A stretch of DNA of 64,000 bases from Stenomitos rutilans HA7619-LM2 (GTDB lineage: Bacteria; Cyanobacteriota; Cyanobacteriia; Leptolyngbyales; Leptolyngbyaceae): the NCBI GenBank assembly GCA_019358945.1, contig JAHHIE010000029.1, positions 1-64,000 on the forward strand, in the 5' to 3' direction. This document shows, piece by piece, positions 1 through 64,000 of this stretch. A model generated the notes under the pieces. The model had not been told where the DNA came from, did not search any database, and saw only the letters and a list, made by a program, of their open reading frames with translations. The translations under genes and the position numbers were made by a program. Position 1 is the first letter of the stretch. The number at the start of each line of letters is the position of its first letter.

Positions 1-117
1 TACTTCAACTGGATTTGGCAGCATAGTCGGTTTAAGACGACAGCAGCCCAACGAGCCGGTTTAGCAGTACAACCCTGGACTTGGCATGACCTTTTAACCT
101 ATCCCACCCTTGTCTGA
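1..117 (+). pseudogene. 3' end of a probable transposase gene (partial, enters from the left)
   Basis: The first reading frame is open from base 1 to a TGA at 115-117, giving 38 residues of a C terminus that includes HSRFKTTAAQRAG and PWTWHDLLTYPT. It is rich in Trp and His and resembles, from memory, the C-terminal tails of cyanobacterial insertion-sequence transposases. No terminal inverted repeat is obvious in the 100 bases after the stop. The 5' part lies outside the window, so neither family nor intactness can be judged. It could instead be the end of another DNA-binding protein. Confidence 0.4.
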
Positions 118-230
118 TGCACAACCGACAAGAGGCCGGTTAGCTAAATGTTACAGACGTTAATCAAATTCTATCGTTAGCAGCAAAGGTGCCTTCACCA
201 CAACTGTGAATTGACGCGTTCGACAGCTGC

Positions 231-470
231 TTAACGATCGCCCAGTGAAGCCCGCAAAGCCGCAAGGCGATCGTTGAACTCGGTTTCGGAAAGACGCTGC
301 ACGTTTTGCCCTGGCTCAAAACAGTAGGCGAGATACTGCATATCGCGCTCTAGCTTTCCTGTCGTCGGGTTTGCAACTAACACATCCATCCCGCCATTAG
401 CTGTAGCGACGACTTTCACGGGACGATCGTCGATTGTAAAGTACCAGGGAAACCCAGAATCTTGAGCCAT
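231..470 (-). CDS. small conserved hypothetical protein
   Basis: A 79-residue soluble acidic protein starting with ATG at 470. It has no signal peptide or membrane segment. The composition (PWYFTIDDRPV near the N terminus, then a Val/Ala-rich stretch and a C-terminal helix with alternating Leu, Arg and Ala) looks like a real small alpha/beta protein with normal codon use and HIP1-type sites (cgatcg) inside it. I do not recognise the family. It stands alone between the transposase remnant and a small membrane protein on the other strand. Confidence 0.6.
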   Translation of the reverse strand: MAQDSGFPWYFTIDDRPVKVVATANGGMDVLVANPTTGKLERDMQYLAYCFEPGQNVQRLSETEFNDRLAALRASLGDR

Positions 471-524
471 ACCATTCTCTAAGAAACGCGAATTGGTGCA
501 TTGCTAACTTTTAGCTTAGATTAG

Positions 525-779
525 GTGAAAGCCATCGTTGAAGTTGGGTACTCTGTGGCAATGAAAATGTCTAGCGTCAAAAAAAAGCTGGTGCTTGTCG
601 CGGTTGGAGTGAGCGTACTGGCGGCTGGAACCGCCGTTGGCTACTGGTGGCACAGCCAGCACGAATGGTGCGTACAATTCACGTCTAGCGGTGGGCAAGA
701 AGTCACGTACAGTCGGGGTTGCATGAATCGCCAGCGCTACAAAAAGTGGACATTAACAGCGCTACGGACTGAAAGTTGA
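525..779 (+). CDS. small membrane-anchored or secreted hypothetical protein
   Basis: The frame opens with GTG at 525, but an in-frame ATG at 561 is a more natural start and puts a short basic stretch (MKMSSVKKK) directly before a hydrophobic helix (VLVAVGVSVLAAGTAVGYWW), giving about 72 residues. After the helix come two Cys residues about 20 apart (WCVQF and RGCMN) that could form a disulfide outside the membrane. The function is unknown. No lipobox is seen. It stands alone, with no operon partner. Confidence 0.55.
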   Translation: MKAIVEVGYSVAMKMSSVKKKLVLVAVGVSVLAAGTAVGYWWHSQHEWCVQFTSSGGQEVTYSRGCMNRQRYKKWTLTALRTES

Positions 780-853
780 GCCAACACGACTGACACAAAG
801 ATTTAGTAAAAACTAAAGCCTCAAAGCTTGACTGGTGGTAAAAATCGGATCAA

Positions 854-881
854 TAGCTGTTTGCTGATAGCTGACCGCTCA
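854..881. repeat. heptamer repeat cluster (N-GCTGA-N type)
   Basis: A run of 7-bp units built on GCTGA (ctgatagctgaccgct) between the small membrane gene and the end of ald. It is one of at least seven similar intergenic clusters in the window, in both orientations. Confidence 0.6.
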
Positions 882-891
882 CGGCAAACCA

Positions 892-1980
892 CTAGCCCAC
901 CAAATCTGGAAAAACCTCTTGGACAGCAGGATGGATAAGATGATGGTGTTGGACATTCAACCCGTGAGCCAGAGCCGGATTGCGATCGAGTGCCTCCAAT
1001 CCATAGTTCGCCAACTGTATGATATAGGGCAACGTAGAATTGTTGAGTGCCTGCGTCGATGTCCAGGGAACGGCCCCCGGCATGTTTGGCACTCCATAAT
1101 GCACAACACCTGCTTCAACATAGGTTGGGTGCGAATGAGAGGTCGGGCGCACCGTTTCAATGCAGCCGCCCTGGTCTACCGCCACATCGACAATGACTGA
1201 GCCGGGACGCATTTGCTGCACCATTGTCCGCGAGACCAATACAGGTGCTTTTCGTGCCAGCACCAGCACAGCACCAACGAGTAAATCGGCTTCAGGCACC
1301 ACCGTTTCAATCTGGCTAACGTTGCTGTACAGTAATTCCACTCTGGAGCCAAACAACGTTTCGAGGTAAGACAAGCGATCGACATTGACATCCAAAATTT
1401 GCACCTGGGCACCCATGCCCACGGCGATTCGGGCTGCTTCTGTACCGACAACGCCACCACCGAGAATGACCACGTTACCGGGTTTTACACCTGGAACCCC
1501 ACCGAGAAGGACACCCCGGCCACCCTGCTGCCGCTCCAGGTACCGCGCCCCAAACTGCACAGATAATCGTCCAGCAATGATGCTCATCGGAGCCAGGAGT
1601 GGCAAGCGCTGACCTGGAAGCTCTACCGTTTCATAGGCGATCGCCGTCGTGCCAGCGTCTAACAAAGCTTGGGTTAGCGCGCGATCGGCGGCCAGATGGA
1701 GATAGGTAAAGAGCATTTGCTCTTTTTGAAGATACGCGTACTCAGCGGGAAGGGGTTCCTTAACCTTAACCACCAGAGCATGATTCCAGGCATCTGCGGC
1801 CTCTGGCACCAGCGTTGCACCAGCCTGGGTGTACTCATCGTCTGTAAAGCCAGAGCCATTGCCTGCCTCTGTTTCAACGAAGACGGTATGCCCCTGCACT
1901 GTCAGGCTTCGCACACTATGCGGACTCAGCCCCACCCGGTATTCCTGATCTTTCGTCTCTTTGGGAACGCCAATATCCAT
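892..1980 (-). CDS. ald: alanine dehydrogenase
   Basis: NAD-dependent alanine dehydrogenase, interconverting L-alanine and pyruvate plus ammonia; cytoplasmic. The 362-residue product from ATG at 1980 has the family N terminus (MDIGVPKETKDQEYRVG), the substrate-binding region with a conserved HLAAD-type segment, and a Rossmann nucleotide-binding loop (VILGGGVVGTEAARIAVGMG) near residue 170. The open frame extends 23 codons further upstream, but the start at 1980 fits the family and has a GAGG Shine-Dalgarno 6 bases ahead. The length is normal. It is monocistronic, with a heptamer repeat cluster behind its stop and the GC-rich segment upstream. Confidence 0.95.
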   Translation of the reverse strand: MDIGVPKETKDQEYRVGLSPHSVRSLTVQGHTVFVETEAGNGSGFTDDEYTQAGATLVPEAADAWNHALVVKVKEPLPAEYAYLQKEQMLFTYLHLAADRALTQALLDAGTTAIAYETVELPGQRLPLLAPMSIIAGRLSVQFGARYLERQQGGRGVLLGGVPGVKPGNVVILGGGVVGTEAARIAVGMGAQVQILDVNVDRLSYLETLFGSRVELLYSNVSQIETVVPEADLLVGAVLVLARKAPVLVSRTMVQQMRPGSVIVDVAVDQGGCIETVRPTSHSHPTYVEAGVVHYGVPNMPGAVPWTSTQALNNSTLPYIIQLANYGLEALDRNPALAHGLNVQHHHLIHPAVQEVFPDLVG

Positions 1981-2064
1981 CGCAACCTCACAAATTGCCT
2001 CTATTCCTAGCTTACGCTGGCAGCAGTGAAACTGTGGGGTTGCGGTCATAGCTATAAGCCGTCA

Positions 2065-3130
2065 GCCATTGGTAGAAAGTGAAGGAATGCAGGTGAAAGT
2101 CAAGCCAGCCACTTGCATAGTATGTCCCACTCAGCGAGCCTCCAAGACCATATGCGACGACGTCAGCCACCAGCGTTACGCAACGCCGTTGTCAGCCAAC
2201 CACGCCAGGCCTTGCGGCGTCCAGCCGTGTCTGCCCCCGCTGTCTCTTCTCGGCCGTGGGGATGGCGAGAGCAGCGCTGGAGCTGACCGTTAAGGGGAGC
2301 AGCCGTGCGGCGCTGGCGCGGGCGACAGGTGCCCGCGGTGGGAGCAGTAACGCGGTGCTGAGCCCGCGCAGACCGGTTGTGGTGGCAAGCGGTCAAAGTC
2401 TCGCCACAAGCGGTAGCACAACGGTGTTGAGCGTTTCCCGAGTGGTTTGAGCGCGGGGTGCCGACTGGGTTGCCCGTGCTCACGGCGCGCTGGGTGCGCC
2501 GAGCGCTGGCTGAGCGTGTGCCAGTGGCATGGCACCCTTGGAGCGGGTCTGGGTTGGCGGCTGCTCCCCACTCCAAGCCAAGGCACGTGGATGCAGCCGC
2601 ACGGGTGGAGCCGCAGTGCGGTGCACCGTGACCAACTGATGCACCGCGGCCAAGGCGACAAGGACCCTCCCAGCTTGCGCCGGTGCGGGGTCGCAGTCCA
2701 GGTTGGGCTCCGCTGGGCACACCGACCGCACCGCGGTCACGGACCCCACGGACGGCCCCCCTTGGGCGTGGCTGACCTTGACTGCCCTCGCTGGCGCGTG
2801 TGGCAGGTTGCCGCCCGCCGCCAGCGAGGGCGCGGTCTCACGGACTGGTGGACTGGCTCCAGCAACCGCAGCCAGCGGCATCGCTGGGCCGCCTGGCGCT
2901 TCGACGCCGTCTGGCGATGGAAGCCGCTGCACTCGCTGTCCCCTTGGAGCGCCGCGCCTTGGCAAGGCGTTTGCCAGGGGTCTCTCACTGCGCTCTTGCC
3001 CTTGCTAAGCGCACGACCCCCGACCCCCTGCCCGACCACCGGCAAAGCGCGACCTTGCTGGCCTCAAGACGGTACGCCACAACCCTCCCAAGCTCGACTG
3101 CTCGCCGTGCCCGTCCGTCTTGACAGGAAC
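2065..3130. other. GC-rich segment of unknown nature, no convincing gene
   Basis: About 1 kb between ald and thiS that is visibly richer in G and C than the flanks. It lacks the GATCG/HIP1 motifs present every few hundred bases elsewhere. Long open frames exist in several phases on both strands, as expected by chance in GC-rich DNA, but all are Arg/Pro/Ala/Trp-rich, with no start-site signal or recognisable domain. It is flanked by heptamer-repeat sequence (gccgtcagccattgg near 2050 and gccgtcagctatcagcc near 3160). A decayed foreign insertion or mobile element is the most likely explanation, but I could not reconstruct a transposase. Confidence 0.5.
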
Positions 3131-3156
3131 AGGTTTGTCTTAACTTGTGAGGAATG

Positions 3157-3183
3157 GCCGTCAGCTATCAGCCATTAGCGGTC
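3157..3183. repeat. heptamer repeat cluster
   Basis: Minus-orientation copies of the N-GCTGA-N heptamer (ggccgtcagctatcagccattagcgg) at the edge of the GC-rich segment. Confidence 0.55.
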
Positions 3184-3299
3184 ATCTTTCAATGCGCCAC
3201 TGTCCAGTTTGCTTCTAACAACCAACAACTTTTCTTGAATGCCCAACGGGCTATACAACCAACAACTTCTTTAGCCCTTTACCTTCTGCCCTCTGCCTT

Positions 3300-3512
3300 C
3301 TACCCGCCGCCTACGATCGTGACAATTTCCAATCGATCGTCGGGCTGCATTTCGGTTTGCTCCCAAAACTGACGGTGCAAAATTTCGCCGTTGTATTCCA
3401 CCGCAACCAGGCGCGGATTTAAGCCGAGTTGTTCTAAGAAACCGGGGAGAGAGGTTTGGGAGTCGCAAGTACGCAGCTCACCGTTTACCTGAAGCGTAAT
3501 CTGAGAAGGCAT
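3300..3512 (-). CDS. thiS: sulfur carrier protein ThiS
   Basis: A 70-residue ubiquitin-fold sulfur carrier for thiamine thiazole synthesis. Its C-terminal Gly-Gly is adenylylated and thiocarboxylated, and the sulfur is then delivered to ThiG. The sequence begins MPSQITLQVNGEL and ends in the obligatory glycine tail (EIVTIVGGG), with VAVEYNGEI and DRLEIV as typical ThiS strands. The open frame runs 68 codons upstream, but the start at 3512 matches family length. No other thi gene is visible nearby; in cyanobacteria thiO/thiG is often elsewhere. Confidence 0.9.
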   Translation of the reverse strand: MPSQITLQVNGELRTCDSQTSLPGFLEQLGLNPRLVAVEYNGEILHRQFWEQTEMQPDDRLEIVTIVGGG

Positions 3513-3750
3513 AAGAGTAGATGGAACAGTTGCTAACGGTGTGATGTTGCCATTACACCGACCCGTTGAGTGTACTTTGAGTGTATCTTTCTCACGGAGA
3601 AGCAACAAAGTTTGTGCGTCAACTGACGTGTCATGCCTGCTGCCTGATCGCCTCTCCCCTTTGCAGCGCCATGATAACCCCGTTCTGCCGCAACTGTTGT
3701 AACCCTTCCACTCCACACCCTACACCCCGAACCCTAACCCCCACCCCTCC

Positions 3751-5013
3751 ATGCCCCCTTTACCAGAAATCACCCTGCGTCCGGCTGAGGACGGCGACTT
3801 GCCGCAGATTGTCCATCTCGATCGCCTTGCGTTTGCGCCCCTTAGTACCAATGCTGAGATTGAGCGTGAATGGTACGCACAGGGATTGGATCTACCCAAT
3901 CGATCGCTCTTTGTTGCCGTTCAAAATGCGACGGGGCTTACGGTCAGCAGCTACGCTCAGCTTCGGTTGAACCTTTGCTTTGAAGGACAGATCTTTCCAA
4001 CGATAGGGCTTTCAGCTGTAGCCGTTGCGCCTCATGCTCGTGGGCAAAAGCTAGCGCGGCTGATGGTCGAGCACGCGCTGAAGGACGGACAGGCACAGCA
4101 GCTTCCGTTGATGATGCTGTATCCCTTTCAGCATGGCTTCTATCGCAAGCTGGGTTGGGCCTGGGTCGGACGATCGCACCAATATCGCATTGCGACACGC
4201 CACTTGCCCCGGTATGTCGAGCGATCGCACATCGTGCCCTACGACCCTTTTCAGCATGAGCCGATGCTGCAAGCCATCTATCAGCGAGAAGCGCTAAAGC
4301 ATAACGGTTGGGTGCGGCGGTGGGATTGGCAGTGGCAGTCTCGTGTGAAGCCTGTCACGGGGCGCGAAGTGTACTGTTACACGGAAGCAGGAGAAGCGCG
4401 AGGCTATGTAGTGGTGCAGTTTGCCCGATTGGAGCCACCGCAGAATAGCCTTGCTGCGATCGTGCAGGAATGGGTTGCGCCTACACCTGCCGTCTACCGA
4501 GGCATTCTGGGCTTTCTCGCTTCACTACGCGATCAGGTGGCGACGATCGTCTGGAATACCTATACCGACGATCCGTTTCCTCATCTATTGCAAGAACAAC
4601 GCCGTGATCCAACCCTGGCTGCCATCCCGTCCGAATTCGGCTGGACGCATCATCTGGGTGCTATTAACGCAGGCTTTATGTGGCGCTTAGTGGACGTAGA
4701 AGCCGCGTTTCGCCTCCGCTCGATCCCCGCACAGCCACCTTTTACGCTCACCTTTCAGATCACCGATCCGGTGTTGGGCGATCATATTATCACCAGCGAC
4801 TTTGCGGATGGCAAAATGCATCCTACCGTTCAGCCTGCAACAACCGTGATTAAAGCGTCGATCGAGCATGTGACCACACTGTTTGCTGGCTTTCGTCGGT
4901 CGCGCGACTTGCTGTGGACAGGCGAACTTGAAGTGGAAGGCGATCGGAGTTTGCTAGACAGCCTCGATCACGCCTGGGCAAGCACACCTCCCTTCTGCTG
5001 GGATTTCTTCTGA
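3751..5013 (+). CDS. GNAT N-acetyltransferase, Eis-like three-domain type
   Basis: A 420-residue cytoplasmic protein with the layout of the Eis/'enhanced intracellular survival' family. It has an N-terminal GNAT domain (about 1-150; acetyl-CoA loop near VAVAPHARGQKLARLM), a second degenerate GNAT-like domain (about 160-290) and a C-terminal sterol-carrier-like domain (about 300-420; FTLTFQITDPVLGDH). Family members acetylate amines using acetyl-CoA; the substrate here cannot be predicted. The C terminus ends FCWDFF, consistent with a free C-terminal carboxylate in the active site as in Eis. It begins just after the convergently oriented thiS region and is probably transcribed alone. Confidence 0.85.
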   Translation: MPPLPEITLRPAEDGDLPQIVHLDRLAFAPLSTNAEIEREWYAQGLDLPNRSLFVAVQNATGLTVSSYAQLRLNLCFEGQIFPTIGLSAVAVAPHARGQKLARLMVEHALKDGQAQQLPLMMLYPFQHGFYRKLGWAWVGRSHQYRIATRHLPRYVERSHIVPYDPFQHEPMLQAIYQREALKHNGWVRRWDWQWQSRVKPVTGREVYCYTEAGEARGYVVVQFARLEPPQNSLAAIVQEWVAPTPAVYRGILGFLASLRDQVATIVWNTYTDDPFPHLLQEQRRDPTLAAIPSEFGWTHHLGAINAGFMWRLVDVEAAFRLRSIPAQPPFTLTFQITDPVLGDHIITSDFADGKMHPTVQPATTVIKASIEHVTTLFAGFRRSRDLLWTGELEVEGDRSLLDSLDHAWASTPPFCWDFF

Positions 5014-5657
5014 GGAAGTCTGTGGGCGATCGCGTGCGCTTCAAAAACTGAGTTTCTCCACAAAAGAAGCTCAATCATCTGGCTAAAAAGCTCGACGTTC
5101 CAAGTAAAAAACGGCAGCGATTGAGTAAAAAGCTCGGTTAGGGACTTGCTGAAAAATAACATCCCACGGCTCATCTACCCATCTACCCATACACTCATCC
5201 ACTTCCTTTAACCTGGGATTTTGTTTGTTATCAGTTCCCTTATTAGAGCCATGAGGTCAACCTTTTAGGCTTTAAGGCAAAATCACGGTGCAAACCATAC
5301 GCCAGTCCGGCTTGGAGTCTCTAGGCTAGAGGTATAAGTGGAAACACTGAACAGCGAAACGCGGCTTGACGATCGCCTCACCGCACTTGTTCTTTAATGT
5401 TTCTGCCCCCACCATCTGCAAAGCATTTATGACTCCCGCTAATGCTGCCTATTGAGCGATTTATTGTCCGTTGAAAAGAAAAATTAGGTTACATCGATTT
5501 CTACAAAGCCGACATTTCTTGATTGAGGCGAAGCAGGGTCGTGATCAAGCATACAGTTCCACCCTCAAAAGTGGCTGTCGCCTTGAACTTCAGAATTTGG
5601 TCAAACTGAGCTTCATCTCTAGCGAAGCCATGCCGAAGGCTTTACCACTAAAAACCT
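5014..5657. other. intergenic region without a recognised gene
   Basis: 644 bases between two converging genes. A 72-codon plus-strand frame (5471-5689) overlaps the end of fabD and has no coding character. There is a single copy of GGGACTTGCTGAAAAATAA (about 5140), which resembles a cyanobacterial insertion-element end, but no partner end was found. Confidence 0.5.
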
Positions 5658-6542
5658 TTATGGCTGCGGTAATTCTGCTACATTGCTGACATTCTCCAAT
5701 ACTAGACTTGGGCTAGTGCGTTTAATTACGCCTGTCAGCACTTTACCAGGGCCAATTTCTACCACACGACTCACGCCCTCTTCAGGTAAGCGCAACGAAA
5801 TCTCACGCCAGCGTACCCGGCCTGTCATCTGCTGACTGAGACGGGACTTGAGCACGTTTGCGTCCATGCTTGGAGCCGGATCAACATTTGAGAGCACCGG
5901 AATCTGTGCAGTGTTGAAGGCGATTTCAGAAAGCGTTGTTTGGAAGTCTGCGGCAGCAGGAGCCATCAACGGTGAGTGAAACGCACCGCTCACGTTGAGC
6001 TTCATCGCTCGTTTTGCTTTGACCTGACTCAACACGGATTCAACAGCAGCAGGCGTACCCGAAATCACTACTTGTCCAGCGTTATTGTCGTTTGCCAGCA
6101 CGACATCAGGCGTTTGTTGAAGCTGTTGGTCAAGCTGTTCCTGGTTGAAGCCAAGCAAGGCGGCCATCATGCCATCAGACGCTTGATCCATGAGTTCTGC
6201 GCGTTTCTTCACCAGCCGCAGCCCCGCTTCAAACGCAAAAACTCCAGCCACGTAGAGCGCCACGTATTCTCCCAGGCTGTGACCCGCGGCAAAATCAGGT
6301 GCTTGCCCGCGCGATCGCACCAAGTCTGCCAGAATGCTTTCAATAACGTACAAACACGGCTGCGTGTAAAGCGTGCGCGACACTTTATCCTCTGGATGCT
6401 GGCAGATATCGGGTACCGACCAGCCTAAGATTTGTTCAGCCTGCTCAAATTTAGCACTGGCTTCTGGCAGATCGAACAAATCGCTGCCCATCCCGATCGC
6501 TTGTGAGCCTTGTCCTGGAAACACCCATGCAGTCTTGGTCAT
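5658..6542 (-). CDS. fabD: malonyl CoA-acyl carrier protein transacylase FabD
   Basis: Transfers malonyl from CoA to acyl carrier protein to feed type II fatty-acid synthesis. The 294-residue protein shows the N-terminal FPGQGSQ motif (residues 8-14), the nucleophile motif GHSLGEY with Ser89, and the catalytic His in GAFHSPLM (His189). The length is standard. It is last in the minus-strand order plsX, fabH, fabD (gaps 58 and 83 bases), a classical lipid-synthesis cluster likely transcribed together. The gap before it carries short AACTCAAAA- and GTTGTTAGTT-type repeats. Confidence 0.95.
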   Translation of the reverse strand: MTKTAWVFPGQGSQAIGMGSDLFDLPEASAKFEQAEQILGWSVPDICQHPEDKVSRTLYTQPCLYVIESILADLVRSRGQAPDFAAGHSLGEYVALYVAGVFAFEAGLRLVKKRAELMDQASDGMMAALLGFNQEQLDQQLQQTPDVVLANDNNAGQVVISGTPAAVESVLSQVKAKRAMKLNVSGAFHSPLMAPAAADFQTTLSEIAFNTAQIPVLSNVDPAPSMDANVLKSRLSQQMTGRVRWREISLRLPEEGVSRVVEIGPGKVLTGVIKRTSPSLVLENVSNVAELPQP

Positions 6543-6625
6543 TGAAGTTGTTGGTTGTTAATTACTAGTTGTTAGAGAGGCGCCAGGAGCCAGCATGAAT
6601 TCAAAACTCAAAACTCAAAACTTAA

Positions 6626-7630
6626 TTACCGTCCCCATTGAAAAATGGCTGCGCCCCAAGTGAGTCCAGCACCAAAGCCTGACGTGATGATCGTGTCTCC
6701 AGCCTTGATTTTGCCCTGGCGGATTTCTTCATCTAGCGCTAAGGGGATTGAGGCAGCAGACGTATTGCCGTACTGGGCGAGGTTGCTGATGATCTTGTCG
6801 TGGGGAATGTTAAGGCGATCGCCCACAGCATTTAAAATCCGTTGATTCGCCTGGTGTAGCAGCAGCCAGTCTATATCTTCAACGTTCAGGTTCGCGCGAA
6901 AGAGAGCCTTTTCAATGACTTCGGGAACGCGACGGACGGCAAAGCGGTACACCTCCTGCCCATTCATTGTGATAGGGTGGAAGCCCCCCTGTCCGATCGT
7001 CACGCCATCCAGGAGTTCCTTTGGCTGTGGCTGGTACGCCAGGTTCAGGCATTGATTTTGCGTGCCATCGCTGCGAAGTTCAAAGCCGAGGAGGCGATCG
7101 TGTTCGTTTGCCTGCAGGACAACTGCTCCAGCCCCATCCCCAAATAAAATACACGTCCGGCGATCAGTCCAGTCCACCCACCGCGACAGCACATCAGCCC
7201 CAATGAGCAAAATGTTTTGATAAACCCCTGTGCGAATGAACTGAGCGGCTGTCACCAACCCAAACACAAAGCCAGAGCAAGCCGCCGTCAGGTCGAAAGC
7301 AACGGCTTTTTGTGCGCCTAACTCGCGCTGAATCTGATTGGCGCTACCAAAGAGGTCATCAGCCGTTGACGTTGCCAGAATGATGAGGTCTAAATCCATC
7401 GGCGAAAGATCTGCCATCGCGATCGCGCCCCGAGCAGCCTGAGTGGCGATCGTCGTTACCGTCTCGGTCGGTGTGGCAAGTCGGCGTTGACGAATGCCTG
7501 TGCGAGAGGCAATCCACTCATCAGAGGTTTCCACAAGCTGACTGAGCGTCTCGTTGTCAAGGGCTGCTAACGGGGCTGCTGAGCCGCTCCCTGTAAGCGC
7601 AATGCCTAAACCTGGTTGCTTTACGTTCAT
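6626..7630 (-). CDS. fabH: 3-oxoacyl-ACP synthase III (KAS III) FabH
   Basis: Starts fatty-acid chains by condensing acetyl-CoA with malonyl-ACP. The 334-residue protein has the Cys-His-Asn triad: Cys118 in LTAACSGFVFG, His259 in LLLHQANQRI and Asn289 in QYGNTSAAS. GDGAGAVVL (about 164-172) and the C-terminal ITSGFGAGLTWGA strand are also typical. It lies between plsX and fabD on the same strand. Confidence 0.95.
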   Translation of the reverse strand: MNVKQPGLGIALTGSGSAAPLAALDNETLSQLVETSDEWIASRTGIRQRRLATPTETVTTIATQAARGAIAMADLSPMDLDLIILATSTADDLFGSANQIQRELGAQKAVAFDLTAACSGFVFGLVTAAQFIRTGVYQNILLIGADVLSRWVDWTDRRTCILFGDGAGAVVLQANEHDRLLGFELRSDGTQNQCLNLAYQPQPKELLDGVTIGQGGFHPITMNGQEVYRFAVRRVPEVIEKALFRANLNVEDIDWLLLHQANQRILNAVGDRLNIPHDKIISNLAQYGNTSAASIPLALDEEIRQGKIKAGDTIITSGFGAGLTWGAAIFQWGR

Positions 7631-7688
7631 TGTTATCCATCACTTGCAGGATTGATCAGTCTGGCAATTGCCTAGTGCGCTGGCTGGG

Positions 7689-8735
7689 CTAACCGTCTTG
7701 CTGACTACTGACTGCTGATGTCTGGTTGTCCTCTTGATAGCGCGACTGAATCCGGTCTAGCACCCGGTTGTCGATCGCTTCCCGTGCAAGCCGCACGGCA
7801 TTAAAGATTGTAGGTGCCTGAGAACTTCCGTGGCTAATGATGCATACACCGTCTACGCCCAGTAGTAACCCGCCGCCATGCTCAGCATGATCCATCCGTT
7901 GCTTAATGCGTCTTAAATTTGGCTTTAGCACTGAGGTACCTAGTTTGCCGCGAATTCCTTGAGGCAACTCCTCGCGTAAAATCTGTAGCGCTACTTCCCC
8001 TACAGCTTCCGCAAACTTAAGCAACACGTTACCCACAAACCCATCGCATACAATCACATCAAAATTGCCCGAAAGCACGTCACGCCCTTCGGCATTGCCC
8101 ACAAAGGGAATCTGGGGGTTGTCTTGCAGCAATTGATGGGTACGGAGCGCTAATTCGTTACCTTTACTCGGCTCCTCTCCAATGTTGAGCAACCCTACTT
8201 TGGGGTCGGCATTGCCAAGCACGTATTGAGAGTAGACCGTGCCCATAAAGGCAAATTGCTCTAAATATTTGGGGCGACAGTCAACGTTTGCGCCCACATC
8301 CAAAATGATCACAGGCTTGCCAGCAATCATGGTCGGCAAAACGGCCCCGATCGCAGGACGATCGATCCCTGGCAGGCGACCTAAACGCAATAGCGCCGAT
8401 GCCATAGCCGCGCCAGAGTGGCCTGCGGAAACCACCGCATCTGCCTGCTTGCGCTTCACTAAGTCCATCGCCACATTAATCGAAGCTTTAGGCTTGCGCC
8501 TCAGGGCACTCAACGGCTCTTCGCACATTTCGATCGTGCCTTCAGCCGGAATAATTTCCAGCGGCGAGGCGCTTGAATGCTGCTTTACAGCGGCACTCAC
8601 CTCCTCCGGATCACCGACCAGCAAAACCTTAACACCCAATTCTTCTTGTGCTCGGAGTGCTCCAGCAACAATCTCAGCCGGAGCATGGTCTCCACCCATT
8701 GCATCAATCGCAATCCGTGCCTGCGTCGATCCCAT
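7689..8735 (-). CDS. plsX: phosphate acyltransferase PlsX
   Basis: Makes acyl-phosphate from acyl-ACP, the acyl donor for PlsY in membrane phospholipid synthesis; a peripheral membrane enzyme. The 348-residue protein opens RIAIDAMGGDHAPAEIVAGA and contains the family segments SAGHSGAAMASALL, VGNAEGRDVLSG and VCDGFVGNVLLK. It is the first gene of the plsX-fabH-fabD cluster. The C-terminal 20 residues are polar and variable, as usual. Confidence 0.96.
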   Translation of the reverse strand: MGSTQARIAIDAMGGDHAPAEIVAGALRAQEELGVKVLLVGDPEEVSAAVKQHSSASPLEIIPAEGTIEMCEEPLSALRRKPKASINVAMDLVKRKQADAVVSAGHSGAAMASALLRLGRLPGIDRPAIGAVLPTMIAGKPVIILDVGANVDCRPKYLEQFAFMGTVYSQYVLGNADPKVGLLNIGEEPSKGNELALRTHQLLQDNPQIPFVGNAEGRDVLSGNFDVIVCDGFVGNVLLKFAEAVGEVALQILREELPQGIRGKLGTSVLKPNLRRIKQRMDHAEHGGGLLLGVDGVCIISHGSSQAPTIFNAVRLAREAIDNRVLDRIQSRYQEDNQTSAVSSQQDG

Positions 8736-9509
8736 TGGTCAAACTTATATAAACCTTAGCAATTCTACCAGATGGGCACGCCTCTACGAAAACCTCAAAA
8801 GCAACTGCAAATTGCCGATTGAACCGCTGCGATCGCGCAATCAAGTGGCTCGATCGCAACTAGCAAAAGCGCCTCTAGCGGCTGCTAGAAAGCGACACGG
8901 TATCGAGTAAGAAACCCAAATTAGTTGGCGCGGCTGGAGATTGAGCCAGTGCCAGCAAAATTAACGTCAGCGCGAAAGCGCCAGCCTCAAGCGTCTTAAT
9001 AAGCTCCGATCGTCTTAATGGCATACGTAATATTGGTTGCTAGAAGTGTGAGGCGAAAGTGATGATAAGGCAAATTTAAAGCGTTTAGGCTTGAATCAAA
9101 TCAATCTCCGGTTAGAGACCTGCAAAGAGATGGAACCGTGCGAACTGAGACCACACTGTTGGTGGGAGTTCGATCGATGCCTGGACGACAACCAGCCGAT
9201 CAGGCCAGATTGGGTCAAACTATAGCTGAGAGCACAGTAGAACCTTCACTGACACTGATCGAAGCTAGTGGTAAAGATATACCGATTTTCGCTTCAACGG
9301 AGTACACCCGATACCCCACACCCAATAGCCTGACTGCAAGCAGCTATATCTTCACTTGTCCTAAAAGGCTACAGGGCAGCCACGTTAAGGCCGCGAGCCT
9401 AAAACAGTGTGGCTTCGGAGTGAGGAATGGGCACTCTTCTATCAAGGAAAATCGTCCTCATCCAGTTCATTCGTTTCCTTAGTCATCAAGCTCGATTCAT
9501 CGCTGTCTC
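8736..9509. other. long intergenic region upstream of plsX
   Basis: 774 bases between the divergent plsX and the PLD-like gene, so promoters for both should lie here. No RNA gene or repeat was recognised. A 114-codon plus frame (9138-9482) has no recognisable features. A possible 49-codon minus ORF is listed separately. Confidence 0.5.
8875..9024 (-). CDS. possible small one-helix membrane protein
   Basis: A 49-codon frame from ATG at 9024 to TAG at 8875. It encodes a basic N terminus (MPLRRSELIKTLEAG) followed by one hydrophobic stretch (AFALTLILLALAQ) and a polar tail. No clear Shine-Dalgarno is seen. It is the kind of short membrane peptide often missed in annotation, but chance cannot be excluded. 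Confidence 0.25.
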   Translation of the reverse strand: MPLRRSELIKTLEAGAFALTLILLALAQSPAAPTNLGFLLDTVSLSSSR

Positions 9510-11243
9510 ATGAGTTCAACCGTGCATTCTCGCCGTCTCTACTCCTCGCTGGTTATTCTAATGGCTCTAGGCTTATCTGCCTGTCAACGAGGATACTCTC
9601 AACCGCTTCGTCCTGCGCCGCTACGGCAAGATGACTTGATTCAGGTCTACACCAATCATGAACCGGCCTCACGCTATACCGAGCCGTACCGCAAACAGAC
9701 GCGCGATGGAGATGATTTAGAGCAAATCATTGTGGATACGATCGCCGCTGCCCACTCAACAGTCGATGTCGCTGTACAAGAACTGCGGCTACCCAAAATT
9801 GCGGCGGCACTGGCAGAACGACGGGCAGCAGGGGTTAAAGTCCGAGTCATTCTAGAAAATACGTACTCCCGCCCACTCAGCACTTTTACCGCTGACGAGA
9901 TTGCCAAACAGCCAGAGCGCGATCGCGGACGCTACGAGGAGTTTCGTCAATTAGTCGATCGCAACGGCGATGGTCAACTGAGCCAGGACGAAATCAGTCA
10001 AGGGGATGCGTTAGTGATGCTCGATCGTGCGAAAATCCCCCGCATCGACGATACAGCCGATGGCTCTGCTGGTAGCGCCCTCATGCATGACAAGTTTGTG
10101 ATCGTCGATGAGCGTATGGTCATCGTCACGTCAGCCAATTTCACGACTAGCGATGTGCATGGAGACTTCAAAGCGCCTACCAGCCGGGGCAATGCCAACA
10201 ACATGCTAAAAATCAGCAGTGCCGAACTGGCAGCCCTCTTTACGCAACAATTCAACGTGATGTGGGGCGATGGGCCGGGTGGTAAACGAGACAGCAAGTT
10301 CGGGGTGAAAAAGCCGTTTCATCCAGCCCAAGCGGTCGCGATCGGTGCCACTACGGTAGAAGTGCAATTCTCACCCACTCGCCCGTCGATTCCCTGGGAG
10401 CAGAGCAGCAACGGCTTGATTGGCAAAACGCTAAGTACAGCAAAGAAATCGGTTGCCATGGCCTTGTTTGTTTTCTCCGAACAGAAATTAGTGAACCTGC
10501 TGGAGACCGTGCATCAACATGGGGCAGACGTGCGAGCCTTAATTGAGCCCGGTTTTGCGTATCGCTCCTATAGCGAAGCACTCGACATGTTGGGGATTGC
10601 CCTCGCTGAGGACTGTAAGCAAGAAGCCGCAAATCGCCCCTGGCAAAACCCGATGGCAACGGTCGGGGTGCCTCGCCTTCCGCCCGGAGACCTGTTGCAC
10701 AACAAATTCGGCATCGTGGATCAAGAAATCGTCATCACAGGCTCTCATAACTGGACAGATGCCGCCAATACAGGCAATGACGAGACGGTGCTGGTTGTGC
10801 ATAGCGCGATCGTCGCCGCCCACTATCAGCGGGAGTTTGAACGCCTCTACACCAATGCGATTTTAGGTGTTCCTCCAGCGGTTCAAAAGAAAGCCAATGC
10901 TCAGCGGCAACAGTGCCAATCGCGGCCATCGGCTTCAGGCGAACCGCATGCGATCGTGACAAAGAGTCGTTATGGCAAAACGCGTGAAAAGCCCCACTCA
11001 ACGTCAACAGCGTCCGCTTCCGCTTCGAAAAACGCAGTTGCAGTACCACCAAACCAACGAGTAAATCTGAATACAGCCACGCAAGCAGAACTAGACGCGC
11101 TACCTGGGGTGAGTACTAAACTCGCAAAACGCATTATGGCCGCTCGCCAAGAACACCCCTTTACATCTCTGAACGATTTAGCACAAATTCCTGGTATGAG
11201 TGCTAAGCGGTTGAAGCGGTTAGAGACACAGGTAACCTGGTAA
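9510..11243 (+). CDS. secreted lipoprotein: PLD-family nuclease/phospholipase-like with EF-hand and ComEA-like HhH
   Basis: A 577-residue protein with a lipoprotein signal (lipobox LSAC, Cys25), placing it on the periplasmic/outer side. Two PLD-superfamily halves follow. The first is interrupted by an EF-hand loop (DRNGDGQLSQDE, residues 150-161) and has the HKD-type motif MHDKFVIVD (His193, Lys195) plus VTSANFTTS. The second has LLHNKFGIVD (His397, Lys399) plus GSHNWTDAAN. After a Ser/Ala linker, residues 517-575 form a ComEA-type helix-hairpin-helix DNA-binding module (VNLNTATQAELDALPGVS). The two HKD motifs are intact. The combination suggests a calcium-influenced extracytoplasmic nuclease; phospholipase activity is the alternative. 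It appears monocistronic. Confidence 0.88.
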   Translation: MSSTVHSRRLYSSLVILMALGLSACQRGYSQPLRPAPLRQDDLIQVYTNHEPASRYTEPYRKQTRDGDDLEQIIVDTIAAAHSTVDVAVQELRLPKIAAALAERRAAGVKVRVILENTYSRPLSTFTADEIAKQPERDRGRYEEFRQLVDRNGDGQLSQDEISQGDALVMLDRAKIPRIDDTADGSAGSALMHDKFVIVDERMVIVTSANFTTSDVHGDFKAPTSRGNANNMLKISSAELAALFTQQFNVMWGDGPGGKRDSKFGVKKPFHPAQAVAIGATTVEVQFSPTRPSIPWEQSSNGLIGKTLSTAKKSVAMALFVFSEQKLVNLLETVHQHGADVRALIEPGFAYRSYSEALDMLGIALAEDCKQEAANRPWQNPMATVGVPRLPPGDLLHNKFGIVDQEIVITGSHNWTDAANTGNDETVLVVHSAIVAAHYQREFERLYTNAILGVPPAVQKKANAQRQQCQSRPSASGEPHAIVTKSRYGKTREKPHSTSTASASASKNAVAVPPNQRVNLNTATQAELDALPGVSTKLAKRIMAARQEHPFTSLNDLAQIPGMSAKRLKRLETQVTW

Positions 11244-11390
11244 CCCGTAGGCAATAAAGATGATTACAGTTGCATGCTGACAAACGATGTTCAGCTGCAT
11301 CACGGCGGGATGAAGTTGCCCTTGCCAGTGATCGATCTAAACCATTAGCGATGAAGTAAAAGCTCTCAATGAAACTGACGCGTTCTTAAA

Positions 11391-11421
11391 GCGGTCAGTG
11401 GTCAGCCATCAGCGGTCAGCC
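11391..11421. repeat. heptamer repeat cluster
   Basis: Minus-orientation heptamers of the N-GCTGA-N family (gcggtcagtggtcagccatcagcggtcagc) after the PLD-like gene. Confidence 0.6.
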
Positions 11422-11439
11422 CATCTAGCCAGTTCAGTT

Positions 11440-11471
11440 TCATTGCGTCCGGTTATTCATTGCGTCCGGTT
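11440..11471. repeat. direct repeat of TCATTGCGTCCGGTT, two copies
   Basis: Two identical 15-base copies (11440-11454 and 11457-11471) with a 17-base period in non-coding DNA immediately after the heptamer cluster. Function unknown. Confidence 0.7.
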
Positions 11472-11602
11472 GCTGGCCCTAAACAAGTACCCTAAAAAAA
11501 GGGTTGGGTCGCCCGAACACGACCGTATTTGAATTGATTGTCATGTTTACACTGATCGCCTGTCGAATCGGTGAAGCAATGGTTTAACCCACAATCCACA
11601 AT

Positions 11603-11833
11603 TTAGCCGTAGATCGCTTTGAGTTTTAAAGACAGCGGTAACCCTGCTCTCGATGCGAATGCCATTGCACTCAGTTTGGTGTGGAGGGAAGGCGGTTGCT
11701 TGGGCCAGGGTGCTGTCCAACGGGTGCCACCACCAACTCGACGGCCTGGAACACCTTCTCTTTCGGCTTTTGCAGGGCTGGCGAGTGATAGCATCAGAGC
11801 TAATAAAGAAACCCCGATCATGAGTTGACGCAT
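11603..11833 (-). CDS. small secreted protein with PGRRxGGGTR motif (DUF928-like fragment)
   Basis: 76 residues from ATG at 11833. A clear signal peptide (MRQLMIGVSLLALMLSLASPAKA) is cleaved after AKA. The mature part begins EREGVPGRRVGGGTRW, which resembles the conserved N-terminal block of cyanobacterial secreted DUF928 proteins. Those proteins are normally well over 150 residues with a beta-rich domain, absent here. It is either a short family member or a truncated copy. The open frame continues 18 codons upstream of the chosen start without a better signal. Confidence 0.55.
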   Translation of the reverse strand: MRQLMIGVSLLALMLSLASPAKAEREGVPGRRVGGGTRWTAPWPKQPPSLHTKLSAMAFASRAGLPLSLKLKAIYG

Positions 11834-12194
11834 AGGTATTGAAATGATAGACGCCCAATATGTCCACAATCGCAAAGCCAGCGCCATCTCACCAGCGTTG
11901 AACCACTGAAGTCATTTTTGTTTAAATCAATCAATACGCTTTACAATTGCATGCCATCACGTAAATTTACGGGGTTGCTGATATACATCGTCATCTTACC
12001 AAATTGGCTTTCTGCTGAAGTTCAATAGGTATGTACTAGAAAGGCATGATCGCACAGGCTACGCTTGCTGTAAATAGCTGCGACTCGCTGACTGGGGCGC
12101 TTTCACAATTCTGTGCCCAAAGGGTTCTTTAAGAGAATGCAATTGTTATCCTGAAAGGGCAACGCCAATCGCAACCGCTGTGCCATCAGAAGCC

Positions 12195-13397
12195 ATGACT
12201 CAACAACCTGCTCGTATTTGTATTCTTGGTGGAGGCTTTGGGGGTCTCTACACAGCTCTACGTCTCGGTCAGTTGCCCTGGGTGAAGCAAGAGAAACCAG
12301 AAATTATTTTGATCGATCGCCGCGATCGCTTCCTGTTTGCCCCGTTGCTGTATGAACTGATGACGGGTGAACTGCAAACCTGGGAAATTGCCCCACCGTT
12401 TGAAGAATTATTGGCTGGTACGGGGGTGCGCTTTCATCAAGGGACTGTGACCAGTGTTGATCTGGCAGCAAAGCAAGTACACCTCCAGGATGGTCATGCG
12501 CTCTCGTTCGATCAACTGGTGCTGAGTCTAGGGGGTGAAACGCCGCTTGATCTGGTACCAGGAGCGGCAGAACATGCGCTGCCGTTTCGTTCGATTACTG
12601 ATGCTTATCGATTGGAAGAACGGTTGCGGGTGCTGGAAGAGGCAGATATGGACAAGATTCGAGTGGCGATCGTGGGCGCTGGCTACTCTGGTGTGGAGCT
12701 AGCATGCAAATTGGCTGATCGATTGGGTAAGCGGGGTCGCATTCGCCTGATTGAGCAAGCCGACCAAATTTTGAGAACATCGCCTGATTTCAATCGTGCA
12801 GCAGCAACTAAAGCCCTGGAGGCACGCGGTATCTGGATTGATTTAGAAACGGGAGTTGAGGCGATCGCTGCTGATACGATCGCCCTTTCCTACAAAGGCA
12901 ATGTGGACACTATTCCCGTTGATCTCGTGCTGTGGACGGTTGGAACCCGCGTCACTGAAGTGATTAACGCGTTGCCGCTAAAGAAGAATGCGCGAGGGCA
13001 GATTGTCGTAACTCCCACGTTACAGTCCGTTGATTACCCAGATGTCTACTCGCTGGGCGATCTGGTTGATTGTCAAGATGCCGAGGGGCAACAAGTCCCT
13101 GCAACGGCTCAGGCCGCCTTCCAGCAATCAGAATACGTGGGTTGGAATCTTTGGGCTTCGCTCACCGATCGACCACTATTACCATTCCGCTACCAACATC
13201 TCGGCGAAATGATGGCTCTGGGTGCTGATAATGCCACGTTGACTGGCTTTGGGCTAAAGCTGGATGGCCCGGTTGCTTATGTGGCAAGGCGCTTGGCGTA
13301 TCTCTACCGGATGCCGACGTTAGAGCACCAAGTGCGTGTTGGTCTGAACTGGATGGCTCAACCGTTGCGTGATGTGATTGGTGCGATCGAGCCGTAG
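12195..13397 (+). CDS. ndbB: type II NAD(P)H dehydrogenase, NdbB-like (demethylphylloquinone reductase)
   Basis: An FAD-dependent NAD(P)H:quinone oxidoreductase of the single-subunit NDH-2 family. The cyanobacterial NdbB branch reduces demethylphylloquinone in vitamin K1 synthesis. The 400-residue protein shows the N-terminal FAD loop (ICILGGGFGGLYTALRL), the second Rossmann loop for NAD(P)H (VAIVGAGYSGVELACKLA, about 155-172) and the C-terminal FAD motif around VYSLGDLVDC. The frame could start at GTG 12180, but ATG 12195 gives the family N terminus MTQQPARI. No membrane helix is present; such enzymes are peripheral. Assignment to NdbB rather than NdbA/NdbC is from overall resemblance. Confidence 0.85.
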   Translation: MTQQPARICILGGGFGGLYTALRLGQLPWVKQEKPEIILIDRRDRFLFAPLLYELMTGELQTWEIAPPFEELLAGTGVRFHQGTVTSVDLAAKQVHLQDGHALSFDQLVLSLGGETPLDLVPGAAEHALPFRSITDAYRLEERLRVLEEADMDKIRVAIVGAGYSGVELACKLADRLGKRGRIRLIEQADQILRTSPDFNRAAATKALEARGIWIDLETGVEAIAADTIALSYKGNVDTIPVDLVLWTVGTRVTEVINALPLKKNARGQIVVTPTLQSVDYPDVYSLGDLVDCQDAEGQQVPATAQAAFQQSEYVGWNLWASLTDRPLLPFRYQHLGEMMALGADNATLTGFGLKLDGPVAYVARRLAYLYRMPTLEHQVRVGLNWMAQPLRDVIGAIEP

Positions 13398-13782
13398 CAA
13401 ACGGTTTGATTTAGGAATGAGCCTGAGCTTGAGAAGTTCATCACGACTTCGGGAATACTAACTTAAAGAGACAATCGCTCCCTAAGCAATTCGTGAAGCG
13501 AACAGATCTCTGCTCTCAGTCCTTCACATTGCTACCGGATGTAATACGTGTCTCTTCTTAGTGTCGTATGGTCGCTCAATGGGTGTTTCATCAACGCCTT
13601 GAAACGGTTGATCCAATGCCCCGATCGATTGAGGCGATCGCGCTTGCTTCGTAGCGATCGCTCCCCTCAAAACAGTAGGTAACTCAGTGGTGGGGTGAGG
13701 TGAAAATTGGGCAAATTTTAGATGGCATACGTCTTCATTTCATGGAGTCAGGGGCAAGTACCAGAGTATTGAGGGTAGTGAG
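13398..13782. other. intergenic region, promoter of the pentapeptide-repeat gene
   Basis: 385 bases without a gene. It contains two closely spaced HIP1 palindromes (around 13634 and 13656) but no recognised operator or terminator. Confidence 0.5.
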
Positions 13783-14634
13783 ATGCGTGCGAGTGAACTC
13801 CTGAAGCGCTATGCCGCAGGAGAAAGAGACTTCAGCAAAGTCAGCCTGTGGGGAGCCAATCTCAGCAAAGCGAGCCTGCGAGGCATTGACCTACGGCAAG
13901 CCGATCTGAGAGGGGCAAATCTGCGCGGTATCGTTTTACGAGAAGCGTGTATGGATGGCGCAAAGCTGGCTGAAGCCGATTTGACAGGAGCCAACCTATG
14001 GGGCGTCGATTTACGGGAAGCTGACTTGCAGTGTGCAAATTTGACAGAAGCCAACTTAACTGGGGCAGATTTGCGACAGGCGTGTTTGGTGCAGGCAATT
14101 TTGAATAAGTCAAATCTAAACTCGGTTAATTTCAGCGAAGCCGACCTGAACAGTGCCCACCTCTGGGGCGCAAATCTTTGTGCTGCAAAGCTGATCAATA
14201 TTGACTTGCGGAGTGCCAACTTGCGAGGTGCGTATCTCTGTCAGGCGATTCTAAGCGGTGATTTACGCGAAGCAAACTTGAGTGGTGCCAATTTGAGTTG
14301 GACTATCTTGACCGGAGCAAACCTGCAAGATGCCATCTTGAGTGAAGCTGAGTTGAGCAGTGCAAACCTCACAGGCGCTAATTTAACGAGTGCCAAATTG
14401 CGGGGTGCCGACTTGCGCGGTGCCGATTTGAGTGATGCTGACCTGACCGGAGTGAACCTGAATGAGGCCAACCTCTCAATGGCAAAATTGACTGGCACGA
14501 TCCTCAACGGTGCCACGCTCAGCGGTACCGATCTGCGCGGCACCAATCTTACCGAAACCAACCTTACTGAAACCAATCTGCTGGGTGCAAATTTACGCGG
14601 TGTAGTCATGCCAGATAATACAACTAGCGGTTGA
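13783..14634 (+). CDS. pentapeptide-repeat protein
   Basis: 283 residues. After a short N-terminal helix (MRASELLKRYAAGERDF) nearly the whole chain consists of A(D/N)LXX pentapeptides, over 45 copies. It should fold as a right-handed quadrilateral beta-helix. The N-terminal element is typical of the many cyanobacterial cytoplasmic or lumenal pentapeptide proteins. There is no signal peptide. One register break occurs near residues 160-163 (ILSGDLREANL), where two residues appear to be missing. Function unknown; the DNA-mimic role shown for MfpA/Qnr cannot be assumed. The periodic codons generate long spurious antisense frames. Confidence 0.92.
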   Translation: MRASELLKRYAAGERDFSKVSLWGANLSKASLRGIDLRQADLRGANLRGIVLREACMDGAKLAEADLTGANLWGVDLREADLQCANLTEANLTGADLRQACLVQAILNKSNLNSVNFSEADLNSAHLWGANLCAAKLINIDLRSANLRGAYLCQAILSGDLREANLSGANLSWTILTGANLQDAILSEAELSSANLTGANLTSAKLRGADLRGADLSDADLTGVNLNEANLSMAKLTGTILNGATLSGTDLRGTNLTETNLTETNLLGANLRGVVMPDNTTSG

Positions 14635-14675
14635 GTTGCTAGCAGGTGACTTCTTGGCACCCTTGGCAGTTGTGA

Positions 14676-15353
14676 ATGACGGATGAGTGTAAGTGTGTGC
14701 ATGAACTGACAAAATACCCTCAAGTGATTTTTCTAGATGCTGTGGGTACTCTGTTTGGCGTAAAGGGCAGTGTGGGAGCGGTCTACGCAGATGTCGCGCA
14801 GCAATTTGGCGTAGAGGTTTCGGCTGCGGCGTTGAATCGATCGTTTTTTCAAAGCTTTCAAGCAGCGGGTAGGCCAGCCTTTAGTGTCACAGAACCAGCA
14901 GCGCTGCGGGCACAGGAGCTTGAGTGGTGGTTGACGATCGCCACCACCACCTTCAAGCAAGCAGGCGTATGGCAGCAGTTCTCCGACTTCGATGAGTTTT
15001 TTACCGCACTCTACGCGCACTTTGCTACTGCCGCACCGTGGGTTATGTATCCCGATGTCAAACCCGCCTTAGAGCGCTGGCAGCGTATGGGCGTCACATT
15101 AGGTATCCTGTCTAACTTTGATTCACGGATCTACTCAGTCCTCAAAGCGCTTGCCTTAGAGCCGTTCTTTGCGTCCGTTACCATTTCTACCGAAGCAGGA
15201 GCCGCCAAGCCTGATCCCAAAATTTTTGCGATCGCCCTTCAAAAACACCGCTGTAAAGCGATCGCTGCATGGCATATTGGCGACAGTTTTGAGGAAGACT
15301 ACCAGGCGGCAAAAGCTGTAGGCATACGTGGGATTTGGCTGCGGCGAAAATAG
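14676..15353 (+). CDS. HAD-superfamily hydrolase (HAD-IA, REG-2-like)
   Basis: 225 residues with the four HAD motifs: I FLDAVGTLF (nucleophile Asp), II GILSNFDSR, III AAKPDPKIF with the conserved Lys, and IV WHIGDSFEEDY. The insertion between motifs I and II is the helical cap of subfamily IA. The residue two after the nucleophile is Val rather than the Asp of typical phosphatases, a feature I associate with the REG-2-like branch; the substrate is unknown. It follows the pentapeptide gene by 41 bases and could be cotranscribed with it. Confidence 0.85.
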   Translation: MTDECKCVHELTKYPQVIFLDAVGTLFGVKGSVGAVYADVAQQFGVEVSAAALNRSFFQSFQAAGRPAFSVTEPAALRAQELEWWLTIATTTFKQAGVWQQFSDFDEFFTALYAHFATAAPWVMYPDVKPALERWQRMGVTLGILSNFDSRIYSVLKALALEPFFASVTISTEAGAAKPDPKIFAIALQKHRCKAIAAWHIGDSFEEDYQAAKAVGIRGIWLRRK

Positions 15354-15425
15354 GTTTTCGGTGTAGGGTAGTAGAGACGTTTTTGGAACGTCTGTACTGA
15401 TCAAAAGGCAGCTTGATTGTTGGTT

Positions 15426-16598
15426 ATGACCCTGAAACCGTCTCAAATTTTGAGCCAACTCCGAGAGAAGCGAAATGACTTTGCTACGTTTGACCAAACA
15501 ACGGTACAGGCCCTTGAAAAATACCGTCAGGCACTTGCAGCCGCGTCTCAGGAAACAGACACAGCACTGCTAGAGCAATTAGCGGAGTTTGTAGCCAACG
15601 ATCGTGGTGCAGAACCGCTAGAACCACTAGGCGACTATCCTCACTGGCTTATGGCATCAGGGCTAACGTGGTCAAGTCGAGAAGAGAGTCATACCTGGGT
15701 GCGCGATCGCCTCACAGATGTTGCGACCTTTGCGGTGGATGGCTCCCAAATCTATCCCAGCAAAGATTTCTCGATTCCAGTCGCACTGGTGCAAATTGGG
15801 TGGTTTGAAAACTTGCACCACTCCGGTGGACAGTATGAGAAGGATATTGATGTTGACATCATGACTCCAGCGGATCTCAAGGCAAACACCAGTGGCGATC
15901 CGGTCGATCGACGGGTGAATATGCGCCGCTTTGAGATGGAAACCGATCGGCTGGTGCAGTACATGGAAGACCGGGCAGGCTGCAACAACTGTCTCGCTTT
16001 TTTAGACGGGTCGCTGGTCGTCACATTTGCCGAAGCCTTTGATGAAAAGACTCAGCAGTTTTATGTTGACTGCGTGGTGCGTCTCCTTCAAGCCAGCGAA
16101 AAGTGCCGAGTGCCCTTAATTGGCTATGTGGATACCTCCTATGCCCGCGATTTAACGTTGATGTTGCAACGGCTTACACCAGGGTTGCCCGATGCGCCTG
16201 CCATTCACGATGCGTCGCTGGTGCGAAAAATGGAGTGGGGCGATCGCACACCGCTCTTCCGCTGCCGCCGCCCAGGGATTCTCAAAGCCTATCCAGGAGC
16301 CATTGCTAGCCGCATCGCCTTTACCTATCTCAAAGCCCACGATGGCTTCCCTGTACGCCTGGAACTGCCTACCTGGATCTATCACGAAGGGCTGCTAGAA
16401 ACCGTTCTCGACTGGGTGCGGGGCGAAATCATCATCGGTAGTGGTTATCCCTACGTGATTGAAACTGCTGACCAGACTGCCGTGCTTCAAACGACCGATC
16501 GCCAAACGTTCTATCGTCTTCTGCAAGACTGGGCGGAGGAAGAAAACTTGCATTTGAGGCTTTCGCGCAAAATGGTGAGCAAGGCGAGAAGGCGGTAG
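15426..16598 (+). CDS. NurA-domain nuclease-like protein
   Basis: 390 residues from ATG 15426 (a TTG three codons earlier is possible). It carries the NurA signature: AVDGSQIYPSKD near residue 105 with the metal-binding Asp, CLAFLDGSLVV near 195, and LIGYVDTSYARDL near 240. NurA proteins are 5'-3' single/double-strand nucleases, paired in archaea with the HerA helicase for end resection. No HerA-like ATPase is in the window. The role in double-strand-break processing is inferred from family membership only. Confidence 0.82.
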   Translation: MTLKPSQILSQLREKRNDFATFDQTTVQALEKYRQALAAASQETDTALLEQLAEFVANDRGAEPLEPLGDYPHWLMASGLTWSSREESHTWVRDRLTDVATFAVDGSQIYPSKDFSIPVALVQIGWFENLHHSGGQYEKDIDVDIMTPADLKANTSGDPVDRRVNMRRFEMETDRLVQYMEDRAGCNNCLAFLDGSLVVTFAEAFDEKTQQFYVDCVVRLLQASEKCRVPLIGYVDTSYARDLTLMLQRLTPGLPDAPAIHDASLVRKMEWGDRTPLFRCRRPGILKAYPGAIASRIAFTYLKAHDGFPVRLELPTWIYHEGLLETVLDWVRGEIIIGSGYPYVIETADQTAVLQTTDRQTFYRLLQDWAEEENLHLRLSRKMVSKARRR

Positions 16599-16665
16599 AG
16601 GAAGAGAGGGGAGAGGAGGAAGTAGGGGAAGCAGAGAAGTTTTGAGATTTAAGTTTTGAGTTAAA

Positions 16666-16695
16666 AGCTGATGGCTGAAAGCTGACCGCTGAAAG
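16666..16695. repeat. heptamer repeat cluster, four units
   Basis: agctgat ggctgaa agctgac cgctgaa: four consecutive N-GCTGA-N heptamers, preceded by a ttttgag/ttaag repeat and a GGGGAAGCAG-type purine tract. It lies between the NurA-like and Uma2 genes. Confidence 0.7.
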
Positions 16696-16753
16696 ATATC
16701 AGGATGAAGGGCAGCATAGAATTGAGATCTGCCTGCTGCGAGGACAGTTTGAG

Positions 16754-17377
16754 ATGAATCTAGCGAAGACGAATCTGGCAACGCCGAAACGCTTCACGAT
16801 CGCGGAATATCGCCGCCTGACCGAAATTGGCTTCTTTGGTGAGGACGATCGCGTTGAATTGATTCGTGGAGAGATTAATAGGATGGCGGCGAAAGGCACA
16901 GCGCATACGGTCTGTTGCAGCAATCTTTTAGCTGCTTTAGCTACACTGATTGCTGGACAGGCAACTTTGCGATGTCAAGATCCTATATCTCTACCGTCAA
17001 GCAGCGAACCTGAACCAGATTTTGCGATTGTCCGCTTTCGGTCAGATTATTACCTGGCTGGGCATCCCACGCCGGAGGATACTTTTTTAGTGATCGAGAT
17101 TGCGGATTCTTCGCTGGATTACGATCGCGAGGTGAAGCGATCGCTCTACGCGGAGGCAGACATTACTGATTATTGGATTTTCAATTTGATCGAACATTGC
17201 CTGGAGGCGTACAGTGAGCCTTACCAGAACGGAGACCTGTTCGACTATGCCGTGAGACGAGTTGTTTTGCCCAAAGGCACGATCGCGCTACCTGATCTTT
17301 CAGCCTCGCCGCTTAATGAACCTGGCGATCGACCACGTTTGGAGCTTCAGCTTGCGCAAATCTTTCCCCCTGCCTGA
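16754..17377 (+). CDS. Uma2-family (DUF820) endonuclease-like protein
   Basis: 207 residues of the PD-(D/E)XK-like Uma2 family, hugely expanded in cyanobacteria. It shows the N-terminal FTIAEYRRLTEIGFFGEDDRVELIRGEI, the catalytic-type acidic residues in EPDFAIV (about 95) and VIEIADSSLDYDREVKRSLYAEADITDYW (about 112-140). The E-I-A-D-S and conserved Lys are intact. The biological function of the family is unknown. Monocistronic. Confidence 0.9.
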   Translation: MNLAKTNLATPKRFTIAEYRRLTEIGFFGEDDRVELIRGEINRMAAKGTAHTVCCSNLLAALATLIAGQATLRCQDPISLPSSSEPEPDFAIVRFRSDYYLAGHPTPEDTFLVIEIADSSLDYDREVKRSLYAEADITDYWIFNLIEHCLEAYSEPYQNGDLFDYAVRRVVLPKGTIALPDLSASPLNEPGDRPRLELQLAQIFPPA

Positions 17378-17417
17378 TCAGTGTGTGCCTGATTAGTGTG
17401 TGGACAGGGGGCAATCA

Positions 17418-18095
17418 CTACGAGTAGCCGTGTTCTGCCAGAAACGCGGGGGTTAAGCTTTCGGGCGCAAACGATGCCCTCTCGCGTCCTGCCTCCACGC
17501 CATGATGCAGAAACTTGTCTACGTATTTACCGAGAATGTCGCCTTCCAGATTAACCATGCTGCCTGGACGCAGGTAGTTGAGGTTGGTTTCGGCGTAAGT
17601 ATGGGGAATCACCGCCACCATAAACCACGTGCCCGCAGGATCACAGTCGGCGATCGTCAGGCTAATGCCATTCACCGCGATGCTGCCTTTGGGGATGATA
17701 TACCGGGCGATCTGCGCTTGGTTCGTCGTGAAAGTCATTTCCCACGAGGTTGCGGTTTGAGCAGAGGCTTGCAATTGTCCGGTACCGTCTACATGTCCAG
17801 TCACAAAGTGACCACCAAGCTTACTGCCAAATCGCAAGGACGTTTCCAGGTTGACCAGCGTGCCGTCTTCTTGCCCCAAACTGGAGCGATCGCGCGTTTC
17901 GGGCGAGGCATCGGCCATAAAGCCCTGTGGCAAAAGCTCCACAACGGTGAGGCAGACCCCATCTACTGCCACACTGTCGCCAATTGCTAAGTCTTGCATG
18001 AGTAATCCGGAGGTAGCAGACAGGCACGTGATTCTTAACCTATCAACCCCAAGAGACTGTAACGTCCCCAAACCTTGAATCAGACCAGTAAACAC
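17418..18095 (-). CDS. ribE: riboflavin synthase, alpha chain
   Basis: Dismutates two molecules of 6,7-dimethyl-8-ribityllumazine to riboflavin plus the pyrimidinedione. The 225-residue protein has two tandem lumazine-binding domains (about 1-97 and 98-200), the family start MFTGLIQGLG, the first-domain DGVCLTVVE and second-domain NGISLTIADCD motifs, and GHFVTGHVDGTG between. The start codon is GTG at 18095; no ATG alternative preserves the N terminus. No FMN riboswitch is visible. An inverted repeat lies just upstream. Confidence 0.95.
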   Translation of the reverse strand: MFTGLIQGLGTLQSLGVDRLRITCLSATSGLLMQDLAIGDSVAVDGVCLTVVELLPQGFMADASPETRDRSSLGQEDGTLVNLETSLRFGSKLGGHFVTGHVDGTGQLQASAQTATSWEMTFTTNQAQIARYIIPKGSIAVNGISLTIADCDPAGTWFMVAVIPHTYAETNLNYLRPGSMVNLEGDILGKYVDKFLHHGVEAGRERASFAPESLTPAFLAEHGYS

Positions 18096-18098
18096 AGG

Positions 18099-18179
18099 CG
18101 TTTCTCAAACTTTGCTAAGGTTCAACCAATTTTGCTCTCTTTGTGCCAAAAGGTATTGCCACTCGACACTTGAGAAACG
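18099..18179. repeat. 10-bp inverted repeat upstream of riboflavin synthase
   Basis: CGTTTCTCAA at 18099-18108 is exactly complementary to TTGAGAAACG at 18170-18179, 61 bases apart, directly before the ribE start codon. It could be an operator or a leader structure; nothing else identifies it. Confidence 0.45.
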
Positions 18180-18506
18180 TTTGCGGATTGTCAAATTTGC
18201 TCAATGATCCACTAGGATCGGGGCAGAAATCAGGGCATACTTAAGGTCAAAGACCTTGCATCATACAATAGCTGGCTTATTTCGATCTCAGCTCTGCCCT
18301 TTCTAGTTCTAGCGTTTTCTGTTGCCCTTGTGGTCTGTCCCGTTAGACTTAGATGACCTTTTGGCTCATACAATGACTAATGTTCCAAGCCACCCTCGCC
18401 GAAACCTCCTAGAGCCAAGAATTCATCGGCTTAAGCCTATGTTCTCTTCCATTCAGGTTCGTTACGCTGACTCCCGTTTTCTTCAGGTATTCTAGAGGCT
18501 AAGACG

Positions 18507-19013
18507 ATGATTGAAATGAAAGTCGCTGGAATTGCATTGGATGCCGCCACACGCAGCCCAATCGTGCTCTTGCGAGATTCCACCGAGCGACGACAGTTGC
18601 CAATCTACATCGGTCAGGATCAAGCAAAAGCGATTATGAGCGTTTTAGAGAATCAAACGCCGCCACGCCCACTCACCCATGACCTGTTCGTAAACCTCCT
18701 GGAAGAATGGGATATGAGCTTGGAGCGCATCGTAATTCACTCCCTACAGGACAACACGTTTTACGCCATGCTTACCGTGTCTCAAGGCGAGACCAAGAAA
18801 GAAATTGATGCTCGTCCCAGTGACGCGATCGCCATCGCCCTTCGCACCAACAGCCCCATCTGGGTGCTCGAAGAAGTGGTTGCCGATGCCTCGATTCCCG
18901 TCGATCGTGATGCTGACGAAGCCGAACGCAAAGCCTTCCGTGATTTTCTCTCCAACCTTCGCCCCGAAGACTTTTTACAGCGCGGCAACCTCAGCAGCGA
19001 AGAAGCGCAGTAG
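18507..19013 (+). CDS. bifunctional nuclease family protein (BFN/DUF151)
   Basis: 168 residues; typical short cyanobacterial member. It opens MIEMKVAGIALDAATRSPIV, followed by RRQLPIYIGQDQAKAI and the central PRPLTHDLFVNLLEEW, then RPSDAIAIALRTNSPIWV. The plant BBD homologue has RNase and DNase activity; bacterial function is not settled. The C-terminal tail is acidic and variable. It is followed by purine-rich GGGGAAGCAG repeats. Confidence 0.9.
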   Translation: MIEMKVAGIALDAATRSPIVLLRDSTERRQLPIYIGQDQAKAIMSVLENQTPPRPLTHDLFVNLLEEWDMSLERIVIHSLQDNTFYAMLTVSQGETKKEIDARPSDAIAIALRTNSPIWVLEEVVADASIPVDRDADEAERKAFRDFLSNLRPEDFLQRGNLSSEEAQ

Positions 19014-19135
19014 GGGAAGTGAGGGGTGAAGGGGAAGCAGAGGAAGCAGGGGAAGCAGGGGTGGTTGAAAGGCGAAGAATAACTTCTGACTTCTGACTTC
19101 TCTAACAACCAACAATTAACAACCCTTCCGCCTCT

Positions 19136-20263
19136 ATGCAATATCGCCGTTTTGGCAAAACCAATCGATCGCTCTCGGTGTTCTCGTTAGGAACGATGCG
19201 GTGTTTGGCTTCGGCAGACGTGGCGTATCAGACGCTTCAAGAAGCAGTGAGGCTGGGTGTAAACCACCTGGAGACGGCGCAGGGGTATGGCAAAAGTGAG
19301 GATTATTTAGGAACTGCTTTGCAGAAAGGTTTGGGCGTGCCGCGATCGCAGTTGTTCATTACGACAAAGCTGGTGCCCACGGTAGATGCAGCGACGATGG
19401 CGCAGGCCATTGATCAGTCGCTCGATCGCCTCAAGCTAAACTACATCGACGGACTGGCGATTCACGGCATTAACACCTGGGAGCATCTGGATTGGGTAAA
19501 GGCAGAAGGCTGTATGCAAGCGGTACAGCAAGCTGTTGCAGAGGGGCGCATTCGGCATGTCGGCTTCTCGACGCATGGGCCGCTGGAGGTGATTCTGGCG
19601 GCGATCGCTACGGGTCTGTTTGAGTTTGTCAATCTGCATTACACCTATTTTTTTCAGCGCAATGCCCCTGCGATCGACCTGGCACAGCAGCAGGATATAG
19701 GCGTGTTCATCATTTCGCCTGCGGATAAGGGTGGCTTGCTCTACACGCCACCCGAAACGCTGGAGCAATTGTGCCAGCCGTTTTCGCCACTAGAGTTGAA
19801 CTACCGCTTTCTGCTGAGCGACTCTAGAATCACGACGCTCAGTGTGGGGGCTGCGACTGCCAATGAGTTGGCGTTGCCATTAGCGGTTGCCGATCGCGTT
19901 GAGCCACTGTCGGCAGAAGAAAGCGCCGTTTTCCAGCGGTTAGACGATCGTCAAGCTCAGGCGTTGGGGAGCGATCGCTGTCATCAGTGTTATGCCTGTT
20001 TGCCCTGTCCTGAAGGTGTTCACATTCCAGAAGCGCTGCGGTTGAGAAATTTGGCGATCGCTTACGATATGACTCAGTTCGGCCAATACCGCTATCGTAT
20101 GTTTGAGACTGCAGGGCACTGGTTTCCTGGCAACAAAGGCAATCGTTGCACAGACTGCGGTGACTGCCTGCCTCGCTGCCCCGAAGCCCTAGACATTCCA
20201 ACACTGCTACGCGATACCCACGAGCGGCTGAACGGCGCAGCCAGACGCAGACTCTGGGAGTAG
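19136..20263 (+). CDS. aldo/keto reductase with C-terminal 4Fe-4S ferredoxin-like region
   Basis: 375 residues. The N-terminal TIM barrel (about 1-260) is an aldo/keto reductase with the sequence MQYRRFGKTNRSLSVFSLG and the region ETAQGYGKSEDYLG containing the catalytic Tyr; Lys follows in ITTKLVPT. The C-terminal 110 residues carry two Cys clusters (CHQCYACLPCPEG and CTDCGDCLPRCPE) able to hold iron-sulfur centres. This family of predicted Fe-S aldo/keto reductases is widespread; the substrate is unknown. The start lies in a region of repeat sequence (CTAACAACCAACAA). Confidence 0.9.
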   Translation: MQYRRFGKTNRSLSVFSLGTMRCLASADVAYQTLQEAVRLGVNHLETAQGYGKSEDYLGTALQKGLGVPRSQLFITTKLVPTVDAATMAQAIDQSLDRLKLNYIDGLAIHGINTWEHLDWVKAEGCMQAVQQAVAEGRIRHVGFSTHGPLEVILAAIATGLFEFVNLHYTYFFQRNAPAIDLAQQQDIGVFIISPADKGGLLYTPPETLEQLCQPFSPLELNYRFLLSDSRITTLSVGAATANELALPLAVADRVEPLSAEESAVFQRLDDRQAQALGSDRCHQCYACLPCPEGVHIPEALRLRNLAIAYDMTQFGQYRYRMFETAGHWFPGNKGNRCTDCGDCLPRCPEALDIPTLLRDTHERLNGAARRRLWE

Positions 20264-20341
20264 ATGGAGAGGTGCGATCGCAAAATGACGACTCAGCGCC
20301 AGCACGCGCCCGATCCCCTAAACACTGCACTTTTATGGCGC

Positions 20342-20692
20342 TTAGCTAACCAGTGGCGGCTGTTCGCTAGGTGCGGGTGCCAAATATTGCGCCAGTTTGG
20401 CATTGGGACGCATCGACTTCAGCACATACTCTAAATTCTCGCTGGGGCGGGCGATGACATGGGACGAGAGATACAGTTGCTTCTCTCCCGGTACGCCTTT
20501 AGCGGCTTCAACACCCGTCTCTACGGCAATGCTGACCTCAGAGACATCACCCCGCACAATCACCGTATAACGAGCGCCGCTGACCTTTTCCATCCCGACC
20601 AGTATGACGTTTGCTGCCTTGCACATCGTATCTGCCACCGCCAATGCAGGAGGAAGACCCAACACTTCAACCATCCCAACCGCATTCGCCAT
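20342..20692 (-). CDS. CcmK-type carboxysome (BMC-domain) shell protein
   Basis: 116 residues from ATG 20692 (MANAVGMVEVLGLPPAL); an ATG four codons earlier is less likely. It is a single BMC (Pfam00936-type) domain forming hexameric shell tiles, with TVIVRGDVSEVSIAVETG and HVIARPSENLEYVL as in CcmK1/2. The pore-loop segment is MEKVSGARYT where CcmK2 has EKIGSGRVT, so the pore chemistry differs. It has a Pro-rich tail. It is unlinked to other ccm genes in this window, like the satellite ccmK3-K6 genes of other cyanobacteria. Which subtype it belongs to cannot be decided by eye. Confidence 0.88.
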   Translation of the reverse strand: MANAVGMVEVLGLPPALAVADTMCKAANVILVGMEKVSGARYTVIVRGDVSEVSIAVETGVEAAKGVPGEKQLYLSSHVIARPSENLEYVLKSMRPNAKLAQYLAPAPSEQPPLVS

Positions 20693-20832
20693 TGTATTCT
20701 CCAAAATTGTCTTGTCGAGCTTGCCCTGGGCACACTAAATCGCCAGCGCACGTCACTGCCTGACTGTTCAAGTAAAACATACCGAGTCCCCTTCTGGTGT
20801 ATCCTCACGCGGTGGAAGCCCAACGATCGCCT

Positions 20833-23832
20833 CTAAAACAATTCGTCGATCGCGTCATCTTTCGTGTTTGTGTTGCGTTGAGGTGTCTCGCGGTTGAAGG
20901 TCATGTGGATCGATCGCGTTTGCTCGCCATCTGCCGCAACGGCAATAATGGGGAAGTTGAGCACTCCATCCTGGAATGACATGTGGAACCGGAAGGTACC
21001 ATCGGGGTTGAGTTGGATCGGGCGACCGTCGATCGTCACTATCGCGTCAGGCTCTGTTGCACCATAAATAATCAGTTCGGCATCGGCGATCAGCCAGAAT
21101 TTGCGCGATCGAATCGGTGGCATGGATGCGCCAAAGCCAATGCCCGACATGGTTAAGCCCGACATGGTTAAGCCCGATAGCGTAGGAACACCGGGCGCTA
21201 CTCCCATCCCTACACCTGACGGAAACACGTAGGAACTGATGGCTTGCTGTGGCATTTGCTGCATGGAGCCAAATAGAGACCCTGCGACGCGCAATGCTTC
21301 GGCAGATTGGGTTAAGCCAAAGATTTGATCATAGATGGGGTTCTTCTCAGACGCTGCGGTGCGCTGCTCAGGCGATTCAAGCTTCAGTAGCGTCTTACCG
21401 CGCAAGTCCTCATCCCAGGCGACTGAGATGAAGTGATCTTCAAACCAGTCGGAGGGATAGACGGGCGGAATTCGGACTGGGTTTGATCGCGCCAACAGTA
21501 ACCAACGACCATCCTCGGTAAGGTAGCCAATTTCGGCTACGTAGTCACGATCGCTTACCGGAATCGGCACATACCAGTCACGGGCTAGCTCATCACAATC
21601 ATACTGCTGCAAGCTGTGGGCACTGGTTTGATGCAGGTCAACAGCGGTAACATCATACAGCCGCAGGGCAAGCTTCTGCCCACCTTGTCGCCGTAGTTCT
21701 TCCTTATGTTCGCTGGGGGTATCCCAGTAAGCGTAACCCCACTGCGGATCACGAGGCATGAGGACGATGCGGCTTTCGCCATAGCCCTCTGGCAGTTCGG
21801 GCAGTCCTTCATCGACCGATGCCAAGGCCCCGCTGCTGAGGTCGGTTTGCCCAACGTTATATTTAACCGCTTCCACATCAGCCTGGGCCTTGTCGTTAGA
21901 TAATGCGGCTAAGGCTGCCAGACCAGCTCCGGCTGCCAGCGTTGCGCCTCCAACCACGTTCGCGTCTCCTGCTTGAATGGTTGGGATGCGGATCGAGTTC
22001 GACCGCGCCAGTGATAGCCAGTATCGATCTTCTGTGATGTAACCTACTTCGGCAAGGTAGTCGCGATCGGGCCGAACGGTGGTCGTATGTTGCGTGCTAT
22101 TTTCTGCAACCGGAAACTCCTGAAAGCTTTGAGGGCGCTGCTCATTCAGGTTCAGCCCGGTGACATCGTACAGCCGTAGTTTCAGGATGCGCCCTCCTTG
22201 CTGACGCACTTCAGCTTTGTGAGCATCTGGTGCCTCCCATTCTGCAAACGCCTGGTAGTTATCTTGCGGAGCCAGGGTAATGCGGCTACGGGCGCTTCCT
22301 CCCCCGTTGCTTGCTAAACCTCCCAGTGCAGCCGCTCCAGCCGCAGCAGCCATGCCCCCTGCGACGATCGCGGCTCCTGGTACACCTTCTTTGGGTGGGA
22401 TGACAGCAGGTAAAGGAGGTTCTACGGGGGGAACGGTATCCGTAGGTGATGCCACAGCGGGCGGTGCAACTACCGGCGGTGCAACTATCGGCGGTGCAAC
22501 CGTGGGTGGCTCAATAACGGGTGGTGGGTCGATCTCCAGACTCTCTGCTTCTTCAGGAGCCGCTAGCCCAGTCAGCCCTGCTGCTCCAGCCCCCGCTGCC
22601 ACTGTGCCTCCTGCGATCGCAGCATCCCCAGCAGAAACAGCCCCAGCGACAGGAGGCACCTCTGCTGGTGGGACAACGGGTGGAGTGGGTAGGCGATCGA
22701 GCGGTGTTGCAATACCAGGTGGCGTCACAGACGCAGGGGCTGCCCCACGACCCCTTAACCAGAGCCAGAGCGGGATGCCGATTAGAGGCAACAGTAACAA
22801 CCACCAGGGCGATACGCCTTGGGGTTCAGTGCTTGCTGTGGGTGACACAGCCGCCGCGTCGGGATTAGTGGAAGCACTTGCTACAGGGCTAGGAGACGCA
22901 GATGGGCTAACAGGTGCTGGGCTGGTATCAGCCGCTGCTTGCGTGCCTGTTTCCCGTGCGGCTTCGATCATGGCCTGACTGCTGGATGCGGTTGCCACGC
23001 CCAAGAACGCAAGCACCCCAGGGCTAGGAGTCCCTTTATAAACGTATGACAGCGGTTGCGAGAAGGGGTAGCGCGGGTCATCTGGCAGCGTTTTGTGCAT
23101 GGAGATGATGCGGACATCTTGACGATCGAGTACCTGATCGGCGATCGCATACCCAATGCCGTCTGTTCCTAACGCCTGAATCACTTCGCCAGTGCTGTCT
23201 TTCGTTGTTTGTTTTGCCGTCTCACCTGTCTTAAAGGGAGCTTTTTGGAAGACAGGATAGGGACGAAAGGCTTGACGTGTATCGCTGTAGTCAGGGCGAT
23301 CGACAAAGCGAATGGAACCTGGAGTACCACCCAGTTCAGACCAATTCTTAATTTCGCCTCGAAAAATTCTGGCAAACTGCTCAAACGTAATGTTGCCAGT
23401 AAACGGGCTATTCGGCCCTACGATAATCGCAATCTTGTGACGCGCGATCGGCTTGGCGACCAGCCCTTGCTGCTTTTCTTGGGTTGTCAATGGGCGACCG
23501 ATCGCCGCTAGATCGACCGTTCCATCTAAGAGTGCTTTCAAGGCCGCATCACTGCCTTCCTCGGCTAGGGTGATACTGGTACCGACATACTTCGCCTCAT
23601 AGACTTTTTTCAGTGCCTGATTGATGGTCGCCATGCTGCTTGAGCCATCAATCTTGACCGTTGTGCCTTGAGGAATCACATTGGGTGAGGAGACTGACGG
23701 AGCCGATGATTGCGCTAGCACTGGATCAATAGCAAGTAGCGTTGCCAGGGGCCTAGAAGCCGTAAGCAGGGCTAAGAAGAGTACCAGACCGAGAATGGGA
23801 GTGTCTTTAGAAGGCGACGTTCGTTGCGGCAT
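20833..23832 (-). CDS. fusion of PstS-like periplasmic binding domain, transmembrane helix and two DUF4912 domains
   Basis: 999 residues. An N-terminal signal/hydrophobic segment (10-40) precedes a phosphate-binding-protein-like domain (about 55-290: VKIDGSSSM, GRPLTTQEKQ, IFRGEIKNWSELGG). A Ser/Pro linker leads to a transmembrane helix (343-359, WWLLLLPLIGIPLWLWL). About 150 residues of Pro/Val/Ala-rich low-complexity sequence follow. Then come two DUF4912 domains (about 516-640 and 687-800), each with an RLYDVT core and a DRDYLAEVGY/DRDYVAEIGY strand. A C-terminal beta domain (about 915-985) contains DAIVTIDGRPIQLNPDGTF. The architecture suggests coupling of an extracytoplasmic ligand to an internal partner; ligand and role are unknown. 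It lies 128 bases upstream of ccmK in transcription order. Confidence 0.85.
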   Translation of the reverse strand: MPQRTSPSKDTPILGLVLFLALLTASRPLATLLAIDPVLAQSSAPSVSSPNVIPQGTTVKIDGSSSMATINQALKKVYEAKYVGTSITLAEEGSDAALKALLDGTVDLAAIGRPLTTQEKQQGLVAKPIARHKIAIIVGPNSPFTGNITFEQFARIFRGEIKNWSELGGTPGSIRFVDRPDYSDTRQAFRPYPVFQKAPFKTGETAKQTTKDSTGEVIQALGTDGIGYAIADQVLDRQDVRIISMHKTLPDDPRYPFSQPLSYVYKGTPSPGVLAFLGVATASSSQAMIEAARETGTQAAADTSPAPVSPSASPSPVASASTNPDAAAVSPTASTEPQGVSPWWLLLLPLIGIPLWLWLRGRGAAPASVTPPGIATPLDRLPTPPVVPPAEVPPVAGAVSAGDAAIAGGTVAAGAGAAGLTGLAAPEEAESLEIDPPPVIEPPTVAPPIVAPPVVAPPAVASPTDTVPPVEPPLPAVIPPKEGVPGAAIVAGGMAAAAGAAALGGLASNGGGSARSRITLAPQDNYQAFAEWEAPDAHKAEVRQQGGRILKLRLYDVTGLNLNEQRPQSFQEFPVAENSTQHTTTVRPDRDYLAEVGYITEDRYWLSLARSNSIRIPTIQAGDANVVGGATLAAGAGLAALAALSNDKAQADVEAVKYNVGQTDLSSGALASVDEGLPELPEGYGESRIVLMPRDPQWGYAYWDTPSEHKEELRRQGGQKLALRLYDVTAVDLHQTSAHSLQQYDCDELARDWYVPIPVSDRDYVAEIGYLTEDGRWLLLARSNPVRIPPVYPSDWFEDHFISVAWDEDLRGKTLLKLESPEQRTAASEKNPIYDQIFGLTQSAEALRVAGSLFGSMQQMPQQAISSYVFPSGVGMGVAPGVPTLSGLTMSGLTMSGIGFGASMPPIRSRKFWLIADAELIIYGATEPDAIVTIDGRPIQLNPDGTFRFHMSFQDGVLNFPIIAVAADGEQTRSIHMTFNRETPQRNTNTKDDAIDELF

Positions 23833-24334
23833 TGTGGTAAAAGCTTTTGGAACACTCTATATAAAGTCCCTGATTGGAAGCAGCCTAAAGCTAAAAGCAG
23901 CCTAAGCAACCCTAACTGAGGTTAACTTTTGCAAAGGACGAGCCAATTATACCGCCACCACGTCAGAGGTAAAGACAGGCGAGAAAACGAATTTTGCATA
24001 AGGTTATAACCTATACCGCTATATCCTCTCATACGAGGGGCTTTGGATGATTCAGCGCCCCCCAACTCGCCCGACCATCAAAAAGCTCGGTTTTTACGCA
24101 CGTGCACGGTAGAGCTTCATCAATAATTCATTCTTTCTTGATGGAAAATTAGCCTAAGCACCAAAGGCATAGCGTATATTTAAGTTGTCTCAAGGCAAAT
24201 TATCAGTACTTCTATACGTAAGCCCCTCCAGTTCTACCCGAATTGGGGGGTATTTTAATGCTCGAAGGCGCTTAGGCACCCTGCCGCTACACACTAGAGT
24301 CCATGCTTCATTCCAACTCAAACGTTGATGAGGG
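23833..24334. other. intergenic region
   Basis: 502 bases between the start of the DUF4912 fusion gene and the stop of the next minus-strand gene. It is AT-richer than the flanks. No gene, RNA or clear repeat is recognised. Confidence 0.5.
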
Positions 24335-25216
24335 CTAATCAACATGACGAAACTGAAGATCAAAGCCTTCTCGACGGCTACGTAGACTGTAGTAAAGTAC
24401 AGCTTTGGTTGCTTGCCAAAACGGCATTGTGATTGCATTGAGAAACAGGCTGAACGTCACTAAGAAGGTGTAACCGATGATTTGGCGAGCCAAAAAATCT
24501 AGCTGCAATGCTTGCAACACTAATCTTAAAAGCCGAAAACCGAAGATGTTGGCAACCAAATAAGAAAGTGGGCAAGTCAAAGCAAACACAATAGCAATAA
24601 CGCCAAAGATAAAAAAGGATGATCCTTTAGTCAGGTTATGGCAGCGCTTAATGGCTCTCGTAGGCTTGTAATTACACTCTAGGCTGAGAGGAAGCTCTAC
24701 AACAAAATAGCGCATGTAAAACGAAAGCGCTGCCACTATCCAGAGAAGATTTCCGCCCAGCCCGATCGCCAAACTAATTGGTTCTGCAACAGGATTAGCG
24801 GGATCTGGTTCTGACAGTGAAGGTAGTGAAACAGAAAAAATGATTGGCGCAAGTGCAATGATAACTCCAATGAGAAAAATGATTAGTATGAGGGCAATAA
24901 AGGCGACCGCAATAGCCATTAAAAGGATGAGAAGATTGGTGATTAATACACTCCATCCGTGTTCTTTAACTTGCTGTTGCAACGAAGCCGTTTGTTCTGG
25001 TGATTGAACTAAATCATAAAAGGATAACTGTGCCAGAAGCGCTGAGCGTGAGCAGAATTTAGCCCAACCGTAGATCGGGATTAGTAGCCATAGATGAGCC
25101 ATTATCGCCATGCGTAAATAAGGCTTGAACCGCAAGAAATAGAGCCGCAACCCAGTGGTCACGATATTACCAATACTGGAAAGTTGCTGAGAGTTGAGCA
25201 GATTCGGATCAAGCAT
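24335..25216 (-). CDS. polytopic membrane protein, paralogue of the protein at 32239-33225
   Basis: 293 residues from ATG 25216 (MLDPNLLNSQQLSSIGNIV), with about six hydrophobic helices. It resembles the membrane domain family seen next to DUF58/RDD/SpoIIM genes (glycerophosphodiester-phosphodiesterase membrane-domain-like, DUF975-like). It shares with the protein at 32239-33225 the N-terminal GNxVTxGxRLY motif, an ELPLxxE motif and the C-terminal signature WQAxKAVxYYxLRSRREG. It starts 4 bases after the stop of the DUF58 gene, so the two are one operon and probably translationally coupled. Function unknown. Confidence 0.82.
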   Translation of the reverse strand: MLDPNLLNSQQLSSIGNIVTTGLRLYFLRFKPYLRMAIMAHLWLLIPIYGWAKFCSRSALLAQLSFYDLVQSPEQTASLQQQVKEHGWSVLITNLLILLMAIAVAFIALILIIFLIGVIIALAPIIFSVSLPSLSEPDPANPVAEPISLAIGLGGNLLWIVAALSFYMRYFVVELPLSLECNYKPTRAIKRCHNLTKGSSFFIFGVIAIVFALTCPLSYLVANIFGFRLLRLVLQALQLDFLARQIIGYTFLVTFSLFLNAITMPFWQATKAVLYYSLRSRREGFDLQFRHVD

Positions 25217-25220
25217 TTTA

Positions 25221-26549
25221 CTAAAGCTGATTGCGGACTTTGAGTTGGAGGTAGCGATCGACCAACTGGTTACTGATTTGATCGGCAGGTGCATCCAACA
25301 CCAGAACGCCTTTCTGCTTGAGTTTTGCCAGTGCTAATTGACGCTGTGAGAGCAGATCGAGGGCAACCGCGCGTGCGTATGTATCGGGAATATCAGCGGT
25401 AAAGGTGTTTGCTTGCACATCCACTTGAGGATCTCGCAGCGTGACACAAAAGGGGAGATGGCGTGGAGCTAGCCGTCCCATTGCTGCCAGCAGTTCGGTA
25501 GAAGCGGTGGCGTCAATCACTTCCGTCAACAGTACGACTAACGCACGACGGGTTTGGCGTATGGCAACGGTGGTGACGGCTCCTACATAGTCTGGTTCTA
25601 GCAAGGCTGGCTCGATCGGGGTTAAGCGCTCAATGATTTTGGGGAGTTGGGTTTGTCCGCGCTCTGGTGGTATCCAGGCGTGCATTTGACGATCGAACAC
25701 GCCGATACCCACTCGATCGCCCCGATTTAAGCCTGTCAGCGCGAGTGATAATGCTGCATTCAAGCCCCAATCAAAGCGTGCCAGTCCTTTTACTTGAGCG
25801 GTCATCAACCGTCCGCGATCAAGCAAGATCAGCAGCGTTTGCTCTTGTTCGGGTTCTAAGACTCGCACCAAAACACGACTGCGGCGAGCGGTTGCTTTCC
25901 AGTCAATCAAGCGAGGGTCGTCCCCTATAGCATATTCGCGCAGTTCCGAAAACTCGGTACCAATGCCCTGCCGACGAGCACGACGAATACTTCCACTGGT
26001 TTGCAGCGTGAGGCGAATGGAGAGCGATCGCAGCCCAATCAGGTCAGGATACACCGCGACAGTCTGGCTCTGCGGCAATGTCCAGTTGTGCCATGCTAGC
26101 CTCCATGCTCCCAACTGGCGCACCTGAATATCACCCCAGGCATACTCGCCACGTTTCGCTGGAAACACCTGATACGTTAATTCTTCGCGGCTATGGGCAG
26201 GCAACGAGACGCTTAAAAGCTTTGTAGTAGTCGAGAATGCCTGCGGGTAGAAATCCCGAATTTGCAGCACAGCAGGTTGGTAACCCGTCTTTACCGTGAG
26301 CTGCACCGGGTTGTCGCGTCCGATCGACAGCCTCTCTAGGCGATCGCGCTCTACCACTGCACGATGAGACTTCACACGTCGCGCATCCACCACTGCCAAC
26401 AGCAGCACCACCGCATCGAACCCCAACGTCAGCAGGATGGAAAACCCCAAAAATTGTGGGTTGATGACATCAGACCCGATCGCAGCCGCCCCCAGCCCGA
26501 TCGCACTACCGAGCAACAGTAATTGATACACGCGGCGAGAAGGAACCAT
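25221..26549 (-). CDS. DUF58-domain membrane protein
   Basis: 442 residues. Two N-terminal transmembrane helices (about 8-50) are followed by a cytoplasmic beta-rich region and a C-terminal von Willebrand A-like half. The DUF58 signature is clear: FSELREYAIGDDPRLIDWKATARRS is present as overlapping pieces near residues 200-225, with LILLDRGRLM after it. DUF58 proteins usually work with MoxR AAA+ ATPases and transglutaminase or VWA proteins; no moxR gene is in this window. First gene of a two-gene operon with the membrane protein downstream. Confidence 0.9.
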   Translation of the reverse strand: MVPSRRVYQLLLLGSAIGLGAAAIGSDVINPQFLGFSILLTLGFDAVVLLLAVVDARRVKSHRAVVERDRLERLSIGRDNPVQLTVKTGYQPAVLQIRDFYPQAFSTTTKLLSVSLPAHSREELTYQVFPAKRGEYAWGDIQVRQLGAWRLAWHNWTLPQSQTVAVYPDLIGLRSLSIRLTLQTSGSIRRARRQGIGTEFSELREYAIGDDPRLIDWKATARRSRVLVRVLEPEQEQTLLILLDRGRLMTAQVKGLARFDWGLNAALSLALTGLNRGDRVGIGVFDRQMHAWIPPERGQTQLPKIIERLTPIEPALLEPDYVGAVTTVAIRQTRRALVVLLTEVIDATASTELLAAMGRLAPRHLPFCVTLRDPQVDVQANTFTADIPDTYARAVALDLLSQRQLALAKLKQKGVLVLDAPADQISNQLVDRYLQLKVRNQL

Positions 26550-26680
26550 AAGCAGAGCCGTGATGTTGCGTCATCATCCTAACGCTGCGAGAGGGTGAGG
26601 GGAACGGTGGAAGCGGGGGAAGCCAGGGGAGCAGAGGGAGCAGGGAAGAATGGTTGTGAGTAGAGTTTTGATCATTGTAC

Positions 26681-26848
26681 TAGGGCGTGGTTTAAAACCC
26701 TCGAAAGCCCCCCACCCCCAATTCTGGGGGCTTCCAAACAGGCTTCAAAGTCCCCCAATCTTGGGGGCTTAAAGCCCTTTGGGCATACAAGAAAAAGGGG
26801 CAGAAGCTTCAGCAACGAAGCGATTAGGAGTTTTAAAACACAGCCTAA
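26681..26848. mobile_element. MITE-like element with imperfect terminal inverted repeats
   Basis: The ends TAGGGCGTGGTTTAAAAC (26681-26698) and GTTTTAAAACACAGCCTA (26830-26847) are inverted repeats matching at 15 of 18 positions. The 168-bp interior has no coding capacity and contains G/C-run hairpins (CCCCCAATTCTGGGGG, CCCCCAATCTTGGGGG). It sits in an otherwise purine-rich repeat region between DUF58 and phoD. A TA duplication cannot be separated from the ends. Confidence 0.55.
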
Positions 26849-26969
26849 CCAGGTTGGAAGGCAGTCAGCAACCAGCCTCTACTGCCCTGCAACTTCCCCT
26901 TACCTCCCTTACTTCCTCTGCCTCTCCTGCCCTTGCCGCCCCTGCTTCCCCTGTGCTCCCTCTTCCTTT

Positions 26970-28667
26970 CTACACCGACGTGACATCCTGAATCAACACC
27001 TGATCACGTGGCACGCGGAATGCCTTGAGGGTTGAGAGCGTGCCACCTGGTTTGAGGATATCGCTTACAACTTTGAAGGTGCAGGTGAGGGCTTCGGGTG
27101 TCACTTCAACCAGGTTATAGCCGTGCGTTGCCGAGTTGAAGTACTGAATGTGTGGATTGCTGCCTCGGAGTACCTGCGTCAGAATGTCGATCGGTACCGA
27201 TGGGGTGCCTGACGGTGAGTTTTGTTCGGCAAAGTTGGAGGACGTGGTGGAGCCAACAACAAATTCAACGCCGATCGGAGGGTCGGTAGGGCTGTCAAAG
27301 TTCACTCGTTGGTAGCCTGCAATGAACGTATGCAAATCGCCCGTGATGGTGACAAAGTTTTTGACTCCAGCCTCGCTGAGCGTTTTGAACAGCAGCGATC
27401 GCTCGACAGGGTAGCCATCCCACTGATCCAACGTGATGAATAAATCAGGAGTTGGCGACCCCAAAAGCTGCGTGGCAAACGCTGATAGCACTTTAAGCTG
27501 CATGGTGGTCACTTCGTTGCCCCAAATCTTCCAGGTGCGGGAAGACGTTGTGATTTGCTTGAGGAACCACTGGCGCTGCTTTAGCCCTAGCATGGTGCGA
27601 TCGGGGGCATTGCGTCCTGGACAATCTGGCACAATGGTGCGCCTGCTAGAAAGATAGGTTTGGTTCTGTGCGGTCAGGTCGTCGCAGGGTGGCCCGTTGC
27701 GATAAAGGCGCTCATCCGTCATCACCAATTCCAGCAGTTTACCCACTTTGAACGATCGGTAAATTTGAATGGCCTCCAGGGGCTTTTCCGTTTCTTCAAA
27801 AGGCACGCTGGTGGCGGTATATTCTGCCCAGGCTTTAGTCGCAGTCTGACGCAACTCTGGCTTACGGAAAGGCACCTGATCGGGGGCATTCACCTTAAAG
27901 CAATCGTTGGCAAATTCATGGTCATCCCAGATGGTGATGAAGGCGAACTTCTCGCGAATGCTTTGCAGGTCTGGGTCACTGTTGTACGTCTGGTAGAGAA
28001 AACGGTAGTCTGCCAGGGTGGAAGCGGAGGGCTGACCACTGGGGAGGGCGATCGGTCTCACACCGCGTTGAAAGCTGGTATCGCCCACCGTTTCGTAGAT
28101 ATAGTCACCCAGAAAAACGATGAAATCAAGGTCTTCTCCTGCCAGGAACCGATAGGCGTTGTAGTAACCATTGGTGTAATCCTGACAGTTGATGTAGGCG
28201 AAGCGCACCTTGTCTAGGTCGGCATTGGGGGCAGGTAGGGTTTTGAAGCGGCCCGTCTGGCTGGCCGTCCCGTCGTAAAGGAAGCGGTAGTAGTAAGTGG
28301 TAGAGGGCTTTAGTTCATTGCGATCGAGGCTGATTTTAACCGTATAGTCCTTTGCTTTGTTGGTTTTGGCGACTCCGCGCAAAGTTGCGATCGCGCCAAA
28401 GCCAGCATCTTCAGACACCTCAAAGGCAACCCGCACCTGACGTGATGCCTGCGCTGCAAGCCGAGTCCACAAGGTAATCCCACGCGATCGAGGATCACCA
28501 GACGCCACGCTTTGAGGGAATAAATTGGTTGCTGCATTGACAGGCTCGACAGCAAACAGCTTGTCAATCTCTAATTGATCCAGCCCCAGTAATGCTGGAA
28601 TTTCACGGCCTGCCCAAACCACCACACCCGCTGCCAGCGAATATTTCAGAAACGATCGTCTGTCCAT
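26970..28667 (-). CDS. phoD: alkaline phosphatase D (PhoD-type, Tat-exported)
   Basis: 565 residues with a twin-arginine signal (MDRRSFLKYSLAAGVVVWAG), so it is exported folded. An N-terminal Fn3-like domain (about 45-140, QSVASGDPRSRGITLWTRL) precedes the metallophosphatase domain. The metal ligands show as FLGDYIYE, WDDHEFAND, WGNEVTTMQ and TGDLHTF. PhoD enzymes release phosphate from phosphodi- and monoesters using Ca and Fe, usually under PhoB control. I did not find a clear Pho box in the 100 bases upstream. A pho-related context exists with phoU 1.6 kb away. Confidence 0.95.
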   Translation of the reverse strand: MDRRSFLKYSLAAGVVVWAGREIPALLGLDQLEIDKLFAVEPVNAATNLFPQSVASGDPRSRGITLWTRLAAQASRQVRVAFEVSEDAGFGAIATLRGVAKTNKAKDYTVKISLDRNELKPSTTYYYRFLYDGTASQTGRFKTLPAPNADLDKVRFAYINCQDYTNGYYNAYRFLAGEDLDFIVFLGDYIYETVGDTSFQRGVRPIALPSGQPSASTLADYRFLYQTYNSDPDLQSIREKFAFITIWDDHEFANDCFKVNAPDQVPFRKPELRQTATKAWAEYTATSVPFEETEKPLEAIQIYRSFKVGKLLELVMTDERLYRNGPPCDDLTAQNQTYLSSRRTIVPDCPGRNAPDRTMLGLKQRQWFLKQITTSSRTWKIWGNEVTTMQLKVLSAFATQLLGSPTPDLFITLDQWDGYPVERSLLFKTLSEAGVKNFVTITGDLHTFIAGYQRVNFDSPTDPPIGVEFVVGSTTSSNFAEQNSPSGTPSVPIDILTQVLRGSNPHIQYFNSATHGYNLVEVTPEALTCTFKVVSDILKPGGTLSTLKAFRVPRDQVLIQDVTSV

Positions 28668-28918
28668 GCCATTTTCCTCAAGTGCTCTCTTCCTGCCCTC
28701 TGTTGCACAGCCTCTAGATATGCCAAAATTACGTTACACAGTGACAACCGACAAGGGCAAGAGCTTTATTTCGATCAGTGCTATTGCTGACCAGACTACG
28801 TTGTCAGGTTTAAGCAGCCCTTAAGCGTGGTTTAAAGAAGACTAGCCACTTTGGGAAATTACCGAGCAGGATGAGGACAGAAGGCAGAAGGAGAAAGGCA
28901 AAAGGCAAAAGGGGAAGG

Positions 28919-28953
28919 GGCTGACCGCTGATAGCTGATAGCTGACCGCTAAC
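28919..28953. repeat. heptamer repeat cluster, five units
   Basis: ggctgac cgctgat agctgat agctgac cgctaac: five consecutive heptamers in the phoD upstream gap (28668-28987), adjoining a purine-rich GGCAAAAGG tract. No other feature is seen in that gap. Confidence 0.7.
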
Positions 28954-28987
28954 TTAGCTCATAACTCCCCTGCTTTCTCTGCTCCCC

Positions 28988-29974
28988 TCACTCCTGTCCC
29001 GCCGATGGCTGTGTATTCAGGTACGACAAGAAGTCCTCCAGCTCATCGTCGGTGAGTTCACTGCGAGTTTTTTTGCCGTAGGTTTTTTGCAGGTAGGTGC
29101 TGCCCTGACGCTTGCTCCAGCCGATGCGATCGATCTCCACCCCAATCTGCGAGATCAACGAGGATAAATCTCTTGACGCGCTTTCAGATGTGCCAGCATC
29201 CGCAGGAGTCTCTTTGTTAGCGGTTGGTTTACGGGGTTTGCTTCTAGAGACTGGTGCCTCAGCGGCAGGAAGAGGCTCGTCAGTGGTAAGCGCGCGATCG
29301 GGTTCCTCTTCAACGAATGGTTCGGCTTCGTCATATGGAGCCTCGTCATACGGAGCCTGATCATACGGAGTCTCGTCGTCAGGACTATCATCTCGATCGA
29401 AGGGTGCTTCATCGTCTGGTACGTCCTCAAGCGGTGTCTGCCAACCCTCTAGCGCCCTTTCGGAACGATCAAGGGTTGGTACAGATGGGTCAACGGCTGG
29501 GGTGGAGAAGGACGCGTTTGGAAGGTGAGATAGCAGCGCTGGCTCGATCGTTAACGGGGGAAAAGTGGGCGGAGGGGGGATCGTTGCCTCATTACCTGCC
29601 AAGGCGATCGGAGGCACATCGCTTGGAGGTGCAACCTCATTGAACGTCGGCAGCGCTATGTCCGCTGGTGTTCGTGGCGTTGCTGGAGCATTGGCGTAGG
29701 GAAAGGGTAACGTAGTACTTGCTATCGGAACGGGCTGCACGTTTAGAGCGATACCCAGCAGTACTAACACCCGTAGCCGTGCCTGATCTTCTGCCTGTTC
29801 AACGGTCGTTGCGGCGGCTAAGCTCGTTGCTAGCGTCATATTGCCTAGCTGCACGATCGCCCGTACAACAAAGCGATCGGCATGAATTTGCACCAATTCA
29901 GTCAGTAGCCCACTGGCAGGATATCGGGTTTGTAATTGGGCAAAGAGTGTGGGTAGGTCTAGGGCTTCAGGCAT
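28988..29974 (-). CDS. conserved cyanobacterial hypothetical protein with acidic repeat region
   Basis: 328 residues from ATG 29974 (MPEALDLPTLFAQLQ). The N-terminal 100 residues form a probable alpha/beta domain. A long disordered Pro/Asp-rich middle contains a short tandem repeat (APYDE/APYDQ, four or so copies near residues 215-235). A C-terminal 55-residue module reads IGWSKRQGSTYLQKTYGKK then LTDDELEDFLSYL. That C-terminal module recurs at the ends of several cyanobacterial proteins, including, as I recall, Rad52-like ones, but its role is unknown. The frame opens 24 codons earlier without conserved sequence. Confidence 0.75.
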   Translation of the reverse strand: MPEALDLPTLFAQLQTRYPASGLLTELVQIHADRFVVRAIVQLGNMTLATSLAAATTVEQAEDQARLRVLVLLGIALNVQPVPIASTTLPFPYANAPATPRTPADIALPTFNEVAPPSDVPPIALAGNEATIPPPPTFPPLTIEPALLSHLPNASFSTPAVDPSVPTLDRSERALEGWQTPLEDVPDDEAPFDRDDSPDDETPYDQAPYDEAPYDEAEPFVEEEPDRALTTDEPLPAAEAPVSRSKPRKPTANKETPADAGTSESASRDLSSLISQIGVEIDRIGWSKRQGSTYLQKTYGKKTRSELTDDELEDFLSYLNTQPSAGQE

Positions 29975-30195
29975 GGCGACAGCAGGAGTTGAAGGAGGAT
30001 GATAGATGGTTGGGGCGTAAGTAATGATAGAAAGCGATTTAAGCAAGTCAGTGCAGCTTGCTCAGCATAAGGTGTAGCAGTGCATCTTGAGACGTTTGAG
30101 GGTTCTTAGCTGATTGACTGATCAATCTTTTAGCCCACCCAGTACCAATCGACCGTTCCACGCTTGTTTCATTGTGACGATGTCTTGCAGCCGAC

Positions 30196-30228
30196 TGTCA
30201 AGATTTTTTACCTGCGATAAGCTTGACA
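30196..30228. promoter_or_regulatory. inverted repeat TGTCAAG/CTTGACA upstream of phoU
   Basis: TGTCAAG (30196-30202) and CTTGACA (30222-30228) are perfect inverted copies 19 bases apart, 50 bases before the phoU frame. This could be an operator or chance. No canonical direct-repeat Pho box (CTTAACCT-like) is seen. Confidence 0.25.
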
Positions 30229-30278
30229 ACTATACTTGTCTACAGAAGTGCCTGCGAACAATCTAGAATTTTTCCAGG

Positions 30279-30965
30279 TTGGCGTTGTGGACTTTATGTG
30301 CGATTACTTCATTGGAAAGCCCTAGACTCATTCGTACACATTTCGATCGCCAGACCAAGCGCATTCAGCGCGATGTTTTGCGTATGGGAGCGCTGGTAGA
30401 AAACTCTTTTTGGATGGCGCGTCAGGCATTGTTCGATCGTGACCTCGAAGCCCCAGCCAAAATTGCGCTGCAAGACAAACAAATTGATAAGCTTTACCGC
30501 CAGATCGAGCAAGACTGTGTGAGCCTCATTGCCCTTCAGGCTCCGGTGGCTCAAGATGTGCGGTTGCTCAGTGCCACCATGCAGCTTGTACGCGATTTAG
30601 AGCGCATCGGCGACTACGCCGAAGATTTGGGTGAAATTGCGATTCGGCTGTTTCCCTACTCGCCGCCTGCTTACATGGGACGGGTGCAGATGATGTGCGA
30701 TCGCTGTCGCGCCATGCTAGCCATGAGCCTCGCCGCCCTTTCTGACCTGGATGCGGAATCAGGGTTGGAAATTAAAATCAAAGATGACGCGGTTGATTTG
30801 GATTACGAAACGCTATACGAGCTACTGGCACACCAACGCGATGTTCCCGGCATTGTAGAGCCGATCGTCCTCATGGTGCTCGTCATTCGCCACATGGAAC
30901 GCATGGCAGACCACGCTACGAACATTGGCAAGCGCGTAGCGTATATTGTCACCGGGCAGCGGTAG
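30279..30965 (+). CDS. phoU: phosphate-signalling regulator PhoU
   Basis: PhoU couples the Pst phosphate transporter to the PhoR/SphS histidine kinase and represses the Pho regulon when phosphate is sufficient. There are two three-helix repeats of about 100 residues, each with an E/D-x-x-x-D metal-binding motif: DLERIGDYAEDLGEIA and HMERMADHATNIGKRV. In-frame ATG and GTG codons are lacking before the conserved region. The possible starts are TTG at 30279, 30285 or 30312; the last (LESPRLIRTHFDRQ) fits the family best. The length is then about 217 residues. No pst genes are adjacent. Confidence 0.92.
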   Translation: MALWTLCAITSLESPRLIRTHFDRQTKRIQRDVLRMGALVENSFWMARQALFDRDLEAPAKIALQDKQIDKLYRQIEQDCVSLIALQAPVAQDVRLLSATMQLVRDLERIGDYAEDLGEIAIRLFPYSPPAYMGRVQMMCDRCRAMLAMSLAALSDLDAESGLEIKIKDDAVDLDYETLYELLAHQRDVPGIVEPIVLMVLVIRHMERMADHATNIGKRVAYIVTGQR

Positions 30966-31158
30966 AAAGGACGTCAAAAACGCTCTTCTCGATATTCCTT
31001 CCACTGGTCTTTTCAATCATTACGAAGCTGGATGTAATTATTGATACGGGTCTAAAAACTGAATCTTTTCTATCCAAAGAGTTACCTTCTTAAGCGTGGA
31101 AACGGTATAAACCGAATCAACTATTGTTAAAAAAGCGACCTTCAGCAGTCAGTAACCA

Positions 31159-32154
31159 TTAACTCTCCAGTCGTCTATCATTCACCTCTGGCACCTCACG
31201 CCTCACCTCTTTCTGTCCGAAATACCAGAGCAGCGCCACCAATAGCACAGTCCCCGCTACGTATTTAAGCAAGTCAGGAATAGCTGGATTGGGTGAGAAA
31301 AAGCCTTCGATAAGACCCGCAATCACCAGCATGGGAACGATGCCGTATACCAGTTGAGCGGCCTGTGCGCCGTAGAGTTTGAGTGCCTCCGATCGTCGAT
31401 ATTCACCAGGAAACAACAGCGCTCTCGCAAGCAAAAAGCCTGCGCCACCTGCGAGAAAAATGGCTGGCAGTTCCAGTGCTCCGTGGGGAAACACGAAGGC
31501 CCAGAAGGGAAAGGCGAGATTATTTTGCCCGACAAGGGTGCCAACGGTGCCAATGAGCACACCATTGAGGAGCATGGCAAAAGTGGTGAAAAGCCCCCCT
31601 GTCATACCGCCTGCGACGGCTGCAAAGGACACCTTAATGTTGTTGATCATGATGTTGCTGGAGGCAAACGGCTCAATGCCCACGATCGACCCTGTCCAGA
31701 GTTCACCGCGATCGCGTACTTGCTCAATCATGCGTTGGGGAACAACCAGCGACAGAAAACTGGGGTCTCGCCATGACAGCCACCAGGACACTAACCCTGC
31801 GAACACAAACAGACCCGTTGCCAGAGCAATATAACCCCGCGACTGCTGCACGACGGCTGGAAAGCCCCAGCGGTAAAACGTCCCGATCGCCCGCCATTCC
31901 TGTCGGCGCGATCCTTGATAGATCTGGGAGTAGCCGCGAGTGGCAAGGGTTTGCAAATCTTGAACAACCAGGTCGCCAACGGCATGGGTGCGCGCGCGTG
32001 CCAGGTCAGCGGCGGTCGATCGATACAGGCTAGCAAGTTGGCGAATTTCATTGGCATCGAGCGCCTTCCAGCCCTGTTTTTCGGCTTTTTTAAGCAAGGT
32101 ATCCAGTTCTTTCCAACTCGGCTGTCGCCGTGCTAGCCAGCGCTGTATGTTCAT
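31159..32154 (-). CDS. SpoIIM/DUF95-family membrane protein
   Basis: 331 residues. A cytoplasmic helical N terminus (MNIQRWLARRQPSWKELD, then RQLASLYRSTAADLARART) precedes five or six membrane helices. The family segments NNIKVSFAAVAGGMTGG and FVFPHGALELPAIFLAGGAG are clear. It is named after sporulation protein M of Bacillus, but in non-sporulating bacteria the family sits with RDD and DUF58 proteins, as here. Divergently transcribed from the membrane protein/RDD pair, with an 84-base shared promoter region. Confidence 0.9.
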   Translation of the reverse strand: MNIQRWLARRQPSWKELDTLLKKAEKQGWKALDANEIRQLASLYRSTAADLARARTHAVGDLVVQDLQTLATRGYSQIYQGSRRQEWRAIGTFYRWGFPAVVQQSRGYIALATGLFVFAGLVSWWLSWRDPSFLSLVVPQRMIEQVRDRGELWTGSIVGIEPFASSNIMINNIKVSFAAVAGGMTGGLFTTFAMLLNGVLIGTVGTLVGQNNLAFPFWAFVFPHGALELPAIFLAGGAGFLLARALLFPGEYRRSEALKLYGAQAAQLVYGIVPMLVIAGLIEGFFSPNPAIPDLLKYVAGTVLLVALLWYFGQKEVRREVPEVNDRRLES

Positions 32155-32238
32155 AATCTGTGATATTTCCTGGGAACCAAAGAAACGTAGTTTAGAATCG
32201 CGTCAACATCTATGCGCTGAATAGCCAAAGTGTAGCTC

Positions 32239-33225
32239 ATGGCTTCTCCCTCCAATTCACATGGTTCCATCCAATCACTCAGTGTCGGTAACGTTGTCAC
32301 TGCCGGGTTTCGGCTGTATGGTGCAAACTTCAAGCAGTACATTAGAATTGCCCTGATTGGTACATTGTGGGGGCTGTTGTGGTTTGTTGCTCTAGTGCTT
32401 GCAATAATTTTTTCCGTGGCATCGCGAAATTATCACATCCCTTGGTGGTTGAGCGTTCCAGTGCTGATTGGTGTATGCCTATACCCAATTGCAAAATATC
32501 TGGCAAACTCAGCGCTCATCGCACGGCTGGCATTTGGTGAACTGACTAACCAGCCAGAGACAGTAGGTGAAGCTCGTCGCTATATTAAAGCACGCATGTG
32601 GAGCTTTCTAGGTACAGGTCTGCTGTTGTGGTTTATTAACACCGTTATCTTAATCGCGTTCTTTCTTGTTTTGGCATTAGTCGTTGTTGGTTTCCTAAAC
32701 TTCGCTGGAGGCTCGCAGTTTCTTCAGAACCCGTCGCCAGCGATGTTTCCCGCCTATGCCAGTATTTTTGGACGCGCTGGACTGTTGGCTTTAGTCTTGA
32801 TCCTAGCCTTTTTAGGTTTTCTCCTTTTATTTCATGCCCGACTAGTTGCGACTGAACTGCCCTTGGCAATAGAACCTAAAGTGACAGCTATCAGTACGAT
32901 CGGTCGTATGTGGTCACTTACCGAGGGCAATGGCTGGCGGATTGCCTTAATTCTTTTTGTGACCTTACTAATCACACTCCCCATACTCATATTAGTGCGG
33001 CTGCTTTCGGGTACGGGGTCGACAACTATACCAACATCCAAGCTTGCTGCTTACTCTTCCAATTATTTCTTACGCTCCGCCTTCATTAGCTTTGTACTAA
33101 ACTTCACCCTCTCTACAGTGATGCTGCCGCTATGGCAGGCGATCAAAGCTGTGATCTACTACGATCTGCGGAGTCGCCGTGAGGGGTTAGGGCTACAGTT
33201 ACGCGATCGGGGCGCTCAAAGCTAA
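32239..33225 (+). CDS. polytopic membrane protein, paralogue of the protein at 24335-25216
   Basis: 328 residues with about six membrane helices. It shares GNVVTAGFRLYGANFKQY at the N terminus, ATELPLAIE in the middle and WQAIKAVIYYDLRSRREG at the C terminus with the DUF58-linked membrane protein 7 kb away, so the two are paralogues. Of the two, this copy is linked to RDD (7-base gap) and divergent SpoIIM. A structural role in an uncharacterised envelope complex is inference. Confidence 0.82.
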   Translation: MASPSNSHGSIQSLSVGNVVTAGFRLYGANFKQYIRIALIGTLWGLLWFVALVLAIIFSVASRNYHIPWWLSVPVLIGVCLYPIAKYLANSALIARLAFGELTNQPETVGEARRYIKARMWSFLGTGLLLWFINTVILIAFFLVLALVVVGFLNFAGGSQFLQNPSPAMFPAYASIFGRAGLLALVLILAFLGFLLLFHARLVATELPLAIEPKVTAISTIGRMWSLTEGNGWRIALILFVTLLITLPILILVRLLSGTGSTTIPTSKLAAYSSNYFLRSAFISFVLNFTLSTVMLPLWQAIKAVIYYDLRSRREGLGLQLRDRGAQS

Positions 33226-33232
33226 CCGTACC

Positions 33233-34030
33233 ATGCATTTCTTCAACCGCGTTTCGCTATCCACACCAGAAAGTGTCGAGCTAGAGTTTACACTGGCAGG
33301 CATTGGTAATCGCACGCTGGCGCTCATCATCGATTACCACATTCTAGGCGCTTTGGTGGTTGTTTTTTGGGTGCTTTGGGGGGTGTTTACATTAGGGCTG
33401 CTGCGCTATTTGGAGAGGAGTAATGCTAACTATGCAGCTCTTCCCATCTGGCTACTGGCGATCGCTCTTCTTATCAATTTTATGCTCTTCACAGGCTACT
33501 TCACGTTCTTTGAAGTGCTCTGGCAAGGTCAAACCCCCGGCAAACGTTTCACTAAAATTCGCGTGATTCGCGACAGTGGCAGACCGATCGGGCTGTCTCA
33601 GGCGGCTCTGCGATCACTACTACGCCCGATCGACGACTTCTGCTTTGTTGGAGTCTTCTTTATTCTGCTTGGCAAGCAAGAGAAACGGTTAGGCGATTGG
33701 GCAGCCGGAACGCTCGTGATTCAGGAACAACGGGGCGATCGCAAAGCCACTTTAACGATTTCTGACCGGGCAAAGCAACTGGCGATCGAGTTGCCCAAAT
33801 TAGCCGATCTAAGCCAATTGCTACCCGATGACTTTGCCGTGGTGCGTACCTACCTGCAACGTCGGCGCACAATGGATGCCAGAGCCAGAAACGATCTCAG
33901 CTTGAGCTTGGCACGGCAACTCCGCACCCTCATTGGACTCGAAACCATTCCACCCGACACCACCGCTGAGCAATTTCTCGAAGCGGTCTATGAGGCGTAT
34001 CAGCATTTGAGGGGCAAGGATGAAGGCTAG
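33233..34030 (+). CDS. RDD-family membrane protein
   Basis: 265 residues. The RDD domain (about 15-165) starts GNRTLALIIDYHILGALVV with Arg and Asp in the first helix. The third helix region has GQTPGKRFTKIRVI and ALRSLLRPIDDF, and the end of the domain is KRLGDWAAGTLVI. The C-terminal 90 residues are cytoplasmic and helical. Some RDD proteins are reported to act as Na+(K+)/H+ antiporters, but not this branch. Cotranscribed with the preceding membrane-protein gene (7-base gap). Confidence 0.9.
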   Translation: MHFFNRVSLSTPESVELEFTLAGIGNRTLALIIDYHILGALVVVFWVLWGVFTLGLLRYLERSNANYAALPIWLLAIALLINFMLFTGYFTFFEVLWQGQTPGKRFTKIRVIRDSGRPIGLSQAALRSLLRPIDDFCFVGVFFILLGKQEKRLGDWAAGTLVIQEQRGDRKATLTISDRAKQLAIELPKLADLSQLLPDDFAVVRTYLQRRRTMDARARNDLSLSLARQLRTLIGLETIPPDTTAEQFLEAVYEAYQHLRGKDEG

Positions 34031-34147
34031 AAGTTTTGAGTGAAGTCAGTGGTCAGACATCGTGGGGAATAAGGAGTGGGGAGTGGGGAGAGTTCTGAGT
34101 GTCGAGTTTTGAGTTTTAAGTTGATGTTGCTTCTGCCTTTAGTTTTG

Positions 34148-34172
34148 AGCTATCAGCCGTCAGCCATCAGCT
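34148..34172. repeat. heptamer repeat cluster in a repeat-rich gap
   Basis: Minus-orientation heptamers (agctatcagccgtcagccatcagct) within 34031-34326. The same gap also holds GAGTTTTGAGTTTTAAG and pyrimidine-rich CCTTTAGCCCTCATCCCTC repeats and no gene. Confidence 0.6.
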
Positions 34173-34326
34173 TTTTAGCCTTTAGCCCTCATCCCTCATC
34201 CCTCTGCCTTTAACCGACTCCCGACCCCTTCTGCCCTTAGCCTTCTACCTCCTATCCTCTGCCTCCACTCCCAACAGTACGCTAATGTAGAAACTGCCCC
34301 CTTGCCTCGGTGCCTGTAGATAATCT

Positions 34327-35436
34327 GTGTTGCCCTTTAGACTTTCAAACGCTTCACTTCTTTTGGTTGCCTGCCTGCTGCTACCGCTAGTAGGTTGTGC
34401 CAATAGCCCAGTGGGTGAATCACTACAAAAATCCTTTGCAGCCGACCCAAAGCTGGAAGCAAGTGCTTCACCTGAGCCATCGGCAACGCCTGCGGTCTCT
34501 ACAACGCCACAGCCTTCTGTACTAGCAAGTGAATCGCCCGCTCCCATTTTGAGTCCGTCTGCTACACCATCGCCTTTCGCTCCTCAGCCTGGAGGCGCAG
34601 GCATTCCTGATCTTTCAGACAGCACGGTGGTTGGAGCGTCAGGCAGTTCGGACGGTGGCACGAAGCCGATCGTAACTTCAGGTGATGCAAATAACGGGCA
34701 AGCTCAAGCAGCACCTGCGACGATCGACTTTACGGATCTCAACAAAACGCCGAAAGAACTCCAGCAATACGTTTCCGATCTGGCAAAGCTAGGGGTTCTG
34801 ACCCCAGCTACCGATGGCACTAAAGCCACTCAAAATAAAGACAGCACCCTGTTTTCACCAAACAAAGTCATGACTCGTCGGGAATATGTGCGCTGGTTAG
34901 TGGCGGCGAACAATCGACTTTATGCCAGCCAACCAGCCAAACAGATTCGACTCAGTACCGACACCGCTCAGCCTGTTTTTCAAGATGTATCCCGCACTGA
35001 TCCAGATTTCCCGCCCATTCAAGGGTTAGCGGAAGCTGGTCTGATTCCCAGTCCGCTGTCGGGTGACAGTACCACCGTCACGTTCCGTCCCGATGCCCCC
35101 CTCACACGCGAAAACCTCATTCTGTGGAAGGTGCCTGCCGATACTCGTCAAGCCCTGCCTACCGCGAGCCTGGATGCGATTAAGCAAACCTGGGGCTTTC
35201 AAGACGCTGCCCGCATTAATCCCAAAGCACAACGGGCTGTGTTAGCTGATTTTCAAAATGGCGATGCAGCCAACATTCGTCGCGCGTTTGGCTATACGAC
35301 GCTGTTTCAACCAAAGAAAGCGGTCACTCGCGCGGAAGCGGCGGCAGCTCTTTGGTATTTCGGCTATCAGGGCGATGGTCAATCGGCTCAAGAAGCGCTG
35401 AAGACGGCGAATACTTCGCCGAGTGCGTCACCTTAG
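34327..35436 (+). CDS. lipoprotein with S-layer-homology-like repeats
   Basis: 369 residues from GTG 34327. The lipoprotein signal has lipobox LVGC near residue 24. About 90 residues of Ser/Pro/Ala-rich linker follow, then a C-terminal region with SLH-like elements: a partial unit around DLAKLGVLTP and TRREYVRWL, a unit FQDVSRTDPDFPPIQGLAEA with FRPDAPLTRENLI, and a final TRAEAAAALWYF. SLH domains bind peptidoglycan-linked polymers, so an envelope-anchoring role is plausible. Ends TSPSASP. Confidence 0.82.
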   Translation: MLPFRLSNASLLLVACLLLPLVGCANSPVGESLQKSFAADPKLEASASPEPSATPAVSTTPQPSVLASESPAPILSPSATPSPFAPQPGGAGIPDLSDSTVVGASGSSDGGTKPIVTSGDANNGQAQAAPATIDFTDLNKTPKELQQYVSDLAKLGVLTPATDGTKATQNKDSTLFSPNKVMTRREYVRWLVAANNRLYASQPAKQIRLSTDTAQPVFQDVSRTDPDFPPIQGLAEAGLIPSPLSGDSTTVTFRPDAPLTRENLILWKVPADTRQALPTASLDAIKQTWGFQDAARINPKAQRAVLADFQNGDAANIRRAFGYTTLFQPKKAVTRAEAAAALWYFGYQGDGQSAQEALKTANTSPSASP

Positions 35437-36028
35437 CGCGATCACGCTGGCAGAGGTTGCAAGGTTGCTTGAGAAAGCACGATCGCTCAAAACGTATGAC
35501 TATATCACTACCGACAACAGGTTACGACTTCGATCGCTTGTAATAGTTGCTCTTTGATATTCATACGGCCTTGCTCTTGCTCCGCTCTTACAGCCGTCAT
35601 TATTTGCATTTCCTACAACCCTACACCACATGTCCTGTTTAGCGATGTGTCAACACCAATGGCAATACTCTAGTTCGCATCGCTATGAGCGGAGGAGAAT
35701 GCATGACAGAAATTGGGGCTGTCGATGTGATGGGAAGCCGCAGCGTTTAGCGTTTGAGGGTATAAAAGTGGGGGAGTGAGTGGGAGGTGCCCACCCTACC
35801 CGCTTCTGTCTACAGGTTACATTCCACAAGTCTGGACATGCGAGTAGAGAGCACTACATTGGGCGAGCGTACCTCAAACAGAAATGGTCTTGTTTGAAAT
35901 AGGAATGCTCTAACTTGAGGCAGGAATGGTCTCACTTCAAGTACGATCGCGCTCAACCAAAACCTTCGAGATTTACATACTTGATGCTCAACAGAGACGC
36001 TACTTGAGCAAAATTCCGAGGTTTGTGA
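35437..36028. other. convergent intergenic region
   Basis: 592 bases between two convergent stop codons. It contains the 21-bp tandem repeat listed next and no gene or obvious T-tailed terminator. Confidence 0.5.
35881..35943. repeat. three degenerate 21-bp tandem repeats
   Basis: Three consecutive 21-base units begin GAAATGGTCT, GGAATGCTCT and GGAATGGTCT, with conserved spacing and an (A/C)ACTT(G/C)A-like second half. The 21-bp period equals seven codons and also two helical turns. No long frame runs through, so it is either a decayed coding repeat or a protein-binding array. Confidence 0.65.
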
Positions 36029-36772
36029 TTAAAACTGCACTTTGAACAGTTGAAAGAGTTCTCCCGGCAGCGTCTTCCCAATTTTGCCGCCCGCTGTGTG
36101 GATGGTTTTCTGCCAATCGACGATCGGCTCTAGAAACACTTCCGCGCCCAGGTACATTTCCAGAATGGCCCAGTTTTCAGCCAACGGTGTTTCAGGGTCG
36201 AGTACATCGAAAACGAAGATACCACCAGGCTTTAAGACGCGCTTCACCTCGGCAAGGACAGCTGCCCAGTAATCGAGGGGGTAGTAGCAACTCACACCCG
36301 TGGCGATCACCAGATCAAACTGCTTCGCCTCATATTGCAACTGATGTGCGCCGCCCAATGCCACACCCTTAAACAATTTTGAGTTGAGTTGCGGTCCTCG
36401 TGCCGTTAAAATGTCGCGGGCGACGTCACTAACCTCCTGCCCATAGAAGAGCGCTTCCCATTCACGCCACGGGTAGATCAAAAAGCTCACCCCGCAGCCA
36501 ATATCCAGACAGTGCTGATTTTTCTTAGGCTTGGCAAGCTCCCAAAAGGGTGACGCCAGCTTGGTTTGCAGCGAACCCGATGCGCGCTCTCGAAAAATTG
36601 GCATGGCCTCTACTTCTTCGGGCAAATCAAACGGTTCACCCCGATACTCGCGGTTAAAGCGTACTGTTACAGAAGCAATCTGGCTTTGCCAATCCTGAGT
36701 GGGACTTAGTTCGCTGAAATAGCTGCTGCTAGAGAAGGCTCCTTGAGACTCAGATCCGTGCTTTTTTGCCAT
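36029..36772 (-). CDS. class I SAM-dependent methyltransferase
   Basis: 247 residues. The SAM-binding motif I is HCLDIGCGVSFLIYPW (about 88-103), followed by a motif II-like acidic strand, FDLVIATGVSCYYP (motif IV-like) and VLKPGGIFVFDVLDPE (motif V/VI). The N-terminal 60 residues (SYFSELSPTQDWQ) match a small cyanobacterial group with this layout. Substrate unknown. It is preceded by an intergenic heptamer cluster and followed by the 21-bp repeat region. Confidence 0.85.
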   Translation of the reverse strand: MAKKHGSESQGAFSSSSYFSELSPTQDWQSQIASVTVRFNREYRGEPFDLPEEVEAMPIFRERASGSLQTKLASPFWELAKPKKNQHCLDIGCGVSFLIYPWREWEALFYGQEVSDVARDILTARGPQLNSKLFKGVALGGAHQLQYEAKQFDLVIATGVSCYYPLDYWAAVLAEVKRVLKPGGIFVFDVLDPETPLAENWAILEMYLGAEVFLEPIVDWQKTIHTAGGKIGKTLPGELFQLFKVQF

Positions 36773-36908
36773 GCTCAGACTCGTTCCTCTAGCAACAGTT
36801 ATTAGCTTGGTTGGCTACTAGCTATCAGCTTAAAGCCGCTCCTAGCTCCATTCTCTTAGCAACCGTGTAGTTTATCTATCAGCAATGAAGTTTTACTGAC
36901 AATGCTAA

Positions 36909-36942
36909 TGGCTGACGGCTGACCGCTGACAACTACTAGCTG
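36909..36942. repeat. heptamer repeat cluster
   Basis: ggctgac ggctgac cgctgac: tandem heptamers between the small membrane gene and the methyltransferase gene. Confidence 0.65.
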
Positions 36943-36948
36943 ATTTCA

Positions 36949-37131
36949 TCAACGTCCTGTCAGTGCTCGGTTAAAGTTCTGACGATAGGACTTGTTGAAG
37001 ATAAAGATAGGCCATAGTAGCGCTAGATAAACACGGCCACTGCTGAAATTGGTGCGGTTGAAGCCAGTCCAAAATTTCCAGATGCCAGCAACATAGGCAC
37101 CTCCTAGCAGAATGACGAGCAGTGTACTCAT
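36949..37131 (-). CDS. small conserved one- or two-helix membrane protein
   Basis: 60 residues: an N-terminal hydrophobic helix (MSTLLVILLGGAYVAGIW), then FWTGFNRTNF, a second hydrophobic stretch (VYLALLWPIFIF) and a basic C terminus (NKSYRQNFNRALTGR). An AAGGA Shine-Dalgarno lies about 8 bases before ATG 37131. I recall similar short proteins ending NKSYRQNF in other cyanobacteria, which supports it being real. Function unknown. Confidence 0.75.
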   Translation of the reverse strand: MSTLLVILLGGAYVAGIWKFWTGFNRTNFSSGRVYLALLWPIFIFNKSYRQNFNRALTGR

Positions 37132-37796
37132 TGGTTTGATCCTTAATTGACTGAAAAAAACGAGTGACTAACAACGCAGGCTACAACTGAAGCTACATCC
37201 ATGAGCTTGTTCGCTCCGGATGCATTCGCTCTCGACACTTGGCTCAATGGCAACCCAACCAAGTAACTCTCTCTAAGCGTAGGGTAACGAACCGAGTTAA
37301 ACCTGCTCGATGGAGTAACCTCAGCATAACGGTTCCTAGATTTCTACGCGTTAAGCCATCAGTTGGGCAACCCTCAGACACAGAGGCTTGAGGCTAGTAG
37401 CCCGTCAAAGTTGACACGCTACCAGTGGTCTTTAAAGCTGGTTCTATCCTAGCTTGCAGCGTAAGGGCGATCGCAGAACACACGAGCTTCGCCGCTATGA
37501 CGCGCAGAATTTTCCATCAATGCTCTTGATAGATGTCGGAATCGTCTTTAACGTATGACACTAGAAGAAGATGGTGAAAAGAGAGGGGCAAGGGACGCAG
37601 GGAAAGCAACGGAAGAACATGCAGAAGGCAAGAAAGAAACGGCAAAAGGTAAACACTAACGACTGCTGATAACCGCCTTAATTCAACACTCAGAACTCTC
37701 TCCGCTTCCCCTCCCCCTCCGGCTCTTACCTTCTACCCCGCTCTTACCCTTGCAAATCACCCCCCTTCTCAAGACGCTTAAACAGGATGATGACGT
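37132..37796. other. intergenic region upstream of the sugar-nucleotide fusion gene
   Basis: 665 bases. It holds a possible 21-codon peptide (37201-37266: ATG AGC TTG TTC..., ending GNPTK), too short to trust, and purine-rich GGCAAGAAAG and pyrimidine-rich CCCCTCCCCCTCC tracts between 37560 and 37760. No RNA gene is recognised. Confidence 0.4.
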
Positions 37797-40337
37797 ATGC
37801 GAGCAGTTTTAATGGCGGGAGGTTCTGGAACACGGCTGCGTCCGCTGACGTGCGACCTACCCAAGCCGATGGTGCCAGTCCTAAACCGTCCGATCGCGGA
37901 ACATATCCTCAATCTGTTGAAGCGCCATCGCATTACAGAAATCATCGCTACGCTGCACTATCTGCCGGACGTAATGCGCGACTACTTTCAGGATGGCGGT
38001 GACTTTGGCGTGCAGATGACCTATGCCGTTGAGGAAGACCAACCGCTTGGCACCGCAGGCTGTGTGAAGAATATTGCGGAGTTGCTGGATGATACGTTTC
38101 TCGTTGTGAGCGGTGACAGCATTACTGATTTTGACCTGACGGCTGCTATTCGGTTTCACAAGCAGCGTCGGGCTAAAGCAACGTTAATCTTAACGCGTGT
38201 TCACAATCCGATCGAGTTTGGAGTGGTCATTACTGACGGGGACGATCGCATCCGACGCTTTCTCGAAAAGCCCTCTACCAGCGAAGTCTTTTCAGATACG
38301 GTAAACACAGGCACGTACATTCTTGAACCAGAAGTCCTGGACTATCTGCTACCCAACCAGGAAGCAGATTTCTCGAAAGACCTTTTTCCATTGCTGCTGG
38401 AGAAAAATGAGCCGATGTTTGGCTATATTGCCGAAGGCTACTGGTGCGATGTGGGGCATTTAGATACGTATCGCGATGCTCAGTACGATGGTTTAGAGCG
38501 GAGAGTGAAGCTGGACATTGCTTATGAAGAGCGATCGCCCGGTTTATGGGTGGGACAAAACACCTACCTTGACCCAACGGCCAAAATTGAAACGCCTGCC
38601 ATGATTGGTAGCAACTGCCGCATTGGTGCGCGCGTTCAAATCGATGGCGGTACGGTGATTGGAGATAACGTGACGATCGGAGCCGATGCGGATCTCAAGC
38701 GTCCCATTATTCTCAACGGTGCCATCATTGGTGAAGAAGCGCATCTGCGAGCCTGCGTGATTGCACGTGGTACACGGGTCGATCGTCGTGCCCATGTGCT
38801 GGAAGGTGCAGTCGTAGGGCCGCTGTCTACGATCGGCGAAGAAGCGCAGGTGAGTCCAGGGGTACGAGTCTGGCCCAGCAAGCGGGTTGAGTCTGGTGCC
38901 ACGCTCAACATCAACCTGATTTGGGGACATGCGGCCTATCGCAATCTTTTTGGGCAGCGTGGGGTCTCCGGTTTAGCCAATATCGACATTACGCCAGAGT
39001 TCGCCGTCAAGCTAGGTGCGGCCTACGGTTCGACGCTGAAGCCTGGTGCCCATGTTGCCGTTTCGCGGGATCAACGCAGCATTTCGCGGATGGTGTCGCG
39101 ATCGCTCATTGCGGGTCTCATGTCGGTGGGCGTGAACGTTCAAAACCTGGAAGCCACGGCGATCCCATTAGCGCGCACGATCGTACCTACGCTGTCGATC
39201 GCGGGGGGCATTCACGTCCGCATGCATCCCGATCGGGCCGACCATATTTTGATTGAGTTCTTTGAAGACAATGGCATCAACATTTCCAAAGCCCGCGAGA
39301 AGAAAATTGAAGGGGCTTACTTTAAGGAAGACTTTCGCCGTGCCCAGATTCAAGAAATTGGCAACGTCGTCTATGCCAATCAGGTGGTCGATATCTACAG
39401 CACCTGCTTTGAAAAGCACCTGAACATCCCAGCTATTCAGCACAGCAGTTCTAAAGTGGTGATTGATTATGCCTATGCGGTGTCGGGAGCGGTGCTGCCC
39501 CAACTTCTCGCTAAATTTGGTTGCGATGCGGTGGTATTGAATGCCAGCCTGAGCCATACGGCTCCTAACCTTGCCGATCGGGAAGTGTTGCTGAGCCAGC
39601 TAGGGCATGTGGTCGAAGCGCTCAAAGCCAACTTCGGCGTGCAGGTGTCTGCAAACGGCGAGCAGCTCATTCTGGTCGATGAAGCAGGCAGCGCCATTCG
39701 GGGCGAAGTTCTCACCGCGCTTATGGCCGATATGCTGCTGGTGCATCATCCCAGAGGCACGATCGTGGTGCCCGTCAATGCCTCCAGCGCCGTGGAGCAA
39801 ATTGCCCATCGCCATGATGGTAGAGTCGTTCGCACAAAGGCAAATCCAACAGCACTTATGGAAGCCTGTCACGCCAGTCCTAACGTGATTTTGGGCGGCA
39901 GTGGGGATATGGGCTTCATTTTTCCACAACTGCATCCCGGCTTCGATGCCATGTTCTGCATTGCCAAACTGATTGAAATGCTGACCATTCAGGAGCGATC
40001 GCTCGGTCAAATTCGCGCCGATCTGCCCCGTGTTTGCCACAAAACCTGTATTGTACGCTGCCCCTGGACGGCAAAGGGGGCTTTGATGCGGCATTTAGTA
40101 GAAACTCATCCGATCGACAGCCTGGAACTGGTCGATGGCGTGAAGATCTTCAACCATCAGCACAATAGCTGGGTGCTCATCCTGCCCGATGCTGGAGAGC
40201 CTGTCGTACACATTTACGCCAATAGCAACGATCGTGGATGGGTAGACGAAACCCTGCGTGAATATCGCTTGCGCGTACAAGACTTTGTCGATCAACACCA
40301 GGGGGCAGAAGCCGCGAAAGCAGAAAGCCCGTACTAA
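37797..40337 (+). CDS. nucleotidyltransferase - left-handed beta-helix - phosphomannomutase-like fusion
   Basis: 846 residues in three parts. The N-terminal sugar-nucleotide pyrophosphorylase (about 1-230) has MAGGSGTRLRPLTCDLPKPM, the SGDSI-type metal site VVSGDSITDFD and FLEKPS. A hexapeptide-repeat left-handed beta-helix follows (about 250-370). The C-terminal part has the length and layout of the phosphohexomutase alpha/beta domains (about 380-835). Cyanobacterial proteins of this build are annotated as mannose-1-phosphate guanylyltransferase. The mutase part lacks the usual catalytic signatures (see findings), so only the nucleotidyltransferase activity, making NDP-sugar for polysaccharide or glycolipid synthesis, is well supported. 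Monocistronic. Confidence 0.9.
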   Translation: MRAVLMAGGSGTRLRPLTCDLPKPMVPVLNRPIAEHILNLLKRHRITEIIATLHYLPDVMRDYFQDGGDFGVQMTYAVEEDQPLGTAGCVKNIAELLDDTFLVVSGDSITDFDLTAAIRFHKQRRAKATLILTRVHNPIEFGVVITDGDDRIRRFLEKPSTSEVFSDTVNTGTYILEPEVLDYLLPNQEADFSKDLFPLLLEKNEPMFGYIAEGYWCDVGHLDTYRDAQYDGLERRVKLDIAYEERSPGLWVGQNTYLDPTAKIETPAMIGSNCRIGARVQIDGGTVIGDNVTIGADADLKRPIILNGAIIGEEAHLRACVIARGTRVDRRAHVLEGAVVGPLSTIGEEAQVSPGVRVWPSKRVESGATLNINLIWGHAAYRNLFGQRGVSGLANIDITPEFAVKLGAAYGSTLKPGAHVAVSRDQRSISRMVSRSLIAGLMSVGVNVQNLEATAIPLARTIVPTLSIAGGIHVRMHPDRADHILIEFFEDNGINISKAREKKIEGAYFKEDFRRAQIQEIGNVVYANQVVDIYSTCFEKHLNIPAIQHSSSKVVIDYAYAVSGAVLPQLLAKFGCDAVVLNASLSHTAPNLADREVLLSQLGHVVEALKANFGVQVSANGEQLILVDEAGSAIRGEVLTALMADMLLVHHPRGTIVVPVNASSAVEQIAHRHDGRVVRTKANPTALMEACHASPNVILGGSGDMGFIFPQLHPGFDAMFCIAKLIEMLTIQERSLGQIRADLPRVCHKTCIVRCPWTAKGALMRHLVETHPIDSLELVDGVKIFNHQHNSWVLILPDAGEPVVHIYANSNDRGWVDETLREYRLRVQDFVDQHQGAEAAKAESPY

Positions 40338-40522
40338 AATAGAATATTGGTTTTTAGTTGTTAGTTTTTAGTCTGAGTACTGGACTGGTGATGCGGCATG
40401 GTGAGCAGTAAAGTGCGAAGCCGCAAATTCAACGTCAAAACGCGGAGTTTGCATTTCACTAATGGCAACTGCCTCTCTAACAACCAACAACCAACAACTA
40501 ACAACTTTTTTAGGAATGTTCC

Positions 40523-41014
40523 ATGAATAGCTGCATCTTGATGGCAGAAATCGTTCAGGCTCCCGAACTGCGGTATACATCCGATACCCAAACGCCGATC
40601 GCTGAAATGTTCGTTGAGTTTCCGGGTTTGCGTGCCGAAGATCCTCCTTCACGGCTGAAAGTGGTGGGGTGGGGCAACCTGGCGCAGGAGATTCAAGAGC
40701 GCTTTCACCAGGGCGATCGTGTGGTGATTGAAGGAAGCTTGCGAATGAATACGGTCGATCGTCCGGAAGGCTTTAAAGAAAAACGCGCCGAATTGACGGC
40801 TCAGCGTATTCACAGCCTTGGTGCAGATACGGCTCTTGAAGCATCGACCGCGTTACCAACCGCTGGTACCAACACGCCAGCCGCCAAACCTAATTCCACC
40901 ACACCCACTACGAAACCATCATCCACACCCACGGCCAAAGCGAAAGCAGGTAAGTTCCAGTCTGAACCTGCAACGGCGCCTTCAGAAGCCGATTTTGACG
41001 ATATTCCCTTCTAA
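40523..41014 (+). CDS. ssb: single-stranded DNA-binding protein
   Basis: 163 residues. An OB-fold (about 1-105: MNSCILMAEIVQAPELRY, VVGWGNLAQEIQERF, GDRVVIEGSLRMNT) is followed by a Thr/Pro/Ala/Lys-rich disordered linker and the acidic tip DFDDIPF, which recruits replication and repair partners. The OB-fold is divergent from E. coli SSB and fits the cyanobacterial second-type SSB. It binds ssDNA in replication, recombination and repair; recA and xseAB lie downstream in the same window. Upstream are CTAACAACCAACAA repeats. Confidence 0.88.
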   Translation: MNSCILMAEIVQAPELRYTSDTQTPIAEMFVEFPGLRAEDPPSRLKVVGWGNLAQEIQERFHQGDRVVIEGSLRMNTVDRPEGFKEKRAELTAQRIHSLGADTALEASTALPTAGTNTPAAKPNSTTPTTKPSSTPTAKAKAGKFQSEPATAPSEADFDDIPF

Positions 41015-41095
41015 AAAAGACCTCAGGCCGCGAGACGTTAAGTCAGGTCAAGCAGTAAGGTGATTTTGCGATACGCTGAGCAACCGACCAAGGAT

Positions 41096-41710
41096 TTATA
41101 AAAGCTCCTTCAGAAAGCTAGAGACTTCATCTTCCCAGCAGGGTTCTGGTAGCAGTGAGATCAGCCGTTGGCTAATGTCTGCTTCGATCACAGACATATC
41201 GTCTCGCAGAAAAAACTCAGACAGCACCGTGAGATCTCGTGTCCTCAACGGCGATAATGGTGCAGCAAAGGAGCATAAATCGCTTAGCTCCCTTGCACTC
41301 ACATCCGGCAGCGTTGCTAGAGAACGTCTGCTCCACGATCGCGTGTACAATCGTTGCGGCGCTTTGAGTGTGGCGGCTTGGCGCAAAGCATACAGTCCAT
41401 CCAGATCAAGATTTTGGGACGAAGGCTGTGACCATGTAGTGTGACGTAAGGTTTGTGGTGTGCCTAGATTGGGTGCTTTGGCAATCTGCGTGTCTCTGGA
41501 GGGTGTAGAGGTTTCAGCGTGAAGACGAAGGCTGCTTGAAGCCAACTCATCCTTAAGCTGAGACGTTGCATGATAGCTCTCAGCCAGCGCTTCTAAGGAC
41601 GAGGTTGCGACTCGACTGTCCTCAATATCGAGGCTCTCTAATGAACGGTCAGGCGGCAATGAGTGCATGGGTAGAGAGGAACCGCTGTCCCCTGGCGAAG
41701 TAAGCAACAT
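41096..41710 (-). CDS. hypothetical protein
   Basis: 204 residues from ATG 41710. A Ser/Thr-rich, low-complexity N-terminal half (DSGSSLPMHSLPPDRSLESL) is followed by a helical C-terminal half with repeated Leu-Ser patterns (LPDVSARELSDLCSF, VIEADISQRLISLLPEPCW) and an acidic end (EDEVSSFLKELL). No signal peptide or motif is recognised. Codon use is ordinary. It may be a cytoplasmic adaptor, but this cannot be supported further. Confidence 0.5.
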   Translation of the reverse strand: MLLTSPGDSGSSLPMHSLPPDRSLESLDIEDSRVATSSLEALAESYHATSQLKDELASSSLRLHAETSTPSRDTQIAKAPNLGTPQTLRHTTWSQPSSQNLDLDGLYALRQAATLKAPQRLYTRSWSRRSLATLPDVSARELSDLCSFAAPLSPLRTRDLTVLSEFFLRDDMSVIEADISQRLISLLPEPCWEDEVSSFLKELL

Positions 41711-41787
41711 AGGTAGATCCCAAAATAATCTGCCGCTATAAGGCGAAAACGAGCAACTGTGTCATCACTGCTCGGTTCAATCACGTC

Positions 41788-41973
41788 ATGCACCCCTTAC
41801 AAACAAATCCGCCTCAAAAGCTTTCTGGTAGATGCACTGAATGTAATCCCTTTTCTCCTGTGCCATCCTTGCCAGATGTCGCACTGTCAAACGACAGCAT
41901 AAGAAGCACTCGCTATCCAACCTTGCCTATACCTGGGAATGATCCCCAACCTTCTGGCGGCTTTTACAAGTAG
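41788..41973 (+). CDS. possible small ORF truncated by a MITE
   Basis: 61 codons from ATG 41788; the last codons FYK and the stop are at the left end of the MITE (stop TAG inside the terminal repeat). Joining the two sides across the element restores an open frame for 18 more codons (IKRAIQRSFSNVHSDSG, then TGA). The composition (CTECNPFSPVPSLPD) is not recognisable, so the gene itself is doubtful; the insertion is clear. Confidence 0.25.
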   Translation: MHPLQTNPPQKLSGRCTECNPFSPVPSLPDVALSNDSIRSTRYPTLPIPGNDPQPSGGFYK

Positions 41974-42082
41974 GACTTACGCATTTGCCCCAAAAACCCC
42001 AATGCTGGAGGCTTTAATTGGCTCGGTTCCCCCAGCATTGGGGGCTAGGGGGCGAAAGATGATCGCTTTTGCGTAAGTCCTA
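41971..42082. mobile_element. MITE with perfect 13-bp terminal inverted repeats and 5-bp target duplication
   Basis: TAGGACTTACGCA (41971-41983) and TGCGTAAGTCCTA (42070-42082) are perfect inverted repeats. The flanks are ACAAG (41966-41970) and ACAAG (42083-42087), a 5-bp direct repeat as left by transposition. The 112-bp element has no ORF; its core folds on CCCCAATGCTGG/CCAGCATTGGGG. GGACTTACGCA ends are, from memory, common on cyanobacterial IS-derived MITEs. Confidence 0.9.
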
Positions 42083-42159
42083 ACAAGATTAAGCGTGCCA
42101 TCCAACGTTCATTCTCCAACGTTCATTCAGACAGCGGCTGAAGCAAGACAGAATTGCGT

Positions 42160-42175
42160 TGTGATCAATATCACA
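42160..42175. promoter_or_regulatory. CRP-type binding site TGTGA-N6-TCACA
   Basis: TGTGATCAATATCACA matches the CRP consensus TGTGA-N6-TCACA exactly, and the symmetry extends one base each side (TTGTGAT...ATCACAA). Cyanobacterial cAMP receptor proteins such as SYCRP1 bind this consensus. A TACTAT hexamer at 42181-42186 could be a -10 box; if so, the site would overlap the -35 region and repress. No annotated gene starts within 300 bases downstream. Confidence 0.6.
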
Positions 42176-42526
42176 ACATTTACTATAGCGGTTCTTTAGG
42201 GCATTCACTACCTACTACAGTCTCGTCCAGCAGCGAAATGCACGTTACTAGCAGGGTGGGCTTGCGACCATATCGGAATTGTGCCCTGCGGTGACTGAAT
42301 ACTGAAATTTTGTTGAAGTTTTGCTGACTGCGAGAAGCATTGTTAGTGAGAGTAACGCCTTCGACTAGGGTTAGTTGTTCTGGCTAGGGCACGGATCATA
42401 AAAGCGATCGTGTGCATATCAGTCTTCTAGGGATACAGCGGAGGTTACATTCATTCGAGCAGCGTCGATCGTCCAGATGCCTGCGCTAATTAATTTGCAC
42501 TCAACTATTCAGGAGAAACTGCTGGA

Positions 42527-42655
42527 ATGTCTACAGTCCTCCGCGCCCAGCACTTGGCATCTAATACTTTCTATAGCGATAAGCTCTTAGCATTGGGGCC
42601 AAACTTTAGACGTGGCCTGTTGCCGTGCTACTGGGCCACGCCGTTTAAAGCGTAA
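42527..42655 (+). CDS. possible 42-residue small protein with good ribosome-binding site
   Basis: ATG 42527 is preceded by AGGAG (42511-42515, 11 bases ahead), the best Shine-Dalgarno in this gap. The frame encodes a basic, aromatic peptide (MSTVLRAQHLASNTFYSDK, ending CYWATPFKA). Its 3' part overlaps a 7-bp inverted repeat (CGTGGCC 42611-42617, GGCCACG 42634-42640), so the segment might instead be a structured RNA. It lies 350 bases after the CRP-type site in a gene-free gap (42083-42887). Confidence 0.3.
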   Translation: MSTVLRAQHLASNTFYSDKLLALGPNFRRGLLPCYWATPFKA

Positions 42656-42887
42656 CAATGATCCAGTAATCGTGCGGTTATGTCTCGATACTGGGCATTT
42701 TAAGGTAGAAGCAAAGCTTTATCTATGACAGCTCTATGGCAGCGTTTCTGTCCCTCTTTGCATTTCAAATGACCTGATCCTGATCACTAACCGCTCTTCT
42801 CCTGCGGGTACACCCGACCCATCTAACAAACCTCTCATTCTTTGAGAGTGGAGCGTTTTGGTCTCACCGCTTACTTTGGAACTAGCT

Positions 42888-43697
42888 ATGCTCGACTCAC
42901 ACTCATTGGCTGAATACTCTTCGCAGGTGTTAAATGCTTCTGGCAACACCGAACTGGAGCAGCGCTTGGGGCTGTACCGCGTTTTCCTGAAGCTCTATGA
43001 GCATCACCGAAGCCTTTTGGATGAAATTCTAGATCTAGAAAATACTGGCATTAAGTCACGGAAACAAGTGGCTTTGCAGTATATCCAGGGAGTGGTGCAG
43101 GGGCAAAAAGTCTATGTGATCACGAATCTCCTAAACGGCAAGACGCGATCGGTGCTGCAACCGCAGAACATTTGGGTGATTGGTCGCGATCGCAAAATGG
43201 CGTTACCTATTCAAGACAAACGGCTCTCTCGTCGTCACGCGGCCATTCAGCACATAGACGAGCAAGGCTTTTATCTAATTGACTTCAACAGCACGAATGG
43301 CTCCTTTGTCAACGGCGAACCTGTGCGGCATTGCACCTTGCTCAAAGATGGCGACCAAATTCGCTTGGGCAGTTTGGCGTTTACCTTCTTCATCTGCCAC
43401 GCCCCTAAAACGGCTGAAGCAATAACAGAGGATATCGTGAATCAGATTAATGCGGCTCGACATGCCTGTGCCAGCGCCGAAGACTTAACCGTTACAGAGA
43501 CAGGAGCGCCATCTACCGTTCCAGACTGGGATACACCGCTCTCCGCTGATGGCAAAGACACATCTATGTTCTTAAGACCAACGATGTCCGGTAGTGAAGT
43601 GATCCCAGAGCAAGCCGCTTATCCCATTAGTATGAAGCAGCAGGCAGACATTTTAGATCGCTTTATGCAGCGAAACGCGGCTGATCACCACAACTAG
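42888..43697 (+). CDS. FHA-domain protein
   Basis: 269 residues from ATG 42888 (a TTG at 42858 would add ten). The helical N-terminal part (about 1-75) precedes a forkhead-associated domain (about 90-165) with the phosphothreonine-binding residues in GRDRKMALPI, KRLSRRHAAIQH and DFNSTNGSFVNGEPV. The C terminus is disordered, then helical. FHA domains read Ser/Thr-kinase phosphorylation; in cyanobacteria they appear in secretion, light and stress signalling. No kinase is adjacent. A MITE begins 2 bases after the stop. Confidence 0.88.
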   Translation: MLDSHSLAEYSSQVLNASGNTELEQRLGLYRVFLKLYEHHRSLLDEILDLENTGIKSRKQVALQYIQGVVQGQKVYVITNLLNGKTRSVLQPQNIWVIGRDRKMALPIQDKRLSRRHAAIQHIDEQGFYLIDFNSTNGSFVNGEPVRHCTLLKDGDQIRLGSLAFTFFICHAPKTAEAITEDIVNQINAARHACASAEDLTVTETGAPSTVPDWDTPLSADGKDTSMFLRPTMSGSEVIPEQAAYPISMKQQADILDRFMQRNAADHHN

Positions 43698-43698
43698 G

Positions 43699-43796
43699 CT
43701 AGTGGTCTGTCAAGACTTATTTTGTGAGTTTCTCACTTACAAAATAACAACCTTCACTAAACCCAAAGCACAAAATCAAAACTGACGAACCACTAG
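43699..43796. mobile_element. MITE-like element, 98 bp
   Basis: CTAGTGGTCTGTCA (43699-43712) and TGACGAACCACTAG (43783-43796) are inverted repeats matching at 12 of 14 positions. Inside is a hairpin with 13-base arms and one mismatch (TTATTTTGTGAGT 43717-43729, ACTTACAAAATAA 43735-43747). No coding capacity. It sits immediately behind the FHA stop and may serve as its transcription terminator. Confidence 0.65.
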
Positions 43797-43838
43797 TTTG
43801 GAGTGGCAAAAACGGTTGTTCATGGTGGAAGCGCTTCA

Positions 43839-43870
43839 GGATCAGCCAAATATTGACTAGCGGCTGATCC
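43839..43870. terminator. inverted repeat between convergent FHA gene and recA
   Basis: GGATCAGCC (43839-43847) and GGCTGATCC (43862-43870) form a perfect 9-bp stem with a 14-base loop, 47 bases beyond the recA stop. No U-run follows on either strand, so it is at most a weak or factor-assisted bidirectional terminator. Confidence 0.4.
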
Positions 43871-43916
43871 CGTAGAGCGTTTCTAAACCAACTTTCTCTA
43901 GAGTTGAGCGTCTGGT

Positions 43917-44993
43917 TTATTCGTCATCGTCAAGCAATTCATCATCCTCATCTTCAACCTCTGCCGCTGCCACAGAGTTGGCCGAAACCACAGCACCAAT
44001 TTCTAGCTTGTGGCGCACTTCTTGCTCAACTTTCTGGGCCACTTCAGGCTTCTCTTCCATATATTTGATGGCGTTATCGCGCCCCTGGCTAATATTTTCG
44101 CCACCGTAGCTGTACCAGGCTCCTTTGCGGACGAGTACGCCCGTTTCTTCTGCCAGGTCAACCAAACAGCCGAGGGTTGAGATTCCTTTGCCAAAAATCA
44201 CATCAAACTCAGCAATGCGGAAGGGGGGCGCAACTTTATTTTTAGCCACCTTAACCTTGACGCGAATGCCGTATTCTTCAGTCCCTTTCTTAAGGGTTTG
44301 AATGCGGCGCGTATCCAGGCGCACAGAGGCATAGAACTTAAGCGCTTGTCCCCCTGTAGTGGTTTCGGGGCTGCCGTAGGTCACGCCAATTTTTTGGCGC
44401 AACTGGTTGATGAAAATGACGGTGCAGCCCGATTTGCCCATATTGCCCGCAATTTTACGTAACGCTTGACTCATTAAACGGGCTTGCAACCCAACGTGAG
44501 AATCGCCCATTTCGCCTTCAATTTCGGCGCGAGGTACCAAGGCGGCCACGGAGTCTACCACGATGACTTCGATCGCGGACGATCGCACCAATTGATCGAC
44601 AATTTCGAGTGCCGCTTCACCTGTATCGGGCTGTGAGATCAGGAGATTGTCGATGTCTACTCCCAAAGCTTTGGCGTAGATGGGATCAAGCGCATGTTCT
44701 GCATCCACAAACGCTGCAATACCACCTGCTTTTTGGACTTCTGCCAGTGCATGGAGCGCTAGAGTCGTTTTGCTAGAGCTTTCAGGCCCGTAGATCTCAA
44801 TCACACGACCTTTGGGCAGCCCACCTCCCAGTGCCAAATCCAGCGTTAGCGCTCCGGTAGGGATTGTTTCAACCTTCATCCGAGTCGCATCGCCCAGGCG
44901 CATAATTGTGCCTTTGCCAAAGTTACGCTCAATCTGAGTCAGAACGAGATTTAAGGCTTTGTTTTTATCAGAGTTGTCAGTTTTAGTAGCCAT
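43917..44993 (-). CDS. recA: recombinase RecA
   Basis: Catalyses ATP-dependent homologous pairing and strand exchange and activates LexA-type self-cleavage. The 358-residue protein has Walker [10 protein letters not shown] (near residue 70), Walker B region [18 protein letters not shown], the L1/L2 DNA-binding loops ([38 protein letters not shown]) and an acidic C-terminal tail ([14 protein letters not shown]) that modulates DNA binding. No SOS box was recognised upstream. Monocistronic. Confidence 0.98.
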
Positions 44994-45482
44994 GAGCGCC
45001 TCAATGGAGAAAATTCAGTAGGTGAGTAGACAGAACGTACAGACTTGAAACAGTGAGGTGTAAACCGTTTTAGAGGATTTGACTTGAAGAGAGGTCGCGT
45101 CTTAGCGAGGCCGCCGCAAATGGTTGAATTGAATGCGATTAAGTGTTAAAGGCATTCTATTCTAAGCCACTGACTCCGAACGGATCATCTCGTTATGGCA
45201 ACACCTCAGGATCAAACGCGACACCCCGTTCAATGGTTACGGAGCAGAGTAGGGACTTGCGTAAAGTCACACCAGCGAAAAAGCACTGCAATTGCTGATG
45301 GCGCACCGAGAGTATGAACAATTTAATAAAGTCTCGCTAATCTAGAGATGGTCGATCGTCCTAACGCCTTCTACGTTTCACCAGCGACAATGCTTTTACC
45401 GCACCTGGCAGTTGCGTGATCAGGATTGCAGCGAACGCTTGGTGGTATCGCCACCTCATTCAAGTTACATAAGTTACATACG
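44994..45482. other. divergent promoter region between recA and xseA
   Basis: 489 bases between the divergent starts. No LexA-type AGTAC-N4-GTACT palindrome or other operator is seen. A partial GGGACTTGCGTAAAGTC (about 45253) resembles a MITE end but lacks a partner. Confidence 0.4.
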
Positions 45483-46739
45483 ATGACCTCCTATTTGCCT
45501 CACTTATTGGTTCCCGATACAGCACTGTCTGTAGCAGGTTTAACGGCTTATATTCAGGCATTGTTGGAACAAGACAATCAACTGAGCCAGATCTGGGTGA
45601 CAGGGGAAGTTTCCAGCGCGACCCGTTATCGTAGCGGACTATTTTTTACCCTTCAAGACCCGGATGCCAAGGCCGCCATCAGTTGTGTCGTGTGGAACAG
45701 TCAATTAGACAGACTGACAACTCTGCCCGTTCAAGGAGAACAACTCATCATCCTGGGGCGCATCCACCTTCACCCCCAGCGGGGACAGTATCAACTCATT
45801 GTTTGGCAAGCCTTACCAGCAGGTGAAGGGCTACGAGCCTTACGGTATCGTCAGCTACGGCTTCGCCTCGAAACGGAAGGGTTGTTTGACCCTGCACGCA
45901 AACGCGCGTTGCCCATTCATCCCCAAGCGGTGGCGGTGGTCACCTCACCGCAAGCAGCAGCTTGGGGCGATATTCAACGCACGTTGAGACGGCGATATGC
46001 GGGTTTGCATGTGTTGTTTTCTCCAGCGTTAGTGCAGGGTGAACAGGCTCCAGCCTCGATCGTCAATGCCATCCAGCGAGTGGAGCGAGACGGTAGAGCG
46101 GATGTACTAATTCTATCACGTGGTGGCGGTGCGATCGAAGATATGGCGTGCTTTAATGACGAACGGGTCGTGCGAGCGATCGCAGATTGTGCGATCCCCA
46201 TCATTGCGGGTATTGGGCATCAACGCGATGAAGCGTTAGCCGATTTGGCGGCTGATGTCTGCGCTCATACCCCTACCGCCGCCGCAGAACAAGCGGTACC
46301 CCAGTTAGTGGTTCTGCACACTGCGCATCAGGAGCGCGTGTTGACGCTCAAAGCCGCGATTCATGCTCGCCTAGAAACCGCCTATGAGCAACAGCGACGG
46401 TTGGGCGATCGACTGCATAAACTGCGTCTCGATCGTAAGCTTCAGCAAGAGCACCAAAAGCTTCACTGGATGCGTCAACGTCTGGTGCAGGGCAGCGCAC
46501 TGCAAATTCAGCAGGCAACCTACCACTGTCAAGCACTTCAGCAAAAGCTTGCTACACTCGACCCAGCAGCCGTGCTAAAACGGGGCTATGCAGTGGCGCG
46601 TGATGTAGACGGACGAGTCGTGCGTGCTGCTGAAACAGTGACTCCTGGTGAAACATTGCATCTCCAACTCGCTCAGGGGCAACTAACAGTCAAGGTCACA
46701 GCTGTCTTGCCGCCATTGCCCAACGTTGAGCAATTGTGA
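45483..46739 (+). CDS. xseA: exodeoxyribonuclease VII large subunit
   Basis: 418 residues from ATG 45483 (the open frame begins 19 codons earlier). The N-terminal OB-fold reads LSQIWVTGEVSSATRYRSG. The catalytic exonuclease VII domain has VVTSPQAAAWGDI, ILSRGGGAIEDMACFNDE and GIGHQRDEALADLAADVCAHTPTAAAE as successive conserved blocks. A long coiled coil follows (about 280-370), then the C-terminal PAAVLKRGYAVARD strand. With XseB it degrades ssDNA from both ends in mismatch and damage repair. xseB follows after 61 bases. Confidence 0.96.
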   Translation: MTSYLPHLLVPDTALSVAGLTAYIQALLEQDNQLSQIWVTGEVSSATRYRSGLFFTLQDPDAKAAISCVVWNSQLDRLTTLPVQGEQLIILGRIHLHPQRGQYQLIVWQALPAGEGLRALRYRQLRLRLETEGLFDPARKRALPIHPQAVAVVTSPQAAAWGDIQRTLRRRYAGLHVLFSPALVQGEQAPASIVNAIQRVERDGRADVLILSRGGGAIEDMACFNDERVVRAIADCAIPIIAGIGHQRDEALADLAADVCAHTPTAAAEQAVPQLVVLHTAHQERVLTLKAAIHARLETAYEQQRRLGDRLHKLRLDRKLQQEHQKLHWMRQRLVQGSALQIQQATYHCQALQQKLATLDPAAVLKRGYAVARDVDGRVVRAAETVTPGETLHLQLAQGQLTVKVTAVLPPLPNVEQL

Positions 46740-46800
46740 TAGGTATAGACTATGAGACACGAAAGACATGCAAGCGGGGTAGACGTTTCATTCCTTTGCC

Positions 46801-47088
46801 GTGAGCATTCATCAAGCCTCTATACAACGTTACGCAAGCCATCAAATGAGTGATGTCGATCGCAATCTGTCTGTAGGCATGCCGTCACCCGGTTGGAGCT
46901 ATGAGGAAGCGGTACGGCAGGTAGAAGCGATTATGGCGCGCATTGAGTCAGGCGAACTAGAACTGGCGGACGTGTTTGACCAGTTCACGGCTGCCGTCAG
47001 CTACCTGAGCGAATGCGAACGGTTTTTGTCCCAGCGTCAACAACAAATGGATTTGTTAATTGAGACCTTGACTGACGACCCGGAGTAA
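46801..47088 (+). CDS. xseB: exodeoxyribonuclease VII small subunit
   Basis: Up to 95 residues from GTG 46801; an internal ATG at 46846 gives 80 residues, closer to the family. The conserved helical hairpin is [21 protein letters not shown], split as [13 protein letters not shown] and [15 protein letters not shown], with the C-terminal helix [15 protein letters not shown]. It wraps the XseA coiled coil. Same operon as xseA. Confidence 0.93.
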
Positions 47089-47597
47089 GGTCGGTTGATG
47101 GTCAAGCACGGCGCGTCTGAGCTAGCACTCGTGAATGCTGCACGATCGATGTGCTATCTGCAATACATTTTCAACGGTTGCGTTCGAGTAAACTTTGGTT
47201 AAGTTAATAACTCAATAACCATCCATATTGATTGATAGCCATGTTAGTTTTTAGCACTAGTATAGGGATTTTTCATAGCTTAGGTTGGCACGATTAATCA
47301 TTGCTAATCTACTAATTATTACAGGTTAAAACTTCTAGAAATGATTATTTCACTCATATGAAAACGTCAAAAATTCTTCATCAGTGGGCTTTAATTCTTT
47401 CCTGGGACGGATTCCTCAGCTTTGGAATCGCTTTACATTGTGGCTTAAGCGATTTCTCCTTGCCTGTGGAAGCGAACTTGCTTTAGTTTCTCGAATAACG
47501 CTAGGCAAGGAAACTTTATCGCACTTCATTCGTCACAGGCTATAGCATCAGCATGTAACGAGCCTGAAACGTTCAAACTTTATAAGGGCTGTTGTTT
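47089..47597. other. intergenic region, promoter of the STAS gene
   Basis: 509 bases, AT-rich in the middle (around 47200-47400). No gene or RNA is identified. Confidence 0.45.
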
Positions 47598-47993
47598 ATG
47601 AGCTTTTCAATTCAGGTCATTCAGCCGTCTAATTTCCTCAGTACGGCTGCTATCAATCTTTTTCATGCTGAAGTCAAGCGTATGCTTGAGTCTGATGCAG
47701 CTATTGTTTTAGTCGATTTTGGTAATATTACAGCCATGAGCAGTTCCAGCTTTATTGCTGTAGTCAAAGCACTAAAGTCAGTGCGAGCTTCAAAGCGGCA
47801 GATTGCTTTATGCTCTATGAATGAGCAGGTAAGAATCTTGTTTGAACTGACCGGGCTAGATCAGTCGCTTAAGATTTTTCGTGATGCTGACGAGTTTAAT
47901 CAGTACCTGCAAGCACACGAGAACATCGTTGAAGTTTCTCGATCGGTCAAGCCCAGCCTGGTGAAACGAGAAAGCCTGAAACTGGCGAGCTAA
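47598..47993 (+). CDS. STAS-domain anti-sigma-factor antagonist-like protein
   Basis: 131 residues from ATG 47598 (MSFSIQVIQPSNFLSTAAIN). It is a single STAS domain: VLVDFGNITAMSSSSFIAVVKAL, which carries the phosphorylatable Ser run, then QIALCSMNEQVRILFELTGLD. The SpoIIAA-type proteins switch partner-binding by Ser phosphorylation through an anti-sigma kinase and a PP2C phosphatase. Neither is adjacent, but a large multi-sensor kinase lies downstream on the same strand after a 723-base gap. The C-terminal 30 residues are a basic tail. Confidence 0.85.
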   Translation: MSFSIQVIQPSNFLSTAAINLFHAEVKRMLESDAAIVLVDFGNITAMSSSSFIAVVKALKSVRASKRQIALCSMNEQVRILFELTGLDQSLKIFRDADEFNQYLQAHENIVEVSRSVKPSLVKRESLKLAS

Positions 47994-48716
47994 AGCTTGC
48001 GATCGTCTTCCTGTTAGTACGCTCTACGCATGGTAAAGCGGCGAGACATGAAAAGGTGTTTGAGCAGTGCCGAATGCCTCGCGTAGAGGTGCGGCGCGGG
48101 GCAAGCTGTCTCCTCAGTCTTCAAACTATGGTTGCTCACACGCCGTGCCCTGAGAGATGTTGGGGATGAGCTATATCCCTTAAAACATTCTCTGATGAAC
48201 GACTTGCTGTTACTCAGTTAATCTGTGTGCAGAATCAGGTTTATCACAGCCGGACCTGTTATCATCCCGCTCATAAGCTTGTGCCCGTCGCAGTATGTTC
48301 TATTCGCGTATATCATCACGTTCTAAGCCTGTACATGCGTGGGAAGTGTACTCATTTGGCGTTGCTGAAAAGCAGTATGAACCGAACCGAAGTTTCGAGC
48401 ATACAGCACTTTTTTATACCTAGAATCAGCAACGTCCACTCACTTAAGGCTATGGCTTGGTTTAAATGTTGCTATGGTGACTCGGTTGTCCGTTTAGCGA
48501 TCGCGTGCATAATATAATTTGGATAGCAGAAATAAATAGTAGAAAGAGGGATCGGCCTGATGTTGTTACTGAGTCGTTAATGCCAGCATCAGTACTTAGC
48601 TTGGGTTGACAGCAGCAAAAAAGATCCTCATTTCTCCTGATTCAACTTCGCCTCGTGCAAGACGAGAATGGTATCATCTCGCTTTGCCCTGTCTATCAGG
48701 AACGATCGTTTCACGT
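47994..48716. other. intergenic region upstream of the hybrid kinase
   Basis: 723 bases. A 96-codon plus frame (48227-48517) is Cys/His-rich but lacks any recognised feature or ribosome-binding site. No RNA is recognised. Confidence 0.4.
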
Positions 48717-51700
48717 ATGGCAAGAATTTTAATCGTTGAAGACGAAATCGTTTCTGCCTTAGTGATTCAGGAGTTTTTAGAGCATTCTGAATATACTGTG
48801 ATCGCTAGCGTAACATCGGGTGCAGAGGCCGTCCGTGTAGCTATTGCTCAACGTCCTGACCTTGTCTTAATGGATATTTCCCTTGAAGGTGGGCTGGATG
48901 GTATTGGGGCAGCGACACAAATCCGTGAGCAGTTAGGTGTGCCGATCATCTACATCACTGCCAGCGCTGAAGACCAAACCCTTCAACGGGCTGTCGCGAC
49001 TGAACCCTTTGGCTATCTGGTGAAGCCCTTCAATCGGGTGGGGTTGTATACAACGATTCGGATCGCTCTACGCCGCTACCAGTTAGAGCAGCAGCTTGAA
49101 CAAGCTGAACAGTGGCTTGCAACCACCCTAGCCAGCATTGGGGATGGCACGATCGCCACAGACCAAAATGGCTGTATTACCTTTATGAACGCGGTCGCTG
49201 AAAATTTGACCGGCTGGCAGCAGTCAGAAGCCTTGGGAGCGTCTGCGGAGGTCATCTTGCGCCTGATCCATGCCGAAACGCGGGAGGCGATCGAGAACCC
49301 GCTCTTGAAGGCCATGCGGCAGGGTGAAAGTGTGAGTGTCTCGAATCATTGCCTGTTGCAAACAAAAAACGGGCTAGAGCGTGCGATTGGCGATACCGCC
49401 GCACCCATTAGAAACGAGAAGGGCGAAATTACAGGAAGCGTTCTGGTCTTTCAGGATGTGACCGAACGGCGACAAGCAGAAGCACTCTTGCACCGCCGTC
49501 AGGAAGAATTTCGAGCATTGGCAGAAAACTCTCCTGATATTGTGGCGCGGTTCGATCGAGCCTTTCGCTATGTCTATGTCAACCCGGCTGTAGAAACGGC
49601 TGCTGGGCTTCCGGTACAAGCGTTCATTGGGCGCACAAATGCAGAATTGGGCATGCCCTCTGCTCTGGTGGAGCTTTGGGAGCAAACGCTGCGAGCGGTT
49701 CTGCATACGGGGCAAGAGCAAATTACAGAGTTTCAATTTCCAATGCTTGACGGGGTGAAAACCTATCAGGCGCGGGTTGTGCCAGAGTTTGCTCAAGATG
49801 GCAGCGTCGAGTTTTTGCTATGCGTCAGTCGGGATATTACGGCCTATAAGCAGGCGGAGGCCATTTTACGCCAGCAGGCAGAACGGGAGGGACTGCTGGT
49901 GGCGATCGCACAACGAGTACGCCAGTCGCTCGATCTGGATGACATTCTCAACACCACAGTGACGGAGGTGCGTCAACTGCTTCAGACCGATCGCGTGATT
50001 ATCTATCGCTTTGATCCAGATTGGAAGGGCTTCGTCATTGTTGAGTCGGTTGGTGATGGCTGGACACACATGTTGGGCCATCACATCTTTGATCCCTGTC
50101 TGGTCATGGCAGATTGCCTGCTGCCTTACTTGCACGGAAAGGTGAGCAGTACCGAGGATATTGAGCATGCGGGACTGGCTGAGTGTTATGTCCATCTGCT
50201 CAGGCAGTATCAGGTCAGGGCAAATTTGGTGATCCCCGTTTTGTTGCCCTTAACTCAATTACAAGTAGTAGAGGTGCAGCCAGCAGAGCTACAGCCAGAC
50301 GAGTCTTTGTGGGGACTCATGGCGGTGCAGCACTGCTCTGCCCCTCGTTCATGGAGCCACTCAGAGATTGAGCTGCTAAAGAATCTCTCGGCTCAAGTGG
50401 CGATCGCCATTCACCAAAGCCAGCTTTACCAGCAAACCCAGCAGCAGGCACAGCGAGAACAGGCGCTCAATCGGGTGATTCAAGCCATTCGCAACTCGCT
50501 GGATCTCAATACCATCTTTCATACAGCCGTGATGGAAATGGGTCGCTTTCTTCAGGTGCAGCAGGCTAACATTTTGCAATACCTGCCAGAGCAACGGATT
50601 TGGGTGCATCAGGCAAGCTATTGCCAAAGTCCAGATGTTGCTCCAGTGGGGCTAGATGTCGTGGGGCTAGAAATTCCTGATGAAGGAAACCCAATCACAG
50701 CGAGACTGAAGCGACTTGAGATTGTGCGGTTAGACGATGCCAGCACCGTTCCCGATGAAATGACTCAAATTCTGGCGCAGACGTTTCCGGGTGCATGGCT
50801 GGCGGTGCCACTGCAGGTGGGTGGTTTGGTTTGGGGCAACATTACGCTGATCCGAGGGCCAGAACCGTTTGTTTGGCAAGACTGGCAGATTGAGCTGACT
50901 CGCGCTGTGGGTGATCAGTTAGCGATCGCCATTCAGCAGTCTCAGCTTTATCAGCAAGTGCAGGCACTCAACATGCGGCTAGAAGAACAGGTGCAAGAGC
51001 GCACAACCCTGCTGCAACAAGCCTTTAGCTTTGAGGCAACCCTGAAGCGAATTGCCGATCGGGTGCGCGATAGCCTGGACGAAGACCAGATTTTGCGTGC
51101 GGTGGTAGAAGAGCTTGCCATTACGCTTGGCGTAAACACGTGCAGCGTTGCCGTCTATGATCTTCGCCAACAAGCGGTTAACGTGCGCTATGAGTACAAA
51201 ACAGCCGTGGCGCTGGTGCAAGGGAACTTGATCCCAATGGCAGTGTTTCCAGAGGTCTATCAGCAACTCCTGGACGGGCTGCATTTTCAGTACTGTAGTC
51301 TGGATGGTCGTCCGCCTGAAACGCGGGTTGTGCGTCTAGCTTGTCCCATTGTGGATGATCAAGGTGTACTGGGCGATTTGCGACTCGTCAAGCACGCTAG
51401 CGACATCTTTTCGGATCAAGAAGTGCGGCTCGTGCAGCAAGTTGCTAACCAATGCGCGATCGCCCTTCGGCAGTCACGCCTGTATCAAGCAGTGCAGGCT
51501 CAAGTGGATGAACTCGAACAACTCAACCACCTCAAAGATGATTTTGTCAGCACGGTATCGCACGAGTTGCGTACCCCCATGTCTAGCATCAGAATGGCGA
51601 TTCAAATGCTAGAAGTGGTGCTGTTAAAAACGGAAGATGGGCGTAGCAGAGATGCGGCTGACCCGTCTTCACTCGTCTTGCAACCTGCTTCATTTCAACG

Positions 51701-52292
51701 GGTTGCCCGCTACTTTCAGGTTTTGCGCGATGAGTGTCAGCGCGAAACCATGCTTATTAACGATCTCCTCGATCTATCCCGCCTGGAACGGCAAACAGAA
51801 CCATTGAACTGCACAACGATCGACCTTCAGGTCTGGCTACCGCAACTGGTAACGCCCTTTATTGATCGTGTCCGCAACCAGCGGCAGCGTCTCGAAACCC
51901 GTATTGCAGCGCCTCTTCCGGCGTTGGCGACTGACTACTCCTACCTTGAACGCATTCTGAATGAATTGCTGCACAATGCCTGTAAGTACACGCCTGAAGC
52001 CGAAACTATTATTGTGTCAGTTCAAGCGATCGAGCCAACCTTAACAACCCGATCGCACATTCAGATTAGCGTCAGCAACTCAGGTGTCGAGATTTCTGGG
52101 GATCAGCTTGAACGAGTGTTTGATAAGTTTTACCGCATTCCCAGCAGTAATCCCTGGCAGCACCGAGGCACCGGGCTAGGGTTAGCACTGGTTAAGAAGC
52201 TGGTAGCACAGCTTCAAGGCACGATCGAAGCAACCAGCACCGATGATTGGACAACGTTTAGCGTGTACATCCCGCTAGAAACAGACCTGTAA
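48717..52292 (+). CDS. REC-PAS-PAS-GAF-GAF-GAF histidine kinase
   Basis: 1191 residues from ATG 48717 (MARILIVEDE; the frame opens 37 codons earlier without conserved sequence). Domains in order: an N-terminal receiver (1-120, Asp53 in LVLMDISLEGG, Lys103 in LVKPFN), PAS 1 (about 132-252), PAS 2 (about 262-380), GAF 1 (about 392-570; phytochrome/CBCR-like, with Cys461 in FDPCL and Cys490 in AECYVHLL), GAF 2 (about 583-760), GAF 3 (about 800-925), HisKA with phospho-acceptor His949 in SHELRTP, and HATPase (N box LNELLHNACKYTP near 1080, GTGLGLALVKK). It is soluble, with no membrane segment. The input is probably light, redox or a small ligand; no cognate output regulator is adjacent. Confidence 0.92.
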   Translation: MARILIVEDEIVSALVIQEFLEHSEYTVIASVTSGAEAVRVAIAQRPDLVLMDISLEGGLDGIGAATQIREQLGVPIIYITASAEDQTLQRAVATEPFGYLVKPFNRVGLYTTIRIALRRYQLEQQLEQAEQWLATTLASIGDGTIATDQNGCITFMNAVAENLTGWQQSEALGASAEVILRLIHAETREAIENPLLKAMRQGESVSVSNHCLLQTKNGLERAIGDTAAPIRNEKGEITGSVLVFQDVTERRQAEALLHRRQEEFRALAENSPDIVARFDRAFRYVYVNPAVETAAGLPVQAFIGRTNAELGMPSALVELWEQTLRAVLHTGQEQITEFQFPMLDGVKTYQARVVPEFAQDGSVEFLLCVSRDITAYKQAEAILRQQAEREGLLVAIAQRVRQSLDLDDILNTTVTEVRQLLQTDRVIIYRFDPDWKGFVIVESVGDGWTHMLGHHIFDPCLVMADCLLPYLHGKVSSTEDIEHAGLAECYVHLLRQYQVRANLVIPVLLPLTQLQVVEVQPAELQPDESLWGLMAVQHCSAPRSWSHSEIELLKNLSAQVAIAIHQSQLYQQTQQQAQREQALNRVIQAIRNSLDLNTIFHTAVMEMGRFLQVQQANILQYLPEQRIWVHQASYCQSPDVAPVGLDVVGLEIPDEGNPITARLKRLEIVRLDDASTVPDEMTQILAQTFPGAWLAVPLQVGGLVWGNITLIRGPEPFVWQDWQIELTRAVGDQLAIAIQQSQLYQQVQALNMRLEEQVQERTTLLQQAFSFEATLKRIADRVRDSLDEDQILRAVVEELAITLGVNTCSVAVYDLRQQAVNVRYEYKTAVALVQGNLIPMAVFPEVYQQLLDGLHFQYCSLDGRPPETRVVRLACPIVDDQGVLGDLRLVKHASDIFSDQEVRLVQQVANQCAIALRQSRLYQAVQAQVDELEQLNHLKDDFVSTVSHELRTPMSSIRMAIQMLEVVLLKTEDGRSRDAADPSSLVLQPASFQRVARYFQVLRDECQRETMLINDLLDLSRLERQTEPLNCTTIDLQVWLPQLVTPFIDRVRNQRQRLETRIAAPLPALATDYSYLERILNELLHNACKYTPEAETIIVSVQAIEPTLTTRSHIQISVSNSGVEISGDQLERVFDKFYRIPSSNPWQHRGTGLGLALVKKLVAQLQGTIEATSTDDWTTFSVYIPLETDL

Positions 52293-52336
52293 GAGATTTT
52301 TACGCCCACCACCTCAACCCATGCAAGCAAGAGCCT

Positions 52337-53446
52337 ATGAAGCGTTATCGTTACGGCGTGTTGCTCAGTAGTGCTGTTCTAATAGCAGTTTTCCTGCTAG
52401 CAGCACCCAGCATAGCGGCTGAAAAAATTGCTGTCCGCTACGGCTTGTTTGAACAGTCGCTGCCCGTGGCCGATTTGCAACAGTACGCTGAAACCAACAC
52501 CGTTTCGTCTTCTCTCGGTTTCTTTCTGCGCTTTACCAGTCGAGAACAGCAACAGGAGCTACGGTCACTGCTTCAGGTCAAGCTGCCGATCGATTTAGTG
52601 GCCCTCGATCGAGTGCTAAATGGGCCGATTGGGGTGAACCTGCTCAAGCAACTAGCAACGGCGATCGTGGGCGGCGATCGAGCAGGCGTGCAGGCGCTAA
52701 GGGCGGCGGCTGTTCTTGGCATCAAGGCTCAGGGACTTAGCATTCTCAGCTTCTTAGAAGCGTATCCCGATCAACAGCTTAAACTCGACCTGCCCAGCAC
52801 CCTTAATGTGATTGATGCCTCTAGCGCCAAACCACCTACCGATACGCTGCCAGCAACTCCGCTCTGGCAAACGCTCGTCGCTTACCAGGCAACCGTCAGT
52901 GCAAACAAGCCCTACTCAATGTGTCTCTTTGGCGATTCCATTTCGGCACAGTTGGTCAATAGCCTGGAGCCAGAAACCGTTAATTTTGCCCTTGGCGGCA
53001 TGAGCAGCGTCTCTTTGGTAGAGCAACTGAAGCAGTTTGTGGCGAAGAAGGTGATCTGCCAGAATGTGTTGATTGCGATCGGCACAAACGATGCCTGGTA
53101 TACCATCGCGGACGATCGCGTGAGCCAAAACCTCAAAGCGGCGATCGGGCTGACCCGTCAATTAGGGGCGACAGAGATAGCATTGCTCCCAGCCTTTTAC
53201 TCCACGCTTGCGGCAAGCAAAAAGCCCAATTTGGCGGGGCCAATTGCGCGCGTTGAAGCAATCAATCAGGTCATTGATCAAGTCGCCACAGCCGAACATA
53301 TACCTGTCGAAGCATCCGCACTCCAACCGCTCTTTGCTGGTAAGACGCTCAAAGACTCTTTAACAACAGATGGCGTTCACCTCAACGCTGCTGGTATTGA
53401 GGTTTATCGTCAGGCTATCCTCCGCGTGATTAACTCCATCCTTTAA
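52337..53446 (+). CDS. exported DUF1400 - SGNH/GDSL hydrolase fusion
   Basis: 369 residues with a signal peptide (YRYGVLLSSAVLIAVFLLAA then PSIAAE). Residues about 28-145 form a DUF1400 domain (VRYGLFEQSLPVADLQQYAE, VLNGPIGVNLLKQL). Residues about 190-365 are an SGNH hydrolase with block I CLFGDSIS (nucleophile Ser), block II Gly in LGGMSS, block III IGTNDAW and block V DGVHLN (catalytic Asp-His). DUF1400 normally caps alpha/beta-hydrolases in cyanobacteria, so the pairing with SGNH is unusual. It is probably a periplasmic esterase or lipase; 44 bases separate it from the kinase gene. Confidence 0.85.
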   Translation: MKRYRYGVLLSSAVLIAVFLLAAPSIAAEKIAVRYGLFEQSLPVADLQQYAETNTVSSSLGFFLRFTSREQQQELRSLLQVKLPIDLVALDRVLNGPIGVNLLKQLATAIVGGDRAGVQALRAAAVLGIKAQGLSILSFLEAYPDQQLKLDLPSTLNVIDASSAKPPTDTLPATPLWQTLVAYQATVSANKPYSMCLFGDSISAQLVNSLEPETVNFALGGMSSVSLVEQLKQFVAKKVICQNVLIAIGTNDAWYTIADDRVSQNLKAAIGLTRQLGATEIALLPAFYSTLAASKKPNLAGPIARVEAINQVIDQVATAEHIPVEASALQPLFAGKTLKDSLTTDGVHLNAAGIEVYRQAILRVINSIL

Positions 53447-53658
53447 GGACTCACCTTTAGTTGATCGACACTTCGAGAATGTATTCTTAAAACCGTCTCA
53501 AATCTGCTGTTCCTGAACGCCAAAGCTTTTCTTCTTGACACTCTAGCCGTTTTGCTCTTTTGCTACCTTTGCACAGTTGAAACTAGAAAGTCGGATTGGA
53601 AGGAGCTTTCAAATTTTGTCCGAGCGAGAGTGACAAACGAGGGTTAAAGTTGCCTTGA

Positions 53659-54099
53659 TTAGCGCCTTAACACTTCCATTGTGATTGGGGACGTTTCCAG
53701 TAAACCAATAGACTTCGCAGCTCCCATTGAAAGGTCGATGATAACGCCGGGATCACCTAAACGATCGTTGATGCGGACAACCACTGAACGTCCATTTTTC
53801 ACATTCGTGACTCGCACTTGAGTTCCAAAGGGCAGAGAGTGGTGGGCTGCTGTCAGACCATTTGGATTAAACATTTCGCCATTGGCGGTTCTGCTGCCAC
53901 TGAATTCAGACCCATACCAGGTCGCAAGCCCACGTATTGCTTGCTCGGCTTTGGCTTTGGCTGCAACTGTAGTTGTAGTTGTAGCTGTGGCTTCAGCCTG
54001 AGTTTCGGCTTTGGCTATAGCTAGGTAACTGCAAATTGAACTAGCGATCGTAATCAGTAAGAGCAGATGGTGCAGACGTTGTTTTTTCATGAGGCTCAT
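53659..54099 (-). CDS. RlpA-like septal ring lytic transglycosylase / double-psi beta-barrel protein
   Basis: 146 residues from ATG 54099 (an ATG at 54090 is equally possible; the frame opens at 54171). The signal peptide is [22 protein letters not shown] short Ala/Thr/Lys linker precedes the RlpA double-psi beta-barrel with [35 protein letters not shown] and [18 protein letters not shown]; the catalytic-type Asp and His are present. No SPOR domain, so a short form. It acts on peptidoglycan in the periplasm. Confidence 0.88.
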
Positions 54100-54151
54100 C
54101 GTTATAACTGCAGGAACCACTCGCCATCCATTAGCAGATTGACAAAAGTAA

Positions 54152-54313
54152 AATTCCTGGTCAGTATACACGCCTGCTCAAGTTCTGAAAACCGAGTTTG
54201 GTGATTTGTCTGCACTCTATAACACGACTCGTTCTTGCTTTGCGGTGGGACTTGAAGAAGTACATCGAGTTGAAGGTGAATCGATTGAGATTGCTAGGGG
54301 CTGTCATCAATGA
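54152..54313 (+). other. open segment resembling a gene remnant
   Basis: A 53-codon open stretch without ATG ([16 protein letters not shown], then LSALYNTTRSCFAVGLEEV) ending in TGA at 54311. The amino-acid balance is protein-like, but no start or family is seen. It may be a C-terminal remnant of a displaced gene just outside the island edge, or chance. Confidence 0.2.
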
Positions 54314-54577
54314 CTCATACACATGACTTTCAGCAAGGGTTCCAGCCCTTAGCCTTGTTTGTGAGGACGGGCGCGGTAAGGCTGATACTCAAGGTTTTTG
54401 AGCTTAGTTGATGACGCGCCCTAGTACCAAAGTACACACAGCTCCAAATTTCTATCTCATTCTCGACTCTCAACAGCCTTAACTACCCCTAAAAATACTC
54501 AACACAAAAACAACATCACTCAGCAGAGAACGCTTGAAGCCTCTATATAACAAGGGATGTGCTTATTTCTCCTGAAA

Positions 54578-54623
54578 GCTGGTGACAAGACTCGAACTTG
54601 CGACCGGCTGATTACAAATCAGC
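54578..54623 (-). tRNA. 3' half of a tRNA-Thr(UGU) gene, probable attachment-site remnant
   Basis: On the minus strand the segment reads from the anticodon stem-loop (stem GCTGA, loop TTTGTAA with anticodon TGT, stem TCAGC) through the variable loop to a T-arm (GCAAG TTCGAGT CTTGT), the 3' acceptor strand CACCAGC and discriminator T. The D-arm and the 5' acceptor strand (expected GCTGGTG) are absent on the 5' side. So it is a 46-base 3' fragment and not a functional tRNA. Integrative elements that use tRNA genes leave this kind of partial copy at their distal end. Confidence 0.85.
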
Positions 54624-54944
54624 TCATCAACCCCTGCCGAATAAGGCTTACAGCCAACAAATTAGAGTCCGTACCCCAGTTTGTACCCCAAGGCTTGTTA
54701 AAAGCTGTAGAAATGGTACTGGACCCAAACCAGTGGCTCCTTGTGTGAAGGAAGAAGACTGTGATCCAAAAAGCTTGCCAGGAAAGGATTTTAAACTCAA
54801 CTATTTTTTCTGATAGCCAATTGATAGTCAAACGTACTCCCTATTCCTCTAATAATTCTTTGGAATTGGTAAAATCAAGCCATAAAACTAGAGAGACATT
54901 TTAGTTTAAAACCGTTGAATTTAAGGCTCTACTCCGACTATTCC

Positions 54945-55111
54945 TTAGAGGGTGTTTTAAAAGTCCAACTGGTAGTAGCAAATCGTACAGATCCCCCTAA
55001 ATTCCCCTTAGAAAGGGGGACTTTAAGGCGGGTTTTTCCCTTTTTAAGGGGGCTAGGGGGGATCTCTGAGTGCTTAACATCACAGCCAATCACTTTTCAA
55101 GCAGCCTCTTA
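54945..55111. mobile_element. MITE-like element, 167 bp, running into the stop codon of the next gene
   Basis: TTAGAGGGTGTTTTAAAAGT (54945-54964) and ACTTTTCAAGCAGCCTCTTA (55092-55111) are inverted repeats matching at 16 of 20 positions. The interior contains the GATCCCCC...GGGGGGATC palindromic block typical of cyanobacterial repeat elements. The last three bases of the element are the stop codon of the minus-strand DUF2779 gene. Confidence 0.65.
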
Positions 55112-56603
55112 GAGCGATCGGTAAATTTCTACCATTGCCAAAGTGTCTAATTGACAATAAGCACAGAGGTCATCAACCAGCCCTTGCTTCTCCGTTTGGT
55201 TTGTGCAGGCAATCATCGTTTCCCAAACGGTCTGTGCCTGATCGCCTCGCTGAATAGTTAAGGTTTTGTAGCTCAAGGATGGCACGAGAACTGGCAGAAC
55301 CTTTTTGATCGAAGTCGAGCCTCGGAAGTCAGGATGCTTGTAGTGATGCTTGAAGATAACTTCGAGATCCCACAGTCGGGTAGCGATCGCCTCCAACTGA
55401 AGCGCATAGGCAAGGAAGGTTTGAGCCAGTTTTCGCAGCAGGCTGGCTTCAAAAGATTGGTGGTAGACAATGACGGAACCAACAGGAGTAATGTCACTGG
55501 TTAGCGCGACAACGAGCGGCGGCCTTGGATCGGACGTGTCGGTGTGGAGGTATTCGCGATGTTCGACGTGCCCGTGTTCGTGGAGGACGTGGCAACTGTA
55601 CTGGAAGGGAAACTGCTCGTAGGGTTTTAAGCCATCAAATCTAGGGACGGCAGGGTTTTGTGTCTCAAAGTCAAAGAAGTGAATGGGATAGGTGAGTTCG
55701 GCGAGGCTGGCTGCGATCGCTGCTGTATTCACGGCAGGCTGATTGCTGAGAACGCTATCAACGTAAGTACGCTGGTTTTCTGACAGAGGGTAGTTGGGTG
55801 GCAGGTCGGCGGTCACGGAGTGTGTGCGAAGCACGTATCGCCAGCACTCTTTGAGTAAGCAGCGCGTCTTTCTTCTTCCAGTCCAGGCGAGGGATGGTGA
55901 AGATGGAGATTTCAGGGACATGCTGCCAGCAAGCTTGCGTGAACGGGCAAGGGTTGGGGTTCGCACAGTGCTTGCCGATGGCGATAGCCTGTGCGTCAGC
56001 ACGTATCGCCAGTGTTGGCTCCAGGTTCTCAGCTAAGGTTGCCCTGAATTGCTTCAGTCGCTTGGGTAATTCTGGCAGGAGGCAATCGACTTCTGCGGTG
56101 ATGTCTGCAATTAAAAAAAGGTCTACCAGATTGGGAAAGTAGCAAGTCTGAGTATTAATATGCATCAGCTTGGTTGCACCAATAGGTAACCCTGTCCCAA
56201 TCAAAACGTATTTTTGCAGGGCTAAATCCCACTGATGCTCATCTTTAACCTTGCTAGAGGATTTGACCTCAATCAATTCCCAGGTGCCCGCTGGAGTTTT
56301 CTGAAGAATGTCGCACCGAACGAAGAAGTCCTCAAAACTGAAGGCAGCTTCAAAAAGGCGCGAGGCTCCGGTTGCGATCGCATCTTGAGTAGCTTGAAGA
56401 GCCTCGTTTCCGTTTCCCACAATCAATTGCCCATTAGAAAATTGCTGACGGGCGTAATGCCCAACCTCTTCGCCCTGGTCGATGATGCGTTGCTGGGCTG
56501 GGGAGAGAGCAGTGGCTTGGTGTGGCTCCTGTACTTCCAACCAAAGTTTTTTAAGGCATTGCAGCCCGCTCATAAAGTTGGATTTTGTCAGGAGGGCAGC
56601 CAT
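55109..56603 (-). pseudogene. DUF2779 (RecB-like nuclease family) gene, frameshifted
   Basis: Two overlapping minus frames together make one DUF2779 protein of about 490 residues. Frame A (ATG 56603) carries LTKSNFMSGLQCLKKLW, WELIEVKSSSKVKDEHQWD (the PD-(D/E)XK E-x-K), and a Cys-rich CANPNPCPFTQACWQHVP. Frame B carries LPPNYPLSENQRTYVDSV, HFFDFETQNPAVPRFDGL, VYHQSFEASLLRKLA and YCQLDTLAMVEIY (RNase T/DnaQ-like acidic residues). The switch lies between about 55800 and 55845. A short unconserved insertion (coding for ASHTLRDRR-like sequence) sits exactly there. It is probably inactive unless the shift is a sequencing error. Family role: possibly phage defence or nucleic-acid processing. Confidence 0.8.
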
Positions 56604-56671
56604 ATTTTGTATCGTGGAATTTTAGACTCTGTTCAGAGTTAGGGTGCCCGCTTCAGGAGGTTTGCGCTTGC

Positions 56672-57247
56672 ATGTACGAAAACTTGTTGGGAAAGTACCT
56701 GACGTTGCAGGAGTTTTGCACGTGTACGCAGACGTACCGGAAGTATGCTGACCGCATTGACCCGTACCCACAAAACCTGGAGGAGACGCTTCCAGCGTTA
56801 GAGGTCCTGTGTCATCATACCCTTGACCCGGTGATTGATCACTTTGGCAAAGAGCAGTTTCAATTGACCTACGGGTTTTGCTCCAAGGATTTGAAGCGGT
56901 TTCTGAGTCAGAAAGACCCGGAGACGGGGATCAAAAACGGGCGGGTTGATCCAAGTCGTGACCAGCACATGGCTCATGAGGTGAATCGGAATGGCAGGTA
57001 TTACTGCGATCGCTTAGGTGCTGCCTGTGATTTTCGGATTGTGGGGGTGGAGAGCGATCGAGTTGTGGAGTGGATTCTAGAGCAGCAGTTACCGTTTGAC
57101 TCGTTGTACTACTACGGGAGCGATCGACCGCTTCACATTAGCTATAGTCCAGAGCAACGGCGAGCTATTTGGGCATTTACAGAGGGGGGAGTGCCGACGA
57201 AAAAAGGGATTGAACAGTGGCTTGAGCGAGTTGACCCACGTTTTTAG
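56672..57247 (+). CDS. M15-like (D-Ala-D-Ala carboxypeptidase-fold) hypothetical protein
   Basis: 191 residues from ATG 56672, chosen because AGGAGG lies 11 bases upstream (56655-56660) and the protein body begins YENLLGKYLTLQEFC. The second half resembles the peptidase M15/hedgehog zinc fold: RDQHMAHE, then GAACDFRIVG (His...Asp zinc ligands) and PLHISY (third ligand His). No signal peptide, so cytoplasmic, unlike ordinary cell-wall carboxypeptidases. Known to me only as a cyanobacterial hypothetical family. Divergent from the DUF2779 gene with 68 bases between starts. Confidence 0.7.
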   Translation: MYENLLGKYLTLQEFCTCTQTYRKYADRIDPYPQNLEETLPALEVLCHHTLDPVIDHFGKEQFQLTYGFCSKDLKRFLSQKDPETGIKNGRVDPSRDQHMAHEVNRNGRYYCDRLGAACDFRIVGVESDRVVEWILEQQLPFDSLYYYGSDRPLHISYSPEQRRAIWAFTEGGVPTKKGIEQWLERVDPRF

Positions 57248-57290
57248 CTATCTTAAAAGCAATGATGCAATGTTGTGAGGTTGGTAGCGA

Positions 57291-57581
57291 ATGCTGAACA
57301 TCTCTCTTCCAGACCAGGTGCAATCGTTTGTAGAGGAGCGGGCGATCACGGCAGGCTTCAACTCTGCCAATGACTATGTTTATCACCTGATTGTGCGAGA
57401 GCAGGAACGCATCGCCCAGCAGGAACGCGTTGAGTCTCTGTTAGTCGAGGGTCTGGAGAGTGGAGAGCCGATCGAAGTAACGGCTGATTGGTGGGAACAA
57501 AAGCGGGTTCATCTTTCACTGATGAACAATCACGGAGTCGCGACTCAACTCGATGTAAGTGTGCTGGGAGAACAGAGCTAG
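57291..57581 (+). CDS. ParD-like (CopG/RHH) antitoxin, orphan
   Basis: 96 residues. The N-terminal ribbon-helix-helix (MLNISLPDQVQSFVEERA, GFNSANDYVYHLIVREQERI) is a typical cyanobacterial ParD, as is the toxin-binding tail SGEPIEVTADWWEQKR. The last 22 residues are not ParD-like and are encoded antisense to the 3' end of the DUF5615 gene. No ParE toxin follows, so the partner has been lost or replaced. Confidence 0.8.
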   Translation: MLNISLPDQVQSFVEERAITAGFNSANDYVYHLIVREQERIAQQERVESLLVEGLESGEPIEVTADWWEQKRVHLSLMNNHGVATQLDVSVLGEQS

Positions 57582-57869
57582 GATGGTTGGTAAGCTTGTC
57601 AAAAAAAGCCTTTCTAACTCTGAGTTTTTGATGTTCCCTGTTGTCACGAGCAGAAGTTTATAGGGCTGCTGCACGGTAAGAAAAGAATCGACAAAATCTG
57701 AGTCTTTGGTAATAACGACTCGTTCTTGCTGAATGGAAAGTGCATTAATGCTTGAATCTGGAGTCGCGTTTTGCTGGAGAAGTTCTCTGGTGTGGATGGT
57801 GTCATGTCCCGCCTCTTGAAGCAGCCGAGCTAACCGAACAGGAAGTTGAGCATCAACGAGAAACTTCAT
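57516..57869 (-). CDS. DUF5615 PIN-like toxin
   Basis: 117 residues of the DUF5615/Mut7-C PIN-like family: start KFLVDAQLPVRLARLLQEAGHD with the first metal Asp, VVITKDSDFVDSF with the second Asp pair, and LLVTTGNIKN. It is a predicted RNase toxin. The start codon overlaps the DUF433 stop (ATGA at 57866-57869), the standard antitoxin-toxin coupling. Convergent with and overlapping ParD by 66 bases. Confidence 0.88.
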   Translation of the reverse strand: MKFLVDAQLPVRLARLLQEAGHDTIHTRELLQQNATPDSSINALSIQQERVVITKDSDFVDSFLTVQQPYKLLLVTTGNIKNSELERLFLTSLPTILALFSQHTYIELSRDSVIVHQ

Positions 57870-58150
57870 GATGCCAGTTTGTGGATGCTTTTGACCTGGC
57901 TCAGGCGGGCAGCAAACAGGAGAACGGCAAAGATATCGTCTGTTTCCAAATCGTCGTAGTCAGTAAGGATTTCTTCAGTGGTCATGCCAGAGCTGAGAAG
58001 TTCAAGGATGAACTCAACCGGGTAGCGCAACCCACGAATGCAGGGTTTGCCATGACAAATATCTGGATTATGAGTGATGCGCTGCAATAAATTGTTTTCC
58101 ACGACTGACTCGTTGTTGGATGGAGTATTTGTACTGAGACGCGATCGCAA
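57866..58150 (-). CDS. DUF433 antitoxin
   Basis: Up to 94 residues. The conserved part begins at LLQRITHNPDICHGKPCIRG and continues RYPVEFILELLSSGMT, EEILTDYDDLETDDI and AVLLFAA. It is a winged-helix-like DUF433 antitoxin, usual partner of DUF5615. The true start may be inside the frame, since the first 20 residues are variable. First gene of the two-gene operon. Confidence 0.88.
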   Translation of the reverse strand: MRSRLSTNTPSNNESVVENNLLQRITHNPDICHGKPCIRGLRYPVEFILELLSSGMTTEEILTDYDDLETDDIFAVLLFAARLSQVKSIHKLAS

Positions 58151-58400
58151 CTATAGCTCCTCCAGTCTAAATCCCTATCGGCTCAGTGCTGCTGGTAATT
58201 TTCGGATTGTAGGGTTGGAGAGCACTACTCAAGCCTCTTCCTAGAAAAATCGCCTTTTAGATACGATGCGGCAGAGTTTAACAAGATTTACGCTATCCAC
58301 GTGAAAAAAGCTGACTGTGATTGTTGTCACTGGCACTTAGCCTTGCAACGCATACGCTTGTAAGTAGAATTACTGAAGTCAACAGAAGCACTTTAAGATT

Positions 58401-58961
58401 ATGGATTTGCCCACACTATTAATAGTGGCTTCACAGCTTATTACGCGAGTGATTGCTAGTGAAGCAGTGAAGAAGGTCATTGAGGGGTCGCTCACAAAAA
58501 TTGGCGAACTTCCTGTGGAGTTAGGAATAGACAAACTGAGACAAGTATTGAGGAAAAAATCTCCGAATACCGCAACGGCAATAGAGGAAGTCGAAAAGAA
58601 GGCTTCTGTAGCTACAAAAGAAGAGAATTTGAAAGCTGCTGCTGCACAGCTTGCTAAGGCTGCTCAGGCAGATCCTGAGATCGCTGCCGAGGTACAGAAA
58701 ACAGCGCAGGCAATTGTTCACCAGGTGATGTTAACCAACGTCGATGTTAAAGGTAATGCAGAAGTTGGCAACCTTTCCCAGTCAGCCGAACTACGTAGCA
58801 TTCAGCAATTGGCAACTCGTCTGCAAGTTGAAGGTAATTTAAAGTTTGGTCATTTGTCTCAGCAAGCTAAGTCATCTGCTAATCAGGAGATGGCAAGTGA
58901 CTTGAAGGTTGGAGGAGATCTTGTAATTGATGAGCTGACCCAAACGCAAGAAGGAAGTTGA
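58401..58961 (+). CDS. NLR-linked small protein with three G-N-x-x-hyd-G repeats (putative amyloid-signalling effector)
   Basis: 186 residues from ATG 58401. The N-terminal half is helical: a hydrophobic first helix (LPTLLIVASQLITRVIA), then basic and amphipathic stretches (IDKLRQVLRKKSPNTATAIE) and AAAAQLAKAAQADPEIAAEV. The C-terminal half has three copies of a 14-residue motif beginning at residues 114, 141 and 168 (VDVKGNAEVGNLSQ; LQVEGNLKFGHLSQ; LKVGGDLVIDELTQ), exactly 27 residues apart. Codons are AT-rich and HIP1 sites are absent. Four bases separate it from the NTPase gene, so the two are coexpressed. A Bell/HeLo-like membrane-active N terminus is a hypothesis only. Confidence 0.75.
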   Translation: MDLPTLLIVASQLITRVIASEAVKKVIEGSLTKIGELPVELGIDKLRQVLRKKSPNTATAIEEVEKKASVATKEENLKAAAAQLAKAAQADPEIAAEVQKTAQAIVHQVMLTNVDVKGNAEVGNLSQSAELRSIQQLATRLQVEGNLKFGHLSQQAKSSANQEMASDLKVGGDLVIDELTQTQEGS

Positions 58962-58965
58962 ATGG

Positions 58966-61098
58966 ATGAGCGAAGAGTCTTCTGAAGTTCCTCAGCAATC
59001 ATCACAATCTGCTGCCAATCACATTTCTGCTGGTGGCAACGTTAGTATTGGAAATATTACACTGATAAGTTCAGCGGAAAACTTGTCGAGAGTAAATCTG
59101 CCTAACGCGATTACCTGTAAAGATTCATCTACTTTTATTGGTAGAGAACAGGAGTTGGAATTCTTGTGGGGTTCTTTAGAAAAACATCGCCTCGCTATTA
59201 TATCTGGGATGTATGGAAGTGGTAAAACTGAACTTGCAAAGCAGTTTATTAGGCAGTATGGAAGTGCTTGTTTGGGAGGGATTTTTTGGGCAGATGGAAA
59301 TAGTCTAACTGAGCAGATTGCTAATAGTTTCTTTACTCACCGAAAGAATTTTCAGAAGGATTTTATCTTTCTTCTTGTGTGGGACGATATTTCTATTAGA
59401 GAACACAAAGTACTACTGAAGACTTGGCAAACCCAGTTTGATGGCAATCTCTACGTTCTGGTTACGACTCGAGAACACCAGGAAGGTAATTTTGTCTGTC
59501 CTTTAGGTGGCTTATCTTTCGAAGAATCTTTACAGCTACTAGAGGCTTTTACTGGAAATAATAGAGTCTCAAGCGCAAGATTTTCTCGTCAATACGGCGT
59601 TGAAGAGAGACTGATCGAGAAACTGGGACATCTACAGTTGGCAATTGAAGCTATAGGGAAATTCCTATCGTACAATTCTAAACTATCTTTAAGAGATTTT
59701 TTAGAGCAAATAGAACACGCTGGATTAAGCCATCCAGCACTAATTGAGGAAGTCAGAATTCCACTAGAAGGTTTTTGGGGAAAATTAAGTGAATCCTCAC
59801 AAGTAGTTGTTTGTAAAGTAGGATTATTTCCTAATGGAGCTTCAAAGAAGATGGTTTGTAAATTATCTTCGAGCTCAGGATTTGCAGTATTTTCAGTAGA
59901 ACTGCTCTGCCGCTTTAATCTTGCATCTAAAACAAAATACAAAGCCGAAACACATTTTACAGTTAACCCAATAGCCAAGCTCTTTTTGGAAGAAAAACTA
60001 ACAGAGTATGAAGACCCTAATGAAATAGTTGAAGAAGTAATACAAGTTTTGCTTGAAGAAGCACGTAACGCGCGAGTCTATTGGACTTCCAAATCTCTTT
60101 GTGAAGATGCTATACGAATTGCTAATCAGTGGTCACTGAGAGCATGTCAAGTAACAGCCTTGCAAGCTTTAGCAAATTTAACTTTACGTACTGCCTTTAA
60201 AGAAACTAATAACCTGAGTCGTAGAGATTATTTAATATCAAGACGTTATTATGAGTCCGAATATTTGCTGAATAGCTCAAAAGAGTACTATTTCCAAGCT
60301 GAAGAAATACTTGCACAATGTGAGGACGAATTTCCCAGCTATTGGTATATCTGTTCTCTGAAGCTCTTCGTTTTTTTGTTTAGAAATACGCCGTTTGAGT
60401 GGGTTTTGCTCCAATTCTTTAAAGTTGTTCGTTTTTTCGTTGGATTATGGAAAAACGGACGGGCAGCTACTAAGTTTGTAATTGTAATTGCTGTCATATA
60501 TCTTTTACTTCAACACTATGACAAAATAGATAAATTAGTTAAGGATATTTGGTCTAACAATTTAGAAGAGGACACTCGCAAAGGACTTGATGACCCTTAT
60601 CTAGAAACTCCGCTACCGTCTCCTAATATTCAAGTATCTCCTGAAGCTCCAAAAACTTTAAGTCTTGAAGGTGCTCATACTTTGATTTGGTCTTATTTAG
60701 AAGCCAAGAAAAAGATTTATTCCTCTCCTTATGACGAGAAAAAAATTGAAGATTTGGCTGGGGGGAAATTCGTTGAAGAAATAAAGAAAAACCTCGAAAT
60801 CTATAAGAAAAATGAAGTCTCATTAAGCAGTTATAAAAATCTAGGATTTAACAAGAAGGATTTCTCCTGCGATAAGGGTATATGTGTTTTTGTCGTCGAA
60901 GTAAAGAGAATGCGCGTGGAGCAGGGGAATAAAAATCCTAAGCGAAAAACGACTTGTTTAGAACAGGGAATATTCAAGTATACGTTGCAAAATGAGAACG
61001 GTAAGTGGAAGATTTATGATCAGAAAGAAGTAACTTCTACTACTGATGATTTTCGTTGGCGTAGTAAAACCAGTGGTGGAAAAACTAAGCATTGCTAG
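58966..61098 (+). CDS. NB-ARC-type STAND NTPase (NLR-like) with transmembrane segment and ARC6/IMS-like C terminus
   Basis: 710 residues from ATG 58966 (AAGGAAG 8 bases ahead). Residues 20-33 (ISAGGNVSIGNITL) repeat the partner's motif. The NB-ARC part (about 53-330) has the sensing loop STFIGREQELEFL, P-loop GMYGSGKTEL (Lys87), Walker B FLLVWDD, sensor VLVTTRE and a GLPL-like LGHLQLAIEAIG. A winged-helix/helical region precedes a transmembrane segment at about residues 505-519 (FVIVIAVIYLLLQHY). The C-terminal 140 residues (LIWSYLEAKKKIYSS...YTLQNENGKWKIYDQ) look like the DUF4101/ARC6 intermembrane-space domain instead of TPR, WD or LRR repeats. AT-rich, unlike the chromosome around it. Confidence 0.82.
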   Translation: MSEESSEVPQQSSQSAANHISAGGNVSIGNITLISSAENLSRVNLPNAITCKDSSTFIGREQELEFLWGSLEKHRLAIISGMYGSGKTELAKQFIRQYGSACLGGIFWADGNSLTEQIANSFFTHRKNFQKDFIFLLVWDDISIREHKVLLKTWQTQFDGNLYVLVTTREHQEGNFVCPLGGLSFEESLQLLEAFTGNNRVSSARFSRQYGVEERLIEKLGHLQLAIEAIGKFLSYNSKLSLRDFLEQIEHAGLSHPALIEEVRIPLEGFWGKLSESSQVVVCKVGLFPNGASKKMVCKLSSSSGFAVFSVELLCRFNLASKTKYKAETHFTVNPIAKLFLEEKLTEYEDPNEIVEEVIQVLLEEARNARVYWTSKSLCEDAIRIANQWSLRACQVTALQALANLTLRTAFKETNNLSRRDYLISRRYYESEYLLNSSKEYYFQAEEILAQCEDEFPSYWYICSLKLFVFLFRNTPFEWVLLQFFKVVRFFVGLWKNGRAATKFVIVIAVIYLLLQHYDKIDKLVKDIWSNNLEEDTRKGLDDPYLETPLPSPNIQVSPEAPKTLSLEGAHTLIWSYLEAKKKIYSSPYDEKKIEDLAGGKFVEEIKKNLEIYKKNEVSLSSYKNLGFNKKDFSCDKGICVFVVEVKRMRVEQGNKNPKRKTTCLEQGIFKYTLQNENGKWKIYDQKEVTSTTDDFRWRSKTSGGKTKHC

Positions 61099-61152
61099 AG
61101 TAAACGACACTACCTCTTCAAGTTTGAATTAGAGTTCTGAGTTCAATTATCT

Positions 61153-62353
61153 TTACTTTGTCGCTTCCGAATCGCCGTTCGCACAGTGTCTCCTTCGAGA
61201 GGCTCGCACCAGCTTCACTCGATACGGATCAGCATCCTTCTGCCACACGACCCGATGCCCCTTCAACTCAGCACAGTGGTTTTCCAGGCACTTTAGCCAG
61301 CCTCGCCGATTGCCAATCTGCTGCCAATCTTCAAGTAAACCCCAATCCTCCTCCTGCCGACTCAGTTTGGCAAACTTTTCGTAGCTGGGGTAATCGGGTG
61401 AAACCAGCAGATCCTTCTGGTGCAGCACAGGCGGATTGTCGTCTGGGTCATAGTCGCGGTAGTGGACGTGCAGATCCCGCAGGTCAATCTGCATACTGGT
61501 GTGCAATGCCGGGTGCGGGTCAGCATCAAAGTCTGGATAAACCAGATAGGTGATTTTGGGTTTGCGGCAGTGGAATTTGATCACGTTTGCTTCTTCGGGA
61601 CGACCGATCGTCCGCGACGCACAGCCTTCATAGAGGCGTAGCAGCGGGTCAAGGGTTTCGATCGCCGACACATGCACCCATAGCGAACCCGGCAGTTTCT
61701 TCCCAACCGGACTGTTTTGACAGCGTTCTGCCACCACTGCCAAATTGCCCAGGCTCATCAACATCAAATCGGCTGCCGTGCAAGCCTGCTGATAGCCACC
61801 AAACAGACTTTTGATGTCGGTCTGCACGACAGGCGCAAGTTCACGCAGTTTCGGACGATGACCAAAATGACTCAACGCCAAGTAAACCAGCAAATCCCCA
61901 CGACGGCGATCGCTGATGGCATCCCACTCTTGCGGACTCGTCGCCTGCAAGACGATTTGAAACGCCCGCCGCAGGTTGCCAAACTCAGCGCTGAGTGACT
62001 CGGTTTCAGGTAGTTCCTCCAGCGTCGGCAACCGTCCTCGCTCAGTGTAAAACGTCATCAGCGGTGCCAGCCGTTCCTTATAGTCCTCAAAGCGCTTATT
62101 GCTAAGTTGCACTCTGGGAACAGAAACGCGCGATCGAAACCGAGCAGCACGGAAACTCTGCGCCTGTGCCTCATCCTGCAAACACAAAGTAGATGCCCAA
62201 TGCCACTGGAACCACATCGACTCCCAAAAACTGATCGATGTAAAGCTTCAGTTCCTCCTGGTCGTAATACTTCTGAAAGGTATTGCGGCTTGTGATCATC
62301 CCGTCCCCATAAGCATCTGTCTATTCATTCCTCTGAGCGATCAACACCTGCAC
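61153..62353 (-). pseudogene. DNA phosphorothioation-associated methyltransferase-like gene, decayed
   Basis: The minus frame from 62217 to 61153 encodes the C-terminal two thirds of the family I know as 'DNA phosphorothioation-associated putative methyltransferase': RPEEANVIKFHCRKPKITYL, YPDFDADPHPALHTSMQIDL, DDNPPVLHQKDLLVSPDYP and KFAKLSRQEEDWGLLEDW. Its expected upstream continuation is found in a different frame (AYGDGMITSRNTFQKYY, ELKLYIDQFLGVDVVPVALG, IYFVF), so there is a frameshift near 62172-62182. An in-frame TAG lies at 62321-62323, before VQVLIAQRNE. The N-terminal SAM-binding part is missing. No dnd genes are nearby. It is a relic of a modification system. Confidence 0.8.
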
Positions 62354-62548
62354 TTATTTGCCGTAGTTGAGGTTGCTGCTGGCACCTCGATATTTCTGCA
62401 AGCCATTTCTAAAAAGACTTGCCAAAACTAGATCTTGAGCTAAAATGTAAAAAACGCAAACCGTTATAGAGGTAGATAGCAATTTTCACAATTTTAGATG
62501 TAGACTTAGATCGTATGTACTATCAAAGTCTTGACGAGGCTCAAAGCA

Positions 62549-62953
62549 ATGGATAAAAGCTTTAAGCAAATTCCGATGACTGAACTGAGGGTTAAGTTGC
62601 CTAAATTGCGACGACAGGTTCAGCTAGGAAATCTGCGATTTGTGACGACTCATTATGGTGAAGTCGCTGCCTATGTTCTTCCTCTAAGTGATGTTGAGGA
62701 TGTTTTGAATGAAGAGGGAGATCCCATTGTTAAGCGGTGGGAGGAGATGCCGCTCACGAAATTTCGTGATGAATTAACTAACGCATGGGAACTGTTGTTG
62801 TCGGGAACTGATTGTGTATACCTTACTTTCCACAATCGCCGAGTAGTTGCTTTTGTTAGTCCACGATTGACACGTTACTTGTCATTGCCAATAATTGGCA
62901 ACCCTGATCAAATTTTGTTCTTAACTACTGAATCCGAAAACTTCGTTTCTTAA
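62549..62953 (+). CDS. tandem Phd/YefM-like antitoxin (two copies in one protein)
   Basis: 134 residues from ATG 62549 (MDKSFKQIPMTELRVKL). The first half is Phd/YefM-like (FKQIPMTELRVKLPKLRRQV, RFVTTHYGEVAAYVLPL). The second half repeats the pattern (EMPLTKFRDELTNAWELLLS, VYLTFHNRRVVAFVSPRL). So it appears to be an internal duplication of the antitoxin DNA-binding fold. It lies 13 bases before the RelE-like fusion gene, consistent with a toxin-antitoxin operon. Confidence 0.7.
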   Translation: MDKSFKQIPMTELRVKLPKLRRQVQLGNLRFVTTHYGEVAAYVLPLSDVEDVLNEEGDPIVKRWEEMPLTKFRDELTNAWELLLSGTDCVYLTFHNRRVVAFVSPRLTRYLSLPIIGNPDQILFLTTESENFVS

Positions 62954-62966
62954 GGATTACTTGCGA

Positions 62967-63818
62967 ATGTCGTACAAGTTTGAATATGCCACCGAGTCTA
63001 TAAAGCAGTTCCTTTCCAATCAAAATACCTTTTGGGATGTTGAACTAGAGCATGAGTTGCAGCCTGTTCTCCAGAGGCTTAGAGATTTTGGAGAACTTGA
63101 AGCTGGTGCTAATGTGGGCTTTATGCCAGGTATTACGGAACTTGTGTATGAACTTCAGGGAAAAACTTTCAAGCTTGTATATACAGTCTCGGCAGAACTC
63201 CAAATTGTCAAGTTCTATGAGTGTTATGCAATGTCACATTCAATTGATTGGCAAATCGCGCTGGATGCGATGAGCGATTCTAGCGAGGAATATTATATTC
63301 CTCAAATTGGCGACCACAGAAAATTCTTGAAAGCAATTGATTTAATTAGTCAGAGTGAGATGAATCCGTGCAGTCTGGGATCTGCAATGGGTAGCCGCGC
63401 TAAGAAAGTCAAAGACATTTCTCGCCGAGGTTATTACTACAGTAGCTTTCTAGAAGCGCTAGGCTTGTTGGAGATCCTCAAAATCGACAGCAAAGCTCCC
63501 TGTACCTACAAACTTACTGCGAAAGGAGAATTAATTGCCAAAGCTCCTAACACAGATACGAAAGAGCGTCTATTTGCTGAGGCTTTGCTAGGCTTTTTCC
63601 CACTACAGTTGCTCATTGATGCAACTGCAAGGGATCAAAAGGAGTTGACATCAGAGCTGATTGGAGAAGTCATCCGTCAAACCTCGAAAGACGGTTGTGG
63701 TGGTACAACTAATCCCAGACGAGCTGGTTCGCTCAGATCACTAATTAACTGGGTTTCTCGAATGGCTGGGATTCCAATCTACCATCAGCTTTACATTCCT
63801 AACATTTATGCAGACTAA
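62967..63818 (+). CDS. RelE/HigB-like domain fused to a winged-helix/restriction-associated domain
   Basis: 283 residues from ATG 62967 (a TTG two codons earlier is possible). Residues about 3-95 resemble a RelE/ParE/HigB toxin fold: FEYATESIKQFL, then ELVYELQGKTFKLVYTVSAE. Residues about 130-210 look like a winged helix with a Lys/Arg-rich part (MGSRAKKVKDISRRGYYYSS, LEILKIDSKAPCTYKLTAKG). The last 80 residues end RRAGSLRSLINWVSRMAGI, a motif I associate with restriction-modification accessory regions. Its 3' end overlaps the next ORF by 11 bases. It could be the toxin of the upstream Phd-like antitoxin, or a specificity/regulator subunit. Confidence 0.6.
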   Translation: MSYKFEYATESIKQFLSNQNTFWDVELEHELQPVLQRLRDFGELEAGANVGFMPGITELVYELQGKTFKLVYTVSAELQIVKFYECYAMSHSIDWQIALDAMSDSSEEYYIPQIGDHRKFLKAIDLISQSEMNPCSLGSAMGSRAKKVKDISRRGYYYSSFLEALGLLEILKIDSKAPCTYKLTAKGELIAKAPNTDTKERLFAEALLGFFPLQLLIDATARDQKELTSELIGEVIRQTSKDGCGGTTNPRRAGSLRSLINWVSRMAGIPIYHQLYIPNIYAD

Positions 63819-63993
63819 ATCCTACAACTTCCTGGCACAGTATAAACTCGGCAAACAAGGTGAACAAATCATTGACCGATGGTTGAAGAACATCTACAAA
63901 GTTACGGATGTCTCTGATATTCCTAAATACCAGGAGGCAGGCGTTGATCGAATCATCGAGAGAACAGACGGAACAACAGCAACCGTTGAATAA
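63808..63993 (+). pseudogene. N-terminal part of a PD-(D/E)XK-like nuclease, frame broken at the E-x-K motif
   Basis: 61 codons: KSYNFLAQYKLGKQGEQIID, then EAGVDRIIE and TTATVE followed by two stops. The layout (Gly-Gln-Gly-Glu helix, Asp in GVDRI, then a strand ending in E) is that of restriction-type PD-(D/E)XK cores, where D...E-x-K coordinates metal. The DNA at the break is GAATAATAAGTTG; removing one A gives GAA TAT AAG TTG (E-Y-K-L), restoring the catalytic motif. The window ends 7 bases later, so the remainder is unseen. Confidence 0.6.
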
Positions 63994-64000
63994 TAAGTTG

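Follow-up and report, generated by a model that had tools for sequence, protein, structure and literature searches.

Insertion of mobile elements into the 3' ends of tRNA genes is a textbook route of integration. For cyanobacteria, the available portion of one survey counts 4 integrative and conjugative elements (ICEs) against 11 conjugative plasmids, with the ICEs confined to Cyanothece (PMC3158045). YonO-like proteins of cyanobacteria, encoded both in prophages and in main genomes, are noted in the consulted part of another report (PMC5467207), and the limited literature examined describes no link between a YonO-like polymerase and conjugation. As judged from its sequence, the locus presented here looks like the end of an element that is integrated in a tRNA gene and related to a family of conjugative plasmids with sliding clamp, clamp loader and QDE-1/YonO-like polymerase genes.

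The window, that is, the whole 64,000-nucleotide stretch of DNA analysed, corresponds to positions 1-64000 of contig C20 in a cyanobacterial genome assembly of 7.28 Mb and 119 contigs. A partial tRNA-Thr(UGU) on the minus strand, proposed in the first-pass annotation, lies at the place and on the strand described: the fragment contains the anticodon arm, the T-arm and the 3' acceptor strand, and lacks the D-arm and the 5' acceptor. Comparison with the intact gene shows an exact copy of its 3' part over 49 bp, at 54576-54624 (-), so that the notion of a shared block stands and its length is corrected from the 46 bp given initially. ARAGORN calls no tRNA in the window, and the Rfam tRNA model aligns to 54577-54637 (-) with 27.7 bits, the gathering score being 29, with 4 bases standing in for 15 consensus positions in the D-arm region. 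Very probably, a large integrative element resides in the tRNA-Thr(UGU) gene, and this fragment is its far attachment site, attR. Towards the chromosome, the gene closest to the core encodes an RlpA-like protein with a DPBB_1 domain match (53659-54171, -). A 130-bp intergenic repeat (54294-54424) adjoins the attachment site; the matches listed include more than 25 further copies in the same genome, generally 82-96% identical, and many copies in two same-genus genomes, G002 and G006.

A 33-base core pattern, with up to 3 mismatches, finds two sites in the genome, namely the window fragment and an intact tRNA-Thr(UGU) at C101:11380-11452 (-), and its reversed control gives 0 matches. The first-pass annotation had predicted an intact minus-strand gene beyond 64 kb sharing the core, and had named an integrase gene as a further feature to look for. 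Such a gene exists, on the same strand as the fragment and with both the shared block and the adjoining integrase, and it sits on another contig: C20 ends at 85257, and C101 is a separate contig of 14,017 bp. On the 5' side of the C101 tRNA lies hemE, which also adjoins the tRNA in all six same-genus relatives, and this side is therefore chromosomal. On the 3' side, a tyrosine integrase gene (L015:10030-11187, -) starts about 190 bp from the tRNA and encodes an arm-binding domain (PF12167) and a catalytic domain (PF00589), both above the curated cut-offs. A small helix-turn-helix protein, with a weak HTH_17 match, neighbours the integrase, and this side of C101 also carries type IV secretion genes, with a TrbI match and a VirB4/TraC-like ATPase, both below the curated cut-offs. 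Strand and flanks follow the order of a simple single insertion, which runs from the left chromosome through attR and the element to attL, where the tRNA is rebuilt, and on to hemE.

The two cores are accompanied by GGGGTAC tandem repeats with a 12-base period, two at C20:54671-54689 (-) and three at C101:11233-11263, which may represent arm-type sites bound by the arm domain of the integrase. In the whole assembly, GGGGTAC-N5-GGGGTAC occurs exactly near the two cores only; allowing one mismatch adds a single site, on contig C29, and the backward control yields 2 matches. The G+C content drops from 52.0% left of the fragment to 45.3% over the 30.7 kb of C20 that lie beyond the core. Together, the repeats restricted to the two cores, the mobile-element genes at both ends and the step in G+C support the initial reading of the fragment as the edge of an element.

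Other elements located in tRNA-Thr genes show the same repeat layout with a different sequence (GGGTGTAA, GGGTATC, GGGGGTAA and TGATCTAA). We searched 17 genomes, in addition to our own, for the core, and found both ends in 12, among them G018, whose tRNA is cut by a contig start. The ends were counted as matching when three or more tandem 7-mers of a genome's attL were also present in its own attR; by this measure they agree in 11 of these 12 genomes, and 9 have a tandem 7-mer at both ends; the remaining genome, G358, has both ends present and no repeat 7-mers common to them. When the attR ends were dealt out anew in 10000 permutations, the mean was 3.3 matches and the maximum 9, and none reached 11. 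Many ends also match those of other genomes, because related integrases often have the same repeat. In a single-base-shuffled control, 2 of 2000 pairs had any common tandem 7-mer. As for the genomes without an end pair, G287 has two copies of the 3' part and no intact tRNA was found in it, G255 has two intact copies, G116, G225 and G245 have one intact copy each, and the core pattern search of G033 gave no match. The attL of G225 shows no tandem repeat. In four elements both ends lie on one contig, at 14.7 kb (G040), 18.3 kb (G019), 30.4 kb (G332) and 67.2 kb (G276). At L208 (G287:C317), one of the 3'-part copies of G287 is preceded by repeats of a single kind and followed by an integrase gene, a layout resembling, by analogy, that at a junction of two elements in tandem.

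Since the two ends lie on different contigs, one may ask whether they belong to two elements, the fragment on C20 being the scar of an older one moved by rearrangement and the genes on C101 belonging to a later arrival. Rearrangement can indeed separate the ends of an element, because in G155 (L204, L219) the tRNA-Thr and its 3' part lie 621 kb apart on opposite strands with repeats common to both, this element apparently having been split by an inversion; moreover, contigs C8 and C90 of our genome hold further copies of the plasmid family. Against this stand the same repeats at both ends, found exactly nowhere else in the assembly, the lack of a third core copy, and a strand and flank arrangement that fits one simple insertion, so that we regard the two-element history as very unlikely. 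A still smaller probability attaches to the proposal that an old integrase gene ends in the repeats at 54671-54689, which would then not be arm sites. An open frame does pass through them into the tRNA core; however, repeats of the same layout flank the core on both sides, and their sequence varies from element to element and agrees between the two ends. An integrase tail at attR was dropped as a candidate on account of this layout on both core sides in many elements.

That the fragment is a tRNA pseudogene, or a chance duplication arising without integration, seems to us barely credible. The Rfam model does score it as a degenerate tRNA just under the threshold, yet the 3' part is sharply bounded and exact over its 49 bp, element genes lie on one side only, matching repeats accompany the intact copy, and the same layout recurs in 11 other genomes. 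The preferred reading, attR of an integrative element, suggests the following course of events. The circular element would have carried a core corresponding to a tRNA 3' end, and the tyrosine integrase would have catalysed recombination between this core and the tRNA-Thr(UGU) gene of the chromosome; the incoming core would have rebuilt a complete tRNA at attL, on C101, and the displaced native 3' part would have remained at attR with its chromosomal flank. The helix-turn-helix protein next to the integrase may steer excision.

Comparison with an island-free relative, which the first-pass annotation had also called for, yielded no empty site: the hemE-tRNA arrangement is kept in all six same-genus genomes, and the genes of the window's left flank accompany it in none of them. 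The site was sought with left-flank proteins and DNA, and the six genomes have no downstream ORF in common with one another at E up to 1e-15. On the contigs of G001, G004 and G005 only 1.2-1.5 kb follow the tRNA; for G001 and G004, the best left-flank homologues map to different contigs, and the stretches scanned there contain no tRNA.

Inside the element, the first genes after attR encode a RecB-like/UU173-family protein in two overlapping frames (55109-56603, -; below the curated cut-offs), perhaps owing to a frameshift. They are followed by a DUF5615 and DUF433 gene pair assigned by domain matches (57516-58150, -), whose function would be toxin-antitoxin-like, an NB-ARC protein of the STAND type identified by its domain match (58966-61098, +), a putative methyltransferase associated with DNA phosphorothioation (61153-62217, -), which covers only positions 165-478 of the 478 of the profile, and a gene with a DUF7226 domain match (62961-63818, +), preceded by a weak match to a Phd/YefM-like antitoxin (62531-62953). 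Beyond the window, C20 has a CBASS-type operon that encodes a phosphorylase-SAVED effector, a cyclase, a HORMA protein and a TRIP13-like ATPase (C20:64709-69238; L013:12709-17238), and it further encodes phosphorylase-STAND proteins, a predicted QDE-1/YonO-like polymerase of 1130 residues matching PF05183 (C20:75329-78721; L014:5329-8721), and a protein of 1828 residues that ends in a YwqJ-deaminase domain (C20:79628-85114; L014:9628-15114).

The remainder of the proposed element would be spread over two further contigs. The first 126-127 bases of C101 are common to four other contig ends and fall inside the secretion gene F7, of which query residues 21-553 are encoded at the start of the 43-kb contig C30 and residues 564-657 on C101. 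The starts of C30 and C101 carry an inverted repeat flanked by an 8-bp duplication, ACAATTTA, which is the pattern of an insertion sequence. Therefore, given this duplication and the two parts of F7, C30 and C101 were once one piece in which F7 became interrupted, and as a consequence of this insertion the element's own transfer is probably impaired. Between 31.6 and 36.9 kb, C30 has a helicase gene together with dnaN, dnaX and holA. No direct join between C20 and C101 was found, the first 120 bases of C101 recurring at four other contig ends, and a search for joins with the end of C20 gave two further matches only, at 78-79%. The G+C content is 47.1% for C30, 45.3% for the element part of C20 and a chromosome-like 53.0% for C101:1-11380. 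We infer that C20, C30 and C101 form one element. Several points count against the reading as a single integrated element, namely this value of C101, the break in the assembly between C20 and both C30 and C101, the lack of an empty site, the place of the polymerase gene and the lack of a relaxase or coupling protein in the scanned pieces (see below), and the unmatched ends of G358. Since the genes of C30 are plasmid-like, membership of the whole contig is suggested and unproven; if all of it belongs, the incompletely assembled element would measure about 85 kb or more.

The secretion genes keep the order F7-F6-F5(VirB4)-F4-F3-F2-F1-F8 in ten contigs, C101 included, among stretches chosen because they carry the polymerase or VirB4; a few of these genes run off the end of their stretch. 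Of 388 genomes of the class, 54 have the polymerase and 117 have VirB4 at E up to 1e-10. In a comparison covering the best 25 of 46 and the best 25 of 114 plasmid records, each of the 11 best by VirB4 match also matches the polymerase, with 83-99% of the query covered. In the plasmid pGLO7428.02, the genes for holA, dnaX, dnaN, an AAA ATPase and the polymerase come before those for secretion, and its type is conjugative, MOBP and MPF_T. In all 8 relative stretches that hold both genes, the polymerase gene is immediately upstream of F7 and in the same orientation; our own polymerase is on C20 instead, which could mean a rearrangement. The stretches of G002, G164, G170 and G188 carry a DNA polymerase A and a primase-helicase as well, identified on the G002 copies; at L183:3264-8403 (G002:C2), the DNA polymerase A and a primase-DnaB-type helicase adjoin a gene of the QDE-1/YonO-like polymerase family, with a sliding clamp gene further on.

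A second integrated case is found on a 6.8-Mb contig of G259, where the same secretion family occurs with a 46%-identical integrase by a tRNA-Phe(GAA). In our genome, C8 carries another copy of the plasmid family, with secretion and polymerase pieces 89-99% identical to relatives' contigs, and C90 a broken third copy. No relaxase or coupling protein appears among the proteins of the pieces scanned. In our reading, the element would have been conjugative.

The assignment of the polymerase is based on several observations. Our own protein has a PF05183 match at E 3.7e-7 and, with E up to 0.01 allowed, so do 21 of 25 relatives; the DFDGD motif is invariant in alignments of 8 and 25 polymerase sequences. 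Searching the sequences of solved structures with the polymerase as query gave no match. A structure model of a relative (mean pLDDT 65.2) has 19 matches at E up to 0.001, all to QDE-1 or plant RDR2 chains, with TM scores by query of 0.15-0.26; a second aligner, used with the same model, places QDE-1 first at Z 12.5, other RNA polymerases reaching 11-12, which amounts to a tie. The protein may have the two-barrel fold of this enzyme class. On cyanobacterial plasmids the gene is a regular neighbour of the secretion operon, where it is annotated as a hypothetical protein. The element seems to carry its own, predicted, RNA-making enzyme.

With E up to 1e-40, 152 of the 388 genomes of the class contain relatives of the C101 integrase. 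ARAGORN, run over 30 integrase loci, called 16 tRNA-Thr(TGT), 2 tRNA-Arg(CCG) and 4 tRNA-Phe(GAA), and no tRNA at 8. Among the top 16 relatives, 15 lie by a tRNA-Thr, and the match of the sixteenth starts 145 bases from a contig end. Compared with 16 relatives, the N-terminal arm part is 34-59% identical and the rest of the integrase 48-74%; this faster divergence of the arm would fit the idea that arm domain and repeats change together. When the alignment columns of the arm domain were tested strictly for residues that vary with the repeat sequence, two passed, which are too few, and we therefore claim no residue code.

We can also imagine, as a speculation that we think rather unlikely to hold, that the polymerase copies RNA off incoming single-stranded DNA and that repeats and integrase arm together act as an exchangeable address code. 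If so, establishment genes, including the integrase, would be expressed while there is still no duplex for the host polymerase to use, several elements could use one tRNA core without excising each other, and a conjugative lineage would bring its own transcription and clamp machinery.

Taken together, our findings extend to a chromosomal tRNA site the occurrence of a conjugation system that we otherwise see mainly on plasmids and that has RNA polymerase and clamp genes of its own. Where assemblies are fragmented, matching end repeats provide a simple rule by which the two ends of such an element can be paired. The integrase clade, in which a single tRNA core is combined with no fewer than five natural repeat sequences, offers a ready set for studying how arm domains read DNA. 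The newer parts appear to be the end-matching repeats across the integrase clade and the integrated form bearing the polymerase.

In line with tRNA-3'-end ICEs and islands, the locus combines a duplicated core, an integrase by the rebuilt tRNA, secretion genes and defence cargo; it differs from them in that the secretion module and the polymerase come from a family that, in this analysis, is found mostly on plasmids. The integrase shares PF12167 arm and PF00589 catalytic domains with the IntBPP-1 subgroup, as this is delimited in the consulted part of its description (PMC8138268), a placement made from domain content alone. The gene set holA, dnaX, dnaN and polymerase, and the order of the secretion genes, are those of pGLO7428.02 from Gloeocapsa PCC 7428, which is a 202-kb plasmid, whereas ours are on contigs ending at a tRNA attachment site. 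With QDE-1/YonO-like single-chain RNA polymerases, the predicted enzyme has in common PF05183, DFDGD and, as far as the model of a relative goes, fold matches to QDE-1 and plant RDR2. The YonO-like genes of PMC5467207 belong, in the portion consulted, to prophages and main genomes, whereas the gene of the family described here neighbours a secretion operon on plasmids.
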